The position numbers and the translations under genes are program-made. Source: Clostridiales bacterium (GTDB taxonomy: Bacteria; Bacillota; Clostridia; Christensenellales; QALW01). From it: a stretch of DNA of 55,356 nucleotides. Position 1 is the first letter of the stretch. Every line of letters starts with the position of its first letter. This document shows, one piece after another, positions 1 to 55,356 of this stretch. The stretch is taken from positions 1 through 55,356 of the forward strand of contig SVIH01000013.1 in the NCBI GenBank assembly GCA_015069575.1, in the 5' to 3' direction. The notes beneath the pieces are model-generated. The model was not told where the DNA came from, did not search any database, and saw only the letters and a list, made by a program, of their open reading frames with translations.

Positions 1-1
1 G

Positions 2-1411
2 GCAGGTAAGGAAGCAGGCGCTTCCCCTTATATGCTTGCAGCAAGAATTAAAATGGAACAGGGCGCAAACGGTAATAAACTTGCCCACGGCACAGTTCCC
101 GGATACGAAGGCTATTACAATCATTTTAATATAGGCGCATACGCCCACGATGGCAGAAGCGCTATTGAAAACGGCGCAATTTATGCTAAAAATGAAAAGC
201 GCAACTGGAACACCCCTTATAAAGCAATATTAGGCGGTGCGCAGTTTTTGGTTAAAAACTATATTTCTGTTGGGCAGAATACCTTGTATCTTCAAAAGTA
301 TGACGTTGTTGACGGCGGAAACGGTCTTTACGGCCATCAGCATGCGACTAACGTTACCGCTGCGGTAAGTGGGTGTGCAACTTTAAGAGATGCTATTATA
401 AATGCTAACGCAACAGAATCACCCCTTAATTTTTTAATTCCTGTCTATGAGGATATGCCCGAAGATTACGGAACGCTTCCATTAAAAACAGGCAACGCCA
501 ACAACTTGTTATCTTCTTTGACTGTTGAAGGCGGAAGAATGGCATCAACCTTTAATAAATACACAATGGGTTACGATGTGTTTACCGAGGATACACAGAT
601 AACCGTTACTGCAAATGCGATGGAAACGGGCGCAAAAGTTGAAGGTATAGGAAAAATTGAATTAAAATATCAAATAAACAAGATTCCTATAACTGTTACG
701 GCAACTAATGGCTTAAAAAGAACCTATGTGCTTTGCGTTACAACGTCAAACAAACAATGTCACGGCGGTCACATTTACACAAGTGTATGCGACACAACTT
801 GTGATGAGTGTGAAGCAGAACGCATTGCCCCTCATAATTACGATAGTGATTGTGATGCGGTTTGTAATGATTGTGGAGAAACACGTATTCCGTCAGATCA
901 CACATATACCAATGTATGTGATGCCAACTGTGACGAATGTGGTAATGAACGTGTAGCACCCCATAAATACGATAATGATTGCGATACTAAGTGTAATGAT
1001 TGTTCTGTAATAAGAGAGGTAAATACAAGCCATACATATACAGATGTATGTGATACCGTTTGTGATAAGTGCTTTGAAACACGTGTAGCACCTCATAAAT
1101 ACGATAATGCTTGTGATGCTGAATGCAATGATTGTGGTTTAACGCGTATTCCATCTGACCACGTTTACGACAACGACAAAGATATGACTTGTAACGAATG
1201 CGGCTTTGAGAGATTCACCCCCGGCGACATCGACGGAAATGAAGGTGTTACTGACCGCGATGCAGTATATTTGCTGTATCACACCTTCTTGCCTCATTTA
1301 TACCCCGTAAATCAAGGTTGCGACTTTAACAAAGATGGCGAAGTAAATGATAAGGATGCCGTATACCTACTTTATCATACCTTCTTGCCTGCATTATATC
1401 CCATAGGTTAA
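2..1411 (+). CDS. Secreted glucosaminidase with Cys-rich repeats and C-terminal dockerin (5' partial)
   Basis: The reading frame is open to the window edge, so the start and any signal peptide lie upstream; the first methionine at 32 is internal. Residues equivalent to 1-130 match the bacterial endo-beta-N-acetylglucosaminidase (LytD-like) fold, with motifs SPYMLAARIKMEQG, GYYNHFNIGAY, WNTPYKAILGGAQFL and NTLYLQKY, so it probably cleaves the peptidoglycan glycan chain outside the cell. A cadherin-like beta-sandwich follows (LSSLTVEGG ... ITVTATNG). Next come about five to six Cys/His repeats of the pattern H-x-Y-x(4)-CD-x(2)-C-(D/N)-x-C. The C-terminus is a type I dockerin with two EF-hand-like loops (DIDGNEGVTDRD and DFNKDGEVNDKD), each followed by YLLYHTFLPxLYP. 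The cohesin-like gene starts 16 bases downstream with its own ribosome site, so the two are probably co-transcribed. Confidence 0.85.
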   Translation, partial: AGKEAGASPYMLAARIKMEQGANGNKLAHGTVPGYEGYYNHFNIGAYAHDGRSAIENGAIYAKNEKRNWNTPYKAILGGAQFLVKNYISVGQNTLYLQKYDVVDGGNGLYGHQHATNVTAAVSGCATLRDAIINANATESPLNFLIPVYEDMPEDYGTLPLKTGNANNLLSSLTVEGGRMASTFNKYTMGYDVFTEDTQITVTANAMETGAKVEGIGKIELKYQINKIPITVTATNGLKRTYVLCVTTSNKQCHGGHIYTSVCDTTCDECEAERIAPHNYDSDCDAVCNDCGETRIPSDHTYTNVCDANCDECGNERVAPHKYDNDCDTKCNDCSVIREVNTSHTYTDVCDTVCDKCFETRVAPHKYDNACDAECNDCGLTRIPSDHVYDNDKDMTCNECGFERFTPGDIDGNEGVTDRDAVYLLYHTFLPHLYPVNQGCDFNKDGEVNDKDAVYLLYHTFLPALYPIG

Positions 1412-1427
1412 CAAAAGGAGAAAAACT

Positions 1428-2630
1428 ATGAAAAAGATTTTATCAGTACTTATTTGTTTTGCATTGATTTTTAGTTTATCAATAACAGCATTTGCGGCAA
1501 GTGCAACATTAAACGGCGTTCCAAGTGAGCTTAAAAAGGATTCTACTGCCACGATTACAGTTAGCGTAAGCGGAAGTCCTACGGCATCTTCTGCGTTGGT
1601 TCAAGTAACTTTAGGTAGTGGACTTCAACTTGTGTCGGGTCAGTGGAAAAAATCCGGCATTATGCAGGATTTTAATGCATCTAACGGTGAAGGTGTTATA
1701 GCACTTTCTTCAGCAGGAAGCTTTGATGGTGCAGTGTTTAGCTTTGTTGTAAAGGGTAAAACTGTTTCTTCAACGGCACAAAGCGTTACTGTTAAATTAA
1801 CCTTTAAAAACGGCTCATCTGAAGTTGGTACTGCAAGCGTAACAAAATCCATTAAAGTAGTTTGCACAAGCCATACATACGGTGCATATTCAAAAAAGGA
1901 TGCATCAAACCATACCCGCACTTGTTCAGTTTGCCAGAGCGTTGAAACAAAAGCACATACCTGGAACAGTGGCACAGTAACAAAGAATGCAAGCTGTAAA
2001 GAAGCAGGTAGCAAAACTCTTACTTGCACCGCTTGTAATGCAACAAAAACCGAAACTATTGCAAAGACAAGCAATCATACTTATGGCGCTTGGACTCAGA
2101 CAAAGGCTCCCACTTGTACTGCAAAGGGTAGCGAAAGCCGCACTTGTTCAACTTGTAAGAAAGTAGAAACAAGAGACGTTAAGGCATTAGGTCACAAAAT
2201 GAGCGCTCCTACAGTAACAAAACAGGCTACTTGTAAGGAAGAAGGCTCACAAGAAGGCGTATGTTCAGTATGTAACACAAAATCAGTTCAGGCAATTCCA
2301 AAGCTTGAGCATAAACTTGGTGAATACACCGTAACTAAGGAAGCAACCCAAACAGAAACCGGTCTTAAAAAAGCAACTTGTACCGTTTGTGGTGAGGTTA
2401 AAGAAGAAGTAATACCTGCACTTTCAGCACCTGCAACACCTACACCAGAAGCAACACTGGAGGCAACTCCTGAAGTGACAGTTGAACCAACTGTTGCACC
2501 TACACCTGTTGAAAGTGAACAAAAGCAAGCAACAGGTATTGATTGGTATTGGTTACTTATTGTTGGAATAGTTGCATTTGGCGCAGGTATTGCAACAGGT
2601 TTTGTTTTAAAGAATAAAAAATCTAATTAA
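1428..2630 (+). CDS. Membrane-anchored cohesin-like surface protein with Cys-rich repeats
   Basis: A 400-residue exported protein starting at ATG 1428 behind AAAGGAG. It has an N-terminal signal peptide (about 1-24, ending AFAAS) and then a roughly 120-residue beta-rich domain (about 25-145) whose pattern (TITVSVSG, LQLVSGQW, GVIALSSAGSFDGAVFSFVVKG, VTVKLTFKNG) resembles cohesin or the related carbohydrate-binding fold. Four to five Cys/His repeats follow (TCSVC, TCTAC, TCSTC, VCSVC, TCTVC), then a Thr/Pro/Glu linker and one C-terminal membrane helix with a KNKK tail. There is no LPxTG motif, so anchoring is by the helix. It lies directly after a dockerin gene, which suggests it holds that enzyme at the cell surface. 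The cohesin assignment is by pattern only. Confidence 0.68.
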   Translation: MKKILSVLICFALIFSLSITAFAASATLNGVPSELKKDSTATITVSVSGSPTASSALVQVTLGSGLQLVSGQWKKSGIMQDFNASNGEGVIALSSAGSFDGAVFSFVVKGKTVSSTAQSVTVKLTFKNGSSEVGTASVTKSIKVVCTSHTYGAYSKKDASNHTRTCSVCQSVETKAHTWNSGTVTKNASCKEAGSKTLTCTACNATKTETIAKTSNHTYGAWTQTKAPTCTAKGSESRTCSTCKKVETRDVKALGHKMSAPTVTKQATCKEEGSQEGVCSVCNTKSVQAIPKLEHKLGEYTVTKEATQTETGLKKATCTVCGEVKEEVIPALSAPATPTPEATLEATPEVTVEPTVAPTPVESEQKQATGIDWYWLLIVGIVAFGAGIATGFVLKNKKSN

Positions 2631-2637
2631 CAAAAAA

Positions 2638-2672
2638 AGAGTGTTTCAATTTTGAAACACTCTTTTAATTTT
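2638..2672. terminator. Bidirectional intrinsic terminator
   Basis: A 12-bp inverted repeat (2638-2649 with 2652-2663) is flanked by an A-run on the left and a T-run on the right. It can end the cohesin transcript (+) and the rpiB transcript (-), which converge here. Confidence 0.9.
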
Positions 2673-2678
2673 TTATTC

Positions 2679-3119
2679 TTACCTTTTATCAATAGCGGTA
2701 ATCTTATTTATTCTATCAATGTGGCGTGAATCTCCGCTAAAATCCGTACCAAGCCAGGTGTCAACAATATCAAGGGCAAGGTTTAAACCGATAACGCGGG
2801 CACCAAGGGCAAGCACATTTGAATCATTATGTTCTCGTGTAGCGTGGGCAGAGAATGTATCACCGCATAATGCGCAACGGATACCTTCAACCTTGTTTGC
2901 GGCAATGCTCATACCAATACCTGTTCCGCAAATTAAAATGCCTTTTTCACAAACGCCCTCTGCAACTGCTTTTGCGCAAGGATAAGCATAATCAGGATAA
3001 TCAACGCTATTTGTACTTTCACAACCAAAATCCTTAATTTCATAGCCTTTTTTTGTTAAATGCTTGATAATTTCGTTCTTTAATTCATAACCGCCGTGGT
3101 CACAAGCAATAGCAATCAT
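2679..3119 (-). CDS. rpiB: Ribose-5-phosphate isomerase B
   Basis: A 146-residue protein that interconverts ribose 5-phosphate and ribulose 5-phosphate in the non-oxidative pentose phosphate pathway. The RpiB/LacAB pattern is clear: N-terminal IACDHGGYELK, central CGTGIGMSIAANK (catalytic Cys and anion-binding loop), and HNDSNVLALGARVIG. The length is typical of the family. The start at 3119 has GGAGGC eight bases upstream and lies two bases after the stop of the DUF1858 gene, so both are read from the promoter at 3367-3395. A bidirectional terminator follows. RpiB homologues can also act on allose 6-phosphate, but nothing nearby points to that. Confidence 0.95.
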   Translation of the reverse strand: MIAIACDHGGYELKNEIIKHLTKKGYEIKDFGCESTNSVDYPDYAYPCAKAVAEGVCEKGILICGTGIGMSIAANKVEGIRCALCGDTFSAHATREHNDSNVLALGARVIGLNLALDIVDTWLGTDFSGDSRHIDRINKITAIDKR

Positions 3120-3121
3120 TT

Positions 3122-3334
3122 TTATGCCTCCTCATCTGCTGCAAGAAATTTATTTATAAGGTCAAGTAATGCGTCGCTGTCAATATTATGCACCATACAA
3201 GCCTCTTCTAAAGTTTCATTCTGTGCACTTGGGCATGAAACACAGAACATACCATGGCCTAAAAAAAGTGCGGCAACCTCAGGATTCATTTCAAGAATTT
3301 CACCAATAGTATTTTGTTTAGTAGCTTGTTTCAT
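3122..3334 (-). CDS. DUF1858 domain protein
   Basis: A 70-residue soluble protein carrying the short DUF1858 fold: a helix beginning TIGEILEMNPEVAALFLGHGMFCVSCPSA and then a second helical half. The motif GMFCVSCPSA holds a C-x(2)-C pair, which in this family is thought to bind a metal or act in redox chemistry; the exact role is unknown. It starts at 3334 behind AAAGGAG and is the first gene of a two-gene operon with rpiB under a consensus promoter. Members of the family often sit near redox or hybrid-cluster genes; here the partner is a sugar isomerase, which gives no functional hint. Confidence 0.85.
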   Translation of the reverse strand: MKQATKQNTIGEILEMNPEVAALFLGHGMFCVSCPSAQNETLEEACMVHNIDSDALLDLINKFLAADEEA

Positions 3335-3366
3335 TTAAAAAACTCCTTTAAACATTTGATAGGTAT

Positions 3367-3395
3367 ATTATATATCGTACGGTTATTTTTGTCAA
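3367..3395 (-). promoter_or_regulatory. Consensus sigma-A promoter for DUF1858-rpiB
   Basis: On the minus strand TTGACA (3390-3395) and TATAAT (3367-3372) are separated by exactly 17 bases, both perfect matches. The rest of the gap up to minD is AT-rich with no other clear site. Confidence 0.88.
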
Positions 3396-3525
3396 TTTTC
3401 ATCTGAATAATTTGTAGTGTTTTTTCTATCTTTGTCATTAGTTAAAAACCGACAAAAACATTTCTTTCTTTTTTTAAAAATGTTATGTATCATAAAGTAA
3501 AAAATAAAAGGGATGTGTTTTAATT

Positions 3526-4320
3526 ATGGGAAGGGTAATTGTTGTAACAAGCGGTAAAGGCGGTGTAGGGAAAACAACTGCCTGTGCAAATATCGGACAT
3601 GCTTTAGCAAAAAGCGGTAAAGAAGTTTTACTAATAGATACCGATCTTGGTTTGCGCAATCTTGATACAGCATTGGGACTTGAAAACAGAATTGTTTTTG
3701 ATATTGTTGATGTTATAGAAAACAGATGTCGCATAAAACAAGCAATAATAAGAGATAAAAGAAATGAACATTTAAGCCTTATGCCTGCAAGCCAATCAAA
3801 AGATAAAAACTCAATTAACGAAGAAAATATGGTTAATCTTGTAAGGGAATTAAAAAACCAGTATGATTTTATATTATTGGATTGCCCCGCAGGTATTGAA
3901 CAAGGCTTTAAAAACGCAATAGCAGGTGCAGATGAGGCGCTTGTTATTTGCACCCCGGAAGTATCATCAGTCCGCGATGCCGATAGGGTAATAGGGCTTA
4001 TGGCAGCAAGCGAAATAAGTCGAATAAGCCTTGTTGTAAACAGAATAAAACCTGAACTTGTTCGAAGCGGAGATATGCTATCATTAGAAGATGTTGAGGA
4101 TATTTTAGGGCAAAAAGCAATCGGGGCAATAGTTGATGATGCGATGATAGTAAAAGCAACAAATTTAGGTGAAGCGGCTGTAAATATGCCAACAAGCAAA
4201 GCCGGTAAAGCCTATGAAAATATTGCCAAAAGGCTTATGGGTGAAAATATTCCCATAAATCTGAACAGTCCTATAGGCGCTATACTTGATAAACTTTTTT
4301 TAAAGAAAAGTGCAGTTTAA
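3526..4320 (+). CDS. minD: Septum site-determining ATPase MinD
   Basis: A 264-residue ParA/MinD-type ATPase. It shows the deviant Walker A motif SGKGGVGKTT near residue 10, DTDLGLRNLD, and the switch DCPAGIEQGF. The C-terminal segment (about 250-264, IGAILDKLFLKK) looks like the amphipathic membrane-targeting helix of MinD. It binds the membrane in its ATP form and positions the division site with MinE (and MinC where present). minE follows after 15 bases. minC is not seen in the 190 bases upstream, where the strand switches. The ATG is preceded by AAAGGGATG at a slightly long spacing. Confidence 0.96.
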   Translation: MGRVIVVTSGKGGVGKTTACANIGHALAKSGKEVLLIDTDLGLRNLDTALGLENRIVFDIVDVIENRCRIKQAIIRDKRNEHLSLMPASQSKDKNSINEENMVNLVRELKNQYDFILLDCPAGIEQGFKNAIAGADEALVICTPEVSSVRDADRVIGLMAASEISRISLVVNRIKPELVRSGDMLSLEDVEDILGQKAIGAIVDDAMIVKATNLGEAAVNMPTSKAGKAYENIAKRLMGENIPINLNSPIGAILDKLFLKKSAV

Positions 4321-4335
4321 CAAGGAGGCAGAAAG

Positions 4336-4581
4336 ATGTTTGGATTTTTTAAAAAAAGTAACAGTAAAAAAGCAGCAAAAGAAAGGCTTATGTCAGTAGT
4401 ATCCCGTGATCGCGCCAATGTTTCGGCTGAATTTATATTAAAAATGACAGCAGATATAATACAAGCGGCTGTAAAATACATTGAACCGGATTATGATAAA
4501 ATATCGGTTTCAATTGAGCGGAATGGATCAAGTGCATGCTTGCTTGCAAGAATGCCGGTTAACTTTTTTAAAGCCATATAA
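4336..4581 (+). CDS. minE: Cell division topological specificity factor MinE
   Basis: An 81-residue protein with the MinE layout: a short basic, membrane-seeking N-terminus (MFGFFKKSNSKKAAKERL), the MinD-contact segment SVVSRDRANVS, and a C-terminal dimerising alpha/beta domain ending near SIERNGSSACLLARMPV. MinE stimulates the MinD ATPase and drives Min oscillation. The start has AAGGAGG nine bases upstream and lies 15 bases after minD. Its presence means this lineage uses MinE and not only a DivIVA-type system. Confidence 0.9.
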   Translation: MFGFFKKSNSKKAAKERLMSVVSRDRANVSAEFILKMTADIIQAAVKYIEPDYDKISVSIERNGSSACLLARMPVNFFKAI

Positions 4582-4585
4582 AAAC

Positions 4586-4614
4586 TTGATAAATAATTTT
4601 AAGTATGTTATAAT
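4586..4614 (+). promoter_or_regulatory. Promoter upstream of rodA
   Basis: TTGATA (4586-4591) and a perfect TATAAT (4609-4614) are 17 bases apart, immediately after minE. It would give rodA its own transcript with a short leader. Confidence 0.85.
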
Positions 4615-4643
4615 ATATTTAAAATTAATTGTTTGGAGTTTAT

Positions 4644-5789
4644 ATGTGGCTTTTTGATAAAAGAAAACTGCATAACATTGAATACATACTTCTTATTATT
4701 GTAGGTGTAATATGCCTGTTTGGTCTTGTGGCTATATTGGCAGCGCTTGCCGATGCGTCTACAGGCGGTGAGGAAGCAGACCTGCTTGAAACTCTTTCAC
4801 GCCTTAATTTTGTTACTGTAAGAAAACATGCAATGTGGATAGGCGTAGGCTTTTTGGCGCTTGTTTGTGTTGCTATGCTTGATTATCGTATTTATTCAAA
4901 AATATGGTATGTTGTAATGGCAGTGTGCGTTGGTCTTATTGTTTTCACAGGGTTTTTTGGTGTTGAACAAGGCGGTACAAGAGGTTGGATAAAGATAAGT
5001 GAAAGTTTTTATTTTCAGCCAACAGAGGTAGGTAAATTAGGCTTGATATTACTTCTTGCAAAAACTATTTCACAAAAAGAAAGCCTTGAAAAATTTAAAG
5101 ACCTTATACCAACATTAATGGTAATGATAGTTTTTTCAATAGCATTATTAACGCAAATGGATATAGGAACATCTCTTGTTTATATTTTTATATTTGCAAT
5201 GATGGTTTTTACAGGCGGAATAAGATGGAAGCATATATTGATTCTATCAGGGGTTCTTCTTGTATGCTGTGTTCTTTTATGGTTTGTTATGGGTGAAAAA
5301 CAACAAAGCCGTATCATAAACTTTTTAAGCGGTGAAGATGTTGTTCAACTCAAATATGCAAAATACGCAATTGGTTCAGGCGGTTTCTTCGGCAAGGGAA
5401 TTCTTGGTGTGGATTCAATTTCTCAAGCAGGGGATATTTTTGCAATTCATACTGATTTCATCTTTGCATCAATTGGCGAATCTATGGGCTTTTTAGGTGG
5501 ATTAACCCTTATAGGCTTATATGTTATAATGGAAATCAGAATGTGGTATCTTATCCAGCATAAAGCCTGTGACAGATGCGGTAAAATGATTATAATGGGC
5601 GTTATGGCAATGTTTATGTTTCATATATTTGAAAATATAGGTATGGTTATGGGCATAATGCCAATAACGGGCATTCCGCTACCGTTTATTTCATATGGTG
5701 GAAGTAATATGCTAACCAATATGATAGCAATCGGCCTTGTTGAAAGTGTGTGTATTAACCGACCCATAGAGCCTTTTACTGCAGATTGA
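4644..5789 (+). CDS. rodA: RodA-type SEDS peptidoglycan glycosyltransferase
   Basis: A 381-residue polytopic membrane protein of the SEDS (FtsW/RodA/SpoVE) family, which polymerises lipid II into glycan strands. About ten hydrophobic helices are seen. Diagnostic stretches include FGVEQGGTRGWIKI, FYFQPTEVGKLGLIL and, near the C-terminus, MPITGIPLPFISYGGSNM. RodA is preferred over FtsW because clostridial minCDE clusters are commonly followed by rodA. The start chosen is ATG 4644, five bases after GGAG; a TTG at 4629 would overlap that ribosome site. An intrinsic hairpin follows at 5807-5847. Confidence 0.88.
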   Translation: MWLFDKRKLHNIEYILLIIVGVICLFGLVAILAALADASTGGEEADLLETLSRLNFVTVRKHAMWIGVGFLALVCVAMLDYRIYSKIWYVVMAVCVGLIVFTGFFGVEQGGTRGWIKISESFYFQPTEVGKLGLILLLAKTISQKESLEKFKDLIPTLMVMIVFSIALLTQMDIGTSLVYIFIFAMMVFTGGIRWKHILILSGVLLVCCVLLWFVMGEKQQSRIINFLSGEDVVQLKYAKYAIGSGGFFGKGILGVDSISQAGDIFAIHTDFIFASIGESMGFLGGLTLIGLYVIMEIRMWYLIQHKACDRCGKMIIMGVMAMFMFHIFENIGMVMGIMPITGIPLPFISYGGSNMLTNMIAIGLVESVCINRPIEPFTAD

Positions 5790-5796
5790 TTTTTGT

Positions 5797-5847
5797 TATA
5801 ATTTGTTACCCTTTACGCATATATTACTGCGTAGGGGGTATTTTTTT
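5797..5847 (+). promoter_or_regulatory. TATAAT box and terminator-like hairpin that buries the spoIVFA ribosome site
   Basis: A TATAAT sits at 5797-5802 (no good -35). A 13-bp stem follows: 5807-5819 pairs with 5828-5840, including two G-U pairs, with an 8-base loop. Seven Ts (5841-5847) come next, then the ATG of the next gene. The right arm contains the AGGGGG ribosome site. It looks like the rodA terminator, but the same structure would hide the downstream start. Confidence 0.75.
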
Positions 5848-6381
5848 ATGAAAAAACAAAATATTATAGGGATAACGGCGCTTTTTTTGATAATTTGTTT
5901 ATCAATTTTTGTGGTTTTTTCTGAAAATTCTGCCGCAAAAAATATAAAAGGCGCCATTAATATGAGCCTTGAAGAAGATTTTAAAATTAAAGAAAGTTTA
6001 GGGCAAATTTTTTTTGTTGAAAATGAAGATGATTCAGTAAGTGCTTCAACTTCTGTTACGGTATCAGATTTAATTTCACCAAGTGCTACAGGCAAAATTA
6101 CACAAAAACTTGTTTTAGGTCAGCCACAGATTATTATTGAATGTGAAAAATATTCAAGCATATTGGCAACGGGTGACGGAATAATTGAAAGTGTATCGTC
6201 AGACAGAATAACATTAAGACATTATGATGGAAAATTAAGCGAATACAAAAATGTGGGTAGTGTGGTAAAAAAAGGTGATAAGGTAAAAATGGGTGAAAGC
6301 ATAGGATATGCAAAAGATGCAGTTGAGTATAAATTATATGAAAATTTAATTGCCATAGACCCACTGGAATATATTTCTTGA
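5848..6381 (+). CDS. SpoIVFA-like protein with degenerate LytM/M23 domain
   Basis: A 177-residue protein from ATG 5848. A single N-terminal membrane helix (about 5-25) is followed by a linker and a C-terminal domain of the LytM/M23 type (ILATGDGIIESVSSDRITLRHYDGK ... VKKGDKVKMGESIGYA). The zinc-binding His residues expected of an active M23 peptidase are not evident, so it is probably a non-catalytic scaffold. It lies directly before the SpoIVFB-like protease and overlaps it by four bases, matching the Bacillus spoIVFA-spoIVFB order, where SpoIVFA holds and inhibits SpoIVFB in the outer forespore membrane. The name rests mainly on this context. A longer start at 5803 would run through the hairpin. 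Confidence 0.72.
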   Translation: MKKQNIIGITALFLIICLSIFVVFSENSAAKNIKGAINMSLEEDFKIKESLGQIFFVENEDDSVSASTSVTVSDLISPSATGKITQKLVLGQPQIIIECEKYSSILATGDGIIESVSSDRITLRHYDGKLSEYKNVGSVVKKGDKVKMGESIGYAKDAVEYKLYENLIAIDPLEYIS

Positions 6382-7235
6382 ATTTGTTCAGCATCAAAAA
6401 CACTAAAATTAAACTTGATATTACAATGCTTTTTTTAGGCAGTTTGTGGATTATATCGGGTAATACAGTAACTCTATTAACAATGATGTTTGCGGTGTTA
6501 CTTCATGAAGCGGCACATTGTTTAAGTGCAAAAATATTTGGGCTTGAAACAACAGAAATTACTTTATATTTGTTTGGTGGTCTTGCAGAAATTAAAGGGA
6601 TAGACGAGGATTGTGTTAAAGAAGGTATAATTGCATTTTCCGGACCTTTAATCAGTGTTTTTACAGGCTTTTTATGGCAAATAGGTGCAGAAAAATCAGT
6701 ATTACCTTTCTGGCAAGAATTTATAGATTATTCATATGCTATTGCGTTAATAAATTTATTGCCTGTGTATCCGCTTGATGGGGGCAGAATTCTTCTTTGC
6801 CTGTTTAAAAGTATGTTTGGTATAAAAAAAGGCGAAAAATTAACAAAATTTATCGGGGTTAGTGTTTCTGTTTTATTTTTAACTAAAAACATAATATCCT
6901 TAATTTTATGGGGTAAAGCACAGGGGCTAGTAATGGCTGTTTTTATGGTTATAGCATCACTAAAAACTATAAAAAAACCAAAAAATGTTTATATGCGTGA
7001 AAAATCATGGCAAAATATTGAAAATATAAAAATAATAAAGGCTTACGAAAACGAAAGCCTTTTAACAGTTTCAAAAAAATTGTTTGGAACAAATTTTTAT
7101 ATTATATTAGTCTTTAATGAATATCATGATGTTGTAGGAATGTTAACAGAAAAACAAATAAATGAAAAATTGTTTTTTAACAGTGCCTTTACTTTAAAAG
7201 AAGCAATTAAAAATCAAAACAGTCAAGTTCCTTGA
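6378..7235 (+). CDS. Site-2 protease, SpoIVFB-like (M50)
   Basis: A 285-residue membrane metalloprotease. The zinc motif HEAAH sits in the segment VLLHEAAHCLSAK (about residue 43), and the second conserved motif NLLPVYPLDGGR supplies the third ligand. Several membrane helices surround them, and the C-terminus ends in a CBS-like segment (about 225-280). In Bacillus SpoIVFB cleaves pro-sigma-K in the mother cell. The start appears to be TTG at 6378, overlapping the previous stop by four bases, so translation is probably coupled; a TTG at 6384 is an alternative. The 3' end overlaps the convergent dusB gene by 29 bases. Confidence 0.88.
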   Translation: MNLFSIKNTKIKLDITMLFLGSLWIISGNTVTLLTMMFAVLLHEAAHCLSAKIFGLETTEITLYLFGGLAEIKGIDEDCVKEGIIAFSGPLISVFTGFLWQIGAEKSVLPFWQEFIDYSYAIALINLLPVYPLDGGRILLCLFKSMFGIKKGEKLTKFIGVSVSVLFLTKNIISLILWGKAQGLVMAVFMVIASLKTIKKPKNVYMREKSWQNIENIKIIKAYENESLLTVSKKLFGTNFYIILVFNEYHDVVGMLTEKQINEKLFFNSAFTLKEAIKNQNSQVP

Positions 7236-8157
7236 TTAAATTTTCAAAATCATCAAGAGTTTTTAAAACGGTGATGCTTGCCCTGATTTTAGCAGCGTTT
7301 CTCATACCGTGGGTATACCAGGCGATATGTTTACGCATCTGTAACATAGCAGTTTTTTCACCCTTATGTTTAACAAGTTCACGCCCATGAATAAGTGCAA
7401 TATTAAGTTTTTCCTTGTGCGAAAGATTAAATTCACTGCCATCTAAATATGCTAAAATTTCACTGAAAATCCATGGTCTGCCCTGAGCAGCGCGACCAAT
7501 CATTAATCCATCGCATCCTGTGTATTCAAGCATATTTTTTGCGCTTATGCCACCTGTAATATCACCGTTTGCAATAACGGGGATTTTTACAGATTCCTTA
7601 ACTTGCTTAATGTAGTCAAGATTAGCTTTTCCGCTGTATCCTTGCATGGTTGTTCTGCCATGAACAGTTAAAGCATCAGCGCCGGCATCTTCTAACGCAA
7701 CCGCCATTTTATCAGCGCAAAAACTATCCCAACCTGCACGCATTTTAACTGTTACAGGTTTGCTCGTTTTTTCCTTACAGGCAATAACTATTTCTTTAGC
7801 CAAAGGAATATCTTTCATTAAAGCGCTACCTTCAAAGTTTGTTACAATTTTTCTTGCAGGACACCCCATATTAATATCAATAATATCAAATGGCTTAAAA
7901 TAGGGGTTATCAAGCTCTTTTGACATAATTTCAGGGTCGTTTCCAAAAATCTGCGCCGCTTCGGGATGGGTAAGGGATGGTTCAAGCAGTTCGCCTGTTG
8001 CGGTACTGTTATAATATAAACCTTTACAACTTACCATTTCAGTTACAGTTAGTGCAGCACCAAAATCATAACAAAGTTTTCTGTAAACGCTGTCTGTTAT
8101 TCCTGCCATAGGTGCAAGAATAAGTTTGTTTTTTAATTCAATATTACCAATTCTCAT
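7207..8157 (-). CDS. dusB: tRNA-dihydrouridine synthase
   Basis: A 316-residue flavin enzyme that reduces uridine to dihydrouridine in the tRNA D-loop. It has the Dus fold signatures LAPMAGITDSVYRKL (FMN loop), the MNMGCP-like DINMGCPARKI with the catalytic Cys, KMRAGWD, VHGRT, ANGDI and the C-terminal MRKHIAWY helix. Family and length fit DusB. It is the last gene of the minus-strand run that includes lepB, separated from the phosphoesterase by a hairpin at 8173-8201 that may reduce its expression. The last 29 bases overlap the spoIVFB-like gene on the other strand. Confidence 0.94.
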   Translation of the reverse strand: MRIGNIELKNKLILAPMAGITDSVYRKLCYDFGAALTVTEMVSCKGLYYNSTATGELLEPSLTHPEAAQIFGNDPEIMSKELDNPYFKPFDIIDINMGCPARKIVTNFEGSALMKDIPLAKEIVIACKEKTSKPVTVKMRAGWDSFCADKMAVALEDAGADALTVHGRTTMQGYSGKANLDYIKQVKESVKIPVIANGDITGGISAKNMLEYTGCDGLMIGRAAQGRPWIFSEILAYLDGSEFNLSHKEKLNIALIHGRELVKHKGEKTAMLQMRKHIAWYTHGMRNAAKIRASITVLKTLDDFENLIKELDCFDF

Positions 8158-8172
8158 AATTTTAAAAATATA

Positions 8173-8201
8173 AGCACCATAATGTAGTTTGGTGCTTTTT
8201 T
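8173..8201. terminator. Hairpin between phosphoesterase gene and dusB
   Basis: A 7-bp stem AGCACCA/TGGTGCT (8173-8179 and 8190-8196) is followed on the plus strand by five Ts and on the minus strand by an A/T-mixed run. It probably acts as a weak or partial terminator ahead of dusB. Confidence 0.6.
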
Positions 8202-8202
8202 A

Positions 8203-9051
8203 TTATTTTGCAGGAATCCAATTCCAATTTTGGCATGCTTCAAGCCAGATTTTATCATCAAGGGGATGGGTAGAAGCCTTTTTTTCTCTTGCAAGATTAT
8301 ATACATGGCGCGCAAAACCGATTATGTACATTTTGCCTTCACTCATTTCTCTGAAAGCCAACTGTCCCCAAATGGTTGAATCCCATAAATTTCGATCAAT
8401 ATATTCTTGCTTGATTTTTTCACCGTCATAGTAAGTGTGGTTAAGTTCAAAAGAAAACTGACCGTTACAAATATTAATTAAAGCATAATCCGCCCTGAAT
8501 TTTTCACCTTTTTGGCTTAATCCAACAGAACCGGGATTTAAAACAAGTTTATCGTTTGGCGCAAGGTACGCAAATTGATAATGATTATGCCCACACAAAA
8601 GAATATCTTCATTAATGTTATCAAGCACTTCGTTTAAACGCGTATGATTATTAAAATATAAAAGTTCCCTTACCGAATCAGGTGAGCCGTGAACCATTCT
8701 TATTGATAAACTGTCATTATCAACTACTTTTTGATTTTTAAGTTTTGCGATAAATTGCCTTTGTTCATCTGTTAAAAAATTAATGGAATCACGCATAAAT
8801 TTCCACTGTAAAGCAGTTTGAGTTTCAAAAAAACCGTTAAAATGCTCAACTGCAAGTTCCTCACGGTTTCCTGCAATAAAAACAGCATTTTTTTCTAAAA
8901 GCATTTTAATAACTTTGTCCGGGCAAGGACCATCGCCTATATTATCGCCTAAAACAAGAATTTTATCGTATCTTGATTCAGGAACAGCATTAAATACAGC
9001 TTCTAATGCAATATTGTTTCCGTGAATATCAGAAAGTACAAGGTATCTCAA
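8203..9051 (-). CDS. Calcineurin-like metallophosphoesterase
   Basis: A 282-residue soluble phosphoesterase. The dinuclear-metal motifs occur in order: SDIHGN at the N-terminus, LGDNIGDG, GNREE (a GNHE variant with Arg for His), VHGSP and CGHNHYQF, then NPGSVGLS. The extra C-terminal 90 residues contain a helical tail. Substrates in this family range from cyclic nucleotides and phosphodiesters to protein phosphates, so none is assigned. The start at 9051 overlaps the end of lepB by four bases, which indicates a coupled operon. Confidence 0.88.
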   Translation of the reverse strand: MRYLVLSDIHGNNIALEAVFNAVPESRYDKILVLGDNIGDGPCPDKVIKMLLEKNAVFIAGNREELAVEHFNGFFETQTALQWKFMRDSINFLTDEQRQFIAKLKNQKVVDNDSLSIRMVHGSPDSVRELLYFNNHTRLNEVLDNINEDILLCGHNHYQFAYLAPNDKLVLNPGSVGLSQKGEKFRADYALINICNGQFSFELNHTYYDGEKIKQEYIDRNLWDSTIWGQLAFREMSEGKMYIIGFARHVYNLAREKKASTHPLDDKIWLEACQNWNWIPAK

Positions 9052-10310
9052 TTACTTTCCTCCAATGAGCCCATATTGTTAAATGGGAATATTCTCCATT
9101 GTGCCTTACCTATAATAAGATCAACGCTTATGGCACCGTTAGAATGCATACGGCTGTCAGCAGAATTGTTACGATTATCGCCCATAACAAAAACATGACC
9201 TTCAGGAATGTAGTATGCGTCCATATTATAGTGGCGGTCTATACCCGGTAAGGATTTTTCAGTGTAGTCTTCACTTATAGCAGTGCCGTTTATATACACA
9301 ACACCATCAATAATGCTAATCATTTCACCTGGTAATCCAATAACCCTTTTAACATATATGTCAGGATAATTTGGATCATTAAATCTGCAGATAACAATAT
9401 CGCCACGCTTTACATCAGCAAAATAATAATCGTATTTTGTAACAATCAAACGGTCATTATTTGTAAGGGTAGGTTGCATACTTGGGCCATCAACTGTTGC
9501 AACAACAAAAACAAAAGTCCTTATTAAGAAAGCAAGAATCAAAGCAACGATAATTGTTAAAGCCCAACCTGCAATAAATTTCTTTCTGCGGTTTCGCTTA
9601 GGATCATTATCTGTAGGAAGTGATAATCTGTAACGGATTCTGTCACCGCTTTTTCCATGATAAACATAAGCAGTCTCAAAACCATCCATTGTTGCTTGGT
9701 TTTTAATTGTTTTATATTCAGGAATATTATCAAAAATATTAGGTGTGTTATTAGTTTCTTCTTGAGATTGGGTGTATTCTTCATCAAGAGCGTTTGTTTC
9801 AAGATTTGAAACAAGTATTTCTTCTTCGATGATTTTTTCTGCATCTTCTTCGTTATCTTCAGCCATCTCTGATTTTTTAATAGGTTCAACAAAGAACTCT
9901 TCGGTTTCTTCAGTATCAACTAATATTTCTTGTGAAATCTCTTCTAAAGCAAATTCGTTTTGTTCCAGATCTTCATCAATAAGTATATCAGTTTCTTCAG
10001 TTTCATTTTCTATAACAGGAATCTCGTCATCTTCAACTGTTTGGGCAATAAAAACCTTATCAGAATCTTCTTTAATTGTATTGTTTACAACTACTTCAAA
10101 TTCTTCGTTTTCAAACATTGAAAGCTGACCTTTTTCATCGGCTTCTTTTTCCATATAATTATCAAGGTCAAAGTTGGTAATGGAAAAATATGATTTATTA
10201 TCTTGGCTTTGATTTTCGTTTTCTTTTACAGCAGAAATTTCTTCCTGACTGTCCATATCACTTTCAACATTAAACAAGTTAAAATAAGTATTTTTATTTT
10301 TCTTACCCAT
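9048..10310 (-). CDS. lepB: Signal peptidase I with long acidic cytoplasmic extension
   Basis: A 420-residue type I signal peptidase that cleaves export signals at the outer face of the membrane. The catalytic domain begins around residue 240: one membrane helix (about 245-270), GPSMQPT with nucleophile Ser277, YVKRVIGLPGE with general base Lys321, and GDNRNNSADSR. The first 240 residues are unusual: a Glu/Asp-rich, low-complexity, probably disordered region on the cytoplasmic side, far longer than the usual N-terminus. It starts inside the DUF951 gene (8-base overlap) and overlaps the phosphoesterase gene, so the three are coupled. Confidence 0.94.
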   Translation of the reverse strand: MGKKNKNTYFNLFNVESDMDSQEEISAVKENENQSQDNKSYFSITNFDLDNYMEKEADEKGQLSMFENEEFEVVVNNTIKEDSDKVFIAQTVEDDEIPVIENETEETDILIDEDLEQNEFALEEISQEILVDTEETEEFFVEPIKKSEMAEDNEEDAEKIIEEEILVSNLETNALDEEYTQSQEETNNTPNIFDNIPEYKTIKNQATMDGFETAYVYHGKSGDRIRYRLSLPTDNDPKRNRRKKFIAGWALTIIVALILAFLIRTFVFVVATVDGPSMQPTLTNNDRLIVTKYDYYFADVKRGDIVICRFNDPNYPDIYVKRVIGLPGEMISIIDGVVYINGTAISEDYTEKSLPGIDRHYNMDAYYIPEGHVFVMGDNRNNSADSRMHSNGAISVDLIIGKAQWRIFPFNNMGSLEESN

Positions 10311-10500
10311 TTGGTTTATCCGCCTTAATAATATTTTTTATACGTTTTTTTAAGTCTTCGCGATCAAGCATTATAATCCGCCCACAGTTTAAGCATTTAA
10401 GTTTAATATCAGCGCCTGTGCGAACACATTCCCAGTTATTGCTGCCGCAAGGATGATTTTTCTTAGTAATAATTACATCACCCAGATTAATTTCAAACAT
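10303..10500 (-). CDS. DUF951 family protein
   Basis: A 65-residue protein with the DUF951 pattern: GDVI-x(3)-KKNHPCGSNNWE, GADIKLKC and CGRIIMLDR. It has three cysteines, with KCLNCGR forming a C-x(2)-C pair, plus a basic C-terminal helix. The family is widespread in Firmicutes and of unknown function, often beside ychF, mscS or DNA-segregation genes. The start at 10500 follows GGTGATAAA. It is the first gene after a good promoter and overlaps lepB by eight bases. Confidence 0.88.
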   Translation of the reverse strand: MFEINLGDVIITKKNHPCGSNNWECVRTGADIKLKCLNCGRIIMLDREDLKKRIKNIIKADKPNG

Positions 10501-10529
10501 TTTATCACCAAAAATACATATAATAAATT

Positions 10530-10558
10530 ATTATATCAAAAAAAATGCTATATTACAA
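10530..10558 (-). promoter_or_regulatory. Promoter for DUF951-lepB-phosphoesterase
   Basis: On the minus strand TTGTAA (10553-10558) and TATAAT (10530-10535) have a 17-base spacer. It sits in the 72-base gap after the peptidase gene. Confidence 0.75.
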
Positions 10559-10572
10559 CAAAAAATTATAAT

Positions 10573-12438
10573 TTATTCTTCTATCAAACGCTTAATTGCG
10601 CAAGCAAACATTTTTGTGCTTGTTTTAAGGTCTGTTAATGAAACAGATTCGTTAGGTTGGTGTGCTTTATCAGGTTTATCTGGGAACTGAACACCAAACG
10701 CAACTGCTTTATGGGGGAGAGTGCGCGCATATGTTCCGCCACCTATTGCAAGAGGTTCATCGTCTCTGTTTGTATACTTTTTATAAACTTCCATTAAAGT
10801 TTTTACAAGTTTTGAATCTTTGTCAACATGGTGCGGCGCCTGATGGTGCAAAACATCGCATTCCCAACTGTCAGGCAAGGCAGATTGCAACCTTGAAGAA
10901 ATATCATTAATAGAATAACTAACAGGATAACGGATATCGATAACGATTTTCAAACTGTCATCAAGCATATTATCATAAATATCATTTTTGCCAATAAAAC
11001 ACATACCAAGGTTAAGTGAAAGTGCACCGGAAACTTCGTCATTAAGGCATAAGTTAGCACCTGTTCCATTTGTTTTATCAACAAAAATATTAAGCATATT
11101 TTTTACAAATTTGCCCTGACTTCCTTTAAGATTAAGCGTATCAATGAATTTAAAAAGTTCAAAAAAAGCATTTTTACCTTTTTCAGGTGTTGAGCCGTGC
11201 GCACCAACGCCTAATGATTCGATTACAAGGGTGTTTTCATCTTTTTTGTATAGTGAAATATTATCTGTTTTTTTATAATCGGCAATCTGTTTTTCTAATG
11301 CATCAATATCACCGATTATGGTTGCCTTTGCTTTATCAGGCACCATATTTGCCCTTAACCCGCCTTGAATATAAAGTTGATAGTTTCCTTCGGCTAAACT
11401 ACCTGTAATTTCAAATTGTGCAATACCTTTTTCGGTAATAATAACGGGGTATTCAGCGTCAGGCGTAAAAGCCATTGAAGGAATTTCCTCGCTTTTTGCA
11501 TATCTGTCCATACAAGCCCAACCGCTTTCTTCATCGCAGCCAAAGATTAAACGAACACGGCAGGGAATGGATTTCAATTCATTTTTAACAGCATATAAAG
11601 CATAAATTGCACTTATTGCAGGACCTTTATCGTCAATAGCGCCTCTGCCAAAAAGCTCATCGTCTTTGATAACTGCTTCAAAAGGAGGTGTGTCCCAACC
11701 GTCACCTGCAGGAACAACATCAAGATGGCATAAGATACCTATTAACTTTTCACCTTCGCCAATCTGCGCCCAACCGCAGTAATTATCAAGGTTTTTAGTT
11801 TTAAAACCCAATTCTTCACATAGGTCAAGAACATATTTTAATGCATCGGCGCAGGGCTTGCCAAAGGGCATATTTTCTTCTGCTTCTTCCTTAACAGAAG
11901 GAATTTTTATAAGGTCTTTAAGTTTTTCAATGATTTCATCATAATTTATATCAATAAAACCATCAGAAAAAGAAGCACCATTAAGCATACCGAGTAAAAT
12001 TTCATCAGGTGAAATAGTGTATTTTTTATCCTTTAAAACAAGTGAAACAAGCCTTTTAGCGTTGTTGTTATATAACTTTTTACCAAAGCAACCGTCTTTA
12101 ATTTCGGTAACGTCATCAAGGTTGATAACGATTTCTTTTATCACTCTTTTGCCGGTAAACTGTTGCACCGTTAATACGTTATCAACAATAGTATATTCAA
12201 AACGTGAATAAGCACGTTTGCCTAAAAAATAGCTTATTACAAAGATAATTAAAAAAACCGATAACGTAGAAGCCGTGGGGTCAAAATAAATGGGTAAAAT
12301 AATGTTGTTTAAGGCATTAAATATGTTTAACCAAGAAAAAAATATGTTTAATGCGCTTGCTAAAATAAGTAACCATATAATTACTAAAATCACCTTAACA
12401 GGTGAGTTTTTCTTTCTTTCAAGTATTTGTTTATACAT
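10573..12438 (-). CDS. PepV-like M20 dipeptidase fused to an N-terminal membrane domain
   Basis: A 621-residue protein. Residues from about 170 to the end form a PepV/Sapep-type M20 metallopeptidase: LIGILCHLDVVPAGDGWDTPPF (zinc-ligand His and Asp), LFGRGAIDDKGP (bridging Asp), FGCDEESGW (catalytic Glu) and a C-terminal GGGTYART. Such enzymes release residues from dipeptides in the cytoplasm. The first 80 residues hold two strong membrane helices (about 14-36 and 55-72), followed by a roughly 90-residue beta-rich segment like bacterial PH/YdbT-type membrane modules. This fusion is not usual for PepV, whose normal length is about 470. The gene touches the preceding gene at 12438 (stop and start share a base). 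Confidence 0.85.
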   Translation of the reverse strand: MYKQILERKKNSPVKVILVIIWLLILASALNIFFSWLNIFNALNNIILPIYFDPTASTLSVFLIIFVISYFLGKRAYSRFEYTIVDNVLTVQQFTGKRVIKEIVINLDDVTEIKDGCFGKKLYNNNAKRLVSLVLKDKKYTISPDEILLGMLNGASFSDGFIDINYDEIIEKLKDLIKIPSVKEEAEENMPFGKPCADALKYVLDLCEELGFKTKNLDNYCGWAQIGEGEKLIGILCHLDVVPAGDGWDTPPFEAVIKDDELFGRGAIDDKGPAISAIYALYAVKNELKSIPCRVRLIFGCDEESGWACMDRYAKSEEIPSMAFTPDAEYPVIITEKGIAQFEITGSLAEGNYQLYIQGGLRANMVPDKAKATIIGDIDALEKQIADYKKTDNISLYKKDENTLVIESLGVGAHGSTPEKGKNAFFELFKFIDTLNLKGSQGKFVKNMLNIFVDKTNGTGANLCLNDEVSGALSLNLGMCFIGKNDIYDNMLDDSLKIVIDIRYPVSYSINDISSRLQSALPDSWECDVLHHQAPHHVDKDSKLVKTLMEVYKKYTNRDDEPLAIGGGTYARTLPHKAVAFGVQFPDKPDKAHQPNESVSLTDLKTSTKMFACAIKRLIEE

Positions 12439-13016
12439 TATTGTGCCTCCGCAACTAAATAATTAAGATATTGGCGCATTTCGTTCAAATGGTCGCCTGA
12501 TAAAAGCACCATATATGTGTCTTCCTGTAAAGAAGAAAATGATGAGTTTTGATTTGTTGCTTTTTTCATTGGAAAGGCAAACAAAACGCCGTTATGGTAA
12601 CATTCCTGTCCAAATTCGCCTTCAACTGATAAGGGAACAATGTTCTTCAGTGTATAAATGCTTTGAAGCATTCCTTCGGTAACAAATAAAGCCTCACAAT
12701 TTTTTGAAATGGTAAGATAGTAAATATAGTCTTGCAATGTGTAATTTTCAATAGTTTTAACATATTCTTCTGCATCTTTTTTTATCAGGGTCGAAGTACC
12801 GATGTATTTAACATCGGTTATTTTTTTAATGTCTTTTTCAAGATTTTTACCGCCAAGGGAAACAGAAGTATCAATTAAAAGCACTTCAATACCGTTTTTT
12901 GCTGAATTTATCTGTGAAATGGTATCACTTATAAAAGAAGATAACAAAATAATTGCAATAATAAGAATAATTAAAACTATTTTGCCGTGATAAAAAGCAT
13001 ATTTTAATTTATTCAT
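12438..13016 (-). CDS. Membrane-anchored protein of unknown function (tandem relative of next gene)
   Basis: I do not recognise a family. From ATG 13016 (GGAGG six bases upstream; a longer frame from 13094 overlaps the previous gene) the product is 192 residues: one N-terminal membrane helix (about 14-33) and an extracytoplasmic alpha/beta domain. The middle (ALFVTEGMLQSIYTLKNIVPLSV ... NGVLFAFPMKKAT) resembles the corresponding part of the next upstream protein (ILFVNNEIFYNVLIKENLLLPI ... GVVYGIDITKAT), suggesting a duplicated, solute-binding-like module. It overlaps its neighbour by eight bases and abuts the peptidase gene, so all three are translated together. Confidence 0.7.
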   Translation of the reverse strand: MNKLKYAFYHGKIVLIILIIAIILLSSFISDTISQINSAKNGIEVLLIDTSVSLGGKNLEKDIKKITDVKYIGTSTLIKKDAEEYVKTIENYTLQDYIYYLTISKNCEALFVTEGMLQSIYTLKNIVPLSVEGEFGQECYHNGVLFAFPMKKATNQNSSFSSLQEDTYMVLLSGDHLNEMRQYLNYLVAEAQ

Positions 13017-13677
13017 TTTCAGCACCTCCAAACAAATTGTAAAGTACTGTCTGTGCTTTATCAGCGTATTTTGCACCCTTATATATAACAGCAATTACGC
13101 GGGGTTTGTAAGAATATCCATTAAACTCGAAGTCTTTTTCATCAACAGAAATAATGGGCAATGGCTGACCTTTTCCAACATATTCACTTGTGCCTAAATT
13201 TAATAAGCCGTCTGGTGTGGCTTTTGTAATGTCAATACCATAAACCACTCCGCTGTCATCTGTAACGGGTTTAGCGAATTTGTGTTCTATTGGCAAAAGG
13301 AGATTTTCTTTAATTAAAACATTATAAAAAATTTCATTATTTACAAAAAGAATATCACCATCGCCTGCAGCCAAGCGCACTACGATCTGGCTCCACCCCT
13401 TTTCGCTTGTAATGGTAATTGATTCATTGCCTGCTTCTTTTGTTTGAAAAACGCTTACTTCAAAATCAGGAACATCATCAAAACTCTGTTTAAGTTTTTT
13501 TGACCATTCTTCAGCATCAGAACCGGAAATGTTTGTTTGATATGCAAAGATAATAAGCCTGTCTCTGTTTGTGTAAAGATAGTTCTGGCGTGCATTGAAA
13601 ATTATAATGGTTAAAATTGTAACAACAAATACACTTATTGCACAAAGTATTAATTTTTCAGTTTTTTTTGTTTTCAT
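13009..13677 (-). CDS. Membrane-anchored solute-binding-like protein, unknown function
   Basis: A 222-residue protein with one N-terminal membrane helix (about 10-29) and an external domain. The pattern AAGDGDILFVNNEIFYNVL, LLLPIE and VVYGIDITKA recalls the second-lobe strands of extracellular solute-binding proteins, but the chain is only about half a binding protein and no lipobox is present. It may be a reduced sensor or scaffold; this is inference. It leads a three-gene unit with a related membrane protein and the membrane-fused peptidase. A hairpin terminator for rmuC lies between its start and rmuC. Confidence 0.7.
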   Translation of the reverse strand: MKTKKTEKLILCAISVFVVTILTIIIFNARQNYLYTNRDRLIIFAYQTNISGSDAEEWSKKLKQSFDDVPDFEVSVFQTKEAGNESITITSEKGWSQIVVRLAAGDGDILFVNNEIFYNVLIKENLLLPIEHKFAKPVTDDSGVVYGIDITKATPDGLLNLGTSEYVGKGQPLPIISVDEKDFEFNGYSYKPRVIAVIYKGAKYADKAQTVLYNLFGGAENE

Positions 13678-13689
13678 AATTACACACTC

Positions 13690-13722
13690 AAAAAAATATT
13701 CGGCACAAAATATGTACCGAAT
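13690..13722 (-). terminator. Intrinsic terminator after rmuC
   Basis: A 9-bp stem (13698-13706 with 13714-13722, one G-U pair in RNA) is followed on the minus strand by seven Us (13690-13696). A possible promoter for the next operon (TATACA 13749-13754, TATAAT 13726-13731, spacer 17) lies just before it, so some transcripts might begin inside the stem. Confidence 0.75.
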
Positions 13723-13774
13723 ATAATTATACTATAATATTTAATTTATGTATATGAAAATTTTAAAAAACTTT

Positions 13775-15046
13775 TTATATATTATCTTCGTCAACATTTG
13801 ATATCTCAAGGACGGGATTTTCATCAACACTAAAAGTATCGGCTTTGCCTAAAAGAGTATCAATTCGTTGATATCTTGATGTTGCATCATTTATTTTTGC
13901 GCTTGCTTCATCAAGTTTTTTCTTTGTTTTATCCAAAAGGTCAGCAAAATGTCCAAAGTTCTTTTTTATATCAAAAAGAAGCTTTGTTATCTGGCTTGTT
14001 CTCTTTTGTATAGCAAGAGTTTTAAAACCAAGTTGAAGGCTGTTCAAAAATGCTCCGATGGTGGTGGGGCCGGCAACTGTAACGCGGTATTCACGCTGTA
14101 ATTGTTCGCATAAACCGCTTTTTCTTGCAACTTCAGCATAAAGTCCTTCAATAGGAAGATACATAATAGCAAAATCAGTGGTGTGCGGTGGATCAATGTA
14201 TTTATCCCTTATGGTTCTTGCGCAAAGTTTTATTGCATTTTCAAGATTTTTGCTTGCAGATTCAACTAAAGCCAAATCACCTGTTTCTGAAGCATCGCAA
14301 AGCCTTATATAATCTTCAATGGGAAATTTACAGTCAATGGGAAGATAAACAATATCGTTGTTTTCGTTATTAGGTAAGCAAATACAAAACTCAACAATGC
14401 TTGATTTTCTTGGGTTAGGTTTAACATTTCGTTTGTACTGTTCAGGGGAAAGTATTTGCGAAAGAAGGCTATCTAAAGAAACTTCGCCCCATGTTCCGCG
14501 AACTTTAACATTCGTAAGGGCACTTTTAAGGTCTCCAACACTTGAGGCAAGTGTCTGCATCTCTCCTAAACCTTTGTAAACGCTTTCAAGTTGGTTGCCA
14601 ACTGTTGCGAAACTTTCAGTTAAACGTTTTTCAAGGGTTGAAGAAAGTTTTTCATCAACGGTTTCACGCATTTTTTCAAGTTTTTGTGCATTATCTTCCT
14701 GAATAGAACGCAGGTTGTTTTCCATTGATCTGCGCATATTTTCAAGTTCGTTCTTTTGTTCCTGAGAAAAATCGCGTTGAGCCTGTGAAAACTCTTTCAT
14801 CTGATTTTGCAGTAGCAAAATTTGCTGATTTACTGTGTTGTTTACAGCGTTATTATAACTGGATAGGGTAGCGTTAATTTCTTTTCTCAACTCGCGATTT
14901 TCTTGTGAAATTATACTTTTAAGCGCATCATTTTCCTCTGTAATTTTTTGTTGTGTGTTGTTGGATAATGACCTTATTAATATAAAAATGGAAATTACCA
15001 AAGATATTGCCGAAAAAACAAGTAAAGTGATATAAATGAACTCCAT
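13775..15046 (-). CDS. rmuC: DNA recombination protein RmuC
   Basis: A 423-residue protein with an N-terminal membrane helix (about 5-25), a long coiled coil rich in Glu/Gln/Lys (about 35-170), and the RmuC domain with a predicted nuclease-like core. Signatures include VKVRGTWGEVSLDSLLSQILSPEQY, LPIDCKFPIEDY, TTDFAIMYLPIEGLYAEV and VAGPTTIGAFLNSLQLGFKTLAI. RmuC limits inversion between short inverted repeats and is linked to genome defence. It is expressed alone and ended by the hairpin at 13690-13722. The start at 15046 follows AGGAGC. Confidence 0.94.
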   Translation of the reverse strand: MEFIYITLLVFSAISLVISIFILIRSLSNNTQQKITEENDALKSIISQENRELRKEINATLSSYNNAVNNTVNQQILLLQNQMKEFSQAQRDFSQEQKNELENMRRSMENNLRSIQEDNAQKLEKMRETVDEKLSSTLEKRLTESFATVGNQLESVYKGLGEMQTLASSVGDLKSALTNVKVRGTWGEVSLDSLLSQILSPEQYKRNVKPNPRKSSIVEFCICLPNNENNDIVYLPIDCKFPIEDYIRLCDASETGDLALVESASKNLENAIKLCARTIRDKYIDPPHTTDFAIMYLPIEGLYAEVARKSGLCEQLQREYRVTVAGPTTIGAFLNSLQLGFKTLAIQKRTSQITKLLFDIKKNFGHFADLLDKTKKKLDEASAKINDATSRYQRIDTLLGKADTFSVDENPVLEISNVDEDNI

Positions 15047-15314
15047 TCAGTGCTCCTTTTTTTGTATAAATTTAAAGAAAAAATATAATAAAAATTTGTT
15101 CTTTCTTCACAATTAAATATACATCAAAGGTATCTATAAGTCAATAACAAAAAAACAGAAAATTATTTAAAAACATATTAAAAAACAAAAAAATACTGTT
15201 TTAAAATGTAAAAAAATTTTAAACGACTCCTAAATAAATTATAAAATGCCGATAAAATGGGTGTTTTTGGTTACTTGAAAATAATGTAAAATTAAAAAAA
15301 AATCCTGTTCAGTA

Positions 15315-15343
15315 TTGACTTTATAATCAGTTAGTGGTATGAT
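15315..15343 (+). promoter_or_regulatory. Promoter of the ABC import operon
   Basis: TTGACT (15315-15320) and TATGAT (15338-15343) have a 17-base spacer. It lies in the 414-base gap 15047-15460; the first 250 bases of that gap are AT-rich and show no gene or clear signal beyond a possible weak rmuC promoter on the minus strand. Confidence 0.75.
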
Positions 15344-15355
15344 AGGGTAGATATT

Positions 15356-15423
15356 ATGCATCAGTGTGCATTGTAATAACTCATTATTATATATAATAGG
15401 CGTGATACATACGCTTGATGCAT
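15356..15423 (+). promoter_or_regulatory. Nested palindromes in the 5' leader of the ABC operon
   Basis: ATGCATCA (15356-15363) pairs with TGATGCAT (15416-15423), and a perfect 14-bp palindrome TATTATATATAATA (15385-15398) sits near the centre. They could be an operator for a sugar-responsive regulator or a leader RNA hairpin. No U-run follows, so it is not a simple terminator. Confidence 0.4.
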
Positions 15424-15460
15424 GTTTTACAGATTTAATTTTGCATTCAGGAGGAACAAC

Positions 15461-18400
15461 ATGAAGTCTTTGATCAACAAAGTCATTGTCTTTGTAATTA
15501 CCGCTTCAATAGCATTGTCTATTTTTTCGTGCGTTTCGTTTGCTGCACCTGAAAATAACCAACAAAGCGGCGGCCAGGCATTGACCGAAACTAGCAAAGA
15601 TGTACAATCAGGCGAAATAGTTCTGCCAGAAGCTAAAGCTTTTGATAGTACTGTAAAAAGCGATGCTGATTATGATGCATATCTTAACAGTATCAGCGAT
15701 ACATCAAGGCCTGATGTAGAAATCAAATTAGGCGCAAAGGATGCAGTTCAGTTTGACGGCGAAACCGGCAAAATAATGGGCGAGCTTCCTATTGTGAAAA
15801 AAGCACCTATGAATAATCCAGGCAATGAGCGTGAAGGTGCACTTTTTTATGATGAAGGTATTTGTGGCTGGGTTGTTAATATTGAAACATCCGGTTGGTA
15901 TAATATTACATTCTCTTACCTTCTTTATGAAAATGTAACATATGATAAAGCAGGTCAGCAGATTAGTGCAACTGACAAAAGCTCTGCTGCTCAGCGTAGA
16001 ATTTATATCGACTATAAAGTTCCTTTCTATGAAGCACGTCAGGTTAATTTTGAGCGTGTTTGGAAGGATCAGAGCTTACTCCGCGTTGATGAGCAAACTC
16101 TTAATGAAAAGCGTCCATATCAGGAACAGACAGAACAGTGGGAAACTGTTGCTGTTAGGGATTATATGGGTTATGAGGGTGAGCCATTTAAATTTTACCT
16201 TGAAGCAGGCACCCACACAATTGCTTTTGAAGCAGTTAAAGAGGGTATGATTGTTGAATATGCTCTTATTCATCAGATTGCCACAGCACCTACATATGCT
16301 GATTTATTAAAACAGTATGAAGCACAGGGCTATAAAAAGGCAAGCGGAGAGGATAATGTTCTTTTTGTTCAGGCAGAAGGTCTTCATAATCCCGGTACAA
16401 GTAATGAAAAACTTAATGCTTATACATCAAAACAGTATTCAACATTCCTTACAGGTAAAAGCAGTGTGTTCGTAAATCAGTATAATAGTTTTATTGATCC
16501 GTTAGATACAAATGCTTATGATGCAACAAAGGATCCTACATATAACATCCTTAAATCATCACCAACGCTTTATGCTATTTCTGATAGATCATCTCCTTCA
16601 ACCGTACCTTATCATCATGCAAAGATTCGTTATAACACAATCGGTGCAGATAAGTGGCAGTCACCTAACGATTGGATTCAGTGGACTGTTAATGTTGAAG
16701 AAGCAGGCCTTTATGCAATAAGTTTTAAAGCACGCCAGAATACATTAACAGGTATGCACACCACACGTAAACTTACAATTAACGGTGTTCAGCCCTGTCA
16801 GGAAGTAGGAACACTTACATTCCAGTACAGCAACAACTTTAAGATGTATACACCGGCAATATATAAGACAAATGACAAAGGTGAGTATTTACTTGATAAA
16901 CACGGTAATAAAATAGTTGATGAGTACATGTATTTCTACCTTAACGAAGGCGCAAATACAATTCGTCTTGAAACAACGTTAGGTCAGCTTGGCGATCTTC
17001 TTGCTAAAGCAGAACGCAGTCTTTCACAGCTTAACTATGCATACAGAAGAATCCTTATGATTACAGGTCCTTCACCTGACCTTAACGCTAACTATATGCT
17101 TAATACAATGGTTCCTGATGCAATTAAGATTCTTAAGGACGAATATAAAAATCTTTCTGAACTTGAACAGGAATTCATTTCCATATACGATACAGGCGAA
17201 AACCGTGGTATTTCAGCACAGCTTTCAAGCTTAAAGAGTATGATACTTCTTCTTGAAAGAATGAATGTTGACCATAACCAAGTTCCTTCTTTGTTTACAA
17301 ACTTCAAAGATTCTATTGCTGCAATGGGTACATGGATCAATGATATGAGCCAGAACCCTGTTGAACTTGACTATTTTGTTATCGCAAGTGAGGAATATGT
17401 TCAGTTAAATACAATGCCAAAGGCAGATGCAAATTTCTTTGCAAAAGCATTGCATGAAATTCGCTCATTTATTGCATCATTTACTGAGGATTACGATAAC
17501 ATCGGTGGTACAGTTGCTGCTGATGGTCAGGCTCCTGTTGTAGTTTGGCTTGAAACAGGTGCAGGTCTTACAGGTTCTCGTGATAACGCAACAATTCTTA
17601 AACAGCTTATTGATGATATGTTTACAGATAAAACAGGTATTATCGTAAGCACCCGTCTTGTTGCAGGTGGTTCACTTTTACCTTCAGTTCTTTCAGGAAT
17701 TGGTCCTGAAATATGTCTTTCTCGTGGCGCGGTAGATGCTGTTAACTATGCATTCCGTGGCGCAGTTATGAATTTAGCAAACGAAGAGTTGTTCCCTGAT
17801 TATAAAGATATTCTTCAAAACACAAACCGTTATGCTGCAAGTGCAGTAGCTCCCTTTACATTTGGTAATGGAATTTATGCTGTTCCCGAAACACAAGATT
17901 TCTTTATGACATTCTATCGTACAGATATTCTTGAAGAAATCGGGCTTCAGCCCCCAGAAACATGGAATGATGTATACAATATTATTGGTCATCTTCAGAA
18001 TCAGCAAATGACATTTGCTATGCCCGTTCCTGTTGTAGGTGCAGTTGGTTCAGGTAACTTGTCCTTTGCAATGCTTCTTTATCAGAAGGGCGGTCAGTAT
18101 TATACTGAAGACCGTGATTCAACAGATCTTACTTCAGATGCAGCGCTTGATGCATTTAAAGAATGGACTGAATTCTATACATTATATAATCTTCCTAATA
18201 CTTATGACTTTGCAAACCGTTTCCGTACAGGTGAAGTTCCTGTTGGTGTAGCAAGTTATAGCCAGTATTCACAACTTGCAGTTTTCGCACCTGAAATTCA
18301 GGGTCTTTGGGAGTTCTCATTAGTTCCCGGAACTATCAAAACCGATGAAAAAGGTAACACACTTTATGATGAAAATGGTAATGTTGTGGTTGACCACTCC

Positions 18401-18856
18401 TGTGCAAGTAATACTTCAGGTTGTGTAATGCTTTCAATGGATTCTTCAACAGAAGAAGGCAGAAACAGAATTTCACGTGCTTGGGAGTTTATGAAGTGGT
18501 GGACAGGCGAAGATGCACAATATCGTTTCGGTACTGAAATTGAAAGTTTGCTTGGTGCTGCAGCACGTTATCAGACGGCAAACCTTCAGGCAATGTCAAG
18601 ACTTCCATGGGATAAGAAATCAATGACCATGATTCAGGAACAGTGGAAGTATTCAAAAGCAGTTCCTCAGGTTCCGGGCGGATACTATACAGCGCGTAAT
18701 ATTGAATTTGCATGGAAAGAAGTTATCAATAATGCGGCAGCTGATCCTAATACAACTTTCGTTGAATATGTAAGCAAGATCGATAGGGAAATTGACCGTA
18801 AACGCGAAGAGTTTAAGGATAAAATTGCAATAATGACAGGAAAGGCGGTAGAATAA
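15461..18856 (+). CDS. Giant extracellular solute-binding protein of a carbohydrate ABC importer
   Basis: A 1131-residue exported protein from ATG 15461 (AGGAGG seven bases upstream). The N-terminus is a signal peptide; a Cys in IFSCVSFAA might allow lipidation, but AxA-type cleavage is equally possible. Two beta-sandwich modules like carbohydrate-binding domains follow, each with the motif W-(V/T)-(V/W)N(I/V)E-x-(S/A)G-(W/L)Y (CGWVVNIETSGWYNITF and IQWTVNVEEAGLYAISF). A helical linker leads to a family-1 sugar-binding protein domain in the last 440 residues (VVVWLETGAGLTG ... FYRTDILEEIGLQPPETWNDV ... RAWEFMKWWTGEDAQ). Ordinary binding proteins have 400-550 residues, so this one carries about 600 extra. 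Two permease genes follow without a gap. Confidence 0.88.
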   Translation: MKSLINKVIVFVITASIALSIFSCVSFAAPENNQQSGGQALTETSKDVQSGEIVLPEAKAFDSTVKSDADYDAYLNSISDTSRPDVEIKLGAKDAVQFDGETGKIMGELPIVKKAPMNNPGNEREGALFYDEGICGWVVNIETSGWYNITFSYLLYENVTYDKAGQQISATDKSSAAQRRIYIDYKVPFYEARQVNFERVWKDQSLLRVDEQTLNEKRPYQEQTEQWETVAVRDYMGYEGEPFKFYLEAGTHTIAFEAVKEGMIVEYALIHQIATAPTYADLLKQYEAQGYKKASGEDNVLFVQAEGLHNPGTSNEKLNAYTSKQYSTFLTGKSSVFVNQYNSFIDPLDTNAYDATKDPTYNILKSSPTLYAISDRSSPSTVPYHHAKIRYNTIGADKWQSPNDWIQWTVNVEEAGLYAISFKARQNTLTGMHTTRKLTINGVQPCQEVGTLTFQYSNNFKMYTPAIYKTNDKGEYLLDKHGNKIVDEYMYFYLNEGANTIRLETTLGQLGDLLAKAERSLSQLNYAYRRILMITGPSPDLNANYMLNTMVPDAIKILKDEYKNLSELEQEFISIYDTGENRGISAQLSSLKSMILLLERMNVDHNQVPSLFTNFKDSIAAMGTWINDMSQNPVELDYFVIASEEYVQLNTMPKADANFFAKALHEIRSFIASFTEDYDNIGGTVAADGQAPVVVWLETGAGLTGSRDNATILKQLIDDMFTDKTGIIVSTRLVAGGSLLPSVLSGIGPEICLSRGAVDAVNYAFRGAVMNLANEELFPDYKDILQNTNRYAASAVAPFTFGNGIYAVPETQDFFMTFYRTDILEEIGLQPPETWNDVYNIIGHLQNQQMTFAMPVPVVGAVGSGNLSFAMLLYQKGGQYYTEDRDSTDLTSDAALDAFKEWTEFYTLYNLPNTYDFANRFRTGEVPVGVASYSQYSQLAVFAPEIQGLWEFSLVPGTIKTDEKGNTLYDENGNVVVDHSCASNTSGCVMLSMDSSTEEGRNRISRAWEFMKWWTGEDAQYRFGTEIESLLGAAARYQTANLQAMSRLPWDKKSMTMIQEQWKYSKAVPQVPGGYYTARNIEFAWKEVINNAAADPNTTFVEYVSKIDREIDRKREEFKDKIAIMTGKAVE

Positions 18857-19797
18857 TGGCTAATGCAGAAACCAAGGCTAAAAACAAGGCATTTTTCAAA
18901 GATTGGTTAAAATACCAGTTTAAAGAAATGCGCAAAAATGGCAGCCTGTATTTATTCATGCTTCCGTACCTTTTAGTATTTGCAACATTTACAATACTTC
19001 CCGTTATCGTTGCGATGTATTATAGTTTCACTTACTTTAACGTACTTGAGCCCCCACAGTTTATCGGCTTTGAAAACTATGTAAGGCTCTTTACTGCTGA
19101 TGACCTTTTTATGACTGCATTTAAGAATACATTATTCTTTGCAGTTATCGTAGGTCCCGGCGGATATATAATGTCATTGTTCTTCGCATGGCTTATTAAC
19201 GAGCTTGGCAGAAGAACAAGGGCAGTTATGACGCTTTTCTACTATGCACCATCTCTTGCCAACGTTTATGTTGTTTGGAAGATAATCTTTTCATCAGACC
19301 AATATGGTCTTTTGAACGGTTTCTTAATGAACACAGGTATTACACTTACCAATATAAAATGGCTTGAGAATGTTAATTACATAGTTCCGTGTTGTTTGAT
19401 AGTTATTTTATGGTCATCTCTTGGTACCAGCTTCCTTACGTTCATCGCAGGTTTACAGAACGTTGACCGTACATTATATGAAGCAGGCGCTATTGACGGT
19501 GTAAAAAACAGATGGCAGGAACTTTGGTTCATCACATTACCTTATATGAAGCCACAACTTATGTTCGGTGCTGTTATGAGTATCTCCGGCGCATTCTCAG
19601 TAGGTGCAGCAATTACACAGCTTGTTGGTTATCCCTCGCAGGACTATGTAGCCCACACGCTTATACATCATCTTGAAGACTACGCTAATCAAAGAATGGA
19701 ATTAGGTTATGCATGTGCTATTGCAGTACTTCTGTTCTTATTGCAGATAGTTGCCAACAAGGTGATTGCAAAAATGCTTTCAAAGGTGGGTGAGTAA
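18856..19797 (+). CDS. Sugar ABC transporter permease (MalF-like)
   Basis: A 313-residue inner-membrane permease with about six helices. The cytoplasmic EAA loop, where the ATPase docks, reads LYEAGAIDGVKNRWQELWFITLP, matching carbohydrate-uptake MalF/UgpA-type subunits. Its first base is the last base of the binding-protein stop codon, so translation is coupled. It pairs with the next gene. No nucleotide-binding subunit is found anywhere in this locus. Confidence 0.93.
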   Translation: MANAETKAKNKAFFKDWLKYQFKEMRKNGSLYLFMLPYLLVFATFTILPVIVAMYYSFTYFNVLEPPQFIGFENYVRLFTADDLFMTAFKNTLFFAVIVGPGGYIMSLFFAWLINELGRRTRAVMTLFYYAPSLANVYVVWKIIFSSDQYGLLNGFLMNTGITLTNIKWLENVNYIVPCCLIVILWSSLGTSFLTFIAGLQNVDRTLYEAGAIDGVKNRWQELWFITLPYMKPQLMFGAVMSISGAFSVGAAITQLVGYPSQDYVAHTLIHHLEDYANQRMELGYACAIAVLLFLLQIVANKVIAKMLSKVGE

Positions 19798-19800
19798 GAT

Positions 19801-20646
19801 ATGGCTAAAAAAATCAATCGTTCAGGCGCAGGTAACTTTTTAGGCATTTTCTTCTTATGCGCAGTAGCCTGCCTTATGGTTCTTCCAATGGTTTACGCTG
19901 TAGGTAACTCATTCAAACCTATGGATGAATTATTTAAATTCCCACCAACATTATTACCTAACAGATGGGTTACAACAAACTATACAGATTTGTTTGTTCT
20001 TATGGGTAACTCATGGGTACCTTTCTCAAGATATTTCTTCAATACCTTATTTATAACAAGTGTCGGCACATTTGGTCAGATCGTATTTTGTTCACTTTGT
20101 GCTTATCCTCTTGCTATGTATACCTTCCCAGGTAGTAAGTTCTTAGGAAATTTAATTAAAACCGCACTTATGTTTAATGGTACAGTTCTTTGGCTTCCTT
20201 TGTTTATGATCAAGGCAAAACTTGGTATGATCAATACATATTGGGCTATTATCATCCCAACATTCGGCTCGCCAATGGGTATGTACCTTATGCGTCAGTT
20301 TATGTCTCAGATACCAAGAAGCCTTGTTGAAGCCGCCCGTATTGATGGTGCAGGCAGCGTAAGGATTTTCTGGTCAATCGTAATGCCTCAGGTTAAATCT
20401 GCATGGCTTACACTTATGATATTCTCAGTTCAGAACCTTTGGAACTTAGGTGCATCAGTGTTCATTCAAAGTGAATCATTAAAAACTTTGCCTTATGCAC
20501 TTCAACAGATAGTTTCAACAGGTATTGCCCGTCAGGGTGTTGCTAATGCTGTTACAGTTATTATGATGTCAATTCCCATTGTAACATTTGTTATTTCACA
20601 AAGTAACATTATCGAAACAATGGCAACATCAGGTATGAAGGATTAA
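19801..20646 (+). CDS. Carbohydrate ABC transporter permease (MalG-like)
   Basis: A 281-residue partner permease with about six helices, the EAA loop LVEAARIDGAGSVRIFWSIVMP, and a MalG-like C-terminus. It starts three bases after the MalF-like gene and is followed after 13 bases by the NHL protein, whose ribosome site AAGGAGG overlaps the stop. Together the two permeases form the first translocation channel of the locus. Confidence 0.93.
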   Translation: MAKKINRSGAGNFLGIFFLCAVACLMVLPMVYAVGNSFKPMDELFKFPPTLLPNRWVTTNYTDLFVLMGNSWVPFSRYFFNTLFITSVGTFGQIVFCSLCAYPLAMYTFPGSKFLGNLIKTALMFNGTVLWLPLFMIKAKLGMINTYWAIIIPTFGSPMGMYLMRQFMSQIPRSLVEAARIDGAGSVRIFWSIVMPQVKSAWLTLMIFSVQNLWNLGASVFIQSESLKTLPYALQQIVSTGIARQGVANAVTVIMMSIPIVTFVISQSNIIETMATSGMKD

Positions 20647-20659
20647 GGAGGAACCAAAA

Positions 20660-22471
20660 ATGATGAAGTTTAAAAAATCAGCATCTCTGGTACTCGCCGT
20701 TATACTTGCATTAATGTTTACGGTTACAGCTTTTGCAGCTCCGTATCAGAACTATACAGTAACTGAAGGCGGTGTTTATTCCGACCCTCAGGCATATACA
20801 CCTGATAAGGTTATCAACAGTGGTTATATTGGTGTTGAAAACCTTGATGGCAAAGCATTTTCAAATCCGCAAGATTTAACACAGTTTGATGGTAAAGGTT
20901 ACATTCTTGTTTCCGATACAGATAATAACCGTGTTGTAGTGCTTGATAAAGATATCCGCACAGTAAAGCAGATTATCTATGGCTTTACCAAAAATGGCGT
21001 TGAAGAAACCTTTAATAAGCCAAACGGATTGTTCGTTCATGAAGAAGGTAAATATCTTTATGTTTGCGATACCGAAAACAAACGAATTGTAAGATATTCA
21101 TTTAATGAAGCAGAAGACAAGTTTGTTTTTGACAGAACTTTTGATGACCCTGATCTTGCACAGTACTTTAAAGATGCAGCACAGGGTGCAACAAATACAA
21201 CAGCACAGCCAACACCTCTTCCTACAGTAGCACCTGATACTGAAACAGAAAACAATGAAAATAACGATGCAACGCAGGAAGAACCAATCGTTGATGATAG
21301 TGAAATTGAAATCGACAACAGCGGTGATGGTGATAGCGTATCATCAGCAACAGATATTACATACAGACCTCTTAAAGTAGTTGTTGATAGTGCATACCGT
21401 ATGTTTGTAGTATCTAAAAACTGCTATCGTGGTCTCGTAGAACTTTCTGATGATGGTGAATTTACTAAATTCTTTGGTGCCACAAAAACAAAGCAGACTC
21501 TTTCTGCATTGCTTAACCGTTTGTTTACAGAAAAAGCGAAGGATAAGCTTCAGGCTAACCTTTCAACAGAATACAGTAATATTACAATAGATAAACAAGG
21601 ATTTGTTTACGGCACAATTTCACAGCTTAAAGTAGCAGATCTTATTTCTCACTTTACTGCCGCAACTGAAGTTGGCGCTGCACTTAGAAAACTTAATGCA
21701 GCAGGCTCTGATGTTCTTAAAAGAACAGGCATTATACCGCCTTCAGGTGATAATGGTGATGGTATCAACAGATCCACATATTCATTCCTTTGCGATGTTA
21801 CCGTTTCAGAAAACGGCCTTACAAGCGTATTAGATTCACAAAAAGGTCGTGTTTTTACCTATACAAGCACAGGCGAACTTTTATATGTTTTCGGTGCACT
21901 TGGTAAAAATAAAACAACAGTTGGTGAAACAACATCAAGCCGTGCAGATCAGGTTGGATATACTGAAGGCACAAACCTTAACCCTGTTGCAATTGAACTT
22001 TTAACAGATGATGAAACCATTCTTATTCTTGATTCAACAGGCGCACAGATTACAACCTATAAGCCTACTGAATACGGTCTTATCCTTCGTGATGCTGTTA
22101 ACAGCCATGAAGAACGCCGTTATGATGACGCTGTTAAAGCATGGAACAAGATATTAGGTATGTCCTCAAACTCAGCCCTTGCATATAAAGGCGTAGGTAA
22201 AGTTTATTACCTTTGGGCTGCAGAAACAGAAGTTGTTAATAACGATACAAGCGAGCAACGTGAAAAATTCCTTGAAGCCGCTGATTACTTTATGAAGGGC
22301 TATTCACAGGAAGAATATGGAAAGGCTTTCTATAAGTACAGGGATCTTGTTCTTGAAAAAGCAATGCCATATATAATGTGGGCAATTATTATAATAACCG
22401 TAGTAACACTTGTTACAGGTTGGTATAAGAAATTTAAGAAATTCGTAGAAACAGGAGGAAGAAATCAATAA
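20660..22471 (+). CDS. Secreted NHL beta-propeller and TPR protein with C-terminal membrane anchor
   Basis: A 603-residue protein. The signal peptide is about 1-27 (TAFAAPY). NHL-type repeats follow, for example NPQDLTQFDGKGYILVSDTD with NRVVVLDKD and NKPNGLFVHEEG with YLYVCDTENKRIVRY; more blades come after an acidic Thr/Asn/Glu-rich insert (about 175-235). Residues 480-565 form TPR-like helices (ERRYDDAVKAWNKIL, ALAYKGVGKVYYLW, EYGKAFYKYRDL). A membrane helix near 570-590 anchors it, leaving a short basic tail. Beta-propellers of this kind often bind sugars or proteins, so it may be a surface receptor for the importer; this is inference. It shares one base with the YIP1 gene. Confidence 0.8.
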   Translation: MMKFKKSASLVLAVILALMFTVTAFAAPYQNYTVTEGGVYSDPQAYTPDKVINSGYIGVENLDGKAFSNPQDLTQFDGKGYILVSDTDNNRVVVLDKDIRTVKQIIYGFTKNGVEETFNKPNGLFVHEEGKYLYVCDTENKRIVRYSFNEAEDKFVFDRTFDDPDLAQYFKDAAQGATNTTAQPTPLPTVAPDTETENNENNDATQEEPIVDDSEIEIDNSGDGDSVSSATDITYRPLKVVVDSAYRMFVVSKNCYRGLVELSDDGEFTKFFGATKTKQTLSALLNRLFTEKAKDKLQANLSTEYSNITIDKQGFVYGTISQLKVADLISHFTAATEVGAALRKLNAAGSDVLKRTGIIPPSGDNGDGINRSTYSFLCDVTVSENGLTSVLDSQKGRVFTYTSTGELLYVFGALGKNKTTVGETTSSRADQVGYTEGTNLNPVAIELLTDDETILILDSTGAQITTYKPTEYGLILRDAVNSHEERRYDDAVKAWNKILGMSSNSALAYKGVGKVYYLWAAETEVVNNDTSEQREKFLEAADYFMKGYSQEEYGKAFYKYRDLVLEKAMPYIMWAIIIITVVTLVTGWYKKFKKFVETGGRNQ

Positions 22472-23112
22472 TGGAAAAGCTTAAAAACTTTGGCGCAGAC
22501 CTTAAATATGCTTTTCATGTTATATGTCATCCTCTGGACGGTTTCTGGGATCTTAAACATGAAAAACGCGGTAGGGCATATATATCAGTTTTATTCCTTG
22601 TAATGTATGTTATAACCAGCATATTAAATAAGCAGTTTAACAACTATACATTCAACGAATTCAAAGTATTCCCTGAAGATATCAACATTGTTGGTACATT
22701 TGTAACAACAGCACTTGTAGTTGTTATATGGGTTGCTGCAAACTGGGGCCTTACAACGCTGTTTGATGGCGAAGGTTCAATGAAAGATGTGTTCCTTTAC
22801 ACAGGCTATTCAATGTTACCTTTGGTTCTTTCACAGATCGCGCTTATTCCCCTTACAAACATTCTTACTGTTAACGAAGCAACAATCGTTACATTAGTAA
22901 CAGTACTTGGTTACGGTTGGTCGGCTATATTGTTATATACCGGTACAATGACCACACATCAGTATTCTGGTGGTAAAACATTTATTATTATTCTTGCAAT
23001 ACTTTTAGGTATGGTTATTATAGTATTTATAAGCATTCTGTTCTTCTTCCTTGTTCAAGAAATATGGAACTTTATTTATACTATATATCGCGAACTTGAG
23101 CTTAGAAGGTAA
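22471..23112 (+). CDS. YIP1 family membrane protein
   Basis: A 213-residue protein with five predicted membrane helices in the YIP1/DUF1282 arrangement: an N-terminal amphipathic stretch with HPLDGFWDLKHEKRG, then helices around 40-55, 75-95, 110-135, 140-160 and 170-200. The function in bacteria is unknown. It is embedded between the NHL protein and the DUF5696 lipoprotein, each overlapping or touching it, so it is a structural part of this operon. Confidence 0.85.
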   Translation: MEKLKNFGADLKYAFHVICHPLDGFWDLKHEKRGRAYISVLFLVMYVITSILNKQFNNYTFNEFKVFPEDINIVGTFVTTALVVVIWVAANWGLTTLFDGEGSMKDVFLYTGYSMLPLVLSQIALIPLTNILTVNEATIVTLVTVLGYGWSAILLYTGTMTTHQYSGGKTFIIILAILLGMVIIVFISILFFFLVQEIWNFIYTIYRELELRR

Positions 23113-23129
23113 TGGGGGTGGAAAGTAAT

Positions 23130-25871
23130 ATGAAAAAGAAACTTATTTCTGCCTTGCTTGTGTTAATGCTTATCCTTCCTATGATAGCTTTTACCGGATG
23201 TGCAGACAAGAATTATGACGGGTTTATCACACCCGAAAATACTGAAGAACTTTATAAATTCAGTAAAGATGTAAAAACACTTGTTCGTCCTGATGTACTT
23301 ACTCACAAGGTAAACGAAACAGCAGATACTAAATATGAGCTTAAAGATACTATTTTTAAACTTGTAAAAGAGAACAAGTCATATGAATTTTATTTCTGTG
23401 AAGAAACACTTGAAATCGCATTAAAGAGCAAAACTACAGGAGATGTATGGTATTCAAACCCTGCACCATCTGAAAGGGATGCCGGAATTAAAGGCGATAT
23501 GTCAAGCCAACTTTCCCTTTTCTATCTCAACAAGCAAGATGGAAGCCAAAATACACTTTATAGTTATACGGATTGTGTTCTTGAATCTAATCCGGATGAA
23601 GATAAATATCAGTATTTTGCAGTAAACCATAACGGGAACCTTCGTGTTATTTATATTTTAGGTAACTTGAAACCCGATTATATTATTCCTACTTGTCTTG
23701 AAGGTGAAATGGCACTTGAATTTGTTGAAAAATTCAAAGCAAGTTCTGAATTCAGAACTGTTGCTTCCTATCTTACTAACGGAAGTCTTTATGCTGAAGT
23801 TACTCCTTCTGTTTGGAACAGTTGGACATTGGATGCTCAGCAAGAATATCTTAAAATAGCACCTTTGATGGGTGATATGCTTAAAGATGGCAAAACGGTT
23901 TATATTATCAAAGATCAAACAAAGTTCTATAACAAGAAACTTATGAAAAAAATCGAATCGGCATTCGTTGAAGTTATAGGTATGACTCTTGAAGAACGAA
24001 ATGAAATTAATGCCGAGTTCGGTTATGTTGCAGAATCAGCAAAAACATTCTGGATTCCCGTTGATTATGAACTTACAGAAACAGGTCTTAAAGTAACAGT
24101 TCCTAACGAAGAAATTCAGTATGATAAAAACTCACTTTCCCTTGTTTCAATTGATCTTCTCAGATACTTTGGATCAGCATCCAAAGATGAAAAAGGATAT
24201 ATGTTTGTTCCTGATGGATCAGGTGCTATTATAAACTTTAATAATGGTAAAACAAACATTACAAGTGATATTCGTGTACAGCTTTACGGCCTTGATGATG
24301 GTAGGGAAATGCTTACAAAACCCTATCTTAATGAAGGTGCATATCTTCCTGTATTCGGTATTAAACGCGAAAATAGCGCGATGTTTGCCGTTATTGAATC
24401 GGGGGATACAAACGCAACAGTTGTAGCAGATATTGCAGGTAAAAATGTAAACGCTGTTGATCGCAATAAGTGCTTTACAAGCTTCAAAATGAGTGAATAT
24501 GAAGAGCTTCAGTTCAAAAATGCGGGTAAAAAAGCAAAAATTTATCAGTATAATATGAACACAGCAGATCTTTCAATTAATTACACTCTTCTTGATAATG
24601 AAAAAGCCAACTACAATGGTATGGCTGAATATTATAGAAACTACCTTATTAATAAAGGTGTTATTGCAAAGAAAGATTTCAGCAACATTCCTTTTAACAT
24701 TGAACTTGTTGGTGCTTACGACCATAAAACAGCATTCCTTGGTGTGCCCTATACAGAAACAAAGGCAATTACAACCTTTGCTCAGTGTAAGGAAATTTTA
24801 ACAAAACTCAATGAAGCCGGTATTAAAAATGTTTCAGTTAACTACAAGGGCTGGGCAAATAACGGTTTAAGAAACACTGTTTTCAACAAAGTAAAAGTTC
24901 TTAAAGAACTCGGTGGAAAAGATGGTCTTAAAGATCTTCTTGATTATGCAGATACATTAGGTATTAATTTGTATCTTGAAACAGAACTTGCTTTTGTTTA
25001 TGAAAATTCAATGTTCAGTGGATACAGTGAATTTACAAAAGCATCTCGTCTTGTAACAAGAAATGTTGCATATCATTATCAGTATTCAGATGACTGGAAT
25101 ACCGCTTCATCATTAAATGCAGCATCTATTGTTTCACCTACTGTTATTTATGATATTGATAAAACAGATAATTCAAAAAGTTTTGCAATGAAACTTCTTA
25201 ATGATCTTAATAATCTTAATATCAAAGCAGTAAGTCTTGGTAGTCTTGGATATAATCTCCCAGGAAACTACAAAATAAAAGATTTTAGCGATAGGCAAAA
25301 GGTTTCTGAAATTTATTCAGCAGTAGCTAAAAAATATGGCGAAACCCTTTCTGTTATGACAAAGGGAACAAACTCATATATGCTTCCTTATGTAACTGAA
25401 ATTTTTGAAATCAGCAACACAAGCAGTAAATTTAACCTTGCAGATATGTCTGTTCCATTCTATCAGATGGTAATTCATGGCTGCATAGAATATTCAGGCG
25501 ATCCAATTAACTTAGATGGTGATACACGCCAGGTATTCCTTCAGGCAGTTGAAGCAGGCGCAGGCTTGTATTATCGTTGGTGTTATGCGCCAAACGATCA
25601 GGTACAGGAACTCTGGTTTGAAGGTATGTACTCATTAAGTTATGAATCATGGTTTGAAGGCGCTATTCAGATGTATAAGGAATACAATGATCTCCTTGCT
25701 TCTACAGCAAATTCATTTATGATTGAGCATCAGATCGTTGATGAAGATGTAGTTAAAGTTACATACGAAAACGGTGTTTATGTATACATTAACTATAATT
25801 CATATGATTATACTGCTGCTGATGGAACTTTAGTAAAAGCAGAATCTTTTGTAAAGGGAGGGGTAAACTAA
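23130..25871 (+). CDS. DUF5696 lipoprotein, possible TIM-barrel glycan-active protein
   Basis: A 913-residue protein from ATG 23130, behind GGGGGTGG; a start at 23112 overlapping the previous stop is possible. A lipoprotein-type signal ends at FTGC. The first half is beta-rich (YEFYFCEETLEIALKSKTTGDVWYSNP; FVPDGSGAIINFNNGK; AMFAVIESGDTNATVVAD), like the beta-sandwich front part of several glycoside hydrolases. The second half looks like a TIM barrel (IKNVSVNYKGWANNG; LKDLLDYADTLGINLYLETE; YRWCYAPND). I recognise it as DUF5696, a family of unknown function found with ABC permeases and YIP1 proteins in Firmicutes. A role in binding or trimming the imported glycan is inference. Confidence 0.78.
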   Translation: MKKKLISALLVLMLILPMIAFTGCADKNYDGFITPENTEELYKFSKDVKTLVRPDVLTHKVNETADTKYELKDTIFKLVKENKSYEFYFCEETLEIALKSKTTGDVWYSNPAPSERDAGIKGDMSSQLSLFYLNKQDGSQNTLYSYTDCVLESNPDEDKYQYFAVNHNGNLRVIYILGNLKPDYIIPTCLEGEMALEFVEKFKASSEFRTVASYLTNGSLYAEVTPSVWNSWTLDAQQEYLKIAPLMGDMLKDGKTVYIIKDQTKFYNKKLMKKIESAFVEVIGMTLEERNEINAEFGYVAESAKTFWIPVDYELTETGLKVTVPNEEIQYDKNSLSLVSIDLLRYFGSASKDEKGYMFVPDGSGAIINFNNGKTNITSDIRVQLYGLDDGREMLTKPYLNEGAYLPVFGIKRENSAMFAVIESGDTNATVVADIAGKNVNAVDRNKCFTSFKMSEYEELQFKNAGKKAKIYQYNMNTADLSINYTLLDNEKANYNGMAEYYRNYLINKGVIAKKDFSNIPFNIELVGAYDHKTAFLGVPYTETKAITTFAQCKEILTKLNEAGIKNVSVNYKGWANNGLRNTVFNKVKVLKELGGKDGLKDLLDYADTLGINLYLETELAFVYENSMFSGYSEFTKASRLVTRNVAYHYQYSDDWNTASSLNAASIVSPTVIYDIDKTDNSKSFAMKLLNDLNNLNIKAVSLGSLGYNLPGNYKIKDFSDRQKVSEIYSAVAKKYGETLSVMTKGTNSYMLPYVTEIFEISNTSSKFNLADMSVPFYQMVIHGCIEYSGDPINLDGDTRQVFLQAVEAGAGLYYRWCYAPNDQVQELWFEGMYSLSYESWFEGAIQMYKEYNDLLASTANSFMIEHQIVDEDVVKVTYENGVYVYINYNSYDYTAADGTLVKAESFVKGGVN

Positions 25872-26765
25872 ATGAAAAAGCCAAGAAGTTATAAATTAGG
25901 TTTGATGACAAGGCGTTCTTTGTCAGGATGGCTGTTCATTCTTCCTTTCCTTATAGGATTGATATTCTTCGTAATATCACCTCTTTATACCGCACTTGTA
26001 CTTTCATTTAACGAACAGGTGTTTAATGATGTAACTCAGATCACAAGCATATCGCCATATGGTTTTAAAGCATATATTGATGCATTTACAGAACAGGCTG
26101 ATTATATAAATAAACTTATTGAATCAGGCTCAAGTGTTCTTATTACAGTGCCTTCAACACTTATATTCTCATTCCTTATGGCAAACGTGCTTAACCAGGA
26201 ATTCCGTGGCAGAACATTTGCCCGTGCGGTACTCTTTATGCCTGTTATCACATCAGCAGGTATTGCAGCATCGCTTTTAGCGGGGGATACAGGTGTTGAC
26301 GCTTCACAGATGGACTCTGTTGGCTCACAAACAATGGATATAGCAACAAGTATTCAGGATACCATTGGTGGTGAGATGGGTATGTTTATAGGTACAGCAT
26401 TCTCAAAACTTACACAAATTATCAATGGCGCAGGCGTTCCAACACTTATTTTCCTTGCAGGTCTTCAAACAATATCACCATCTATCTTTGAATCTTCAAA
26501 GGTAGAAGGTGCAACAGGATGGGAAAATTTCTGGAAAATTACATTCCCGATGATTAGCCCTATGATCCTTGTTAATACCGTTTATATTCTTATTGAAAAC
26601 CTTTGTAGTATGAGCAATCCAATGTTAACTTATTTATATAGTAACAACGCTACAACAAAAACGGTTGACCTGATGGCGATGAGCTGGATGTACTTCCTTT
26701 TAACATCTTTGATTATTGCAGCAGTAGCAGGCATTATTTCAAAGCTTGTTTACTATGAGAACTAA
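25872..26765 (+). CDS. Second sugar ABC permease, MalF-like
   Basis: A 297-residue permease beginning immediately after the DUF5696 stop with AAAGGGAGG upstream. It has about six helices and an EAA loop FESSKVEGATGWENFWKITFP, in which the usual Glu-Ala-Ala is replaced by Glu-Ser-Ser. It has an insert of about 60 residues (GDTGVDASQMDS ... GGEMGMFIG) between helices. It pairs with the next gene to form a second channel in the same operon. Confidence 0.9.
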   Translation: MKKPRSYKLGLMTRRSLSGWLFILPFLIGLIFFVISPLYTALVLSFNEQVFNDVTQITSISPYGFKAYIDAFTEQADYINKLIESGSSVLITVPSTLIFSFLMANVLNQEFRGRTFARAVLFMPVITSAGIAASLLAGDTGVDASQMDSVGSQTMDIATSIQDTIGGEMGMFIGTAFSKLTQIINGAGVPTLIFLAGLQTISPSIFESSKVEGATGWENFWKITFPMISPMILVNTVYILIENLCSMSNPMLTYLYSNNATTKTVDLMAMSWMYFLLTSLIIAAVAGIISKLVYYEN

Positions 26766-26778
26766 GGGGGTGTAGATA

Positions 26779-27816
26779 ATGGAAAAAACCGATAAAATTA
26801 AGCTTACAAACGAAGTTGGTGCTGAAGAGGTTGATAATTTCGTCATTCCAACACTTACACCTTGGCAAAAGTTTAAACGCGCATTATTTGGAAAGCGTAC
26901 ATTTAGCTTCGTGTGGGGACTTATAAGAACTGTTTTATTAATTGGTATTTGCTATCTTATTATCTATCCCTTGATGATAACTTTGATAACATCATTTATG
27001 CCTCTTGACGATGTTTATGATCCAACAGTTATTTTAGTTCCAACAGCTATCAATATTAATACTTATGTTGCAATGTGGAGCTATGGTCATATTCCGCAAC
27101 TGTATTTTAGTTCATTCTCAACATCACTGATGTTTGCACTAATGCAGATGTGCTCTTGTATGTTGGTTGCATACGGTCTTGCAAGATTTAAGTTTAAAGG
27201 AAACAATTTTATATTCCTTATGTGTATCTTCACATTGATGATTCCTATTCAGATGCTTACAACATCAATGTATTTCAGATACAAAGCATTTAACCCAATG
27301 TTTATGTTTGCGTTTGGTGAACAACTTTCAACAGTTCCTAATATCGACCTTACACGCGGTTGGACGGCAATTGGCTTATTATCAAGCACTGCAACAATGT
27401 ATCGTAACGGATTGTTTGTATTCTTGCTTCGTCAGTATTTTGTTAACCAACCCAAAGAACTTGAAGAAGCTGCTTATATTGACGGCGCAGGCCCATTTAG
27501 AACATTTATTCAGGTTATGCTTCCAAGTGCATTACCAATGCTTGTAACAGTATTCCTGTTTGCATTTGTATGGCAGTATAATGACCGTTATTACATTGGT
27601 ATGCTTAATCCTAATGCAGAAGTTATGGCAACCCGTGTTACCGGTATGGGCGCAAACTATGTAAAAAGTGTTCTTGATGTTTCAGGCGATGCAGTACTTA
27701 ATTCACTTTATCAGTCTGCATGTACCATAATGCATATTGCACCAATTGTTGTGCTTTATTGCTTCTGCCAAAAATTCTTTGTTCAAAGTATTGAACGTTC
27801 TGGTATGGTAGGCTAA
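26779..27816 (+). CDS. Second carbohydrate ABC permease, MalG-like
   Basis: A 345-residue permease with an N-terminal cytoplasmic extension of about 40 residues before the first helix, then six helices and the EAA loop LEEAAYIDGAGPFRTFIQVMLP. It is the last gene of the operon and is followed by a bidirectional terminator. No second solute-binding protein accompanies this pair, so it may share the giant binding protein or use the DUF5696 or NHL lipoproteins as receptors. Confidence 0.92.
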   Translation: MEKTDKIKLTNEVGAEEVDNFVIPTLTPWQKFKRALFGKRTFSFVWGLIRTVLLIGICYLIIYPLMITLITSFMPLDDVYDPTVILVPTAININTYVAMWSYGHIPQLYFSSFSTSLMFALMQMCSCMLVAYGLARFKFKGNNFIFLMCIFTLMIPIQMLTTSMYFRYKAFNPMFMFAFGEQLSTVPNIDLTRGWTAIGLLSSTATMYRNGLFVFLLRQYFVNQPKELEEAAYIDGAGPFRTFIQVMLPSALPMLVTVFLFAFVWQYNDRYYIGMLNPNAEVMATRVTGMGANYVKSVLDVSGDAVLNSLYQSACTIMHIAPIVVLYCFCQKFFVQSIERSGMVG

Positions 27817-27825
27817 TTTAAAATA

Positions 27826-27856
27826 AAAACTGTTCTTTTATAAGAACAGTTTTTTT
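27826..27856. terminator. Bidirectional intrinsic terminator
   Basis: A 12-bp inverted repeat (27826-27837 with 27842-27853) with A- and T-runs ends the ABC operon and, on the other strand, the short Gin gene, whose stop codon lies in the T-run. Confidence 0.9.
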
Positions 27857-28019
27857 ATTCTTGTGCAAATAAATTTTTTAATTTTGCAACGCATCGGTTA
27901 TAACCTGTTGTATGTGCTTGTTGTGTAAGTATCTTCCATTCACAGTCAGAACAGATATATTTTCCTAAAATGCATAAGTTTTCTTTCTTTTCTTTTGAAC
28001 ATATACAGCATATTTGCAT
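27855..28019 (-). CDS. Gin/CsfB-like anti-sigma-G zinc protein
   Basis: A 54-residue protein reading MQICCICSKEKKE, then NLCILGKYICSDCEWKI, then a helical tail YNRCVAKLKNLF. Two C-x(2)-C pairs (CCIC and CSDC) with the spacer ILGKYIC match the Gin (CsfB) treble-clef zinc protein, which inhibits sigma-G and sigma-E during Bacillus sporulation. GAGGTGA lies seven bases before the ATG at 28019. It stands alone between two terminators. Its family and the spoIVFA/FB-like genes earlier both indicate a spore-forming lineage. Alternative: another small zinc-ribbon protein. Confidence 0.78.
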   Translation of the reverse strand: MQICCICSKEKKENLCILGKYICSDCEWKILTQQAHTTGYNRCVAKLKNLFAQE

Positions 28020-28087
28020 TAAAATCACCTCAAAATGATTATGATCTGTGCTTATGTATAATATTCAAAAATATAAAAAAATGTTAA

Positions 28088-28119
28088 AAAAAGATATCGT
28101 ATTATAACGATATCTTTTT
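28088..28119. terminator. Intrinsic terminator after the HprK-like gene
   Basis: A 13-bp inverted repeat around GATATCGT (28088-28100 with 28107-28119) is flanked by A- and T-runs and ends the minus-strand rfbA operon. Confidence 0.88.
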
Positions 28120-28120
28120 A

Positions 28121-28819
28121 TTATTTTGACATTATTTTATGTGCTAAAATAGCAGCGTCTTCATTAGGTAAACAGGTTAATTTATACACGGGTGTTTTTT
28201 CAATCAATTTATCAAGAAGTTCCATAAGTTTTAAAGTTTTATCATTACCTGCCCGTCTCAATGTTTGCGAAAGTAACTTATATATTACAGTTTTTTTATC
28301 ACTGATCTGTTCTATTTTGTTTTCTTCTCCTCGTTCTAAAAAACAAATTGCCTTAAGCGGAATGCAAATGTTTTCATTTAATGGGCTAGAACCGCTAAAA
28401 GGAGTTCCACAAGCATAAAAAGAACCGTTAATTAACCTAATGGCAGGCTTATCATCATTTATTATCTTCGCAGATTCAAAAACTTGTTTCCAAAGATTAG
28501 TATGCGTTGATTTACCTGTGCCTGAATCAGCAGAAAATAAATAAGCATTGTTTTCATAAGCAACTGCGGATGAATGTAAAACAAAACAATCAAAATCAAG
28601 TAATGCTGCATTTAAGTATTTAGAAAGATAAATATATAAACAATCGTCTTGACTTAGTTCAGAATGTTGTTTACTTAAGTTTTCAACAAGCTCATCCTTT
28701 ACCTTTAGCGTAATATCAGGTGTTTCAGTAAAATCCGTCAAATATTTCTCTGCCTGAATTGCGCTTTTTCCTAAACATTCCATATTAACTAAAAGTCCGG
28801 CAATGGAATATGTGTTCAT
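28121..28819 (-). CDS. HprK-like P-loop kinase (PEP carboxykinase-fold)
   Basis: A 232-residue protein from ATG 28819, sharing one base with the rfbA stop. The HPr kinase/PEP-carboxykinase-type P-loop is SADSGTGKSTHTNLW, preceded by LHSSAVAYENNAYLF and followed by IINDDKPAIR, which carries the metal-binding Asp pair. The DNA-binding or N-terminal domain of true HprK is absent. Kinases of this small type occur in peptide-modification loci beside PqqD-like proteins, where some phosphorylate a peptide. A PqqD-like gene lies 1 kb upstream. No precursor peptide or radical SAM gene is seen, so the substrate is unknown. Confidence 0.8.
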   Translation of the reverse strand: MNTYSIAGLLVNMECLGKSAIQAEKYLTDFTETPDITLKVKDELVENLSKQHSELSQDDCLYIYLSKYLNAALLDFDCFVLHSSAVAYENNAYLFSADSGTGKSTHTNLWKQVFESAKIINDDKPAIRLINGSFYACGTPFSGSSPLNENICIPLKAICFLERGEENKIEQISDKKTVIYKLLSQTLRRAGNDKTLKLMELLDKLIEKTPVYKLTCLPNEDAAILAHKIMSK

Positions 28820-29712
28820 CAAAACTTTTTGTTCCTCTCTGCAAGTTCAAGAATATATTTGCCATAATCACTTGTTTTTGTTTCTTCACCTAATGCTCTT
28901 AATTGTTCAGTAGTAATAAAACCACGGCGCCAAGCAATTTCTTCTATACAGGAAATATAGAAGCCCTGAAGTGATTGAACTGCTTGTACATAGTTTGAAG
29001 CAGTAAGCATACCAACAGGCGTACCTGTATCAAGCCAAGCCATACCACGACCCATTAAAATAACATTAAGTTCGCCTTTTTCAAGATAAGCATTGTTAAT
29101 AGATGTAATCTCAATCTCACCTCTTGCAGAAGGCTTAACATTTTTAGCAATTTCAATTACGCGGTTATCATAGAAATATAAACCGGGTACTGCAAAATTA
29201 CTTTTAGGATTCTGGGGTTTTTCTTCAATAGAAATAACCTTGTGATTAGAATCAAACTCAACAACACCAAATGCTCTTGGATCAGAAACAGGGTAACCGA
29301 AAATTGTTGCACCGGATTCAAGCTTGTTTGCACGGAACAAAAGTTGTGAAAAATTCTGTCCATAGAAAACATTATCGCCTAAAATAAGGCAAACATTATC
29401 ATTACCAATAAATTCTTCGCCGATAATAAATGCATCAGCAAGACCTCTTGGTTCAGTTTGTACAGCATAAGATATTTTTATACCAAGGCGTGAACCGTCA
29501 CCTAACAATTTTTCGTAAAGAGGTGTATCGTCAGGGGTAGAAATAATTAAAATTTCATCAATACCTGCAAGTAATAAAATAGAAAGGGGATAGTAGATAA
29601 GGGGTTTGTCATAAATAGGTAAAAGTTGTTTTGAAATAACTTTTGTCATAGGGTAAAGTCTTGTGCCTTTACCACCGGCAAGAATTATACCTTTTGTTTT
29701 TCTAGTATTCAA
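28819..29712 (-). CDS. rfbA: Glucose-1-phosphate thymidylyltransferase
   Basis: A 297-residue nucleotidyltransferase that makes dTDP-glucose (or a related sugar nucleotide) from glucose 1-phosphate. Motifs: [50 protein letters not shown] and WLDTGTP. The length fits RfbA/RmlA. The start is assigned to TTG at 29712, eight bases after GGAGG; the TTG at 29727 would place the ribosome site inside the gene. No rfbB, rfbC or rfbD accompanies it; instead the HprK-like gene is coupled by a TGATG junction. Its own promoter lies at 29762-29790. Confidence 0.92.
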
Positions 29713-29739
29713 AGTTTTATCCTCCAAAATTTACATTGC

Positions 29740-29790
29740 TGATCTTATTGATCATAACAATATTATACATTATAAAAAATATAATTGCAA
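29740..29790 (-). promoter_or_regulatory. Promoter for rfbA with possible operator
   Basis: On the minus strand TTGCAA (29785-29790) and TATAAT (29762-29767) are 17 bases apart. A dyad TGATC-N5-GATCA (29740-29754) lies just downstream of the -10 and could bind a repressor. Confidence 0.78.
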
Positions 29791-29794
29791 TATT

Positions 29795-30055
29795 TTATTC
29801 AAAAACATCAATTGTTGACAGTTTATCGATAAAACTCTGCGCATCTTTTTGCGCAACTGCTTTATCAATTTCATACTCTTCAACCATTTTTTCTACAAGT
29901 GCATCTAATGTTATACCATCTTGCAAAAGTTTCCACATAAAAACACCCGTATCGTTAAGGGTTATCATTCCTTCGAATGTTGTTTTTGAATTTGTAGAAA
30001 TCACAGTATTAATGCCTGCAATATTTTTTAATACAAAACAGTCCTTGATTTTCAT
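29795..30055 (-). CDS. PqqD-like peptide chaperone (RRE domain)
   Basis: An 86-residue protein from ATG 30055 (AAAGGAG eight bases upstream). It shows the PqqD pattern: VLKNIAGINTVIS, an ITLNDTGVFMWKLLQDGITLDALVEKMVEEYEID core, and a C-terminal helix. Such domains recognise the leader of ribosomal peptides and present them to modifying enzymes. It is the last gene of the ileS-methyltransferase-rluA run, 13 bases after rluA, and directly precedes the rfbA/HprK-like unit. No leader peptide or radical SAM enzyme is found nearby, so its partner is unclear. Confidence 0.85.
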   Translation of the reverse strand: MKIKDCFVLKNIAGINTVISTNSKTTFEGMITLNDTGVFMWKLLQDGITLDALVEKMVEEYEIDKAVAQKDAQSFIDKLSTIDVFE

Positions 30056-30068
30056 AAGAAAACTCCTT

Positions 30069-30761
30069 TTATTCAATATTGAGCCTGAAACTTGTCCAAG
30101 GTGCAATTTGAGGCGGGTAACATATAAACTGCATTGATTCTTTTTTAGTAGGATGAATAAGCCTTAATTTAACAGCATATAACGCTAATTGCTGACCTTT
30201 TTTATTAACATTAAACCCATAACGCTGATCACCCCATAAAGCACATCCCATATGTGCCATCTGAACTCTTATCTGGTGTGAACGGCCGGTTTCAAGTTGT
30301 ACCTGAATTAAAGAAAGAGGACCTTCTTTTGTTTCAACTGTCTGTAAAAGTTTATAATTAAGAATAGCCTTTTTGGCGCCTTCAACAGCGGGGGGAACAA
30401 CTTCAACAGTATTTGTTTTTTCATTCTTTTTAAGGTAATTAACAAGCCTGTCAGTTGTGTTTGCAGGTACACCGCGAACAACGCAGTAATAAGTGCGTTT
30501 TAATTCATTGCTTTTTAACTGCTCTTGCAATCTTGAAGCTGCTTTTGAGGTGCGCGCAAAAACTGCAAGACCGCCTGCGGGTCTGTCAAGACGGTGAACA
30601 AGACCTAAATAGGCATCACCGGGTTTGTTATATTTTTCCTTGATATACTGTTTAAGAATATCAAACATTGATTCATCGCCTGTAATATCACCGGCAATGA
30701 TGGTGTTTTGTGGCTTTTCAGCAACGATTATGTGATTATCTTCGTGTAAAATTTCAAACAT
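30069..30761 (-). CDS. RluA-family pseudouridine synthase
   Basis: A 230-residue enzyme converting uridine to pseudouridine in rRNA or tRNA. The catalytic motif is GLVHRLDRPAGGLAVFA with the nucleophilic Asp; LKRTYYCVVRG, LETGRSHQIRVQMAHMG and GDQRYG also match. There is no N-terminal S4 domain. The start at 30761 follows GGTGAATTTA; the frame is open further to 30797 but would overlap the methyltransferase gene. The exact target position (RluC-, RluD- or RluA-like) cannot be told. Confidence 0.92.
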   Translation of the reverse strand: MFEILHEDNHIIVAEKPQNTIIAGDITGDESMFDILKQYIKEKYNKPGDAYLGLVHRLDRPAGGLAVFARTSKAASRLQEQLKSNELKRTYYCVVRGVPANTTDRLVNYLKKNEKTNTVEVVPPAVEGAKKAILNYKLLQTVETKEGPLSLIQVQLETGRSHQIRVQMAHMGCALWGDQRYGFNVNKKGQQLALYAVKLRLIHPTKKESMQFICYPPQIAPWTSFRLNIE

Positions 30762-30766
30762 TAAAT

Positions 30767-31627
30767 TCACCTTTCCCATCTTCCTGAAGCACCGCAAGGT
30801 AAGATAATATTACCGTTAATTGCCTTTAACCCAACTTCTTGGGCATCAACTTTTCCGCCAAATTTTGTGCAAATGGTTTTTTCAATAACGTTTTTTAGAA
30901 CAAGAGGTTGCAAGCCTGTTGTATAACTGTTTAATAAAAGAAATAATGGCTTATCAGAAAGAATCTCAGATAAGTTTTCCATAAAGGGATAAAGCATTTC
31001 TTCAAGGTGCCATAATTCGCCACCGGGACCTCTGCCATAGCTTGGCGGGTCAAGGATTATTCCTTCATACTTGTTTCCGCGGCGAATTTCACGCTGAACG
31101 AACTTTAAACAGTCATCAACTATCCAACGAACAGGCGCATCACTTAAACCGCTTAACTGAAGGTTTTCTTTGCCTATCTGAACCATGTTCTTTGCTGCAT
31201 CAACATGGCACACCTTTGCCCCTGCTGAAGCACAGGCAACTGTAGCGCCACCGGTGTAACCAAACAGGTTAAGCACATTTATGGGGCGGTTGGCATTTTT
31301 TATTAAATTTCGCATCCAATCCCAGTTAACAGCCTGTTCAGGAAAAAGACCTGTATGTTTAAATCCCATTGGACGAACAGAAAAAGTAAGGTCTTTCCAA
31401 TTTACAGTCCACTTTTCAGGTACAGGCTTTAAAAAATCCCAATTTCCGCCACCTGTTGATGAGCGTTTATATATAGCATGAATATTTTTTTTGTTTATAG
31501 GTTTGGTATAAGGCCATATAACCTGAGGATCGGGGCGCAGAAGGGTAATATCCTTCCACTGCTCCAACTTCATACCATCACCTGTATCAATTAATTGATA
31601 ATCTTTCCAAGTTGAATCAACAAACAT
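30767..31627 (-). CDS. Class I SAM-dependent rRNA methyltransferase (RlmI/RlmK-like)
   Basis: A 286-residue enzyme of the RlmI/RlmK-related methyltransferase family. It shows the SAM-binding VLNLFGYTGGATVACASAGAKVCHVDA and the catalytic DPPSYGRGPGGE, followed by LLNSYTTG. The PUA domain of RlmI is missing. The start at 31627 shares one base with the ileS stop (TGATG), so it is translationally coupled to ileS. It probably methylates 23S rRNA cytosine, but the position is not certain. Confidence 0.88.
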   Translation of the reverse strand: MFVDSTWKDYQLIDTGDGMKLEQWKDITLLRPDPQVIWPYTKPINKKNIHAIYKRSSTGGGNWDFLKPVPEKWTVNWKDLTFSVRPMGFKHTGLFPEQAVNWDWMRNLIKNANRPINVLNLFGYTGGATVACASAGAKVCHVDAAKNMVQIGKENLQLSGLSDAPVRWIVDDCLKFVQREIRRGNKYEGIILDPPSYGRGPGGELWHLEEMLYPFMENLSEILSDKPLFLLLNSYTTGLQPLVLKNVIEKTICTKFGGKVDAQEVGLKAINGNIILPCGASGRWER

Positions 31628-34600
31628 CAGATTTTTTCCATTGAGATAACACACTTTTTATCGTTGATATCCCATTCCTTATTGTTTTTAAGGGGTGAAC
31701 CAAGTGAAATTGAATCAGCAAGGCAATCACTCATAATATCTTGTTTATATGTTTCTACAACCTCGCTAATAACACCGTCTGCAGTAATAACAATGTTAAT
31801 GTGATCTGTAACCTCAAAGCCTGTTTCTTTACGCATAGTCTGAATCTTTGAAACAAGTTCGCGCATATAACCTTCGCGGATAAGTTCATCAGTTAAGTTG
31901 TTATCAAGAACAACAGTGATTTCTGAGTCACTTTGTGCAGTAAAGCCTGATTTGTTTGCAGGTGTGATTAAAAGGTCATCGCTTGTTAAAACAACATCAG
32001 TGTCGTTAATATTAAACTTAATTGAACCATTTTCATTAAGTTCTTTATAAAGTGCTGAACCGTTAGCGTTAGCAAGTTCTTTACCAATTAAGCCAACAAG
32101 TTTGCCATATTTTGGACCAACTGTTCTGAGTTGAGGTTTAAATGTATAGGTTATAAAGTCAGATGAATTATCAGTAAACTTAACTTCTTTAATATTAAGT
32201 TCGTCTTCAATTTCCTTGCAGAACATTTCGGGCAATACTTTTGAACCGCTGATATACATAGTGTTAAGAGGCTGACGGTTTTTAATATTGGCATCATTTC
32301 TGCAAGCACGACCCAATGCAACTGCCTTTAAAAGCCAATCCATGTTTTCTTCAAGTTCATTGTCAATCCAAGCTTCGTTTGCTTCGGGGAATGCGCAAAG
32401 ATGTACACTTTCAGGCGCATCTTTATCAACAGAAGTAACAATGTTACGATAAATTTCTTCTGCAACAAACGGGGTATAAGGTGCAGTAAGTTTTGTTAAT
32501 GTTTCAAGAACGGTGTAAAGAGTCATATAAGCATTAATCTTATCCTGAGTCATTTCTTTACCCCAATAACGTTCTCTGCCACGGCGGATATACCAATTTG
32601 AAAGTTCGTCTACAAAATCGTTCATAGCGCGTGCAGTTTCGGTTATTTTATAGTTTTCAAGACCTTCGTCAACAAATTTAATAAGACTCTGTAACTTAGA
32701 AAGTATCCACTTATCCATTACTGAAAGTGAATCATAGTTTAAAGCATACTTTGTTGGGTCAAACTTATCAATATTTGCGTACATTACATAGAAAGCATAT
32801 GTATTCCAAAGTGTACCCATATACTTTCTTTGTGCTTCAGAAACTGCTTCTCCATAAAAACGTGAAGGCAACCAGGGGGAAGATCCTGTATAGAAATACC
32901 ATCTTACAGCGTCAGCACCCTGCTTATCTAAAATTGTCCAGGGGTCAACAACGTTACCCTTGTGCTTACTCATTTTAATGCCGTCTTTATCGTTAACATG
33001 GCCTAAAACGATACAGTTTTTGAAAGGAGCTTTATCAAATAAAAGCGTTGAAATAGCCAAAAGAGTATAGAACCAACCGCGTGTCTGGTCAATAGCCTCA
33101 CTAATGAAATCAGCAGGGAAAAGTTTTTCAAAAAGTTCTTTATTTTCAAAGGGGTAATGTAACTGTGCAAAAGGCATTGAACCTGAATCAAACCAACAGT
33201 CGATAACTTCAGGTGCGCGGTGCATATCTTTTCCGCATTTTGAACATTTAATTGTAAGGGGGTCAAGGAATGGTTTATGAAGTTCAATATTTTCATCACA
33301 GCCTGTAAGTTCAACAAGTTCTTTTTTTGAACCTACTGTATGGAAATGACCGCATTCACATTCCCAAACAGGAAGGGGAGTACCCCAATAACGTTCACGG
33401 GAAAGACCCCAGTCAATAACATTTTCAAGGAAATTACCCATTCTGCCATCTTTAATGCTTTCAGGAATCCAGTTAACAGAACGGTTATTTTTAATTAATT
33501 GCTCTTTAACGGCAGTCATTTTAATGAACCAGGTACTGCGTGCATAGTAAATAAGGGGAGTATCGCATCTCCAACAGAAAGGATAGCTGTGAGTAAATTC
33601 AACTGCGCGAACAAGTTTGCCTGCTTCTTCAAGGTCTTTGATAATAACTTTGTCAGCATCTTTAATAAACATATCCTTATAGGGTGTTGCTTCCTCAACA
33701 AAACGACCCTGTGCGTTTATTAATTGAACGAAAGGAAGGTCATTTTCTCTGCCAACACGGGCATCGTCTTCACCAAAAGCAGGTGCGATATGAACAATAC
33801 CTGAACCTGCATCAAGTGTAACATAATCGTCAGCAACAACATACCATGCGCGTTTGTTTGTCTTTGCAAAATCAAATAACGGAACATAGTCCATACCGCA
33901 AAGGTCTGCGCCTTTAAGTTCTTTAATAATTTGGGCACCTTCACCTAATGCGCTTTCTAATAATGCCTTAGCGCAAATGTAAGTTCTGCCTTCAAAAGAA
34001 GCATAAACGTAATCTTCTTTAGCGTTAACGCAAAGTGCAACGTTTGAAGGTAAGGTCCAAGGTGTAGTTGTCCATGCAAGAAGATAAGTGTTCTCCTGAT
34101 TCTTAACCTCAAAAGCAACAAAAACACTTGTTTCCTTAACATCTTTATAACCTTGCGCAACTTCGTGTGAAGAAAGCGCAGTTCCACAGCGTGGGCAGTA
34201 GGGAACTACTTTATGACCCTTATATAAAAGATCTTTTTCAGAGATTGTTTTAAGTGCCCACCATTCGCTTTCAATATAATCATCTTCATAAGTAACGTAT
34301 GGGTGGTCCATATCAACCCAGTAACCAACACGGTCACTCATTTTTTCCCATTCACCCTTATATTTCCAAACGCTTTCTTTGCATTTTTCAATAAAAGGTT
34401 CGATACCGTAATCTTCAATCTGAGGTTTGCCGGAAATACCAAGTTGTTTTTCAACCTCTAATTCAACAGGAAGACCATGGGTATCCCAACCTGCTTTTCT
34501 AAGAATATGGTATCCTTTCATTGTGCGGTAACGGGGAATAATATCTTTAATAACACGGGTAAGAATATGACCAATATGTGGCTTTCCGTTTGCAGTAGGC

Positions 34601-34740
34601 GGACCATCATAAAAGGTGAATTCAGGGTTACCCTCGTTCATTTTAGTGCTACGCTCAAAAATTTCATTTTCTTTCCAATAAGAAAGAATTTCCTTTTCCC
34701 GATCTACAAAGTTAAGACCGGTATCAACCTTCTTGTACAT
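31627..34740 (-). CDS. ileS: Isoleucyl-tRNA synthetase
   Basis: A 1037-residue class Ia synthetase. It contains the HIGH-type motif GKPHIGHILTRVIKD, the editing domain with the CP1 signature TTPWTLPSN, the zinc-type Cys pairs (CPRCGTALSSHE; CECGHFH, CSKCGKD), the KMSKS motif as GIKMSKHKGNVVDP, and the anticodon-binding helical region. The length is typical of the eukaryote-like IleRS2 group common in Firmicutes. The start is ATG 34740, behind GGAGG. I do not find the T-box core sequence (GGTGGxACCGCG) in the upstream leader, which is unusual for Firmicutes ileS. Confidence 0.95.
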   Translation of the reverse strand: MYKKVDTGLNFVDREKEILSYWKENEIFERSTKMNEGNPEFTFYDGPPTANGKPHIGHILTRVIKDIIPRYRTMKGYHILRKAGWDTHGLPVELEVEKQLGISGKPQIEDYGIEPFIEKCKESVWKYKGEWEKMSDRVGYWVDMDHPYVTYEDDYIESEWWALKTISEKDLLYKGHKVVPYCPRCGTALSSHEVAQGYKDVKETSVFVAFEVKNQENTYLLAWTTTPWTLPSNVALCVNAKEDYVYASFEGRTYICAKALLESALGEGAQIIKELKGADLCGMDYVPLFDFAKTNKRAWYVVADDYVTLDAGSGIVHIAPAFGEDDARVGRENDLPFVQLINAQGRFVEEATPYKDMFIKDADKVIIKDLEEAGKLVRAVEFTHSYPFCWRCDTPLIYYARSTWFIKMTAVKEQLIKNNRSVNWIPESIKDGRMGNFLENVIDWGLSRERYWGTPLPVWECECGHFHTVGSKKELVELTGCDENIELHKPFLDPLTIKCSKCGKDMHRAPEVIDCWFDSGSMPFAQLHYPFENKELFEKLFPADFISEAIDQTRGWFYTLLAISTLLFDKAPFKNCIVLGHVNDKDGIKMSKHKGNVVDPWTILDKQGADAVRWYFYTGSSPWLPSRFYGEAVSEAQRKYMGTLWNTYAFYVMYANIDKFDPTKYALNYDSLSVMDKWILSKLQSLIKFVDEGLENYKITETARAMNDFVDELSNWYIRRGRERYWGKEMTQDKINAYMTLYTVLETLTKLTAPYTPFVAEEIYRNIVTSVDKDAPESVHLCAFPEANEAWIDNELEENMDWLLKAVALGRACRNDANIKNRQPLNTMYISGSKVLPEMFCKEIEDELNIKEVKFTDNSSDFITYTFKPQLRTVGPKYGKLVGLIGKELANANGSALYKELNENGSIKFNINDTDVVLTSDDLLITPANKSGFTAQSDSEITVVLDNNLTDELIREGYMRELVSKIQTMRKETGFEVTDHINIVITADGVISEVVETYKQDIMSDCLADSISLGSPLKNNKEWDINDKKCVISMEKI

Positions 34741-34768
34741 TAAAAAACCTCCAAACAAAAATTAAAGC

Positions 34769-34869
34769 CTTGTGCAAAAAGGCACAAGACAAAAACTGCT
34801 CTAAACAACAATTTTTGATTTATATATATTATCGTTTAATATTATATATATATTTACTATTTTTGTAAA
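34769..34869 (-). promoter_or_regulatory. ileS promoter and short leader hairpin
   Basis: On the minus strand TTTACA (34864-34869) and TATAAT (34841-34846) have a 17-base spacer. In the leader, GCACAAG/CTTGTGC (34782-34788 with 34769-34775) forms a 7-bp hairpin not followed by a clean U-run. No T-box signature is seen. Confidence 0.75.
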
Positions 34870-34909
34870 GTAAAAAGTTCAAAGTGAATGTGTGTTTTAA
34901 ATGTTTTAA

Positions 34910-34939
34910 TTGACAAAGGTTTAATGCCTGTGCTAAAAT
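34910..34939 (+). promoter_or_regulatory. Promoter of the cobalamin-controlled operon
   Basis: TTGACA (34910-34915) and TAAAAT (34934-34939) with an 18-base spacer, divergent from the ileS promoter, upstream of the riboswitch. Confidence 0.75.
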
Positions 34940-34977
34940 CAAAATGTATAAAAAGAATAAACACAAATCATTGTTAA

Positions 34978-35142
34978 AAAAACATTGTCGGGTAAAAACT
35001 CGGGGATAAGGGAATCACGGTGTAATTCCGTAGCAACAGCCATTACCGTAACAGTCGGAATGCTTATCGGTTTGTGAATTTTGCATTAAACCCCTTGGGC
35101 AAAAGAAGGGTGTGGCAAACGGATAAAGGCAGGATATCTGTG
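34978..35142 (+). ncRNA. Cobalamin riboswitch
   Basis: The leader contains the cobalamin aptamer core in order: AAGGGAA(T) followed by GGTG-TAATTCCGTAGC (the GGGAA ... GTG-AA-TCC pattern), then AACAGCCATTACCGTAACAGTCGG resembling the B12 box and its CTGT partner, then GGGTGTGGCAAACGG and the closing helix. Binding of adenosyl- or another cobalamin would fold it and favour the terminator at 35149-35177, switching the downstream uptake genes off. The exact ends are estimated. Confidence 0.85.
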
Positions 35143-35148
35143 TTTTGG

Positions 35149-35177
35149 CGCATCTTTTTCAAGAAGGTGCGTTTTTT
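35149..35177 (+). terminator. Riboswitch expression-platform terminator
   Basis: A 9-bp stem (CGCATCTTT with GAAGGTGCG, including G-U pairs) at 35149-35171 is followed by six Ts. It lies directly between the aptamer and the first gene. Confidence 0.85.
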
Positions 35178-35216
35178 GTTTTTCTTTTCGTGCAAAAAAA
35201 TCAGGAGGATTTAAAA

Positions 35217-35639
35217 ATGAAAAAAATCAAAAAAATTGTTACTCTGTTACTTATTTTTACAATGCTTCTTACCTTTGTTGCTTGCGAAAAAGATATGCCA
35301 AGCCTTTGGAACGAAGCTATTTATACTGAAGATACCCTTTTAGGCGAAGGCGCCAAAACTTTAACTGTACTGGTTACTGCAGAAGATAAAACAGTCACTT
35401 TTACAATTAAAACAGATAAAGAGACTGTTGGGGATGCGTTAATTGAACATTCATTAATTGATGGTGAACAAAGCGAATATGGTCTTTATATTAAAAAAGT
35501 AAACGGAATTAAAGCAGATTTCGATACAGATAAGGCATATTGGGGTTTTTTTCAAAATGGTGAATATATGATAACGGGTGTTGATACTACTGTTTTTGAA
35601 AGCGGTCAAAGTTATGAACTTGTTTACACCAAAGGCTAA
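35217..35639 (+). CDS. DUF4430 (transcobalamin-like) lipoprotein
   Basis: A 140-residue exported lipoprotein from ATG 35217 (AGGAGG eight bases upstream). Signal peptide and lipobox (FVAC) end near residue 22. The mature part (TVGDALIEHSLIDGEQSEYGLYIKKVNGIKADFDTDKAYWGFFQNGEYMITGVDTTVFESGQSYELVYT in outline) matches DUF4430, the fold that forms the C-terminal cobalamin-binding domain of intrinsic factor and transcobalamin. Placed under a cobalamin riboswitch and directly before an ECF S component, it is a strong candidate for an external B12-capturing protein. That role is inferred. Confidence 0.88.
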   Translation: MKKIKKIVTLLLIFTMLLTFVACEKDMPSLWNEAIYTEDTLLGEGAKTLTVLVTAEDKTVTFTIKTDKETVGDALIEHSLIDGEQSEYGLYIKKVNGIKADFDTDKAYWGFFQNGEYMITGVDTTVFESGQSYELVYTKG

Positions 35640-36150
35640 ACTTACAGTTAAGGAAATAACACTTTTTGCGTTGCTTGGTGCCATAATGTTTTGCGGGGAT
35701 ATTTTTTTGGAAGTATTTCCAAACATTCACCTTGTAGGCGTTTTAACTGTTGTTTACACCATTGTTTTTAGAGTAAAAGCATTGATACCCATATATCTAT
35801 ATGTATTTATTACGTTGTTATTAAACGGGTTTGGATTTTGGTCACTGCCATATTTATACCTTTGGCTTATTTTGTGGATAATAGTTATAATTTTACCCAA
35901 AAATATGCCGGTGTGGTTACAATGGTTTGTTTATCCCTTTGTTTGCATGCTTCACGGATTAAGTTTCGGTATTCTATATGCTCCTGCCCATGCCATAATG
36001 TTTGGCTTGAATTTTGAAGGGATTAAAGCGTGGATTATTTCAGGCTTAGGTTTTGATGTTTTGCACGCTGTTGGCAATTTAGCAGGCGGTCTTTTGATAA
36101 TACCTTTAGCCTCACTATTGAGAACACTAAAAAAACAAATAAAAATTTAA
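35614..36150 (+). CDS. ECF transporter S component, probably cobalamin-specific (CbrT-like)
   Basis: A 178-residue membrane protein with about six helices, of the ECF substrate-binding subunit type: an N-terminal KLTVKEITLFALLGAIMF helix with the alanine/glycine-rich contact face for the T subunit, and a C-terminal GLGFDVLHAVGNLAGGLL helix. It overlaps the DUF4430 gene by 26 bases in another frame, which couples the two. Riboswitch control points to cobalamin as substrate. The energising EcfA1/A2/T module is not in this window and must be shared. Confidence 0.85.
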   Translation: MNLFTPKAKLTVKEITLFALLGAIMFCGDIFLEVFPNIHLVGVLTVVYTIVFRVKALIPIYLYVFITLLLNGFGFWSLPYLYLWLILWIIVIILPKNMPVWLQWFVYPFVCMLHGLSFGILYAPAHAIMFGLNFEGIKAWIISGLGFDVLHAVGNLAGGLLIIPLASLLRTLKKQIKI

Positions 36151-36175
36151 GGTTAGATGAAATCTAACCTTTTTT
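36149..36175 (+). terminator. Intrinsic terminator after the ECF gene
   Basis: AAGGTTAGAT (36149-36158) and its complement (36162-36171) form a 10-bp stem with a GAA loop followed by Ts; it overlaps the stop codon. Confidence 0.9.
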
Positions 36176-36178
36176 CTT

Positions 36179-36208
36179 TTGACACAATAGGGTATAAGGT
36201 GATATAAT
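36179..36208 (+). promoter_or_regulatory. Promoter for the PBP operon
   Basis: Perfect TTGACA (36179-36184) and TATAAT (36203-36208) separated by 18 bases, just after the terminator. Confidence 0.85.
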
Positions 36209-36245
36209 TATAATTAGTATATTTATATTAGGGGAAGTGTTTTTT

Positions 36246-36866
36246 GTGGCACAAAACAATAATCAGGAACAAGTGCTTTTTAAAGAAGATGTTGTTGAAA
36301 AAGAAAACATACAACGGGTTGATAAGCGCCCGGGATCAATATATTCAATAATAATTTTTGCAATGGTATTTCTTGTTTGCTATTTATTCTATCCACAAAT
36401 ATCAATGGTGCTTCCTATACCGGGGCAAAAATTAACAGTAAAAACAGGATATGTTGCAAGTGATGTTATACAAATGCTTGATTCGCCAACTATTGTCCTT
36501 GCTATAGCAAAGGAAGAAAGCAAAACAAAAACAAGCGTAACAAATGATGGTCAACCTCTTGTTTTTAAAGTTGTTGAATTTCAAGTGCTTGATGTTTTAA
36601 AAGGTGAAGAAAGCGAAAAAATAAGCCTCTTTGAATATGGCGGAAACGGTTTGTTTTCTAACGGCGCTACCAAGAAAAAATACAATGTTAAATACGAAAA
36701 TGCTTCTGATTTTGAAACAGGAAAAACGTATCTTTTATTTGTCAACGATAACGGTGAAACAGTTAACGGCAAGGCAGGGGCATTGATACAGAACGATGAA
36801 GGCAAATTTACAGATGTAAGCGGTTCAACATATAGTTTAGACGAAATTAAAGGTTTACTAGGGTGA
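36246..36866 (+). CDS. Membrane-anchored protein of unknown function
   Basis: A 206-residue protein starting at GTG 36246, behind AGGGGA; GTG 36237 is too close to that site. A basic/acidic cytoplasmic N-terminus is followed by one membrane helix (about 32-52) and an external beta-rich domain (about 65-200) containing VASDVIQMLDSPTIVLA, FKVVEFQVLDVLKGEESEKISLFEYGG and TGKTYLLFVNDNGE. The external part has the look of small OB- or Ig-like domains in metalloprotease-inhibitor-type proteins, but I do not assign a family. Its stop shares one base with the PBP start. Confidence 0.8.
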   Translation: MAQNNNQEQVLFKEDVVEKENIQRVDKRPGSIYSIIIFAMVFLVCYLFYPQISMVLPIPGQKLTVKTGYVASDVIQMLDSPTIVLAIAKEESKTKTSVTNDGQPLVFKVVEFQVLDVLKGEESEKISLFEYGGNGLFSNGATKKKYNVKYENASDFETGKTYLLFVNDNGETVNGKAGALIQNDEGKFTDVSGSTYSLDEIKGLLG

Positions 36867-38992
36867 TGAAGGTGAAAAGATTAATATTAAAACTTGTTTT
36901 TATATGTTTTTTAACAGTATCAGTTTTATGTATTTTCACATCTTGCGCAGGTCATTCTTATGATGGTACTGCAACAGCATATCTTAATGCATTTACAAGG
37001 TTTGATTATAAAACCATGTACGATCTTTTAACACCCGGATCACAAAGTGCAGTGGATTATGATGAGTTTGTTAATTATCATAAAAAAGTATACGATTTAT
37101 TAAAGGTTCAAACTGTTTCTGTCGAGCGCGGCGAAACAGTAGATAACGGAATATCAAAATCATATAATTATACCGCAACATTCCATTCATCTGAATATGG
37201 TGAATTGTCTTACGATATGCAATTTGAAGTTTATAAAAAAACTGATTTTTATCTTGTTGCATGGACTCCGTCTAATGTAGTTGCCGGTATGAATTGGAAT
37301 GACAGGGTGTTTTCTTCCACTTTAAAAGGTAACAGGGGAGAGATTTTTGATAGAAACGGAAGGGTTATTGTAAAAAATGATTATGCAATAACTATTTATG
37401 GAATAAAGGAAAATTTTAAAGATAATCTTCCTGCAGTTAGCACATTAATATCACAGATTTTAGGCACTGATGCACAAAGCGTATATGATAAGTTTTCAAA
37501 ATCATATGGCGATACAGGGATTTTTGCAACAATGTTTAAAGGCGAACTTACAAAAGAACAGGAAGACGCTATTTTACAGATAGAAAATGTAAAAATCAAC
37601 AGGGATTCAATAACCCCTATACGATATTATCCTTACGGTGATGCATTAGCCCAGGCATTAGGATATTCAACGCCAATAACTCCTGAAGACAGGGAACAGG
37701 AAATCTACAAATACCTTGCTGATGGTACAAGAATTGGCAGAAGCGGTATTGAACTGCAATTTGATGAGTATCTTCAGGCAAAAGACGGAATGCAGATATA
37801 TTTGCTTTCTGATGATAGCAAAACAAAAACAGTACTTTATGAAAATCCTGCACAAAACGGTTATGACCTTAAACTTACTGTTGATATTTTGATACAAAAA
37901 AATGTTACGAGTTATATGAATAAAAATTTCAATAACAAAACAACAGGTACAGCAACGGTTATAGAACCTACTACAGGTGCAGTTGTTTCAATGGTAAGTT
38001 ATCCTTCATATAATGCCAATATATATGCTTATGATAAAGCCACAAATTATGGCGATCTTTATGAAAATAAATTTACGCCTCTTTTAAATAGAAACATACA
38101 AGGTACATATCCACCCGGATCTATTTTTAAATCAATTATGGCAACTATCGGCCTTGATACAGGTGTTGTATCAACATCAACTATATTTCCTTATGAAAAT
38201 GAAATTCAAAATTATTCATACGAAAAGGACCGTTGGCGTCCTAAGGGAAGCAATTGGTCCCATTACATAGTCCGCGAAGCGTTCCCAAATGCAGGAAATA
38301 AAGGCAGGCTTGATATGAACAGGGGACTTATTTGGTCAGATAATATTTACTTTGGCTGGCTTGCAATGAAGGTTGGCAAAGATAATATGATAAAATATGC
38401 CAATAAATTGGGTATTGGTGATACATTCCTTTTTGATTTGCCTGTAAAAAAATCTCAGATGGCAACAGAGTTTTCAACATTAGATAATCAGAAACTTCTT
38501 GCAGATACGGGATTCGGACAGGCTCAAATGCTATTTACACCCCTTCAATTATGCTCAACTTTTTCTATGTTTGGTAATGATGGTACTATAATGCAACCAT
38601 ATATTGTTCAAAGTATTTGCATTACTGATGAAAACGGTAATTTAAAAGAAATAAGCACTACAGAACCAAAAGTTTTCAAAGATGCATTTAATAAAAATGT
38701 TGTGTTGCAGGTAAGAAATATTTTAGAAAAAACCGCAACACAGGGAACAGGCAAAAGCGGTGTAAAGGGTCACACCGATACTATGCGTATAGCTGCTAAA
38801 ACAGGTACTGCGCAAACGGGCACTACTTCAACAGGTATCGTTGGTTGGTACGCAGGATTGGTTATTGATGGAGGACAGAAAGATGCTGTTCTTGTAAGTT
38901 GTGATGAAGGCGATCTTAAATTCGCTTGTGTAAAATATATTTTTAGTCTTTTAAAAGATGGTAGTGAACTTACGGAGGAAAATTATGGCTAA
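36866..38992 (+). CDS. MecA-type penicillin-binding transpeptidase
   Basis: A 708-residue class B PBP that cross-links peptidoglycan. It is a predicted lipoprotein (FTSCAG, Cys27). Residues 30-145 match the NTF2-like MecA N-terminal domain, then a dimerisation region (GNRGEIFDRNGRVIVK), then the transpeptidase with active-site Ser419 in PPGSIFKS (SxxK), SDN at about 491, and KTGTAQTG at about 645. The NTF2-like domain is typical of low-affinity PBP2a-type proteins, but by itself does not show resistance. The start at 36866 overlaps the preceding stop (TGATG), and the end overlaps the next gene by eight bases. Confidence 0.93.
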   Translation: MKVKRLILKLVFICFLTVSVLCIFTSCAGHSYDGTATAYLNAFTRFDYKTMYDLLTPGSQSAVDYDEFVNYHKKVYDLLKVQTVSVERGETVDNGISKSYNYTATFHSSEYGELSYDMQFEVYKKTDFYLVAWTPSNVVAGMNWNDRVFSSTLKGNRGEIFDRNGRVIVKNDYAITIYGIKENFKDNLPAVSTLISQILGTDAQSVYDKFSKSYGDTGIFATMFKGELTKEQEDAILQIENVKINRDSITPIRYYPYGDALAQALGYSTPITPEDREQEIYKYLADGTRIGRSGIELQFDEYLQAKDGMQIYLLSDDSKTKTVLYENPAQNGYDLKLTVDILIQKNVTSYMNKNFNNKTTGTATVIEPTTGAVVSMVSYPSYNANIYAYDKATNYGDLYENKFTPLLNRNIQGTYPPGSIFKSIMATIGLDTGVVSTSTIFPYENEIQNYSYEKDRWRPKGSNWSHYIVREAFPNAGNKGRLDMNRGLIWSDNIYFGWLAMKVGKDNMIKYANKLGIGDTFLFDLPVKKSQMATEFSTLDNQKLLADTGFGQAQMLFTPLQLCSTFSMFGNDGTIMQPYIVQSICITDENGNLKEISTTEPKVFKDAFNKNVVLQVRNILEKTATQGTGKSGVKGHTDTMRIAAKTGTAQTGTTSTGIVGWYAGLVIDGGQKDAVLVSCDEGDLKFACVKYIFSLLKDGSELTEENYG

Positions 38993-40028
38993 GAAGACAA
39001 AAGGATTATTAAAAAGATGGTTTATTGATGCGTTTGGTGCAATGGCAATGGGCGTATTTGCTACATTGCTTATTGGCTCTATTTTTGAGCAGATCAGTAA
39101 ATGGACAAACTGGGAATTTCTTTTAACGCTTGCAACTTATGCTAAAAACGGATTTGTTGTAGGTGCAGCTATTGGTGTTGCTGTTGCAAACGGATTAAAA
39201 GTAAAACCTCTTGTTATGATTTCAGGTGCAGTTTGCGGCGCAGTTGCATATAAAGAAGGTGGCGGACCATTAGGCGCATATCTTGCTGCAGTTGTTGGCA
39301 GCGAACTTGCTAATTTAATAGCAGGTAAAACAAGATTTGATATTTTGTTAGTGCCAAGTGTAAGTATTATTTCAGGCGGCGCAGTTGGCGTTTTAACAGG
39401 ACCGTATATTGATGCATTCTGCGATTGGATAGGCGTGCAGATCGGTAATGCAACAACGCTTCAGCCTGTTTTGATGGGTATTATCGTTGCAGTTGTTATG
39501 GGTCTTGCATTAACAGCGCCTATTTCAAGTGCTGCTATTGCCGCAGTTGTATTTACAACCGACGCATTTAATAATGGCGGATCAGGTGTTGCATTGGCGG
39601 CAGGTGCTGCAACAGTTGGATGTTGTTGTCAGATGGTTGGCTTTGCAGTTTCTTCATGGCGTGAAAACGGTTTTTCAGGATTTCTTGCGCAAGGTCTTGG
39701 TACAAGTATGCTTCAGGTACCAAATATAATGAGGCATCCGCTAATATTATTACCCCCTACAATAGCTTCTATGATTTTAGGTCCTATTGCTACAACACTG
39801 CTTGTAATTGAAAACGGTGTTGGTGTTTATGCAGGAATGGGCACTTGTGGTCTTGTTGGTCTTGTAGGTGCATGGGAAAAAATGATGGTAAATGGATTTG
39901 AAATATTTGCACTTATTAAAATTATGCTTATGTGCGTAATTCTTCCTGCAATCCTTTCACTTGTTATTTCTGAAGGTATGCGTAAAGCAGGATGGATTAA
40001 ACACGGCGATATGCAACTTGATTTATAA
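38985..40028 (+). CDS. PTS EIIC-like membrane protein (PTS_EIIC_2 family)
   Basis: A 347-residue membrane protein with about ten helices rich in Gly/Ala: KNGFVVGAAIGVAVANGLKVKPLVMISGAVCGAVAYKEGGGPLGAYL, PSVSIISGGAVGVLTGPYID, APISSAAIAAVVF and AAGAATVGCCCQMVGFAVSSW. This matches the stand-alone PTS EIIC_2 family, whose substrate is unknown. No EIIA or EIIB domains are attached or nearby, so phosphotransfer-coupled transport is not assured. The start at 38985 has GGAGG six bases upstream and overlaps the PBP gene by eight bases. Confidence 0.88.
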   Translation: MAKKTKGLLKRWFIDAFGAMAMGVFATLLIGSIFEQISKWTNWEFLLTLATYAKNGFVVGAAIGVAVANGLKVKPLVMISGAVCGAVAYKEGGGPLGAYLAAVVGSELANLIAGKTRFDILLVPSVSIISGGAVGVLTGPYIDAFCDWIGVQIGNATTLQPVLMGIIVAVVMGLALTAPISSAAIAAVVFTTDAFNNGGSGVALAAGAATVGCCCQMVGFAVSSWRENGFSGFLAQGLGTSMLQVPNIMRHPLILLPPTIASMILGPIATTLLVIENGVGVYAGMGTCGLVGLVGAWEKMMVNGFEIFALIKIMLMCVILPAILSLVISEGMRKAGWIKHGDMQLDL

Positions 40029-40029
40029 T

Positions 40030-40635
40030 ATGATAAAGAATATTTTCTTTGATTTTGGCCAGGTTCTTGTGTATTTTATCCCGTACGATCTTACAAAAGC
40101 ATATGTTGATAACGAAAATGACATAAAAATTGTAGAAGAAGTTTTGTTTGACAGGCTTTATTGGGATAAGCTTGATGCAGGTACAATAACTGACGAAGAA
40201 GTTGTTGAGGCAGTTAAAAAGCGTTTGCCTAATAGGCTTCATGAGCTGGCTGAAAATGCTTATTACAACTGGATATATAATATAACCGAAGTTGAAGGCA
40301 TGAGCGAAATTGTCAAAAAACTTAAAAGAAAAGGTATAAATCTTTGTATTTTATCAAATATATCAAAATATTTTGCTAAACACTATAAAGAAGTTCCTAT
40401 TTTACAGCATTTTGACAGATTTATCTTTTCTGCAGAAATTGGGCTTGTAAAACCACAAAAGGATATATTTGAATATGCATTGAAAAATAATGGATTTATT
40501 GCATCAGAAACGCTTTTTATTGATGATAGGGAAAATAATGTGCTTGGTGCAAAAAGTGTAGGTATTAACGGGTATGTTTTTGATGGCGATTCAAAAAAAC
40601 TTAGCGAATATCTTAAATCGATAGGATTGTTGTAG
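40030..40635 (+). CDS. HAD-superfamily phosphatase (YihX-like)
   Basis: A 201-residue HAD-IA hydrolase. Motif I is FFDFGQVLVYF, with the nucleophile Asp and Gly two residues later, as in YihX-type sugar phosphatases; motif II is CILSNIS, motif III the Lys in LVKPQKDIFEYAL, and motif IV FIDDRENNVLGA. YihX relatives remove phosphate from glucose 1-phosphate, but the substrate here is open. The start at 40030 lies one base after the EIIC-like stop with no clear ribosome site, suggesting translational coupling. Confidence 0.9.
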   Translation: MIKNIFFDFGQVLVYFIPYDLTKAYVDNENDIKIVEEVLFDRLYWDKLDAGTITDEEVVEAVKKRLPNRLHELAENAYYNWIYNITEVEGMSEIVKKLKRKGINLCILSNISKYFAKHYKEVPILQHFDRFIFSAEIGLVKPQKDIFEYALKNNGFIASETLFIDDRENNVLGAKSVGINGYVFDGDSKKLSEYLKSIGLL

Positions 40636-40643
40636 GTGATTTT

Positions 40644-41180
40644 ATGGAAAATATTAAAAAACAGGCTGAATGCGCTATAAAAGAATTTTTATCAGTTGCC
40701 GATTTAAAAAAAGGCGACCTTATCGTTATTGGCTGTTCTTCCAGTGAAATAGTTGGCGGTAATATTGGTAAAAACTCAAGCATAGAGGCCGCACAAGCGG
40801 TTTTTGAAGGGATTTATCCTGTTTTAAAGAAAAAAGGTGTATATCTTGCTGCGCAATGTTGCGAACATCTTAACCGCGCTTTGATTATCGAACAGGAGAC
40901 TGCGGAAAAATTTGGTTATGAAATTGTAAGCGTAGTGCCACAGATTAAGGCGGGCGGTTCTTTTGCAACAACAGCATATAATAACTTTAAAGAACCTGTT
41001 GCAGTTGAATATGTTAAAGCAAAAGCGGGTATTGATATTGGCGGCACGCTAATAGGAATGCATCTTAAAAATGTTGCTGTACCTGTAAAATTATCAATAA
41101 ATAAAATTGGTGATGCGATATTACTTTGCGCAAAAACACGCCCTAAATATATTGGCGGCGAAAGAGCAAAATATAACTGA
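40644..41180 (+). CDS. DUF436/TIGR01440 family protein (YwlG-like)
   Basis: A 178-residue protein of the YwlG family (DUF436), with the signatures DLIVIGCSSSEIVGGNIGKNSS, GVYLAAQCCEHLNRALIIE, VPQIKAGGSFATTAY and ..AGIDIGGTLIGMHLK.... The family is common in Firmicutes and its role is unknown. It follows the HAD gene after eight bases behind GGTGATTTT and leads into the ABC exporter gene, separated by 21 bases. Confidence 0.9.
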   Translation: MENIKKQAECAIKEFLSVADLKKGDLIVIGCSSSEIVGGNIGKNSSIEAAQAVFEGIYPVLKKKGVYLAAQCCEHLNRALIIEQETAEKFGYEIVSVVPQIKAGGSFATTAYNNFKEPVAVEYVKAKAGIDIGGTLIGMHLKNVAVPVKLSINKIGDAILLCAKTRPKYIGGERAKYN

Positions 41181-41201
41181 TTTTTTGAAAGGAAACTTGT
41201 T

Positions 41202-43097
41202 ATGGAACGGTTTGGACAGATTCCAAGGCATACTGCCGATGAAAACAGAGAGCCTAAACCCCAAAATATTAAAGAAGTTCCCCGCTTTTTAAGAAATATA
41301 ACGGTATCATTTTTCTCACGCCTTTTTTACATTTTTAAACTTGTGTGGGAAACTAATCCGTGGATACTGATTTTAATGATAGTTATTGCTCTTGTAAACG
41401 GTGTTTTACCAATAATGGGAACATATGTCACTGCGCAAATTATTAATGTTCTTGCAGGTGAAACCGCAAAAGATGCGGCAATAACAGTTGCAATCGGCGT
41501 TTTATTTGTTTTTCAATTTATCTATTTATTTTTGAATAGGATCGTAACAGATGTTAATCGTATGATTATGAATCTTTCCGGCGAACTTGTTACAAATCAT
41601 ATAAGACGAAAGATAATGCATAAGGCAAAAGAAGTTGATGTTTCCTGTTTTGATTTGCCTGAATTTTATGAAAAACTAGAAAATGCTAACAGGGAAGCAG
41701 GTATGCGACCCATTCAGATACTTAATTCTGCGCTTACTATAGTTAGTACGATTATCAGCATAGCAGGATATGTGCTTGTGCTTGTTTCTATCAGTACTTT
41801 AGCGCCGCTTATTGTAGGCGTTCTTGCACTACCTTATGCGATAATAAACTTTGTTTATCGCAAAAAGATTGTAAGATATATGTTCCGCCGCTCAAAAGCA
41901 AGAAGGCAAATGAACTATTATTCATCTTCTGTTGTAAATAAAGATATGGTTAAGGAAATGCGCCTTTTAGGTATTGCTGACGATTTTGAAAAGCGTTATG
42001 ATTCAGTTTTTAAGGACTATTTTAAAGGCTTAAAGCGTATAATGATAGAAGAAGGCATATTAAATGTTGTCTTTGGGCTTTTACGGATAGTTGCAAGTTG
42101 CGGATTATTTTATTTTGTAGCAACCCTTGTAATGAATGAAAGTATTCGTATAGGTGATTATTCCTTTTACACAGGTGCGGTAAGCGCAGTTGGAACAGGC
42201 ATTACAACATTTATAACAGGTACCGCTACCGTTTATGAAGGAACGCTTTTTATTGATAATTTAATTGCATTTATGAAACATGAAAGTACAGTCATTTCAC
42301 CAAAGGAACCTGAAAAACTTTCAAGGGGAATAGGCCATAAAATAGAATTTAAAGATGTTGGCTTCAAATATCCGGGTAGTGAAAAATACGTGCTTAAAAA
42401 CTTTGATCTTGTAATTGAAAAAGGCGAAACAATAGCACTTGTTGGGCTTAACGGTGCCGGTAAAACAACATTGATAAAATTGCTTACAAGGCTTTATGAT
42501 GTAACCGAAGGTGCAATTCTTCTTGATGGCATTGATATCAGAAACTATGATATAAAAGAATATTATAAGTTATTCGGTATTGTATTTCAGGATTTTGGTA
42601 GATATGCGGTTAGTGTTAAAGAAAACATAAGATTCGGAAAACTTGATAAAGAAGAAAACGACGAAGATATATTTAATGCGGCAACGGAAAGTAATGCTAT
42701 TGAATATATTGAAAAATTACCTCAAAAATTTGATACACCGCTTATGCGAATTTTTGAAGAAGAGGGAACAGAACTTTCTGTCGGTCAGTGGCAAAAACTT
42801 GCAGTAGCAAGAGCATTTTATTCAGATGCCGATATTTTAATACTTGATGAGCCTACCGCGTCCCTTGATGCATTGGCAGAACAGGAAATTTTCAGGCAGT
42901 TTGACTTTTTAAGAAAAGGAAAAACTACATTGTTTGTTTCACACAGGCTTTCAAGCGCGGTTGATGCTGATAGAATAGTAGTTATAAAGGGCGGAATGAT
43001 TGTAGAACAAGGCAATCACAAACAACTTATGTTACAAAAAGGCGAATATTGTAAAATGTTTGAGGCTCAGGCCGAAAAATACAATACGAAATGTTAA
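41202..43097 (+). CDS. ABC exporter, fused membrane and ATPase domains
   Basis: A 631-residue half-transporter of the MsbA/LmrA architecture. A roughly 45-residue N-terminal tail is followed by six membrane helices (about 50-330). The ATPase domain has Walker A GLNGAGKTT, Q-loop VFQDFGRYA, signature LSVGQWQK (a variant of LSGGQ), Walker B ADILILDEPTAS and the switch His in VSHRLSSA. Bacterial homodimers of this kind export lipids, peptides or drugs; the substrate is unknown. The ATG at 41202 follows AAAGGAAAC. Confidence 0.93.
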   Translation: MERFGQIPRHTADENREPKPQNIKEVPRFLRNITVSFFSRLFYIFKLVWETNPWILILMIVIALVNGVLPIMGTYVTAQIINVLAGETAKDAAITVAIGVLFVFQFIYLFLNRIVTDVNRMIMNLSGELVTNHIRRKIMHKAKEVDVSCFDLPEFYEKLENANREAGMRPIQILNSALTIVSTIISIAGYVLVLVSISTLAPLIVGVLALPYAIINFVYRKKIVRYMFRRSKARRQMNYYSSSVVNKDMVKEMRLLGIADDFEKRYDSVFKDYFKGLKRIMIEEGILNVVFGLLRIVASCGLFYFVATLVMNESIRIGDYSFYTGAVSAVGTGITTFITGTATVYEGTLFIDNLIAFMKHESTVISPKEPEKLSRGIGHKIEFKDVGFKYPGSEKYVLKNFDLVIEKGETIALVGLNGAGKTTLIKLLTRLYDVTEGAILLDGIDIRNYDIKEYYKLFGIVFQDFGRYAVSVKENIRFGKLDKEENDEDIFNAATESNAIEYIEKLPQKFDTPLMRIFEEEGTELSVGQWQKLAVARAFYSDADILILDEPTASLDALAEQEIFRQFDFLRKGKTTLFVSHRLSSAVDADRIVVIKGGMIVEQGNHKQLMLQKGEYCKMFEAQAEKYNTKC

Positions 43098-43104
43098 AAA
43101 TGTA

Positions 43105-43133
43105 TTGACATTGATTTTTTGATGTGATATTAT
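43105..43133 (+). promoter_or_regulatory. Promoter for the surface protein-sortase operon
   Basis: TTGACA (43105-43110) and TATTAT (43128-43133) with a 17-base spacer, only eight bases after the exporter stop. Confidence 0.82.
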
Positions 43134-43175
43134 ATAGAAGATATTTAATAAAAATTTTACAAAGGGGTTTGTTTT

Positions 43176-43715
43176 ATGAAAAAATTAGTTGTTGTATTAA
43201 CTATCGTTGCTGTTTTAGTTTGCAGTATGTTTTCTGTTTCAGCAGCAACAAAGGATGATCTTATTGCTAAATTGGGTGAAATTCCTGCTGCAAAAAACGA
43301 ATCATTCTATGAAGGTGCAGTAAAGATGATCAAAGATTCAGATCTTACTGCAGAACAGATTGATAAACTTATTCCTCTCCTTGAAGAAGCAAAAACAATT
43401 CTTCCTAAAAACGAAGGTGCTTCCGCAAGGGATTATACAAAGGAACAGAGAGATAAGATCTTTGACATTCTTGACAGAGGTTGCGAAATCACAGGCTATT
43501 CATATGAAGTAGTTACCTATGAAAACGGTAAGGATTTCGGCATCAAACTTTATGCTCCTGATAAATCAGTTGCTCTTGAATATACTGATGGTATCATCAA
43601 GGCTACAGGTGTTGAAGATGCTAACAATTCAGCATACATTTATCTTGCAGCTGCAATCGTAGTACTTGCATTAGCAGGCGCTTTCGTTGTTGTTCGTAAA
43701 AAGGTTAACGGCTGA
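43176..43715 (+). CDS. Secreted/membrane-anchored surface protein of unknown function
   Basis: A 179-residue protein: signal peptide about 1-22 (SVSAATK), a charged helical body (about 25-140) and a C-terminal membrane helix (about 152-173) followed by RKKVNG, the layout of a cell-wall-sorted protein. However, no LPxTG-like motif is seen before the helix (only ATGVEDANNS). It is directly followed by a sortase gene 15 bases downstream, so it is a candidate substrate with an unusual signal, or it is simply membrane-anchored. A strong promoter and AAAGGGG site suggest high expression. Confidence 0.8.
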   Translation: MKKLVVVLTIVAVLVCSMFSVSAATKDDLIAKLGEIPAAKNESFYEGAVKMIKDSDLTAEQIDKLIPLLEEAKTILPKNEGASARDYTKEQRDKIFDILDRGCEITGYSYEVVTYENGKDFGIKLYAPDKSVALEYTDGIIKATGVEDANNSAYIYLAAAIVVLALAGAFVVVRKKVNG

Positions 43716-43730
43716 TATTAGGAATTTAAT

Positions 43731-44414
43731 ATGAATAAGAACGGCGTTTCAAAGCATATATTTATGTTTTGTACGCCTTTTCTTTTGTATATAGTGGCGG
43801 TTATATTGCTTACGATGTTTCTCTTTAGCGCAGTTATCGAACCATCAAGCATATGGGGTGCATTCATCCAAGGTGAAAAAAACTTTGATGATTCTGATGA
43901 AGTTGATCACAATATGGAAATTGTTGTACCTGAAGCCGTTGTCAAAGAAGAAAAGGTGTACTATGATATAAATAAATTTCCCAAGATAAAATGGGGCAAA
44001 AAATGGGCAACAATTACTGTTGAATATCTTGGCGCAAAAGATATTCCTATTTACGAAGGGGATACTGAAACTATACTTAATTACGGTATAGCCCATTACT
44101 TTTTTTCAAAATTTCCCGGTCAGAACGGTAATTGTGTTTTATCATTTCATGTAAATAGGCAAAAACAACTTTATTATCTTGAAGATCTTCCAATAGGCGA
44201 AAACATTATAATTAACACTTCATACGGAAAATATGTATATAAAGTTGTGTCAAAAGATATTTTTGAAAAAAATGATACAAAATATATTGTTCGTAATGAA
44301 GGCGAAATGCTTACTATTTATACATGTTATCCCAAAAAAGGACCATATAGAAAACAAAGAATTGCGATCACAGGTTTGTTACAAGAAGATTTAAGTGATC
44401 CTACATGGAGGTAA
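43731..44414 (+). CDS. Sortase family protein (class D-like)
   Basis: A 227-residue sortase. One N-terminal membrane helix (about 12-35) is followed by a linker and the sortase beta-barrel. The catalytic residues are visible: His in VLSFHVNR, Cys in LTIYTCYP and Arg in the final strand (KQRIAITG). The His motif departs from the common GHR. Sortases join surface proteins to peptidoglycan or pili. It sits between a surface protein gene and a membrane protein gene in one operon. Confidence 0.88.
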   Translation: MNKNGVSKHIFMFCTPFLLYIVAVILLTMFLFSAVIEPSSIWGAFIQGEKNFDDSDEVDHNMEIVVPEAVVKEEKVYYDINKFPKIKWGKKWATITVEYLGAKDIPIYEGDTETILNYGIAHYFFSKFPGQNGNCVLSFHVNRQKQLYYLEDLPIGENIIINTSYGKYVYKVVSKDIFEKNDTKYIVRNEGEMLTIYTCYPKKGPYRKQRIAITGLLQEDLSDPTWR

Positions 44415-44416
44415 TT

Positions 44417-45310
44417 ATGGAGCAAATTTATGATAAACCTCGTCTTTGGAAAAAGGTTATAAGGGGATTTTTAGATGTAATTGTTGCAATAAGTTTGCTT
44501 ATTGCAGTTGTTACAAGCGTATTAGTTCACGGTGTTTTAGATATTGATAAATTCAAAGATTCTATCTGTAATCAGGAATTTGATAATTCAGTTAAACAAA
44601 CTGTTTTTAAAAGCCTTGAAGCAAATAATTCTGTTATTGAACTTGATAGTCAACAACTTTTTAACGATGCAAATATTGATGAACTTGTTTTATATGCAAG
44701 GGAATACACAAAGGATTTTATTGAATGCCTTTTTTCTAATAAAAAGTTTGAACCAAAACCGTTTGATAACAAAAAATTTCAAGATGCGGTTATAAAACAG
44801 CTTAAAGCAAGCGGTGAACTAACTGAAGAAGAAATCAGCGAAATCACTGCTGAAGCTATGAAAAATATGCAAGATACTTTGCAGTATATACCTACTTTAA
44901 TTAAAAATAAAGTACAGGATGTTGCACCAATATTTTTAAGGCTTTCAATATTAAAACTATTAGAAGTTCCGTTATATTTCTTTGCCTTTATACTTGCGGT
45001 TGCAAACTTCATATTCGGTCAAAAAAATCATAGGCTAGATGTTGCATTTGGCTTAAGTGCATCCTGTTTTATTGCATTCATAACTGTTTTTATTCCACTT
45101 TTAATGCTTGCACTTTATAATGTTCCTGCTAAAATTGCAATAAGTGAATCATTACTTTTGTTTTTTGTTAAGGGAATTAATAAAGCACTTGTTGTTAATA
45201 TGGCGGTTATTTTATGTATTGCGCTTGTTTTAATAACCGTTGCGTTAGTTTTTTCAATCATTTTGATTGCCAAAAGTAAGGCAAAACAGGGTGGATACAA
45301 AAAACTGTAA
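44417..45310 (+). CDS. Membrane protein of unknown function
   Basis: A 297-residue protein with one N-terminal membrane helix (about 17-38), a roughly 130-residue charged external helical domain (QQLFNDANIDELVLYAREYT; LTEEEISEITAEAMKNMQ), and a C-terminal cluster of three to four helices (about 180-290). I do not recognise the family. The start is ATG 44417, six bases after GGAGG, which itself lies in the sortase stop region. Its place behind the sortase suggests a part in surface assembly, but this is inference. Confidence 0.8.
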   Translation: MEQIYDKPRLWKKVIRGFLDVIVAISLLIAVVTSVLVHGVLDIDKFKDSICNQEFDNSVKQTVFKSLEANNSVIELDSQQLFNDANIDELVLYAREYTKDFIECLFSNKKFEPKPFDNKKFQDAVIKQLKASGELTEEEISEITAEAMKNMQDTLQYIPTLIKNKVQDVAPIFLRLSILKLLEVPLYFFAFILAVANFIFGQKNHRLDVAFGLSASCFIAFITVFIPLLMLALYNVPAKIAISESLLLFFVKGINKALVVNMAVILCIALVLITVALVFSIILIAKSKAKQGGYKKL

Positions 45311-45318
45311 AAAAACAG

Positions 45319-45347
45319 TTGACAAAATCGATGGTTAGTAGTATCAT
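45319..45347 (+). promoter_or_regulatory. Promoter of the infC operon
   Basis: TTGACA (45319-45324) and TATCAT (45342-45347) with a 17-base spacer. Confidence 0.85.
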
Positions 45348-45359
45348 AACTACGCAAAA

Positions 45360-45470
45360 AGAAGGAGCTGCCCGCTTCTCACCTGTCAGTAATTAGGCTG
45401 CACACGGTTAAGTTTGGCTAAAATAGTCTTATTTTATGCGGGTAGTCTTGTGCTATCCGCATTTATTTTA
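45360..45470 (+). promoter_or_regulatory. L20-type leader with terminator/antiterminator switch
   Basis: Near the promoter, CTGCCCGC (45368-45375) can pair with GCGGGTAG (45438-45445), while the same GCGGGTAG also pairs with CTATCCGC (45453-45460) to make a hairpin followed by a T-rich run (45461-45473). These exclusive pairings form an attenuator upstream of infC, as in ribosomal protein L20-controlled leaders. Control by L20 is inferred from the gene order. Confidence 0.7.
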
Positions 45471-45486
45471 TTTGGAGGTGTTCAAC

Positions 45487-45990
45487 ATTACAGAGTTAGC
45501 AATTAATGATGAAATCAGGGAAAAAGAGGTTCGCCTTATTGGTCAGGACGGTACACAGCATGGTATAATGCCTATTGATCAGGCAATGCGTATGGCTGAA
45601 CAGGAAGATTTAGACCTTTGTTTAATCTCACCTAAAGCAGTTCCGCCGGTATGCAAACTTATGGATTACGGCAAATACCGTTTTGAAGCACAAAAAAGGG
45701 AAAAGGAAGCCCGTAAAAACCAAAAAGTAATTGCTTTACATGAAATTCAGCTTTCAGCAACTATTGAAAAGCACGATATGGAAGTTAAAGCTAAAAAAGC
45801 AAGGGAATTTATTAAAGCAGGCGATAAAGTTAAGGTTTCTATCAGATTCCGCGCGCGTCAGATAGCTCATCCCGAGATTGGTCATCAGATTATGCAACTT
45901 TTTGCTGAAATGTTGAAAGATGATGCAAAAATTGAGAAGAAAGCCACACTTGAAGGCAGAAATCTCATTATGATAATGTCACAAATTTAA
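45487..45990 (+). CDS. infC: Translation initiation factor IF-3
   Basis: A 167-168-residue factor that prevents premature joining of ribosomal subunits and checks the start codon. The sequence matches IF-3: ELAINDEIREKEVRLIGQDGTQHGIM, ISPKAVPPVCKLMDYGKYRFE (N domain), and the C domain with VKVSIRFRARQIAHPEIGHQIM. The best start is the rare AUU codon at 45487: GGAGG (45475-45479) lies seven bases upstream and the homologous N-terminus begins here. An upstream ATG at 45436 has no support and falls within the attenuator hairpin. Confidence 0.94.
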   Translation: MTELAINDEIREKEVRLIGQDGTQHGIMPIDQAMRMAEQEDLDLCLISPKAVPPVCKLMDYGKYRFEAQKREKEARKNQKVIALHEIQLSATIEKHDMEVKAKKAREFIKAGDKVKVSIRFRARQIAHPEIGHQIMQLFAEMLKDDAKIEKKATLEGRNLIMIMSQI

Positions 45991-46014
45991 ACTTAAAATA
46001 GGAGGTAATTTATT

Positions 46015-46212
46015 ATGCCAAAAATGAAGACTCACAGAGGCGCAGCAAAAAGATTTTCGCTTACTGCTTCAGGAAAAGTTAAAAGAGGAAAGGCTTACAG
46101 AAGCCACATTTTAACAAAGAAATCAACAAAGAGAAAGAGAAATTTACGTAAGGGTGGCTATATTGCCGCATGCGAAAGTGCAAACATTCGCAATCTTATA
46201 CCTTATAAGTAA
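46015..46212 (+). CDS. rpmI: 50S ribosomal protein bL35
   Basis: A 65-residue basic protein with the bL35 motif [23 protein letters not shown] and [17 protein letters not shown]. It follows infC by 24 bases with AGGAGG and leads into rplT, forming the classic infC-rpmI-rplT operon. Confidence 0.97.
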
Positions 46213-46231
46213 GCTTTAGGAGGATAGAAAA

Positions 46232-46582
46232 ATGAGAATTAAAAGAGCAGTTAATACTAAAAAGAATCATAAAAAGGTCTTAAAGCTTGCCAAAGGCTAT
46301 TTTGGTGCTAAATCAAGGCAGTTCCGTGTAGCAAATCAGGCAGTAATGAAGTCACAGGCTTATGCATATGTTGGCCGTAAACTTAGAAAAAGAGATTTCC
46401 GTTCACTTTGGATTACTCGTATCAATGCAGCTGCAAGGCTTAATGGTCTTAACTACAGCAAGCTTATCTGCGGTCTTAAAAAGGCTGAAATTGAAATCAA
46501 CCGTAAAATGCTTGCAGAGCTTGCAGTTTATAATGCAGAAGCATTTGCACAGCTTGCAGAAATTGCTAAAAAGAACATCTAA
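46232..46582 (+). CDS. rplT: 50S ribosomal protein bL20
   Basis: A 116-residue protein with the bL20 signature [35 protein letters not shown] and [17 protein letters not shown]. bL20 binds 23S rRNA early in assembly and can also repress its own operon through the leader. It is the last gene; a strong terminator follows at 46591. Confidence 0.97.
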
Positions 46583-46590
46583 TAAAAGTT

Positions 46591-46624
46591 GTGTGCAATG
46601 TAATAAATCATTGCACACTTTTTT
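46591..46624 (+). terminator. Intrinsic terminator of the infC operon
   Basis: GTGTGCAATG (46591-46600) and its complement (46609-46618) form a 10-bp stem followed by six Ts. Confidence 0.92.
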
Positions 46625-46635
46625 GTATAATTAAA

Positions 46636-47397
46636 ATGAATTATAAAATTACATCCACTTCAAACGAACGGATAAAATTCTTAAAAACCCTTAAAACCAA
46701 AAAAGGCAGAAACGATAGCAAAACATACCTTATTGAAGGTAAGCGTGCAGTTCTTGATGCATTAAGCCATAATGTAAAATTTAATTGCCTTATATTAGAA
46801 GAAGGCTTGAACTTTGATATTAATGCAAGTTGTGATATTTTAACAGTTCCACGGCATATTATTGCAACACTTTCTGAAACATCAAGTCCAGAAGGCATAA
46901 TTGCCCAGGCTTTTATACCCGATTTAACATTTGATATAAATAAAATATCAGGGTTAACAGTGTTTCTTGATAGGCTTCAGGATGCAGGAAATATAGGTAC
47001 AATTATAAGAACTTGCGATGCGTTAGGTGCAAGCGCAGTTGTTCTTTCGCCGGGTTGCTGTGAACTTTTTAATCCTAAAACTGTTCGTGCTACTATGGGT
47101 TCAATCTTTAATATCAATGTTATGATAGCCGATAATAGCATTGAAACATTAAATCAGATTAAAAATATAGGCTATACGGTATATTCTGCTGCGTTACAAG
47201 GCGAAGATTTTAATAAACTTAATGATATAAACAGTAATAAAAGTTGTGTTATAATAGGTAATGAAGGTAACGGTATATGTGATGAAATATTATCGGTTTC
47301 TGATAAAATCATTACTTTGAAAATGTGCGGTGGTGCAGAATCATTAAATGCTTCTATTGCCGCAGGCATACTTATTTATAACTTTATGAACTGCTGA
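46636..47397 (+). CDS. TrmH/SpoU-family RNA 2'-O-methyltransferase
   Basis: A 253-residue enzyme of the SpoU fold. Motif 1 is RLQDAGNIGTIIRTCDALG, motif 2 IIGNEGNGICDE and motif 3 LNASIAAGILIYNF, which make the trefoil-knot SAM site; an N-terminal L30e-like RNA-binding part precedes them. It probably methylates a ribose in 23S rRNA (RlmB/YsgA-like); the target is not certain. The start at 46636 shows no Shine-Dalgarno sequence; a TATAAT box lies at 46626-46631, only five bases before the ATG. The 3' side leads to yebC after 18 bases. Confidence 0.92.
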   Translation: MNYKITSTSNERIKFLKTLKTKKGRNDSKTYLIEGKRAVLDALSHNVKFNCLILEEGLNFDINASCDILTVPRHIIATLSETSSPEGIIAQAFIPDLTFDINKISGLTVFLDRLQDAGNIGTIIRTCDALGASAVVLSPGCCELFNPKTVRATMGSIFNINVMIADNSIETLNQIKNIGYTVYSAALQGEDFNKLNDINSNKSCVIIGNEGNGICDEILSVSDKIITLKMCGGAESLNASIAAGILIYNFMNC

Positions 47398-47415
47398 TTA
47401 GGAGGATAAACTTAT

Positions 47416-48162
47416 ATGTCAGGACATTCCAAATGGGCAAATATTAAAAATAAAAAAGCAAAAACCGATGCCGCAAAAGGCAAGATTTTTACCAAAATAG
47501 GTAGGGAATTAGCTGTTGCTGTTAAAGCAGGTGGACCTGATCCAAGTGTAAATTCAAAACTTGCTGATGTTATTGCAAAGGCAAAAGCAAACAATATGCC
47601 TAACGATACAATTTCACGTTCTATCAAAAAAGCAGCGGGCGAGGGTGATGGCGCAAACTATGAAGAACTTGTTTATGAAGGTTACGGACCTGCAGGTGTT
47701 GCTGTTATCGTTGAAATTTTAACAGATAACCGTAACCGTACAGCAGGTGAAATCAGGCATATCTTTGATAAAGCAGGTGGCAGTATGGGTGCAACAGGCT
47801 GTGTTTCATGGATGTTTGATAAAAAAGGCGTTATTATTATTGAAAACGATGGCAAAATTGATGAAGAAGCCCTTATGATGAGCGCTCTTGATGCAGGTGC
47901 TGAAGATTTTACACCTGTTGAAGATACTTTTGAAATTTACACTGCACCTGAAGATTTTTCTCAAGTTCGTCAGGCTCTTGAAGATGAAGGCTATGCTTTC
48001 CTTGAAGCAACCAACGATATGGTTCCTCAAAACACTGTTGCAGTAACAGGCGAAGATGTTCTTAAAAAGATATATTGGATGCTTGATCAGTTCGATGATC
48101 ACGATGATGTTCAGAATGTATATCATAATGCAGAACTTCCTGAAGAAGACGAAGAAGAATAA
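47416..48162 (+). CDS. yebC: YebC/PmpR family protein
   Basis: A 248-residue member of the YebC/TACO1 family: [36 protein letters not shown] at the N-terminus, then [41 protein letters not shown] and [14 protein letters not shown]. Some family members regulate transcription, others aid translation of proline-rich stretches. The start follows AGGAGG with a spacing of about eight bases. It ends the two-gene unit, before the terminator at 48168. Confidence 0.94.
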
Positions 48163-48167
48163 AATTT

Positions 48168-48199
48168 AACAGGGTGCTTTATTAAAGCATCCTGTTTTT
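48168..48199 (+). terminator. Intrinsic terminator after yebC
   Basis: An AT-closed stem of about 13 bp (AACAGGGTGCTTT with its near-complement, one G-U pair) is followed by TTTTT at 48195-48199. Confidence 0.88.
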
Positions 48200-48211
48200 G
48201 TAGGTGGAATA

Positions 48212-49156
48212 ATGATTTATCTGTATGTTTTTCTTGGCTTTTTTGCGATAATATTTTGCTTTTTACTATATATTTTTAATACAGCATTTTATAATCCGCC
48301 AAGGAAAAGGCATAAAAAATTTAATATGGATAGGGAACAATACTATTCCTTAGGTGATAAAGTTAAAGAACCAGTGCGTTTTGTTAAAGAGGCTGAATAC
48401 GAAAAGATTACTATTGTTTCTAATGATGGATATGTTTTAACAGGTAAGTATTTTCATTATAAAGATGGTGCGCCGCTTGATATAATTTTTCACGGCTACC
48501 GTTCAGATTCTTATAATGATTGCGGTGGCGGTTATAAACTTGCAAAAGATTTAGGGCATAATGTACTTTTACCTGACCAACGCAGTCATGGAGAAAGTGA
48601 AGGTAATATTATTACCTTTGGTGTAAATGAAAGGCATGATTGCCTTTCCTGGTGCAATTACGCATCAAACCGCTTTAAAGATGTTAAAATAGTTATTTCA
48701 GGTGTTTCAATGGGCGCGGCAACAGTACTGATGGCAAGCGACCTTGATTTGCCAAAAAACGTTAAGGGCATAATTGCAGATTGCGGTTTTTCCCGTCCCA
48801 TAGATATTATTTTAGAGGTTGGCAGAACAATGGGTATTTCACCTAAAATTGCTTCGCCATTCGTTACTCTTGCCGCAAAACTGTTAGGTGGATTCGATAT
48901 TCACAAAACAAGTTCAGTTCAGGCAGTAAAAAATGCAAAAGTGCCAATTTTAATCGTTCATGGTGATGATGATAGGCTTGTACCTGTAAATATGGCGTAT
49001 AAAATTTACGAAGCCTGTAACAATAAAAAACAACTTTTAATCGTTAAAGGCGCAGGGCATGGATTAAGCTATATTATTGAAGAAGAATTATACAAAAAAA
49101 CCATCAATGATTTTAAAACCGCAGTAATTAACGAAGATTATTCCATTTTTGAATAA
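48212..49156 (+). CDS. Membrane-anchored alpha/beta hydrolase
   Basis: A 314-residue serine hydrolase with one N-terminal membrane helix (about 2-24) and an alpha/beta-hydrolase domain. The nucleophile elbow is ISGVSMGAA (Ser in GxSxG), with the acid in VHGDDDRLVP and the His in KGAGHGLSY. LLPDQRSHGESEG is typical of the BAAT/acyl-CoA thioesterase and YqkD/Bem46 relatives. The substrate is unknown. The ATG at 48212 has TAGGTGG ahead of it, within the terminator's downstream side. Confidence 0.9.
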   Translation: MIYLYVFLGFFAIIFCFLLYIFNTAFYNPPRKRHKKFNMDREQYYSLGDKVKEPVRFVKEAEYEKITIVSNDGYVLTGKYFHYKDGAPLDIIFHGYRSDSYNDCGGGYKLAKDLGHNVLLPDQRSHGESEGNIITFGVNERHDCLSWCNYASNRFKDVKIVISGVSMGAATVLMASDLDLPKNVKGIIADCGFSRPIDIILEVGRTMGISPKIASPFVTLAAKLLGGFDIHKTSSVQAVKNAKVPILIVHGDDDRLVPVNMAYKIYEACNNKKQLLIVKGAGHGLSYIIEEELYKKTINDFKTAVINEDYSIFE

Positions 49157-49178
49157 AATTAAAAAATTAACAAAAAAT

Positions 49179-49217
49179 AATACCAAGAAAGGAGATTCCT
49201 TATGCTTGGTATTTTTT
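49179..49217 (+). promoter_or_regulatory. Terminator-like hairpin enclosing the DUF3789 ribosome site and start
   Basis: AATACCAAG (49179-49187) pairs with CTTGGTATT (49205-49213), and inside it AAGGA/TCCTT forms a second stem. The ribosome site AAAGGAG and the ATG lie in the loop region; six Ts (49212-49217) follow. It may end the hydrolase transcript and hide the micro-protein start. Confidence 0.65.
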
Positions 49218-49303
49218 GGTTTATATTAGGTGGTATGGCAGGCGCCATCGTTGGCGTATTTGCAATGTGCCTTGTGCAAGTAAATAAAGTTGCTAGAAGA
49301 TAG
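49202..49303 (+). CDS. DUF3789-like micro-protein
   Basis: A 33-residue single-helix membrane protein, MLGIFWFILGGMAGAIVGVFAMC followed by LVQVNKVARR. It resembles DUF3789, a family of tiny membrane proteins often near mobile elements and of unknown function. The AAAGGAG site lies eight bases before the ATG. The last 11 bases overlap the convergent SGNH gene. It is short, so the call rests on the ribosome site and the strongly amphipathic-to-hydrophobic pattern. Confidence 0.7.
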   Translation: MLGIFWFILGGMAGAIVGVFAMCLVQVNKVARR

Positions 49304-50192
49304 TTAATTTAACTACTTCACCGATAAGACGCTGCCGTATATCAATATTATCAATATATTTTTGGTAAGAAGAAGGAATATATTGGGTTTTATCTTCGTA
49401 TTTTTCTAACCGTTCTTTTACAACCTTTTTCTTTTCTTCGTTGGTTAGGTTTTTAACCCAGTATTCATATATGTCACAGAATTCAACATAGTCAATGGGT
49501 TTGTATTTTTTTTCTGCATCGTGCCTTAATCTGTTCCATTCTTCATAAATAAAAGGTGTATCAAAATCTAAAGTATCCTTTTCACCAATTTGATTTAAGA
49601 AAATCTGCGCCATATAATGATGCCCTAAATCGTTGGGATGTACGCGGTCATCATTGTATAACTGAACATTGTGTAAATGTGGCATAATGGCATTTCTGAA
49701 ATCTACAATATAGCAACAGTACTTTTGGGCAATTCTCTTTTGATGTTCAATGGCTTCGTCTAAACGAGCCTGACATTTAAGGTTTTCACTATCAAAATTG
49801 CTGATTTCATCATAAGGAACAGGCAAACACATTATAATTTCAGCACCGTTTTCTTTAATTGCTTTAATCATTTCTTCATATTTTTTAATGTGCAGATTAA
49901 AGTAGTCGTCAAGAGTCTTTTGGCGATTGGGAAAATCCTTGTGTTGCTTACTGTAAAGCCAATGTACAATATCGTTTATGCCAAACATTGTAACAACAAA
50001 ATCAGGGTTATAGTTAAGGCAATTACTGTGAAGATAATCAACTGCTTTGTATGCTGAAGCACCTGCGTTACCACAGTTAAAGCATTTTATCTTATATTTA
50101 GTTCTTAAATACTGATAAATCTCTGCAATCCATGTTCCGTTAGCAGTTATGCTGTCGCCAAAAAAGCAAACTATATCACGGTCTTTAAACAT
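49293..50192 (-). CDS. SGNH/GDSL-family hydrolase
   Basis: A 299-residue esterase or lipase-like enzyme. Block I is CFFGDSITANG with the Ser nucleophile, block II has the Gly in NAGASAYKA, block III GINDIVHW with Asn, and block V DDRVHPNDLGH with the Asp-His pair. There is no signal peptide, so it is probably cytoplasmic. A long C-terminal helical part follows (about 210-299). Substrates may include acyl groups on sugars. It has its own promoter at 50223-50251 and the start follows GGAGAGAAAGTT. Confidence 0.92.
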   Translation of the reverse strand: MFKDRDIVCFFGDSITANGTWIAEIYQYLRTKYKIKCFNCGNAGASAYKAVDYLHSNCLNYNPDFVVTMFGINDIVHWLYSKQHKDFPNRQKTLDDYFNLHIKKYEEMIKAIKENGAEIIMCLPVPYDEISNFDSENLKCQARLDEAIEHQKRIAQKYCCYIVDFRNAIMPHLHNVQLYNDDRVHPNDLGHHYMAQIFLNQIGEKDTLDFDTPFIYEEWNRLRHDAEKKYKPIDYVEFCDIYEYWVKNLTNEEKKKVVKERLEKYEDKTQYIPSSYQKYIDNIDIRQRLIGEVVKLTIF

Positions 50193-50222
50193 AACTTTCT
50201 CTCCTTAGAAGTGATTAAAAGT

Positions 50223-50251
50223 ATTATATCACACCCGAAAAAGCAAATCAA
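50223..50251 (-). promoter_or_regulatory. Promoter of the SGNH hydrolase gene
   Basis: On the minus strand TTGATT (50246-50251) and TATAAT (50223-50228) with a 17-base spacer. Confidence 0.8.
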
Positions 50252-50290
50252 TATTAAAATAAAAAAGCCAAGTCGATTTTTGACTTGGCT
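50252..50290 (-). terminator. Intrinsic terminator behind the tRNA fragment
   Basis: On the minus strand AGCCAAGTC-type arms (50266-50274 with 50282-50290) form a 9-bp stem followed by a U-rich run (50252-50266). It is the expected terminator of the original tRNA gene. Confidence 0.85.
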
Positions 50291-50292
50291 TC

Positions 50293-50337
50293 TGGCGTTC
50301 CCGAGGTGATTCGAACACCCGACCTACCGCTTAGGAG
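50293..50337 (-). other. Attachment site: 3' fragment of a tRNA-Arg(CCU) gene
   Basis: Read on the minus strand, this begins in the anticodon loop (CTCCTAA, anticodon CCT at 50333-50335), then the 3' anticodon arm GCGGT, variable loop, T arm (GGGTG TTCGAAT CACCT), the 3' acceptor strand CGGGAAC, discriminator G and encoded CCA at 50293-50295. The bases on the 5' side of the loop do not pair as an anticodon stem, and no D arm or 5' acceptor follows. It is the chromosomal 3' half left after element integration at the anticodon loop; the other half should lie at the far end. Confidence 0.85.
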
Positions 50338-50438
50338 AAGCTCCCAGACGGGTCTGTGAACTTGCTCCAAATCGCTGAAAATCCTTGTAAAATCAAGGTT
50401 TTCACGACTTGTCGAGTTAATCGTTTCTTCTCCAATTC

Positions 50439-50488
50439 TTGCTAATATTTCTCCGTTTTTCGCCCTCATATTAGCAAGATATTAGCAA
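50439..50488. repeat. ATATTAGCAA repeats, possible integrase arm sites
   Basis: ATATTAGCAA occurs at 50468-50477 and 50479-50488, exactly 11 bases (one helical turn) apart, and inverted at 50439-50448 (TTGCTAATAT). They lie between the attachment site and int, where integrase arm-type sites are expected. The rest of the gap 50338-50673 shows no gene that I trust; a 71-codon minus frame over it (50254-50469) runs through the tRNA fragment and is not believed. Confidence 0.6.
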
Positions 50489-50673
50489 AATACCCCTAAA
50501 ACGGGTAACGTCATCAAGTTATTTTGCGATAGCCTTTTGGAGTTGATTCCTGCAAGTAGTGTCTTTACTCTTAATAATAAACATTATGTTTATTACAGTT
50601 TTTTAGTTACGCATAATATTATAACTCCCAAATGTGAATAATTCAAGAATTTAGACAAATTACAAGTTCAATA

Positions 50674-50714
50674 CAAAAAAGAAAGGCAATCTCGTACAAA
50701 ACGGATTGTCTTTC
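50674..50714 (-). terminator. Intrinsic terminator of int
   Basis: On the minus strand GAAAGACAATC and GATTGCCTTTC (50704-50714 and 50681-50691) pair with one mismatch and are followed by a U-run (50674-50680). Confidence 0.85.
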
Positions 50715-50737
50715 TTCTTATTATAAGAGTATTCAGT

Positions 50738-52177
50738 TTAGAGTGAACTTGCTAATGCTTTTAGTAATGCTTTCGCTTCCGGATTGGAAAGAAGTTTCGC
50801 TATCAAAGCAGCATCATCTTCTTTCGGTGTTGCTTTCTCAGATGGCTCAACCTTTTCTACTGGTTTTAGAACTTCTACTGCTTCAAATGTAGGAGCTGTG
50901 TCTGCCGGAGTACCTTCAACATTCTTCAACCCTTTTGCATTATAGAATTGTTCTTCAAATCTCTGTGCATTAAATCGCCTGTCCTCGTCAATGATATGGC
51001 TGTAAACATTTGAAATCATATCCATACGAGCGTGACCTGAGTCACCCTGAACTGATTTCATATCGCCACCATTCCATTTTAGCTTATATGTGATACTTGC
51101 GTGTCGGAAACTGTGAAAGACTATATCCGGCAAATCATTATCACGAATAAGTTGCTTTAATGCTCTGTTGATTACCTGACCTTCCATCGGTCTGCCCGAT
51201 GCGTGACAGAATACCAAATTGTAGTCCTTGTATTCATCGCCATATAAGACCTTCATATCGTCTATCTGCTGTTTTCTTTCTATAAGCATATTTGCTACTG
51301 TCGTTGGCAAAAAGACCTTTCTAACGCTCATAGGGGTCTTAGGAGCTTTAAATACAAGCGAAGTCGTGTTGGCATTTAAGATGTGTGGGAACACTTGAAT
51401 AATATCCTTGTTATCAAGCACCTCCATAGCATCTTTATTACACCTTTGAAGTTCTTTATTGATATAGATGGAAGCATTGTTTTCTACAATACTATCTTCT
51501 GAAATATCACAGCAATCCCACGTTAGACCAAGCAGTTCTCCCATACGCAAGGAGCAAGAGAAAGCAAGGTTAATTGCCAATTTCAGAATATCGTCATCAC
51601 ATACTTCGAGAGCGTGTGTAAGAGTTTCTGCTGTCCATATCTCACGCTTCTTATGTTCTTCTTTTGGAAGCGTAGCATTGAGAACCGGATTTCTTGACAT
51701 CAGTTCCCACTTTACAGCTTGATTAAAAGCACTTCTCAGGAACTTATGGATTTCTCTGACCGTATGTGCAGTAAGGAACTCGTTCTGTGCTTTTTTGAAT
51801 TTCGTAGACTTAGGCTTAACCTTCAACAAACTCTTGTAGAAACTATCCATAAGTCGAGGGGTCACATCATCAAGTTTTACGTCCCCGATAAGAGGAATAA
51901 TGTAGTTATACATCAATCCCTTTTTGGAATTGTATGTAGACATTGCCCAGTTGTTCACACCATACACGGAACAGTATTCTTCAAGCAAGTCGGCTACAGT
52001 TGTTGCTGTCGGCATAATAAATGTTCCGTTCTGCTGTTCAAATTCCACCTGAGTCTTTCTTTTCTTTGCATCGGTATTTGTATCAAAGGTTTCCCACTTC
52101 TGCCTTTTGACACCGTTTTCATCTTCGTAGTTATAAACTACTGCGTATCTATTTTTTCTCTTTACGATTGAAGCCAT
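50738..52177 (-). CDS. int: Tyrosine-family site-specific integrase
   Basis: A 479-residue tyrosine recombinase. An N-terminal arm-binding/AP2-like part (VKRKNRYAVVYNYEDENGVKRQKWETF) is followed by a SAM-like core-binding domain and the catalytic domain. The catalytic residues are the Arg in CSLRMGELLGLTW, His-Arg in FHSFRHASITY, the later His in GDSGHARMD and the nucleophile Tyr in SNVYSHI. A Glu/Pro/Lys-rich C-terminal tail of about 65 residues is extra. It catalyses integration and excision at the tRNA-Arg site beside it. The start follows AAAGGAGGGT. A terminator follows at 50674. Confidence 0.95.
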   Translation of the reverse strand: MASIVKRKNRYAVVYNYEDENGVKRQKWETFDTNTDAKKRKTQVEFEQQNGTFIMPTATTVADLLEEYCSVYGVNNWAMSTYNSKKGLMYNYIIPLIGDVKLDDVTPRLMDSFYKSLLKVKPKSTKFKKAQNEFLTAHTVREIHKFLRSAFNQAVKWELMSRNPVLNATLPKEEHKKREIWTAETLTHALEVCDDDILKLAINLAFSCSLRMGELLGLTWDCCDISEDSIVENNASIYINKELQRCNKDAMEVLDNKDIIQVFPHILNANTTSLVFKAPKTPMSVRKVFLPTTVANMLIERKQQIDDMKVLYGDEYKDYNLVFCHASGRPMEGQVINRALKQLIRDNDLPDIVFHSFRHASITYKLKWNGGDMKSVQGDSGHARMDMISNVYSHIIDEDRRFNAQRFEEQFYNAKGLKNVEGTPADTAPTFEAVEVLKPVEKVEPSEKATPKEDDAALIAKLLSNPEAKALLKALASSL

Positions 52178-52191
52178 AATCTAACCCTCCT

Positions 52192-52404
52192 TTATTCGTT
52201 ATCCAGCCATTTATCAAAGCTGGATTTTATTATTCGGTATCCTTTTTCGACCTTAACTGCCTTGAAGCAACCCTGATTTATCAGCTTATATACGGTCTGT
52301 CTTGCGATACCAAGCATTTCACAAACCTCCTCAACGGAGTAACTTCCTTTATTAAAGACCTGCTTATTAAGTTTTCTTACTCGTTCTTCAAATTCAATCG
52401 ACAT
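52192..52404 (-). CDS. xis: Excisionase-family DNA-binding protein
   Basis: A 70-residue winged-HTH protein (HTH_17/excisionase). SYSVEEVCEMLGIARQTVYKLINQGCFKAVKVEKGYRI and SSFDKWLDNE are the family pattern. It would bend DNA at the element end to favour excision. It is 14 bases upstream of int and overlaps the larger HTH gene by 11 bases. GGAGG lies eight bases before the ATG. Confidence 0.9.
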   Translation of the reverse strand: MSIEFEERVRKLNKQVFNKGSYSVEEVCEMLGIARQTVYKLINQGCFKAVKVEKGYRIIKSSFDKWLDNE

Positions 52405-53092
52405 AATTTTCCACCTCCGATATTGTCTTAATCATTTTGTAGTGGTCTTGTGAAGCATACCATTCTTCAAAGCTCTCCTTAATGACTCTGCGTTTACCGT
52501 TTACTACGATATACTCAACCTCGCCATTATTCATAAAGTCGTATGCTGTACTTTTCGGTATTCCAAGCACTTTAGCCATTGTAATCGGTGCAATGGTTTC
52601 TATATGGTCTGTACCGGGTCTTTCGCCATTGACTTTCTTATAATGAAATTGTCCGGCATACCACTTTTCAAAACTCTCTACATCAATTCGCATCTTGCCA
52701 AAAACCAAGTAGGTCTTGAAATGACATTGGTTTACAAGACGGTATGCTGCTGTCTTTCCAAGTCCGAGTATTCGTCTTAAATCAGGAACACTCATTGTCT
52801 TTTGGTTCTGATAGGTAAGCATTGCCTGAACTGTCTTTCTGCGTTCCTCAACACTCTTTCGTGTAGCACGATATTCGTTGCCAACTCTATAAATTTTGAA
52901 TAGACCGGATTTTACAAGTTTTCTTGCTTCATCTTCGGATATTTTGAAAAGGTTCTGCACTTCTTCAATAGAGTATGTTTCCCACTCAATTTCTTCCTTT
53001 TCCTTATCCCCACGATAGATTTCTGCAAGTCGCTCGTTTTCTCTTTCGAGATTGAAAATATGTACTCTTTCCTCAATCATATTGTATGCCAT
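52394..53092 (-). CDS. Triple HTH_17 (excisionase-like) DNA-binding protein
   Basis: A 232-residue protein that contains three tandem MerR/excisionase-type winged helices: about 40-75 (YSIEEVQNLFKISEDEARKLVKSGLFKIYRVGNEYRATRKS in outline), about 98-145 (MSVPDLRRILGLGKTAAYRLVNQCHFKTYL ... SFEKWYA) and about 168-215 (ITMAKVLGIPKSTAYDFMNNGEVEYIV ... SFEEWYA). Three such units in one chain suggest binding to a repeated DNA site, perhaps directing excision or transcription of the element. The start at 53092 follows GGAGG. Its frame overlaps xis by 11 bases, so they are co-translated. Confidence 0.8.
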   Translation of the reverse strand: MAYNMIEERVHIFNLERENERLAEIYRGDKEKEEIEWETYSIEEVQNLFKISEDEARKLVKSGLFKIYRVGNEYRATRKSVEERRKTVQAMLTYQNQKTMSVPDLRRILGLGKTAAYRLVNQCHFKTYLVFGKMRIDVESFEKWYAGQFHYKKVNGERPGTDHIETIAPITMAKVLGIPKSTAYDFMNNGEVEYIVVNGKRRVIKESFEEWYASQDHYKMIKTISEVENYVD

Positions 53093-53930
53093 TATTCTGC
53101 ACCTCCTTTATTTCCATCAAGCCACTCATCAAAAACCTTTTTCGACACTCTATGTTGACCACCGATTTTGACACTATGAAACTGATTAGAGTTGTCTGAG
53201 AATACTCACAAGTAGAAAGTGTAATCAGTTTATCGCCATATTCAGCAGATACTCCCGTATCATAAAGTGAGAGTTCCTTGCACTTTGCAACATAATCATT
53301 AAATTCTGCTTCGTTTTCTGCATCCGTAAAATGATAATACTTGAAGCTCTCCGGACTACTTGTATAAACTACCGTCTTGAATACTGCAACGACTTCATAC
53401 TCATTGTGCTGTGTCAGCGTATCAAAAGTAATTGTCTTGTGTCCTTCCCAAAAACTCTTTGATTTGTAATCATCAAGAGCAGCAAACATAGAACCATCAT
53501 TCATATGATGGGCATAGATTACAACATTGTCTGAGGGAGCAAGGACATCACAGTTTTCCTGAACATATGGGCAACCGTAATCTGTATAATTTCTGTCAAA
53601 ACCGTGCTTCAAATAAAAGTTTGGTTCATCAATGGATTGCATAACCGGATAATTGATTTTTGTATCTTCAATCTTTATCCAACCGACCATATCGGGATTT
53701 TTACGATACAATTCTTCGTATTCTGAAAAAGGAGTAGTATCATCTGTCGCTTCTGATTCCTCACTTTCAGATTCAAGTGTTTCTTCTGAATCTTCTACAA
53801 TTTCCACAAGGCTATCGTATAAATCGTTCTGCTCGGCTGCTTCTTTGTAGTGGTGGCAAATCATTATTCCACTCACGATTATAGTTAAAAGAAATATTCC
53901 AATAATGGATACATAGATATTTTTCTTCAT
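53073..53930 (-). pseudogene. Class B sortase, C-terminus lost by deletion
   Basis: From ATG 53930 (AAAGGAC upstream) it encodes a membrane helix (about 5-24), an acidic linker, and the sortase B domain: MVGWIKIEDTKINYPVMQ, YLKHGFDRNY, VVIYAHHMNDGSMF with the catalytic His, and ITLSTCEYSQ with the catalytic Cys. In intact class B sortases a segment with the catalytic Arg follows CEYSQ; here the next residues (TTLISFIV ...) do not match and come from an excisionase gene read out of frame. The missing Arg strand should abolish activity. Sortases of this class are normal ICE cargo. Confidence 0.82.
53092..53195 (-). pseudogene. 3' remnant of another excisionase-like gene
   Basis: In a frame different from the sortase, the minus strand encodes SNQFHSVKIGGQHRV then SKKVFDEWLDGNKGGAE and a stop at 53092-53094. 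This is the C-terminal end of an HTH_17/excisionase protein. Its front is missing: the sequence changes near 53195 into the sortase. It marks the right side of a deletion junction. Confidence 0.75.
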
Positions 53931-53954
53931 TGTATTGTCCTTTCTACAAGCGGC

Positions 53955-53975
53955 GCGAGAGTTAAGCACTCTCGC
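53955..53975 (-). other. Strong hairpin at the VirB4 stop codon
   Basis: GCGAGAGT (53955-53962) and ACTCTCGC (53968-53975) form a perfect 8-bp GC-rich stem with a 5-base loop, just across the VirB4 stop and before the sortase. No U-run follows, so it is more likely an RNA-processing or stability element than a terminator. Confidence 0.6.
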
Positions 53976-55220
53976 CCGGCTTGGTTGTCATTAGTTTATA
54001 GAGCTTCGTATTTTTAGGAAACTTATTCGCAAAAGGAACAAGGGAACTGCCCACTTTAATCAGACCGTGTCCGGCTTCCACATTTGTGATATAGGACATC
54101 TGAAGGTCTGAAATATTAAGGAGTTTTGCAAGTTCCAATCTATCTGTCGATGCCTGATTCAGCATAATGATAAATTCGGAGTTGGCAAGCATTGTTCTTG
54201 CTGTATGGCTCTGCAAAAGGTCGTCTACGTTCTGTGTGATACCTGAAGCATACGCACCATATTTACGAACTCGTTTCCAGAGTGTAAAGAGGAAGTTTGC
54301 TGAATATTCGTGCTGGAACAGAAGGTAAATCTCATCAATAAAGATAAACGTGTTTTTGCCTTTGGCTCTGTTCTGCGTAATTCGGTTGAGAATGGAGTCA
54401 AGGACTACAAGCATACCAATAGGCATAAGTTGTTTACCTAAATCAAGAATATCGTAGCAAATCAAACGACTATTCGTATCTACATTGGTTTTCTTCGCAA
54501 ACGTGTTAAGAGAACCGTGAGTGAATAATTCAATAGCAAGAGCAATTTCCTTTGCTTCAGGTTCATCTTGCTTCAATAGTTCTGCACGGAAGTCCTGAAG
54601 CGTAGGGACTTCACCCTGATAATCGTTCTGCTGATAAGTTCTGTAAACACTTGCAGTACAACGGTCAATGATGGATTTCTGTTTTGCACCTAAATGTGTT
54701 CCACCAATAAGCTGTTCACAGAGGGACATAATAAACTCAGACTTCAAGATGACCGGATTTGCACCATCGCCATAGTCCTTGTTCATATCCATTGCATTGA
54801 TATGGTTAGGGGAAGTAGCCGAGATATTGATAACCTCGCCACCCATAGCATTTACAAGCTGTGAGTATTCTCGTTCAGGGTCAATGATGATAATATCTGC
54901 ATCACTCGAAAGCACCTGATTAACGATTTCTCCTTTCGCTGCAAAGGATTTACCACCACCGGAAACACCAAGTATAAACGAGTTACCGTTAAGGAGCTGC
55001 TTACGGTCAGCAATAATCATATTCTTACTGATTACATTCTGTCCGTAGTAAATTCCGTTTTCGTGATAAATATCCTGAACCCTGAACGGAATAAATACTG
55101 CAAGGGACTCTGTGGTAAGTGTTCTGAACGCATCAATCTTTCTTGTGCCAAATGGCATTACTGTATTCAGACCATCCATCTGCTGATATTTGAGAATAGC
55201 AAACTGGCACAGATGCTTTC
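53962..55220 (-). pseudogene. VirB4-family conjugation ATPase, N-terminal half lost
   Basis: The frame encodes the C-terminal half of a TraE/VirB4-type ATPase: QQMDGLNTVMPFG, YYGQNVISKNMIIADRK, Walker A ILGVSGGGKSFAAK, Walker B TFIFIDEIYLLFQ and the SGITQNVDDLLQSHTARTMLANSEF stretch, through to about residue 405 from the internal Met at 55179. Full-length proteins have around 800 residues. In the same frame, residues before the Met (ARKHLCQFAILKYQ) still look like VirB4, up to about 55220, where the sequence becomes PrgI in another frame. No ribosome site precedes it. The ATPase core may fold, but the gene is broken. Confidence 0.85.
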
Positions 55221-55356
55221 TTGCTGTCGTACTGTTTCTGTACCCACATAAGGTTTAAGCAGAAAGTAAAGACCAACTGCTACTACGCAAGCACAAACAG
55301 AAAAGATGAACTGTCTAAGCGATAAGCCAAAAAACATTGACTCCGTGTAATTTCGT
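55167..55356 (-). pseudogene. PrgI-like protein, 3' end lost (also cut by the window edge)
   Basis: The minus strand from the right edge reads NYTESMFFGLSLRQFIFSVC then VVAVGLYFLLKPYVGTETV, a membrane-spanning front half like PrgI-family T4SS proteins, which normally precede VirB4 in Gram-positive ICEs. After about 55225 the frame runs into VirB4-derived DNA out of frame and stops at 55167-55169. The true start is beyond or at the window edge. Confidence 0.7.

Follow-up and report, generated by a model that had tools for sequence, protein, structure and literature searches.

The closest described counterparts of the locus reported here are the CUT1 importers that depend on a shared MsmX/UgpC ATPase, exemplified by AraNPQ-MsmX of Bacillus subtilis, in which MalF/MalG permease pairs lacking an ATPase of their own act with a MalE-type solute-binding protein (SBP) and a separate, multitask ATPase. 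Four residues of MsmX (D77, R104, E110, and K154) have been probed by mutation (PMC7658222). Two other groups bear on the comparison: the Gram-positive PULs (gpPULs) of Paenibacillus and Lachnospiraceae, with their adjacent regulator and glycoside hydrolases, and the GH129-like enzymes NagBb and ZGAL_3152, together with GH101.

Here we describe an eight-gene operon within a 55,356-nucleotide stretch of a Clostridiales genome (contig SVIH01000013.1), referred to below as the window. The operon is very widely conserved and apparently undescribed; our literature search found no description of DUF5696/YIP1 transporters, no paper on DUF5696 in the open literature, and none linking YIP1 to transporters of this kind. 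We assign a probability of roughly 0.6 to the reading that it encodes a double CUT1-type ABC oligosaccharide importer, built as one unit, with a propeller-YIP1 membrane scaffold. The basis for this reading lies in the sequences: the conservation of the gene set, the EAA loops, the MalE-type fold, the single MsmX/UgpC-type ATPase, and the fusions of propeller and YIP1.

Organization of the operon

Eight forward-strand ORFs fill positions 15461–27816 in the order giant SBP, PermA1, PermA2, propeller/TPR protein, YIP1 protein, DUF5696 lipoprotein, PermB1, and PermB2 (Table 1), successive genes being spaced by −1 to +13 bases; the contents and the overlapping or nearly touching genes are those that a first-pass annotation of this DNA had listed. 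The AGGAGG upstream of position 15461 indicates that the start chosen there is right. A terminator-like hairpin begins 9 bases past the PermB2 stop codon. Promoter and terminator consensus matches like those at 15315–15343 and 27825–27854 are frequent by chance. The neighbors on both sides lie on the opposite strand: an RmuC gene upstream and, downstream, a gene for a protein without a Pfam match followed by a nucleotidyltransferase gene. In line with the annotation, the block shows no ATPase, recognized glycoside hydrolase, or regulator, nor did any turn up among the neighbors scanned. The window locus likewise does not show the adjacent regulator and hydrolases of a Gram-positive PUL.

Table 1. 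Features of the operon and its borders, in window coordinates
Feature	Position	Strand	Basis
Promoter-like TTGACT-17-TATGAT, extended TG (−10)	15315..15343	+	Consensus match only
Shine-Dalgarno AGGAGG, 5' of ATG 15461	15449..15454	+	Sequence
Giant solute-binding protein, 1131 aa	15461..18856	+	ORF, relatives' Pfam, model
PermA1, CUT1-like permease (UgpA/MalF type), EAA loop EAGAIDGVKNRWQELWFITLP	18856..19797	+	Pfam, EAA
PermA2, CUT1-like permease (UgpE/MalG type), EAA loop EAARIDGAGSVRIFWSIVMP	19801..20646	+	Pfam, EAA
Secreted NHL beta-propeller + TPR, one C-terminal membrane helix (~563–590)	20660..22471	+	Pfam
YIP1-family polytopic membrane protein	22471..23112	+	Pfam
DUF5696 lipoprotein, lipobox FTGC; GH129/GH101-like fold	23112..25871	+	Pfam, model
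PermB1, diverged CUT1-like permease, EAA loop ESSKVEGATGWENFWKITFP	25872..26765	+	Pfam sub-threshold, EAA
PermB2, CUT1-like permease, EAA loop EEAAYIDGAGPFRTFIQVMLP	26779..27816	+	Pfam, EAA
Terminator-like hairpin, 13 pairs then T-rich, operon end	27825..27854	+	Pattern match only

Conservation of the gene set

The best 80 DUF5696 relatives from genome contigs, together with genomes of the window's own order, gave a close set of 85 loci, which was chosen by similarity and in which a few entries are one genome entered twice. The exact eight-gene order occurs in all 81 complete loci, the remaining four being interrupted by contig ends, and this identity of order argues that the operon is not a product of chance. 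Because the close set was similarity-picked and partly duplicated, we added 40 DUF5696 neighborhoods from a draw of 398 genomes across the phylum. Of these, 37 have the complete five-gene core propeller-YIP1-DUF5696-PermB1-PermB2, which is interrupted by contig or stretch ends in the other three, so the proposal of a conserved single unit stands. SBP-PermA1-PermA2 is present in 30 of the 40, mostly before the core and in five loci after it; it is absent from the retrieved stretch (~5 kb or more per side) at loci L198, L199, L201, and L206.

That the permease pairs might mostly occur apart from YIP1 and DUF5696, which would have spoken against a single unit, can be rejected for pair B, as it is never separated from them in ~125 loci; pair A, in contrast, is missing or relocated in some genomes. 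The gene set is found across Bacilli and Clostridia, and some Paenibacillus genomes carry several copies.

Many relatives carry AraC/response-regulator or LacI genes upstream of the block and genes for GH10, GH43, GH26, GH2, GH113, and other hydrolases downstream; a Butyrivibrio locus includes a kinase/regulator pair, GH43, and SBPs. Such neighbors support the import of carbohydrates, as had been supposed for the window copy. Since the blocks of relatives lie beside genes for xylan, mannan, and other glycans, the glycan imported probably differs between copies. Flavin oxidoreductases follow the block in Paenibacillus cellulosilyticus, indicating that some copies need not import glycans. When hydrolases of the window genome were sought family by family, GH43 was not found, and there were ten apiosidase-like matches.

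Permeases and the probable shared ATPase

Pfam BPD_transp_1 matches all four permeases, PermB1 at a sub-threshold score only (20.9 bits), and the cytoplasmic, ATPase-docking EAA loop is intact and conserved on each of them; the operon thus holds two of the MalF/MalG-type pairs of which a CUT1 importer has one. The genome contains eight further BPD_transp_1 matches, which, judging by size and neighboring genes, resemble oligopeptide, polyamine, amino-acid, or ion types, and the operon's four permeases appear to be its only CUT1-like ones.

The lack of an ATPase in the operon is not a puzzle, because exactly one ATPase over the UgpC cut-off is encoded elsewhere in the genome, by an orphan gene (G000:C21:8033-9145) a few genes from two apiosidase-like proteins. 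It scores 486 bits against B. subtilis MsmX, has 7x0q and MsmX as its nearest solved relatives, and retains three of the four residues probed in MsmX (D77, R104, and E110), with Met at the K154 position. An MsmX-like ATPase, which the first-pass annotation proposed to look for in the genome, is therefore present, and with it the MalK/UgpC/MsmX-type ATPase of a CUT1 importer. With one UgpC-type ATPase and the operon's four permeases as the only CUT1-like ones, MsmX is by elimination most likely the motor of these permeases. A single UgpC/MsmX-type ATPase over the cut-off was found in nine of 11 genomes tested.

An ATPase regularly adjoining the block can be rejected: no MsmX-like gene lies beside it in ~125 loci (best match 108 bits). 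The one exception is a further locus, on a plasmid record of P. cellulosilyticus, where ugpC precedes the giant SBP gene by 37 bases; we found no other direct genetic link between ATPase and block.

Binding proteins

The giant SBP comprises a signal peptide, two beta-sandwich domains, a helical region, and a C-terminal MalE-type domain (residues ~689–1120). On its own it matches no Pfam family at E 0.001, and 19 of 20 relatives match SBP_bac_1/8. Residues 691–1120 of its model match MalE-type SBPs (Z 34.5, 373 residues, rmsd 2.9), giving the operon the MalE-type SBP of a CUT1 importer; the best structural match is a binder of beta-1,2-glucooligosaccharides. The N-terminal beta-sandwiches may be called CBM-like, the sole basis being weak CBM35 and GH115_C matches in some relatives and the strand pattern of the model.

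Beside the block, 74 of 83 close loci and 31 of 40 phylum loci encode an ordinary SBP (~440–500 aa), among them L198, L199, L201, and L206, where pair A is missing; the window locus has none. A profile of these ordinary SBPs finds one diverged orphan SBP in the window genome, a lipoprotein (G000:C11:29181-30014) with orthologs in both genus mates (72 and 67%); the match has an E value of 6e-13 over part of the profile and is undetected by SBP_bac_8. By elimination, this orphan probably serves pair B. Genomes of the wider order (G003, G004, and G015) encode seven to 10 such SBPs, several in tandem without permeases alongside, and few CUT1-like permeases outside the block, which makes many receptors per permease block plausible.

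DUF5696

The DUF5696 protein matches its Pfam family at 595 bits. Residues 83–919 of its model (pLDDT 89.4) match GH129-type enzymes at Z 27–29, with Z 29 for NagBb, Z 28 for the Zobellia anhydrogalactosidase (ZGAL_3152), and about 19 for GH101; shorter DUF5696 relatives cross-match Pfam GH129/GH101, and comparison with a profile of true GH129 relatives gives 99.0% probability. The predicted fold is thus that of GH129. In an alignment tied to NagBb at about 20% identity, the catalytic Asp435 of NagBb (Asp486 of ZGAL_3152) falls on Gly710, a position that is Arg in 48 of 65 DUF5696 relatives. The acid/base of NagBb, which we take to be Glu478, aligns with Lys751, variable among the 65. By the same alignment, the residues changed in a quadruple mutant of NagBb are also altered in DUF5696. 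Other acids are conserved, namely Glu814 (65/65), Asp778 (64/65), and Asp/Glu623 (61/65).

The aspartate common to both characterized relatives is Gly here, and a pseudo-glycosidase that holds glycan is accordingly a likelier identity for DUF5696 than a standard GH129; the earlier idea of a surface glycan processor becomes less likely. The protein may instead be an active, glycan-cleaving enzyme with a rearranged site that trims glycans at the membrane for pair B to import; the GH129-like fold spans most of its length, the three conserved acids are in place, and the Zobellia enzyme keeps only Asp435 of the NagBb catalytic residues and is yet active (PMC5698469). Active sites in this fold can evidently be rebuilt, and loss of activity is accordingly likely rather than proven; however, the Zobellia enzyme retains the very aspartate that DUF5696 replaces, the acid/base position is variable, and the quadruple-mutant residues are changed, leaving an active glycosidase somewhat unlikely. 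Less probable still is the suggestion of the first-pass annotation that DUF5696, or else the propeller, is the receptor of a second pair that has no ordinary SBP. DUF5696 is a lipoprotein whose gene directly precedes PermB1-PermB2, the usual SBP slot in CUT1 operons, in every locus examined, and no ordinary SBP adjoins the block in this genome. Yet with an ordinary SBP beside the block in most relatives, even without pair A, and an orphan candidate in the genome itself, neither protein need be a receptor, and the modeled DUF5696 fold is not that of an SBP.

Propeller and YIP1 proteins

In addition to the features in Table 1, the propeller protein carries a signal peptide; its NHL repeats and the Yip1 domain of the following protein are both Pfam matches. 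The two are fused in 11 of 85 close and 24 of 40 phylum loci, with a clean junction past the membrane helix of the propeller protein, and these fusions argue that the two proteins work together, probably as a membrane scaffold or assembly factor.

A very different role is conceivable for these proteins and module B, that of a sensor or mechanical device in which the ABC permease pair relays a signal or force, for example by reporting occupancy to a regulator or by remodeling glycan at the surface, rather than importing a substrate. The regulator genes upstream in many relatives, the histidine kinase at the Butyrivibrio locus, and the occurrence of module B without module A in some genomes would fit such a device, as would the signaling role of the R. 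cellulolyticum SBP CuaD (PMC10384115). The EAA loops of pair B are nevertheless conserved as in importers, SBPs accompany this pair, and no regulator was seen beside the window copy; we regard a sensor as very improbable.

Proposed mechanism and significance

In the double importer that we favor, the giant SBP would catch oligosaccharides at the cell surface for pair A, its beta-sandwich domains gathering longer glycan chains, while an ordinary SBP, here probably the orphan lipoprotein of contig C11, would deliver to pair B. One shared MsmX would power both permease pairs, and the propeller/TPR and YIP1 proteins would hold or assemble the complex at the membrane. DUF5696, a surface lipoprotein, would hold or remodel glycan near pair B, probably not by GH129-type hydrolysis. 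We infer that the two permease pairs may be in contact.

A bolder version, which we consider unlikely, holds that all eight proteins form one surface machine in which the propeller-YIP1 scaffold couples two ABC permeases with a pseudo-glycosidase acting to thread or pass on glycan chains. By analogy, and just as tentatively, such a machine might play the part in Gram-positive bacteria that Sus-type systems play in taking up large glycans. If the operon does encode one machine, this would account for the uptake of large glycan fragments by Gram-positive fiber degraders, assign functions to DUF5696 and bacterial YIP1, and provide a test case for two permease pairs on one ATPase. The gene set is kept together by plant-fiber bacteria, often beside xylanases and mannanases, and the window genome, with its single CUT1-like locus and its single MsmX-type ATPase, offers a clean setting in which to study it.

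Comparison with known systems

The operon resembles AraNPQ-MsmX in its ATPase-less MalF/MalG pairs, its MalE-type SBP, and its probable reliance on a separate multitask ATPase. Systems of that type, however, do not have a second permease pair in a fixed operon, a giant CBM-like SBP, a propeller, YIP1, or DUF5696. DUF5696 shares its predicted fold with NagBb, ZGAL_3152, and GH101, but its identity to GH129 enzymes is ~15%, the catalytic Asp and acid/base Glu are not conserved, and it belongs to a transporter operon. Like the gpPULs of Paenibacillus and Lachnospiraceae, relatives of the block have a regulator, an SBP, permeases, and xylan/mannan hydrolases. The window copy differs from gpPULs in carrying no hydrolase or regulator, and the block as a whole differs from them in its invariant core, in which one permease pair, or in most cases two, is joined by three uncharacterized accessory proteins.

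Neighbouring and related loci

The protein encoded directly downstream of the eight-gene operon is kept beside it in genus mates, at 50–53% identity. In the Paenibacillus cellulosilyticus plasmid copy of the block, ugpC precedes it and several LLM-class flavin oxidoreductases alternating with solute-binding proteins (SBPs) follow, a setting that hints at a non-standard substrate of that copy.

Ordinary SBPs also occur away from the block, as an orphan in the window's own genome and as tandem arrays without permeases in relatives (L243, L244, L245, L247, L249). The same 1.6 Mb genome has ten matches to PF13204 (apiosidase-like), on contigs C1, C11, C18, and C21 (L250–L257), and the orphan gene for the MsmX-type ATPase has two of them in its vicinity, with a few genes in between.

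The genome's second DUF5696/DUF6259 protein is shorter (565 aa), and its gene is not flanked by the remaining operon genes. Order relatives encode two GH129 proteins closely similar to the characterised NagBb, one of them adjoined by CUT1-like permeases.

Coordinates of neighbouring and related features
Feature	Location	Strand
Protein without Pfam match, adjoining operon	window:28121-28822	-
P. cellulosilyticus plasmid copy	L259 (record 79630-108244)	
Orphan ordinary SBP, contig C11	L240:6744-8282	-
Second DUF5696/DUF6259 protein, contig C6	L050:8437-10134	
NagBb-like GH129	L057:6657-8528	
NagBb-like GH129	L059:6809-8623
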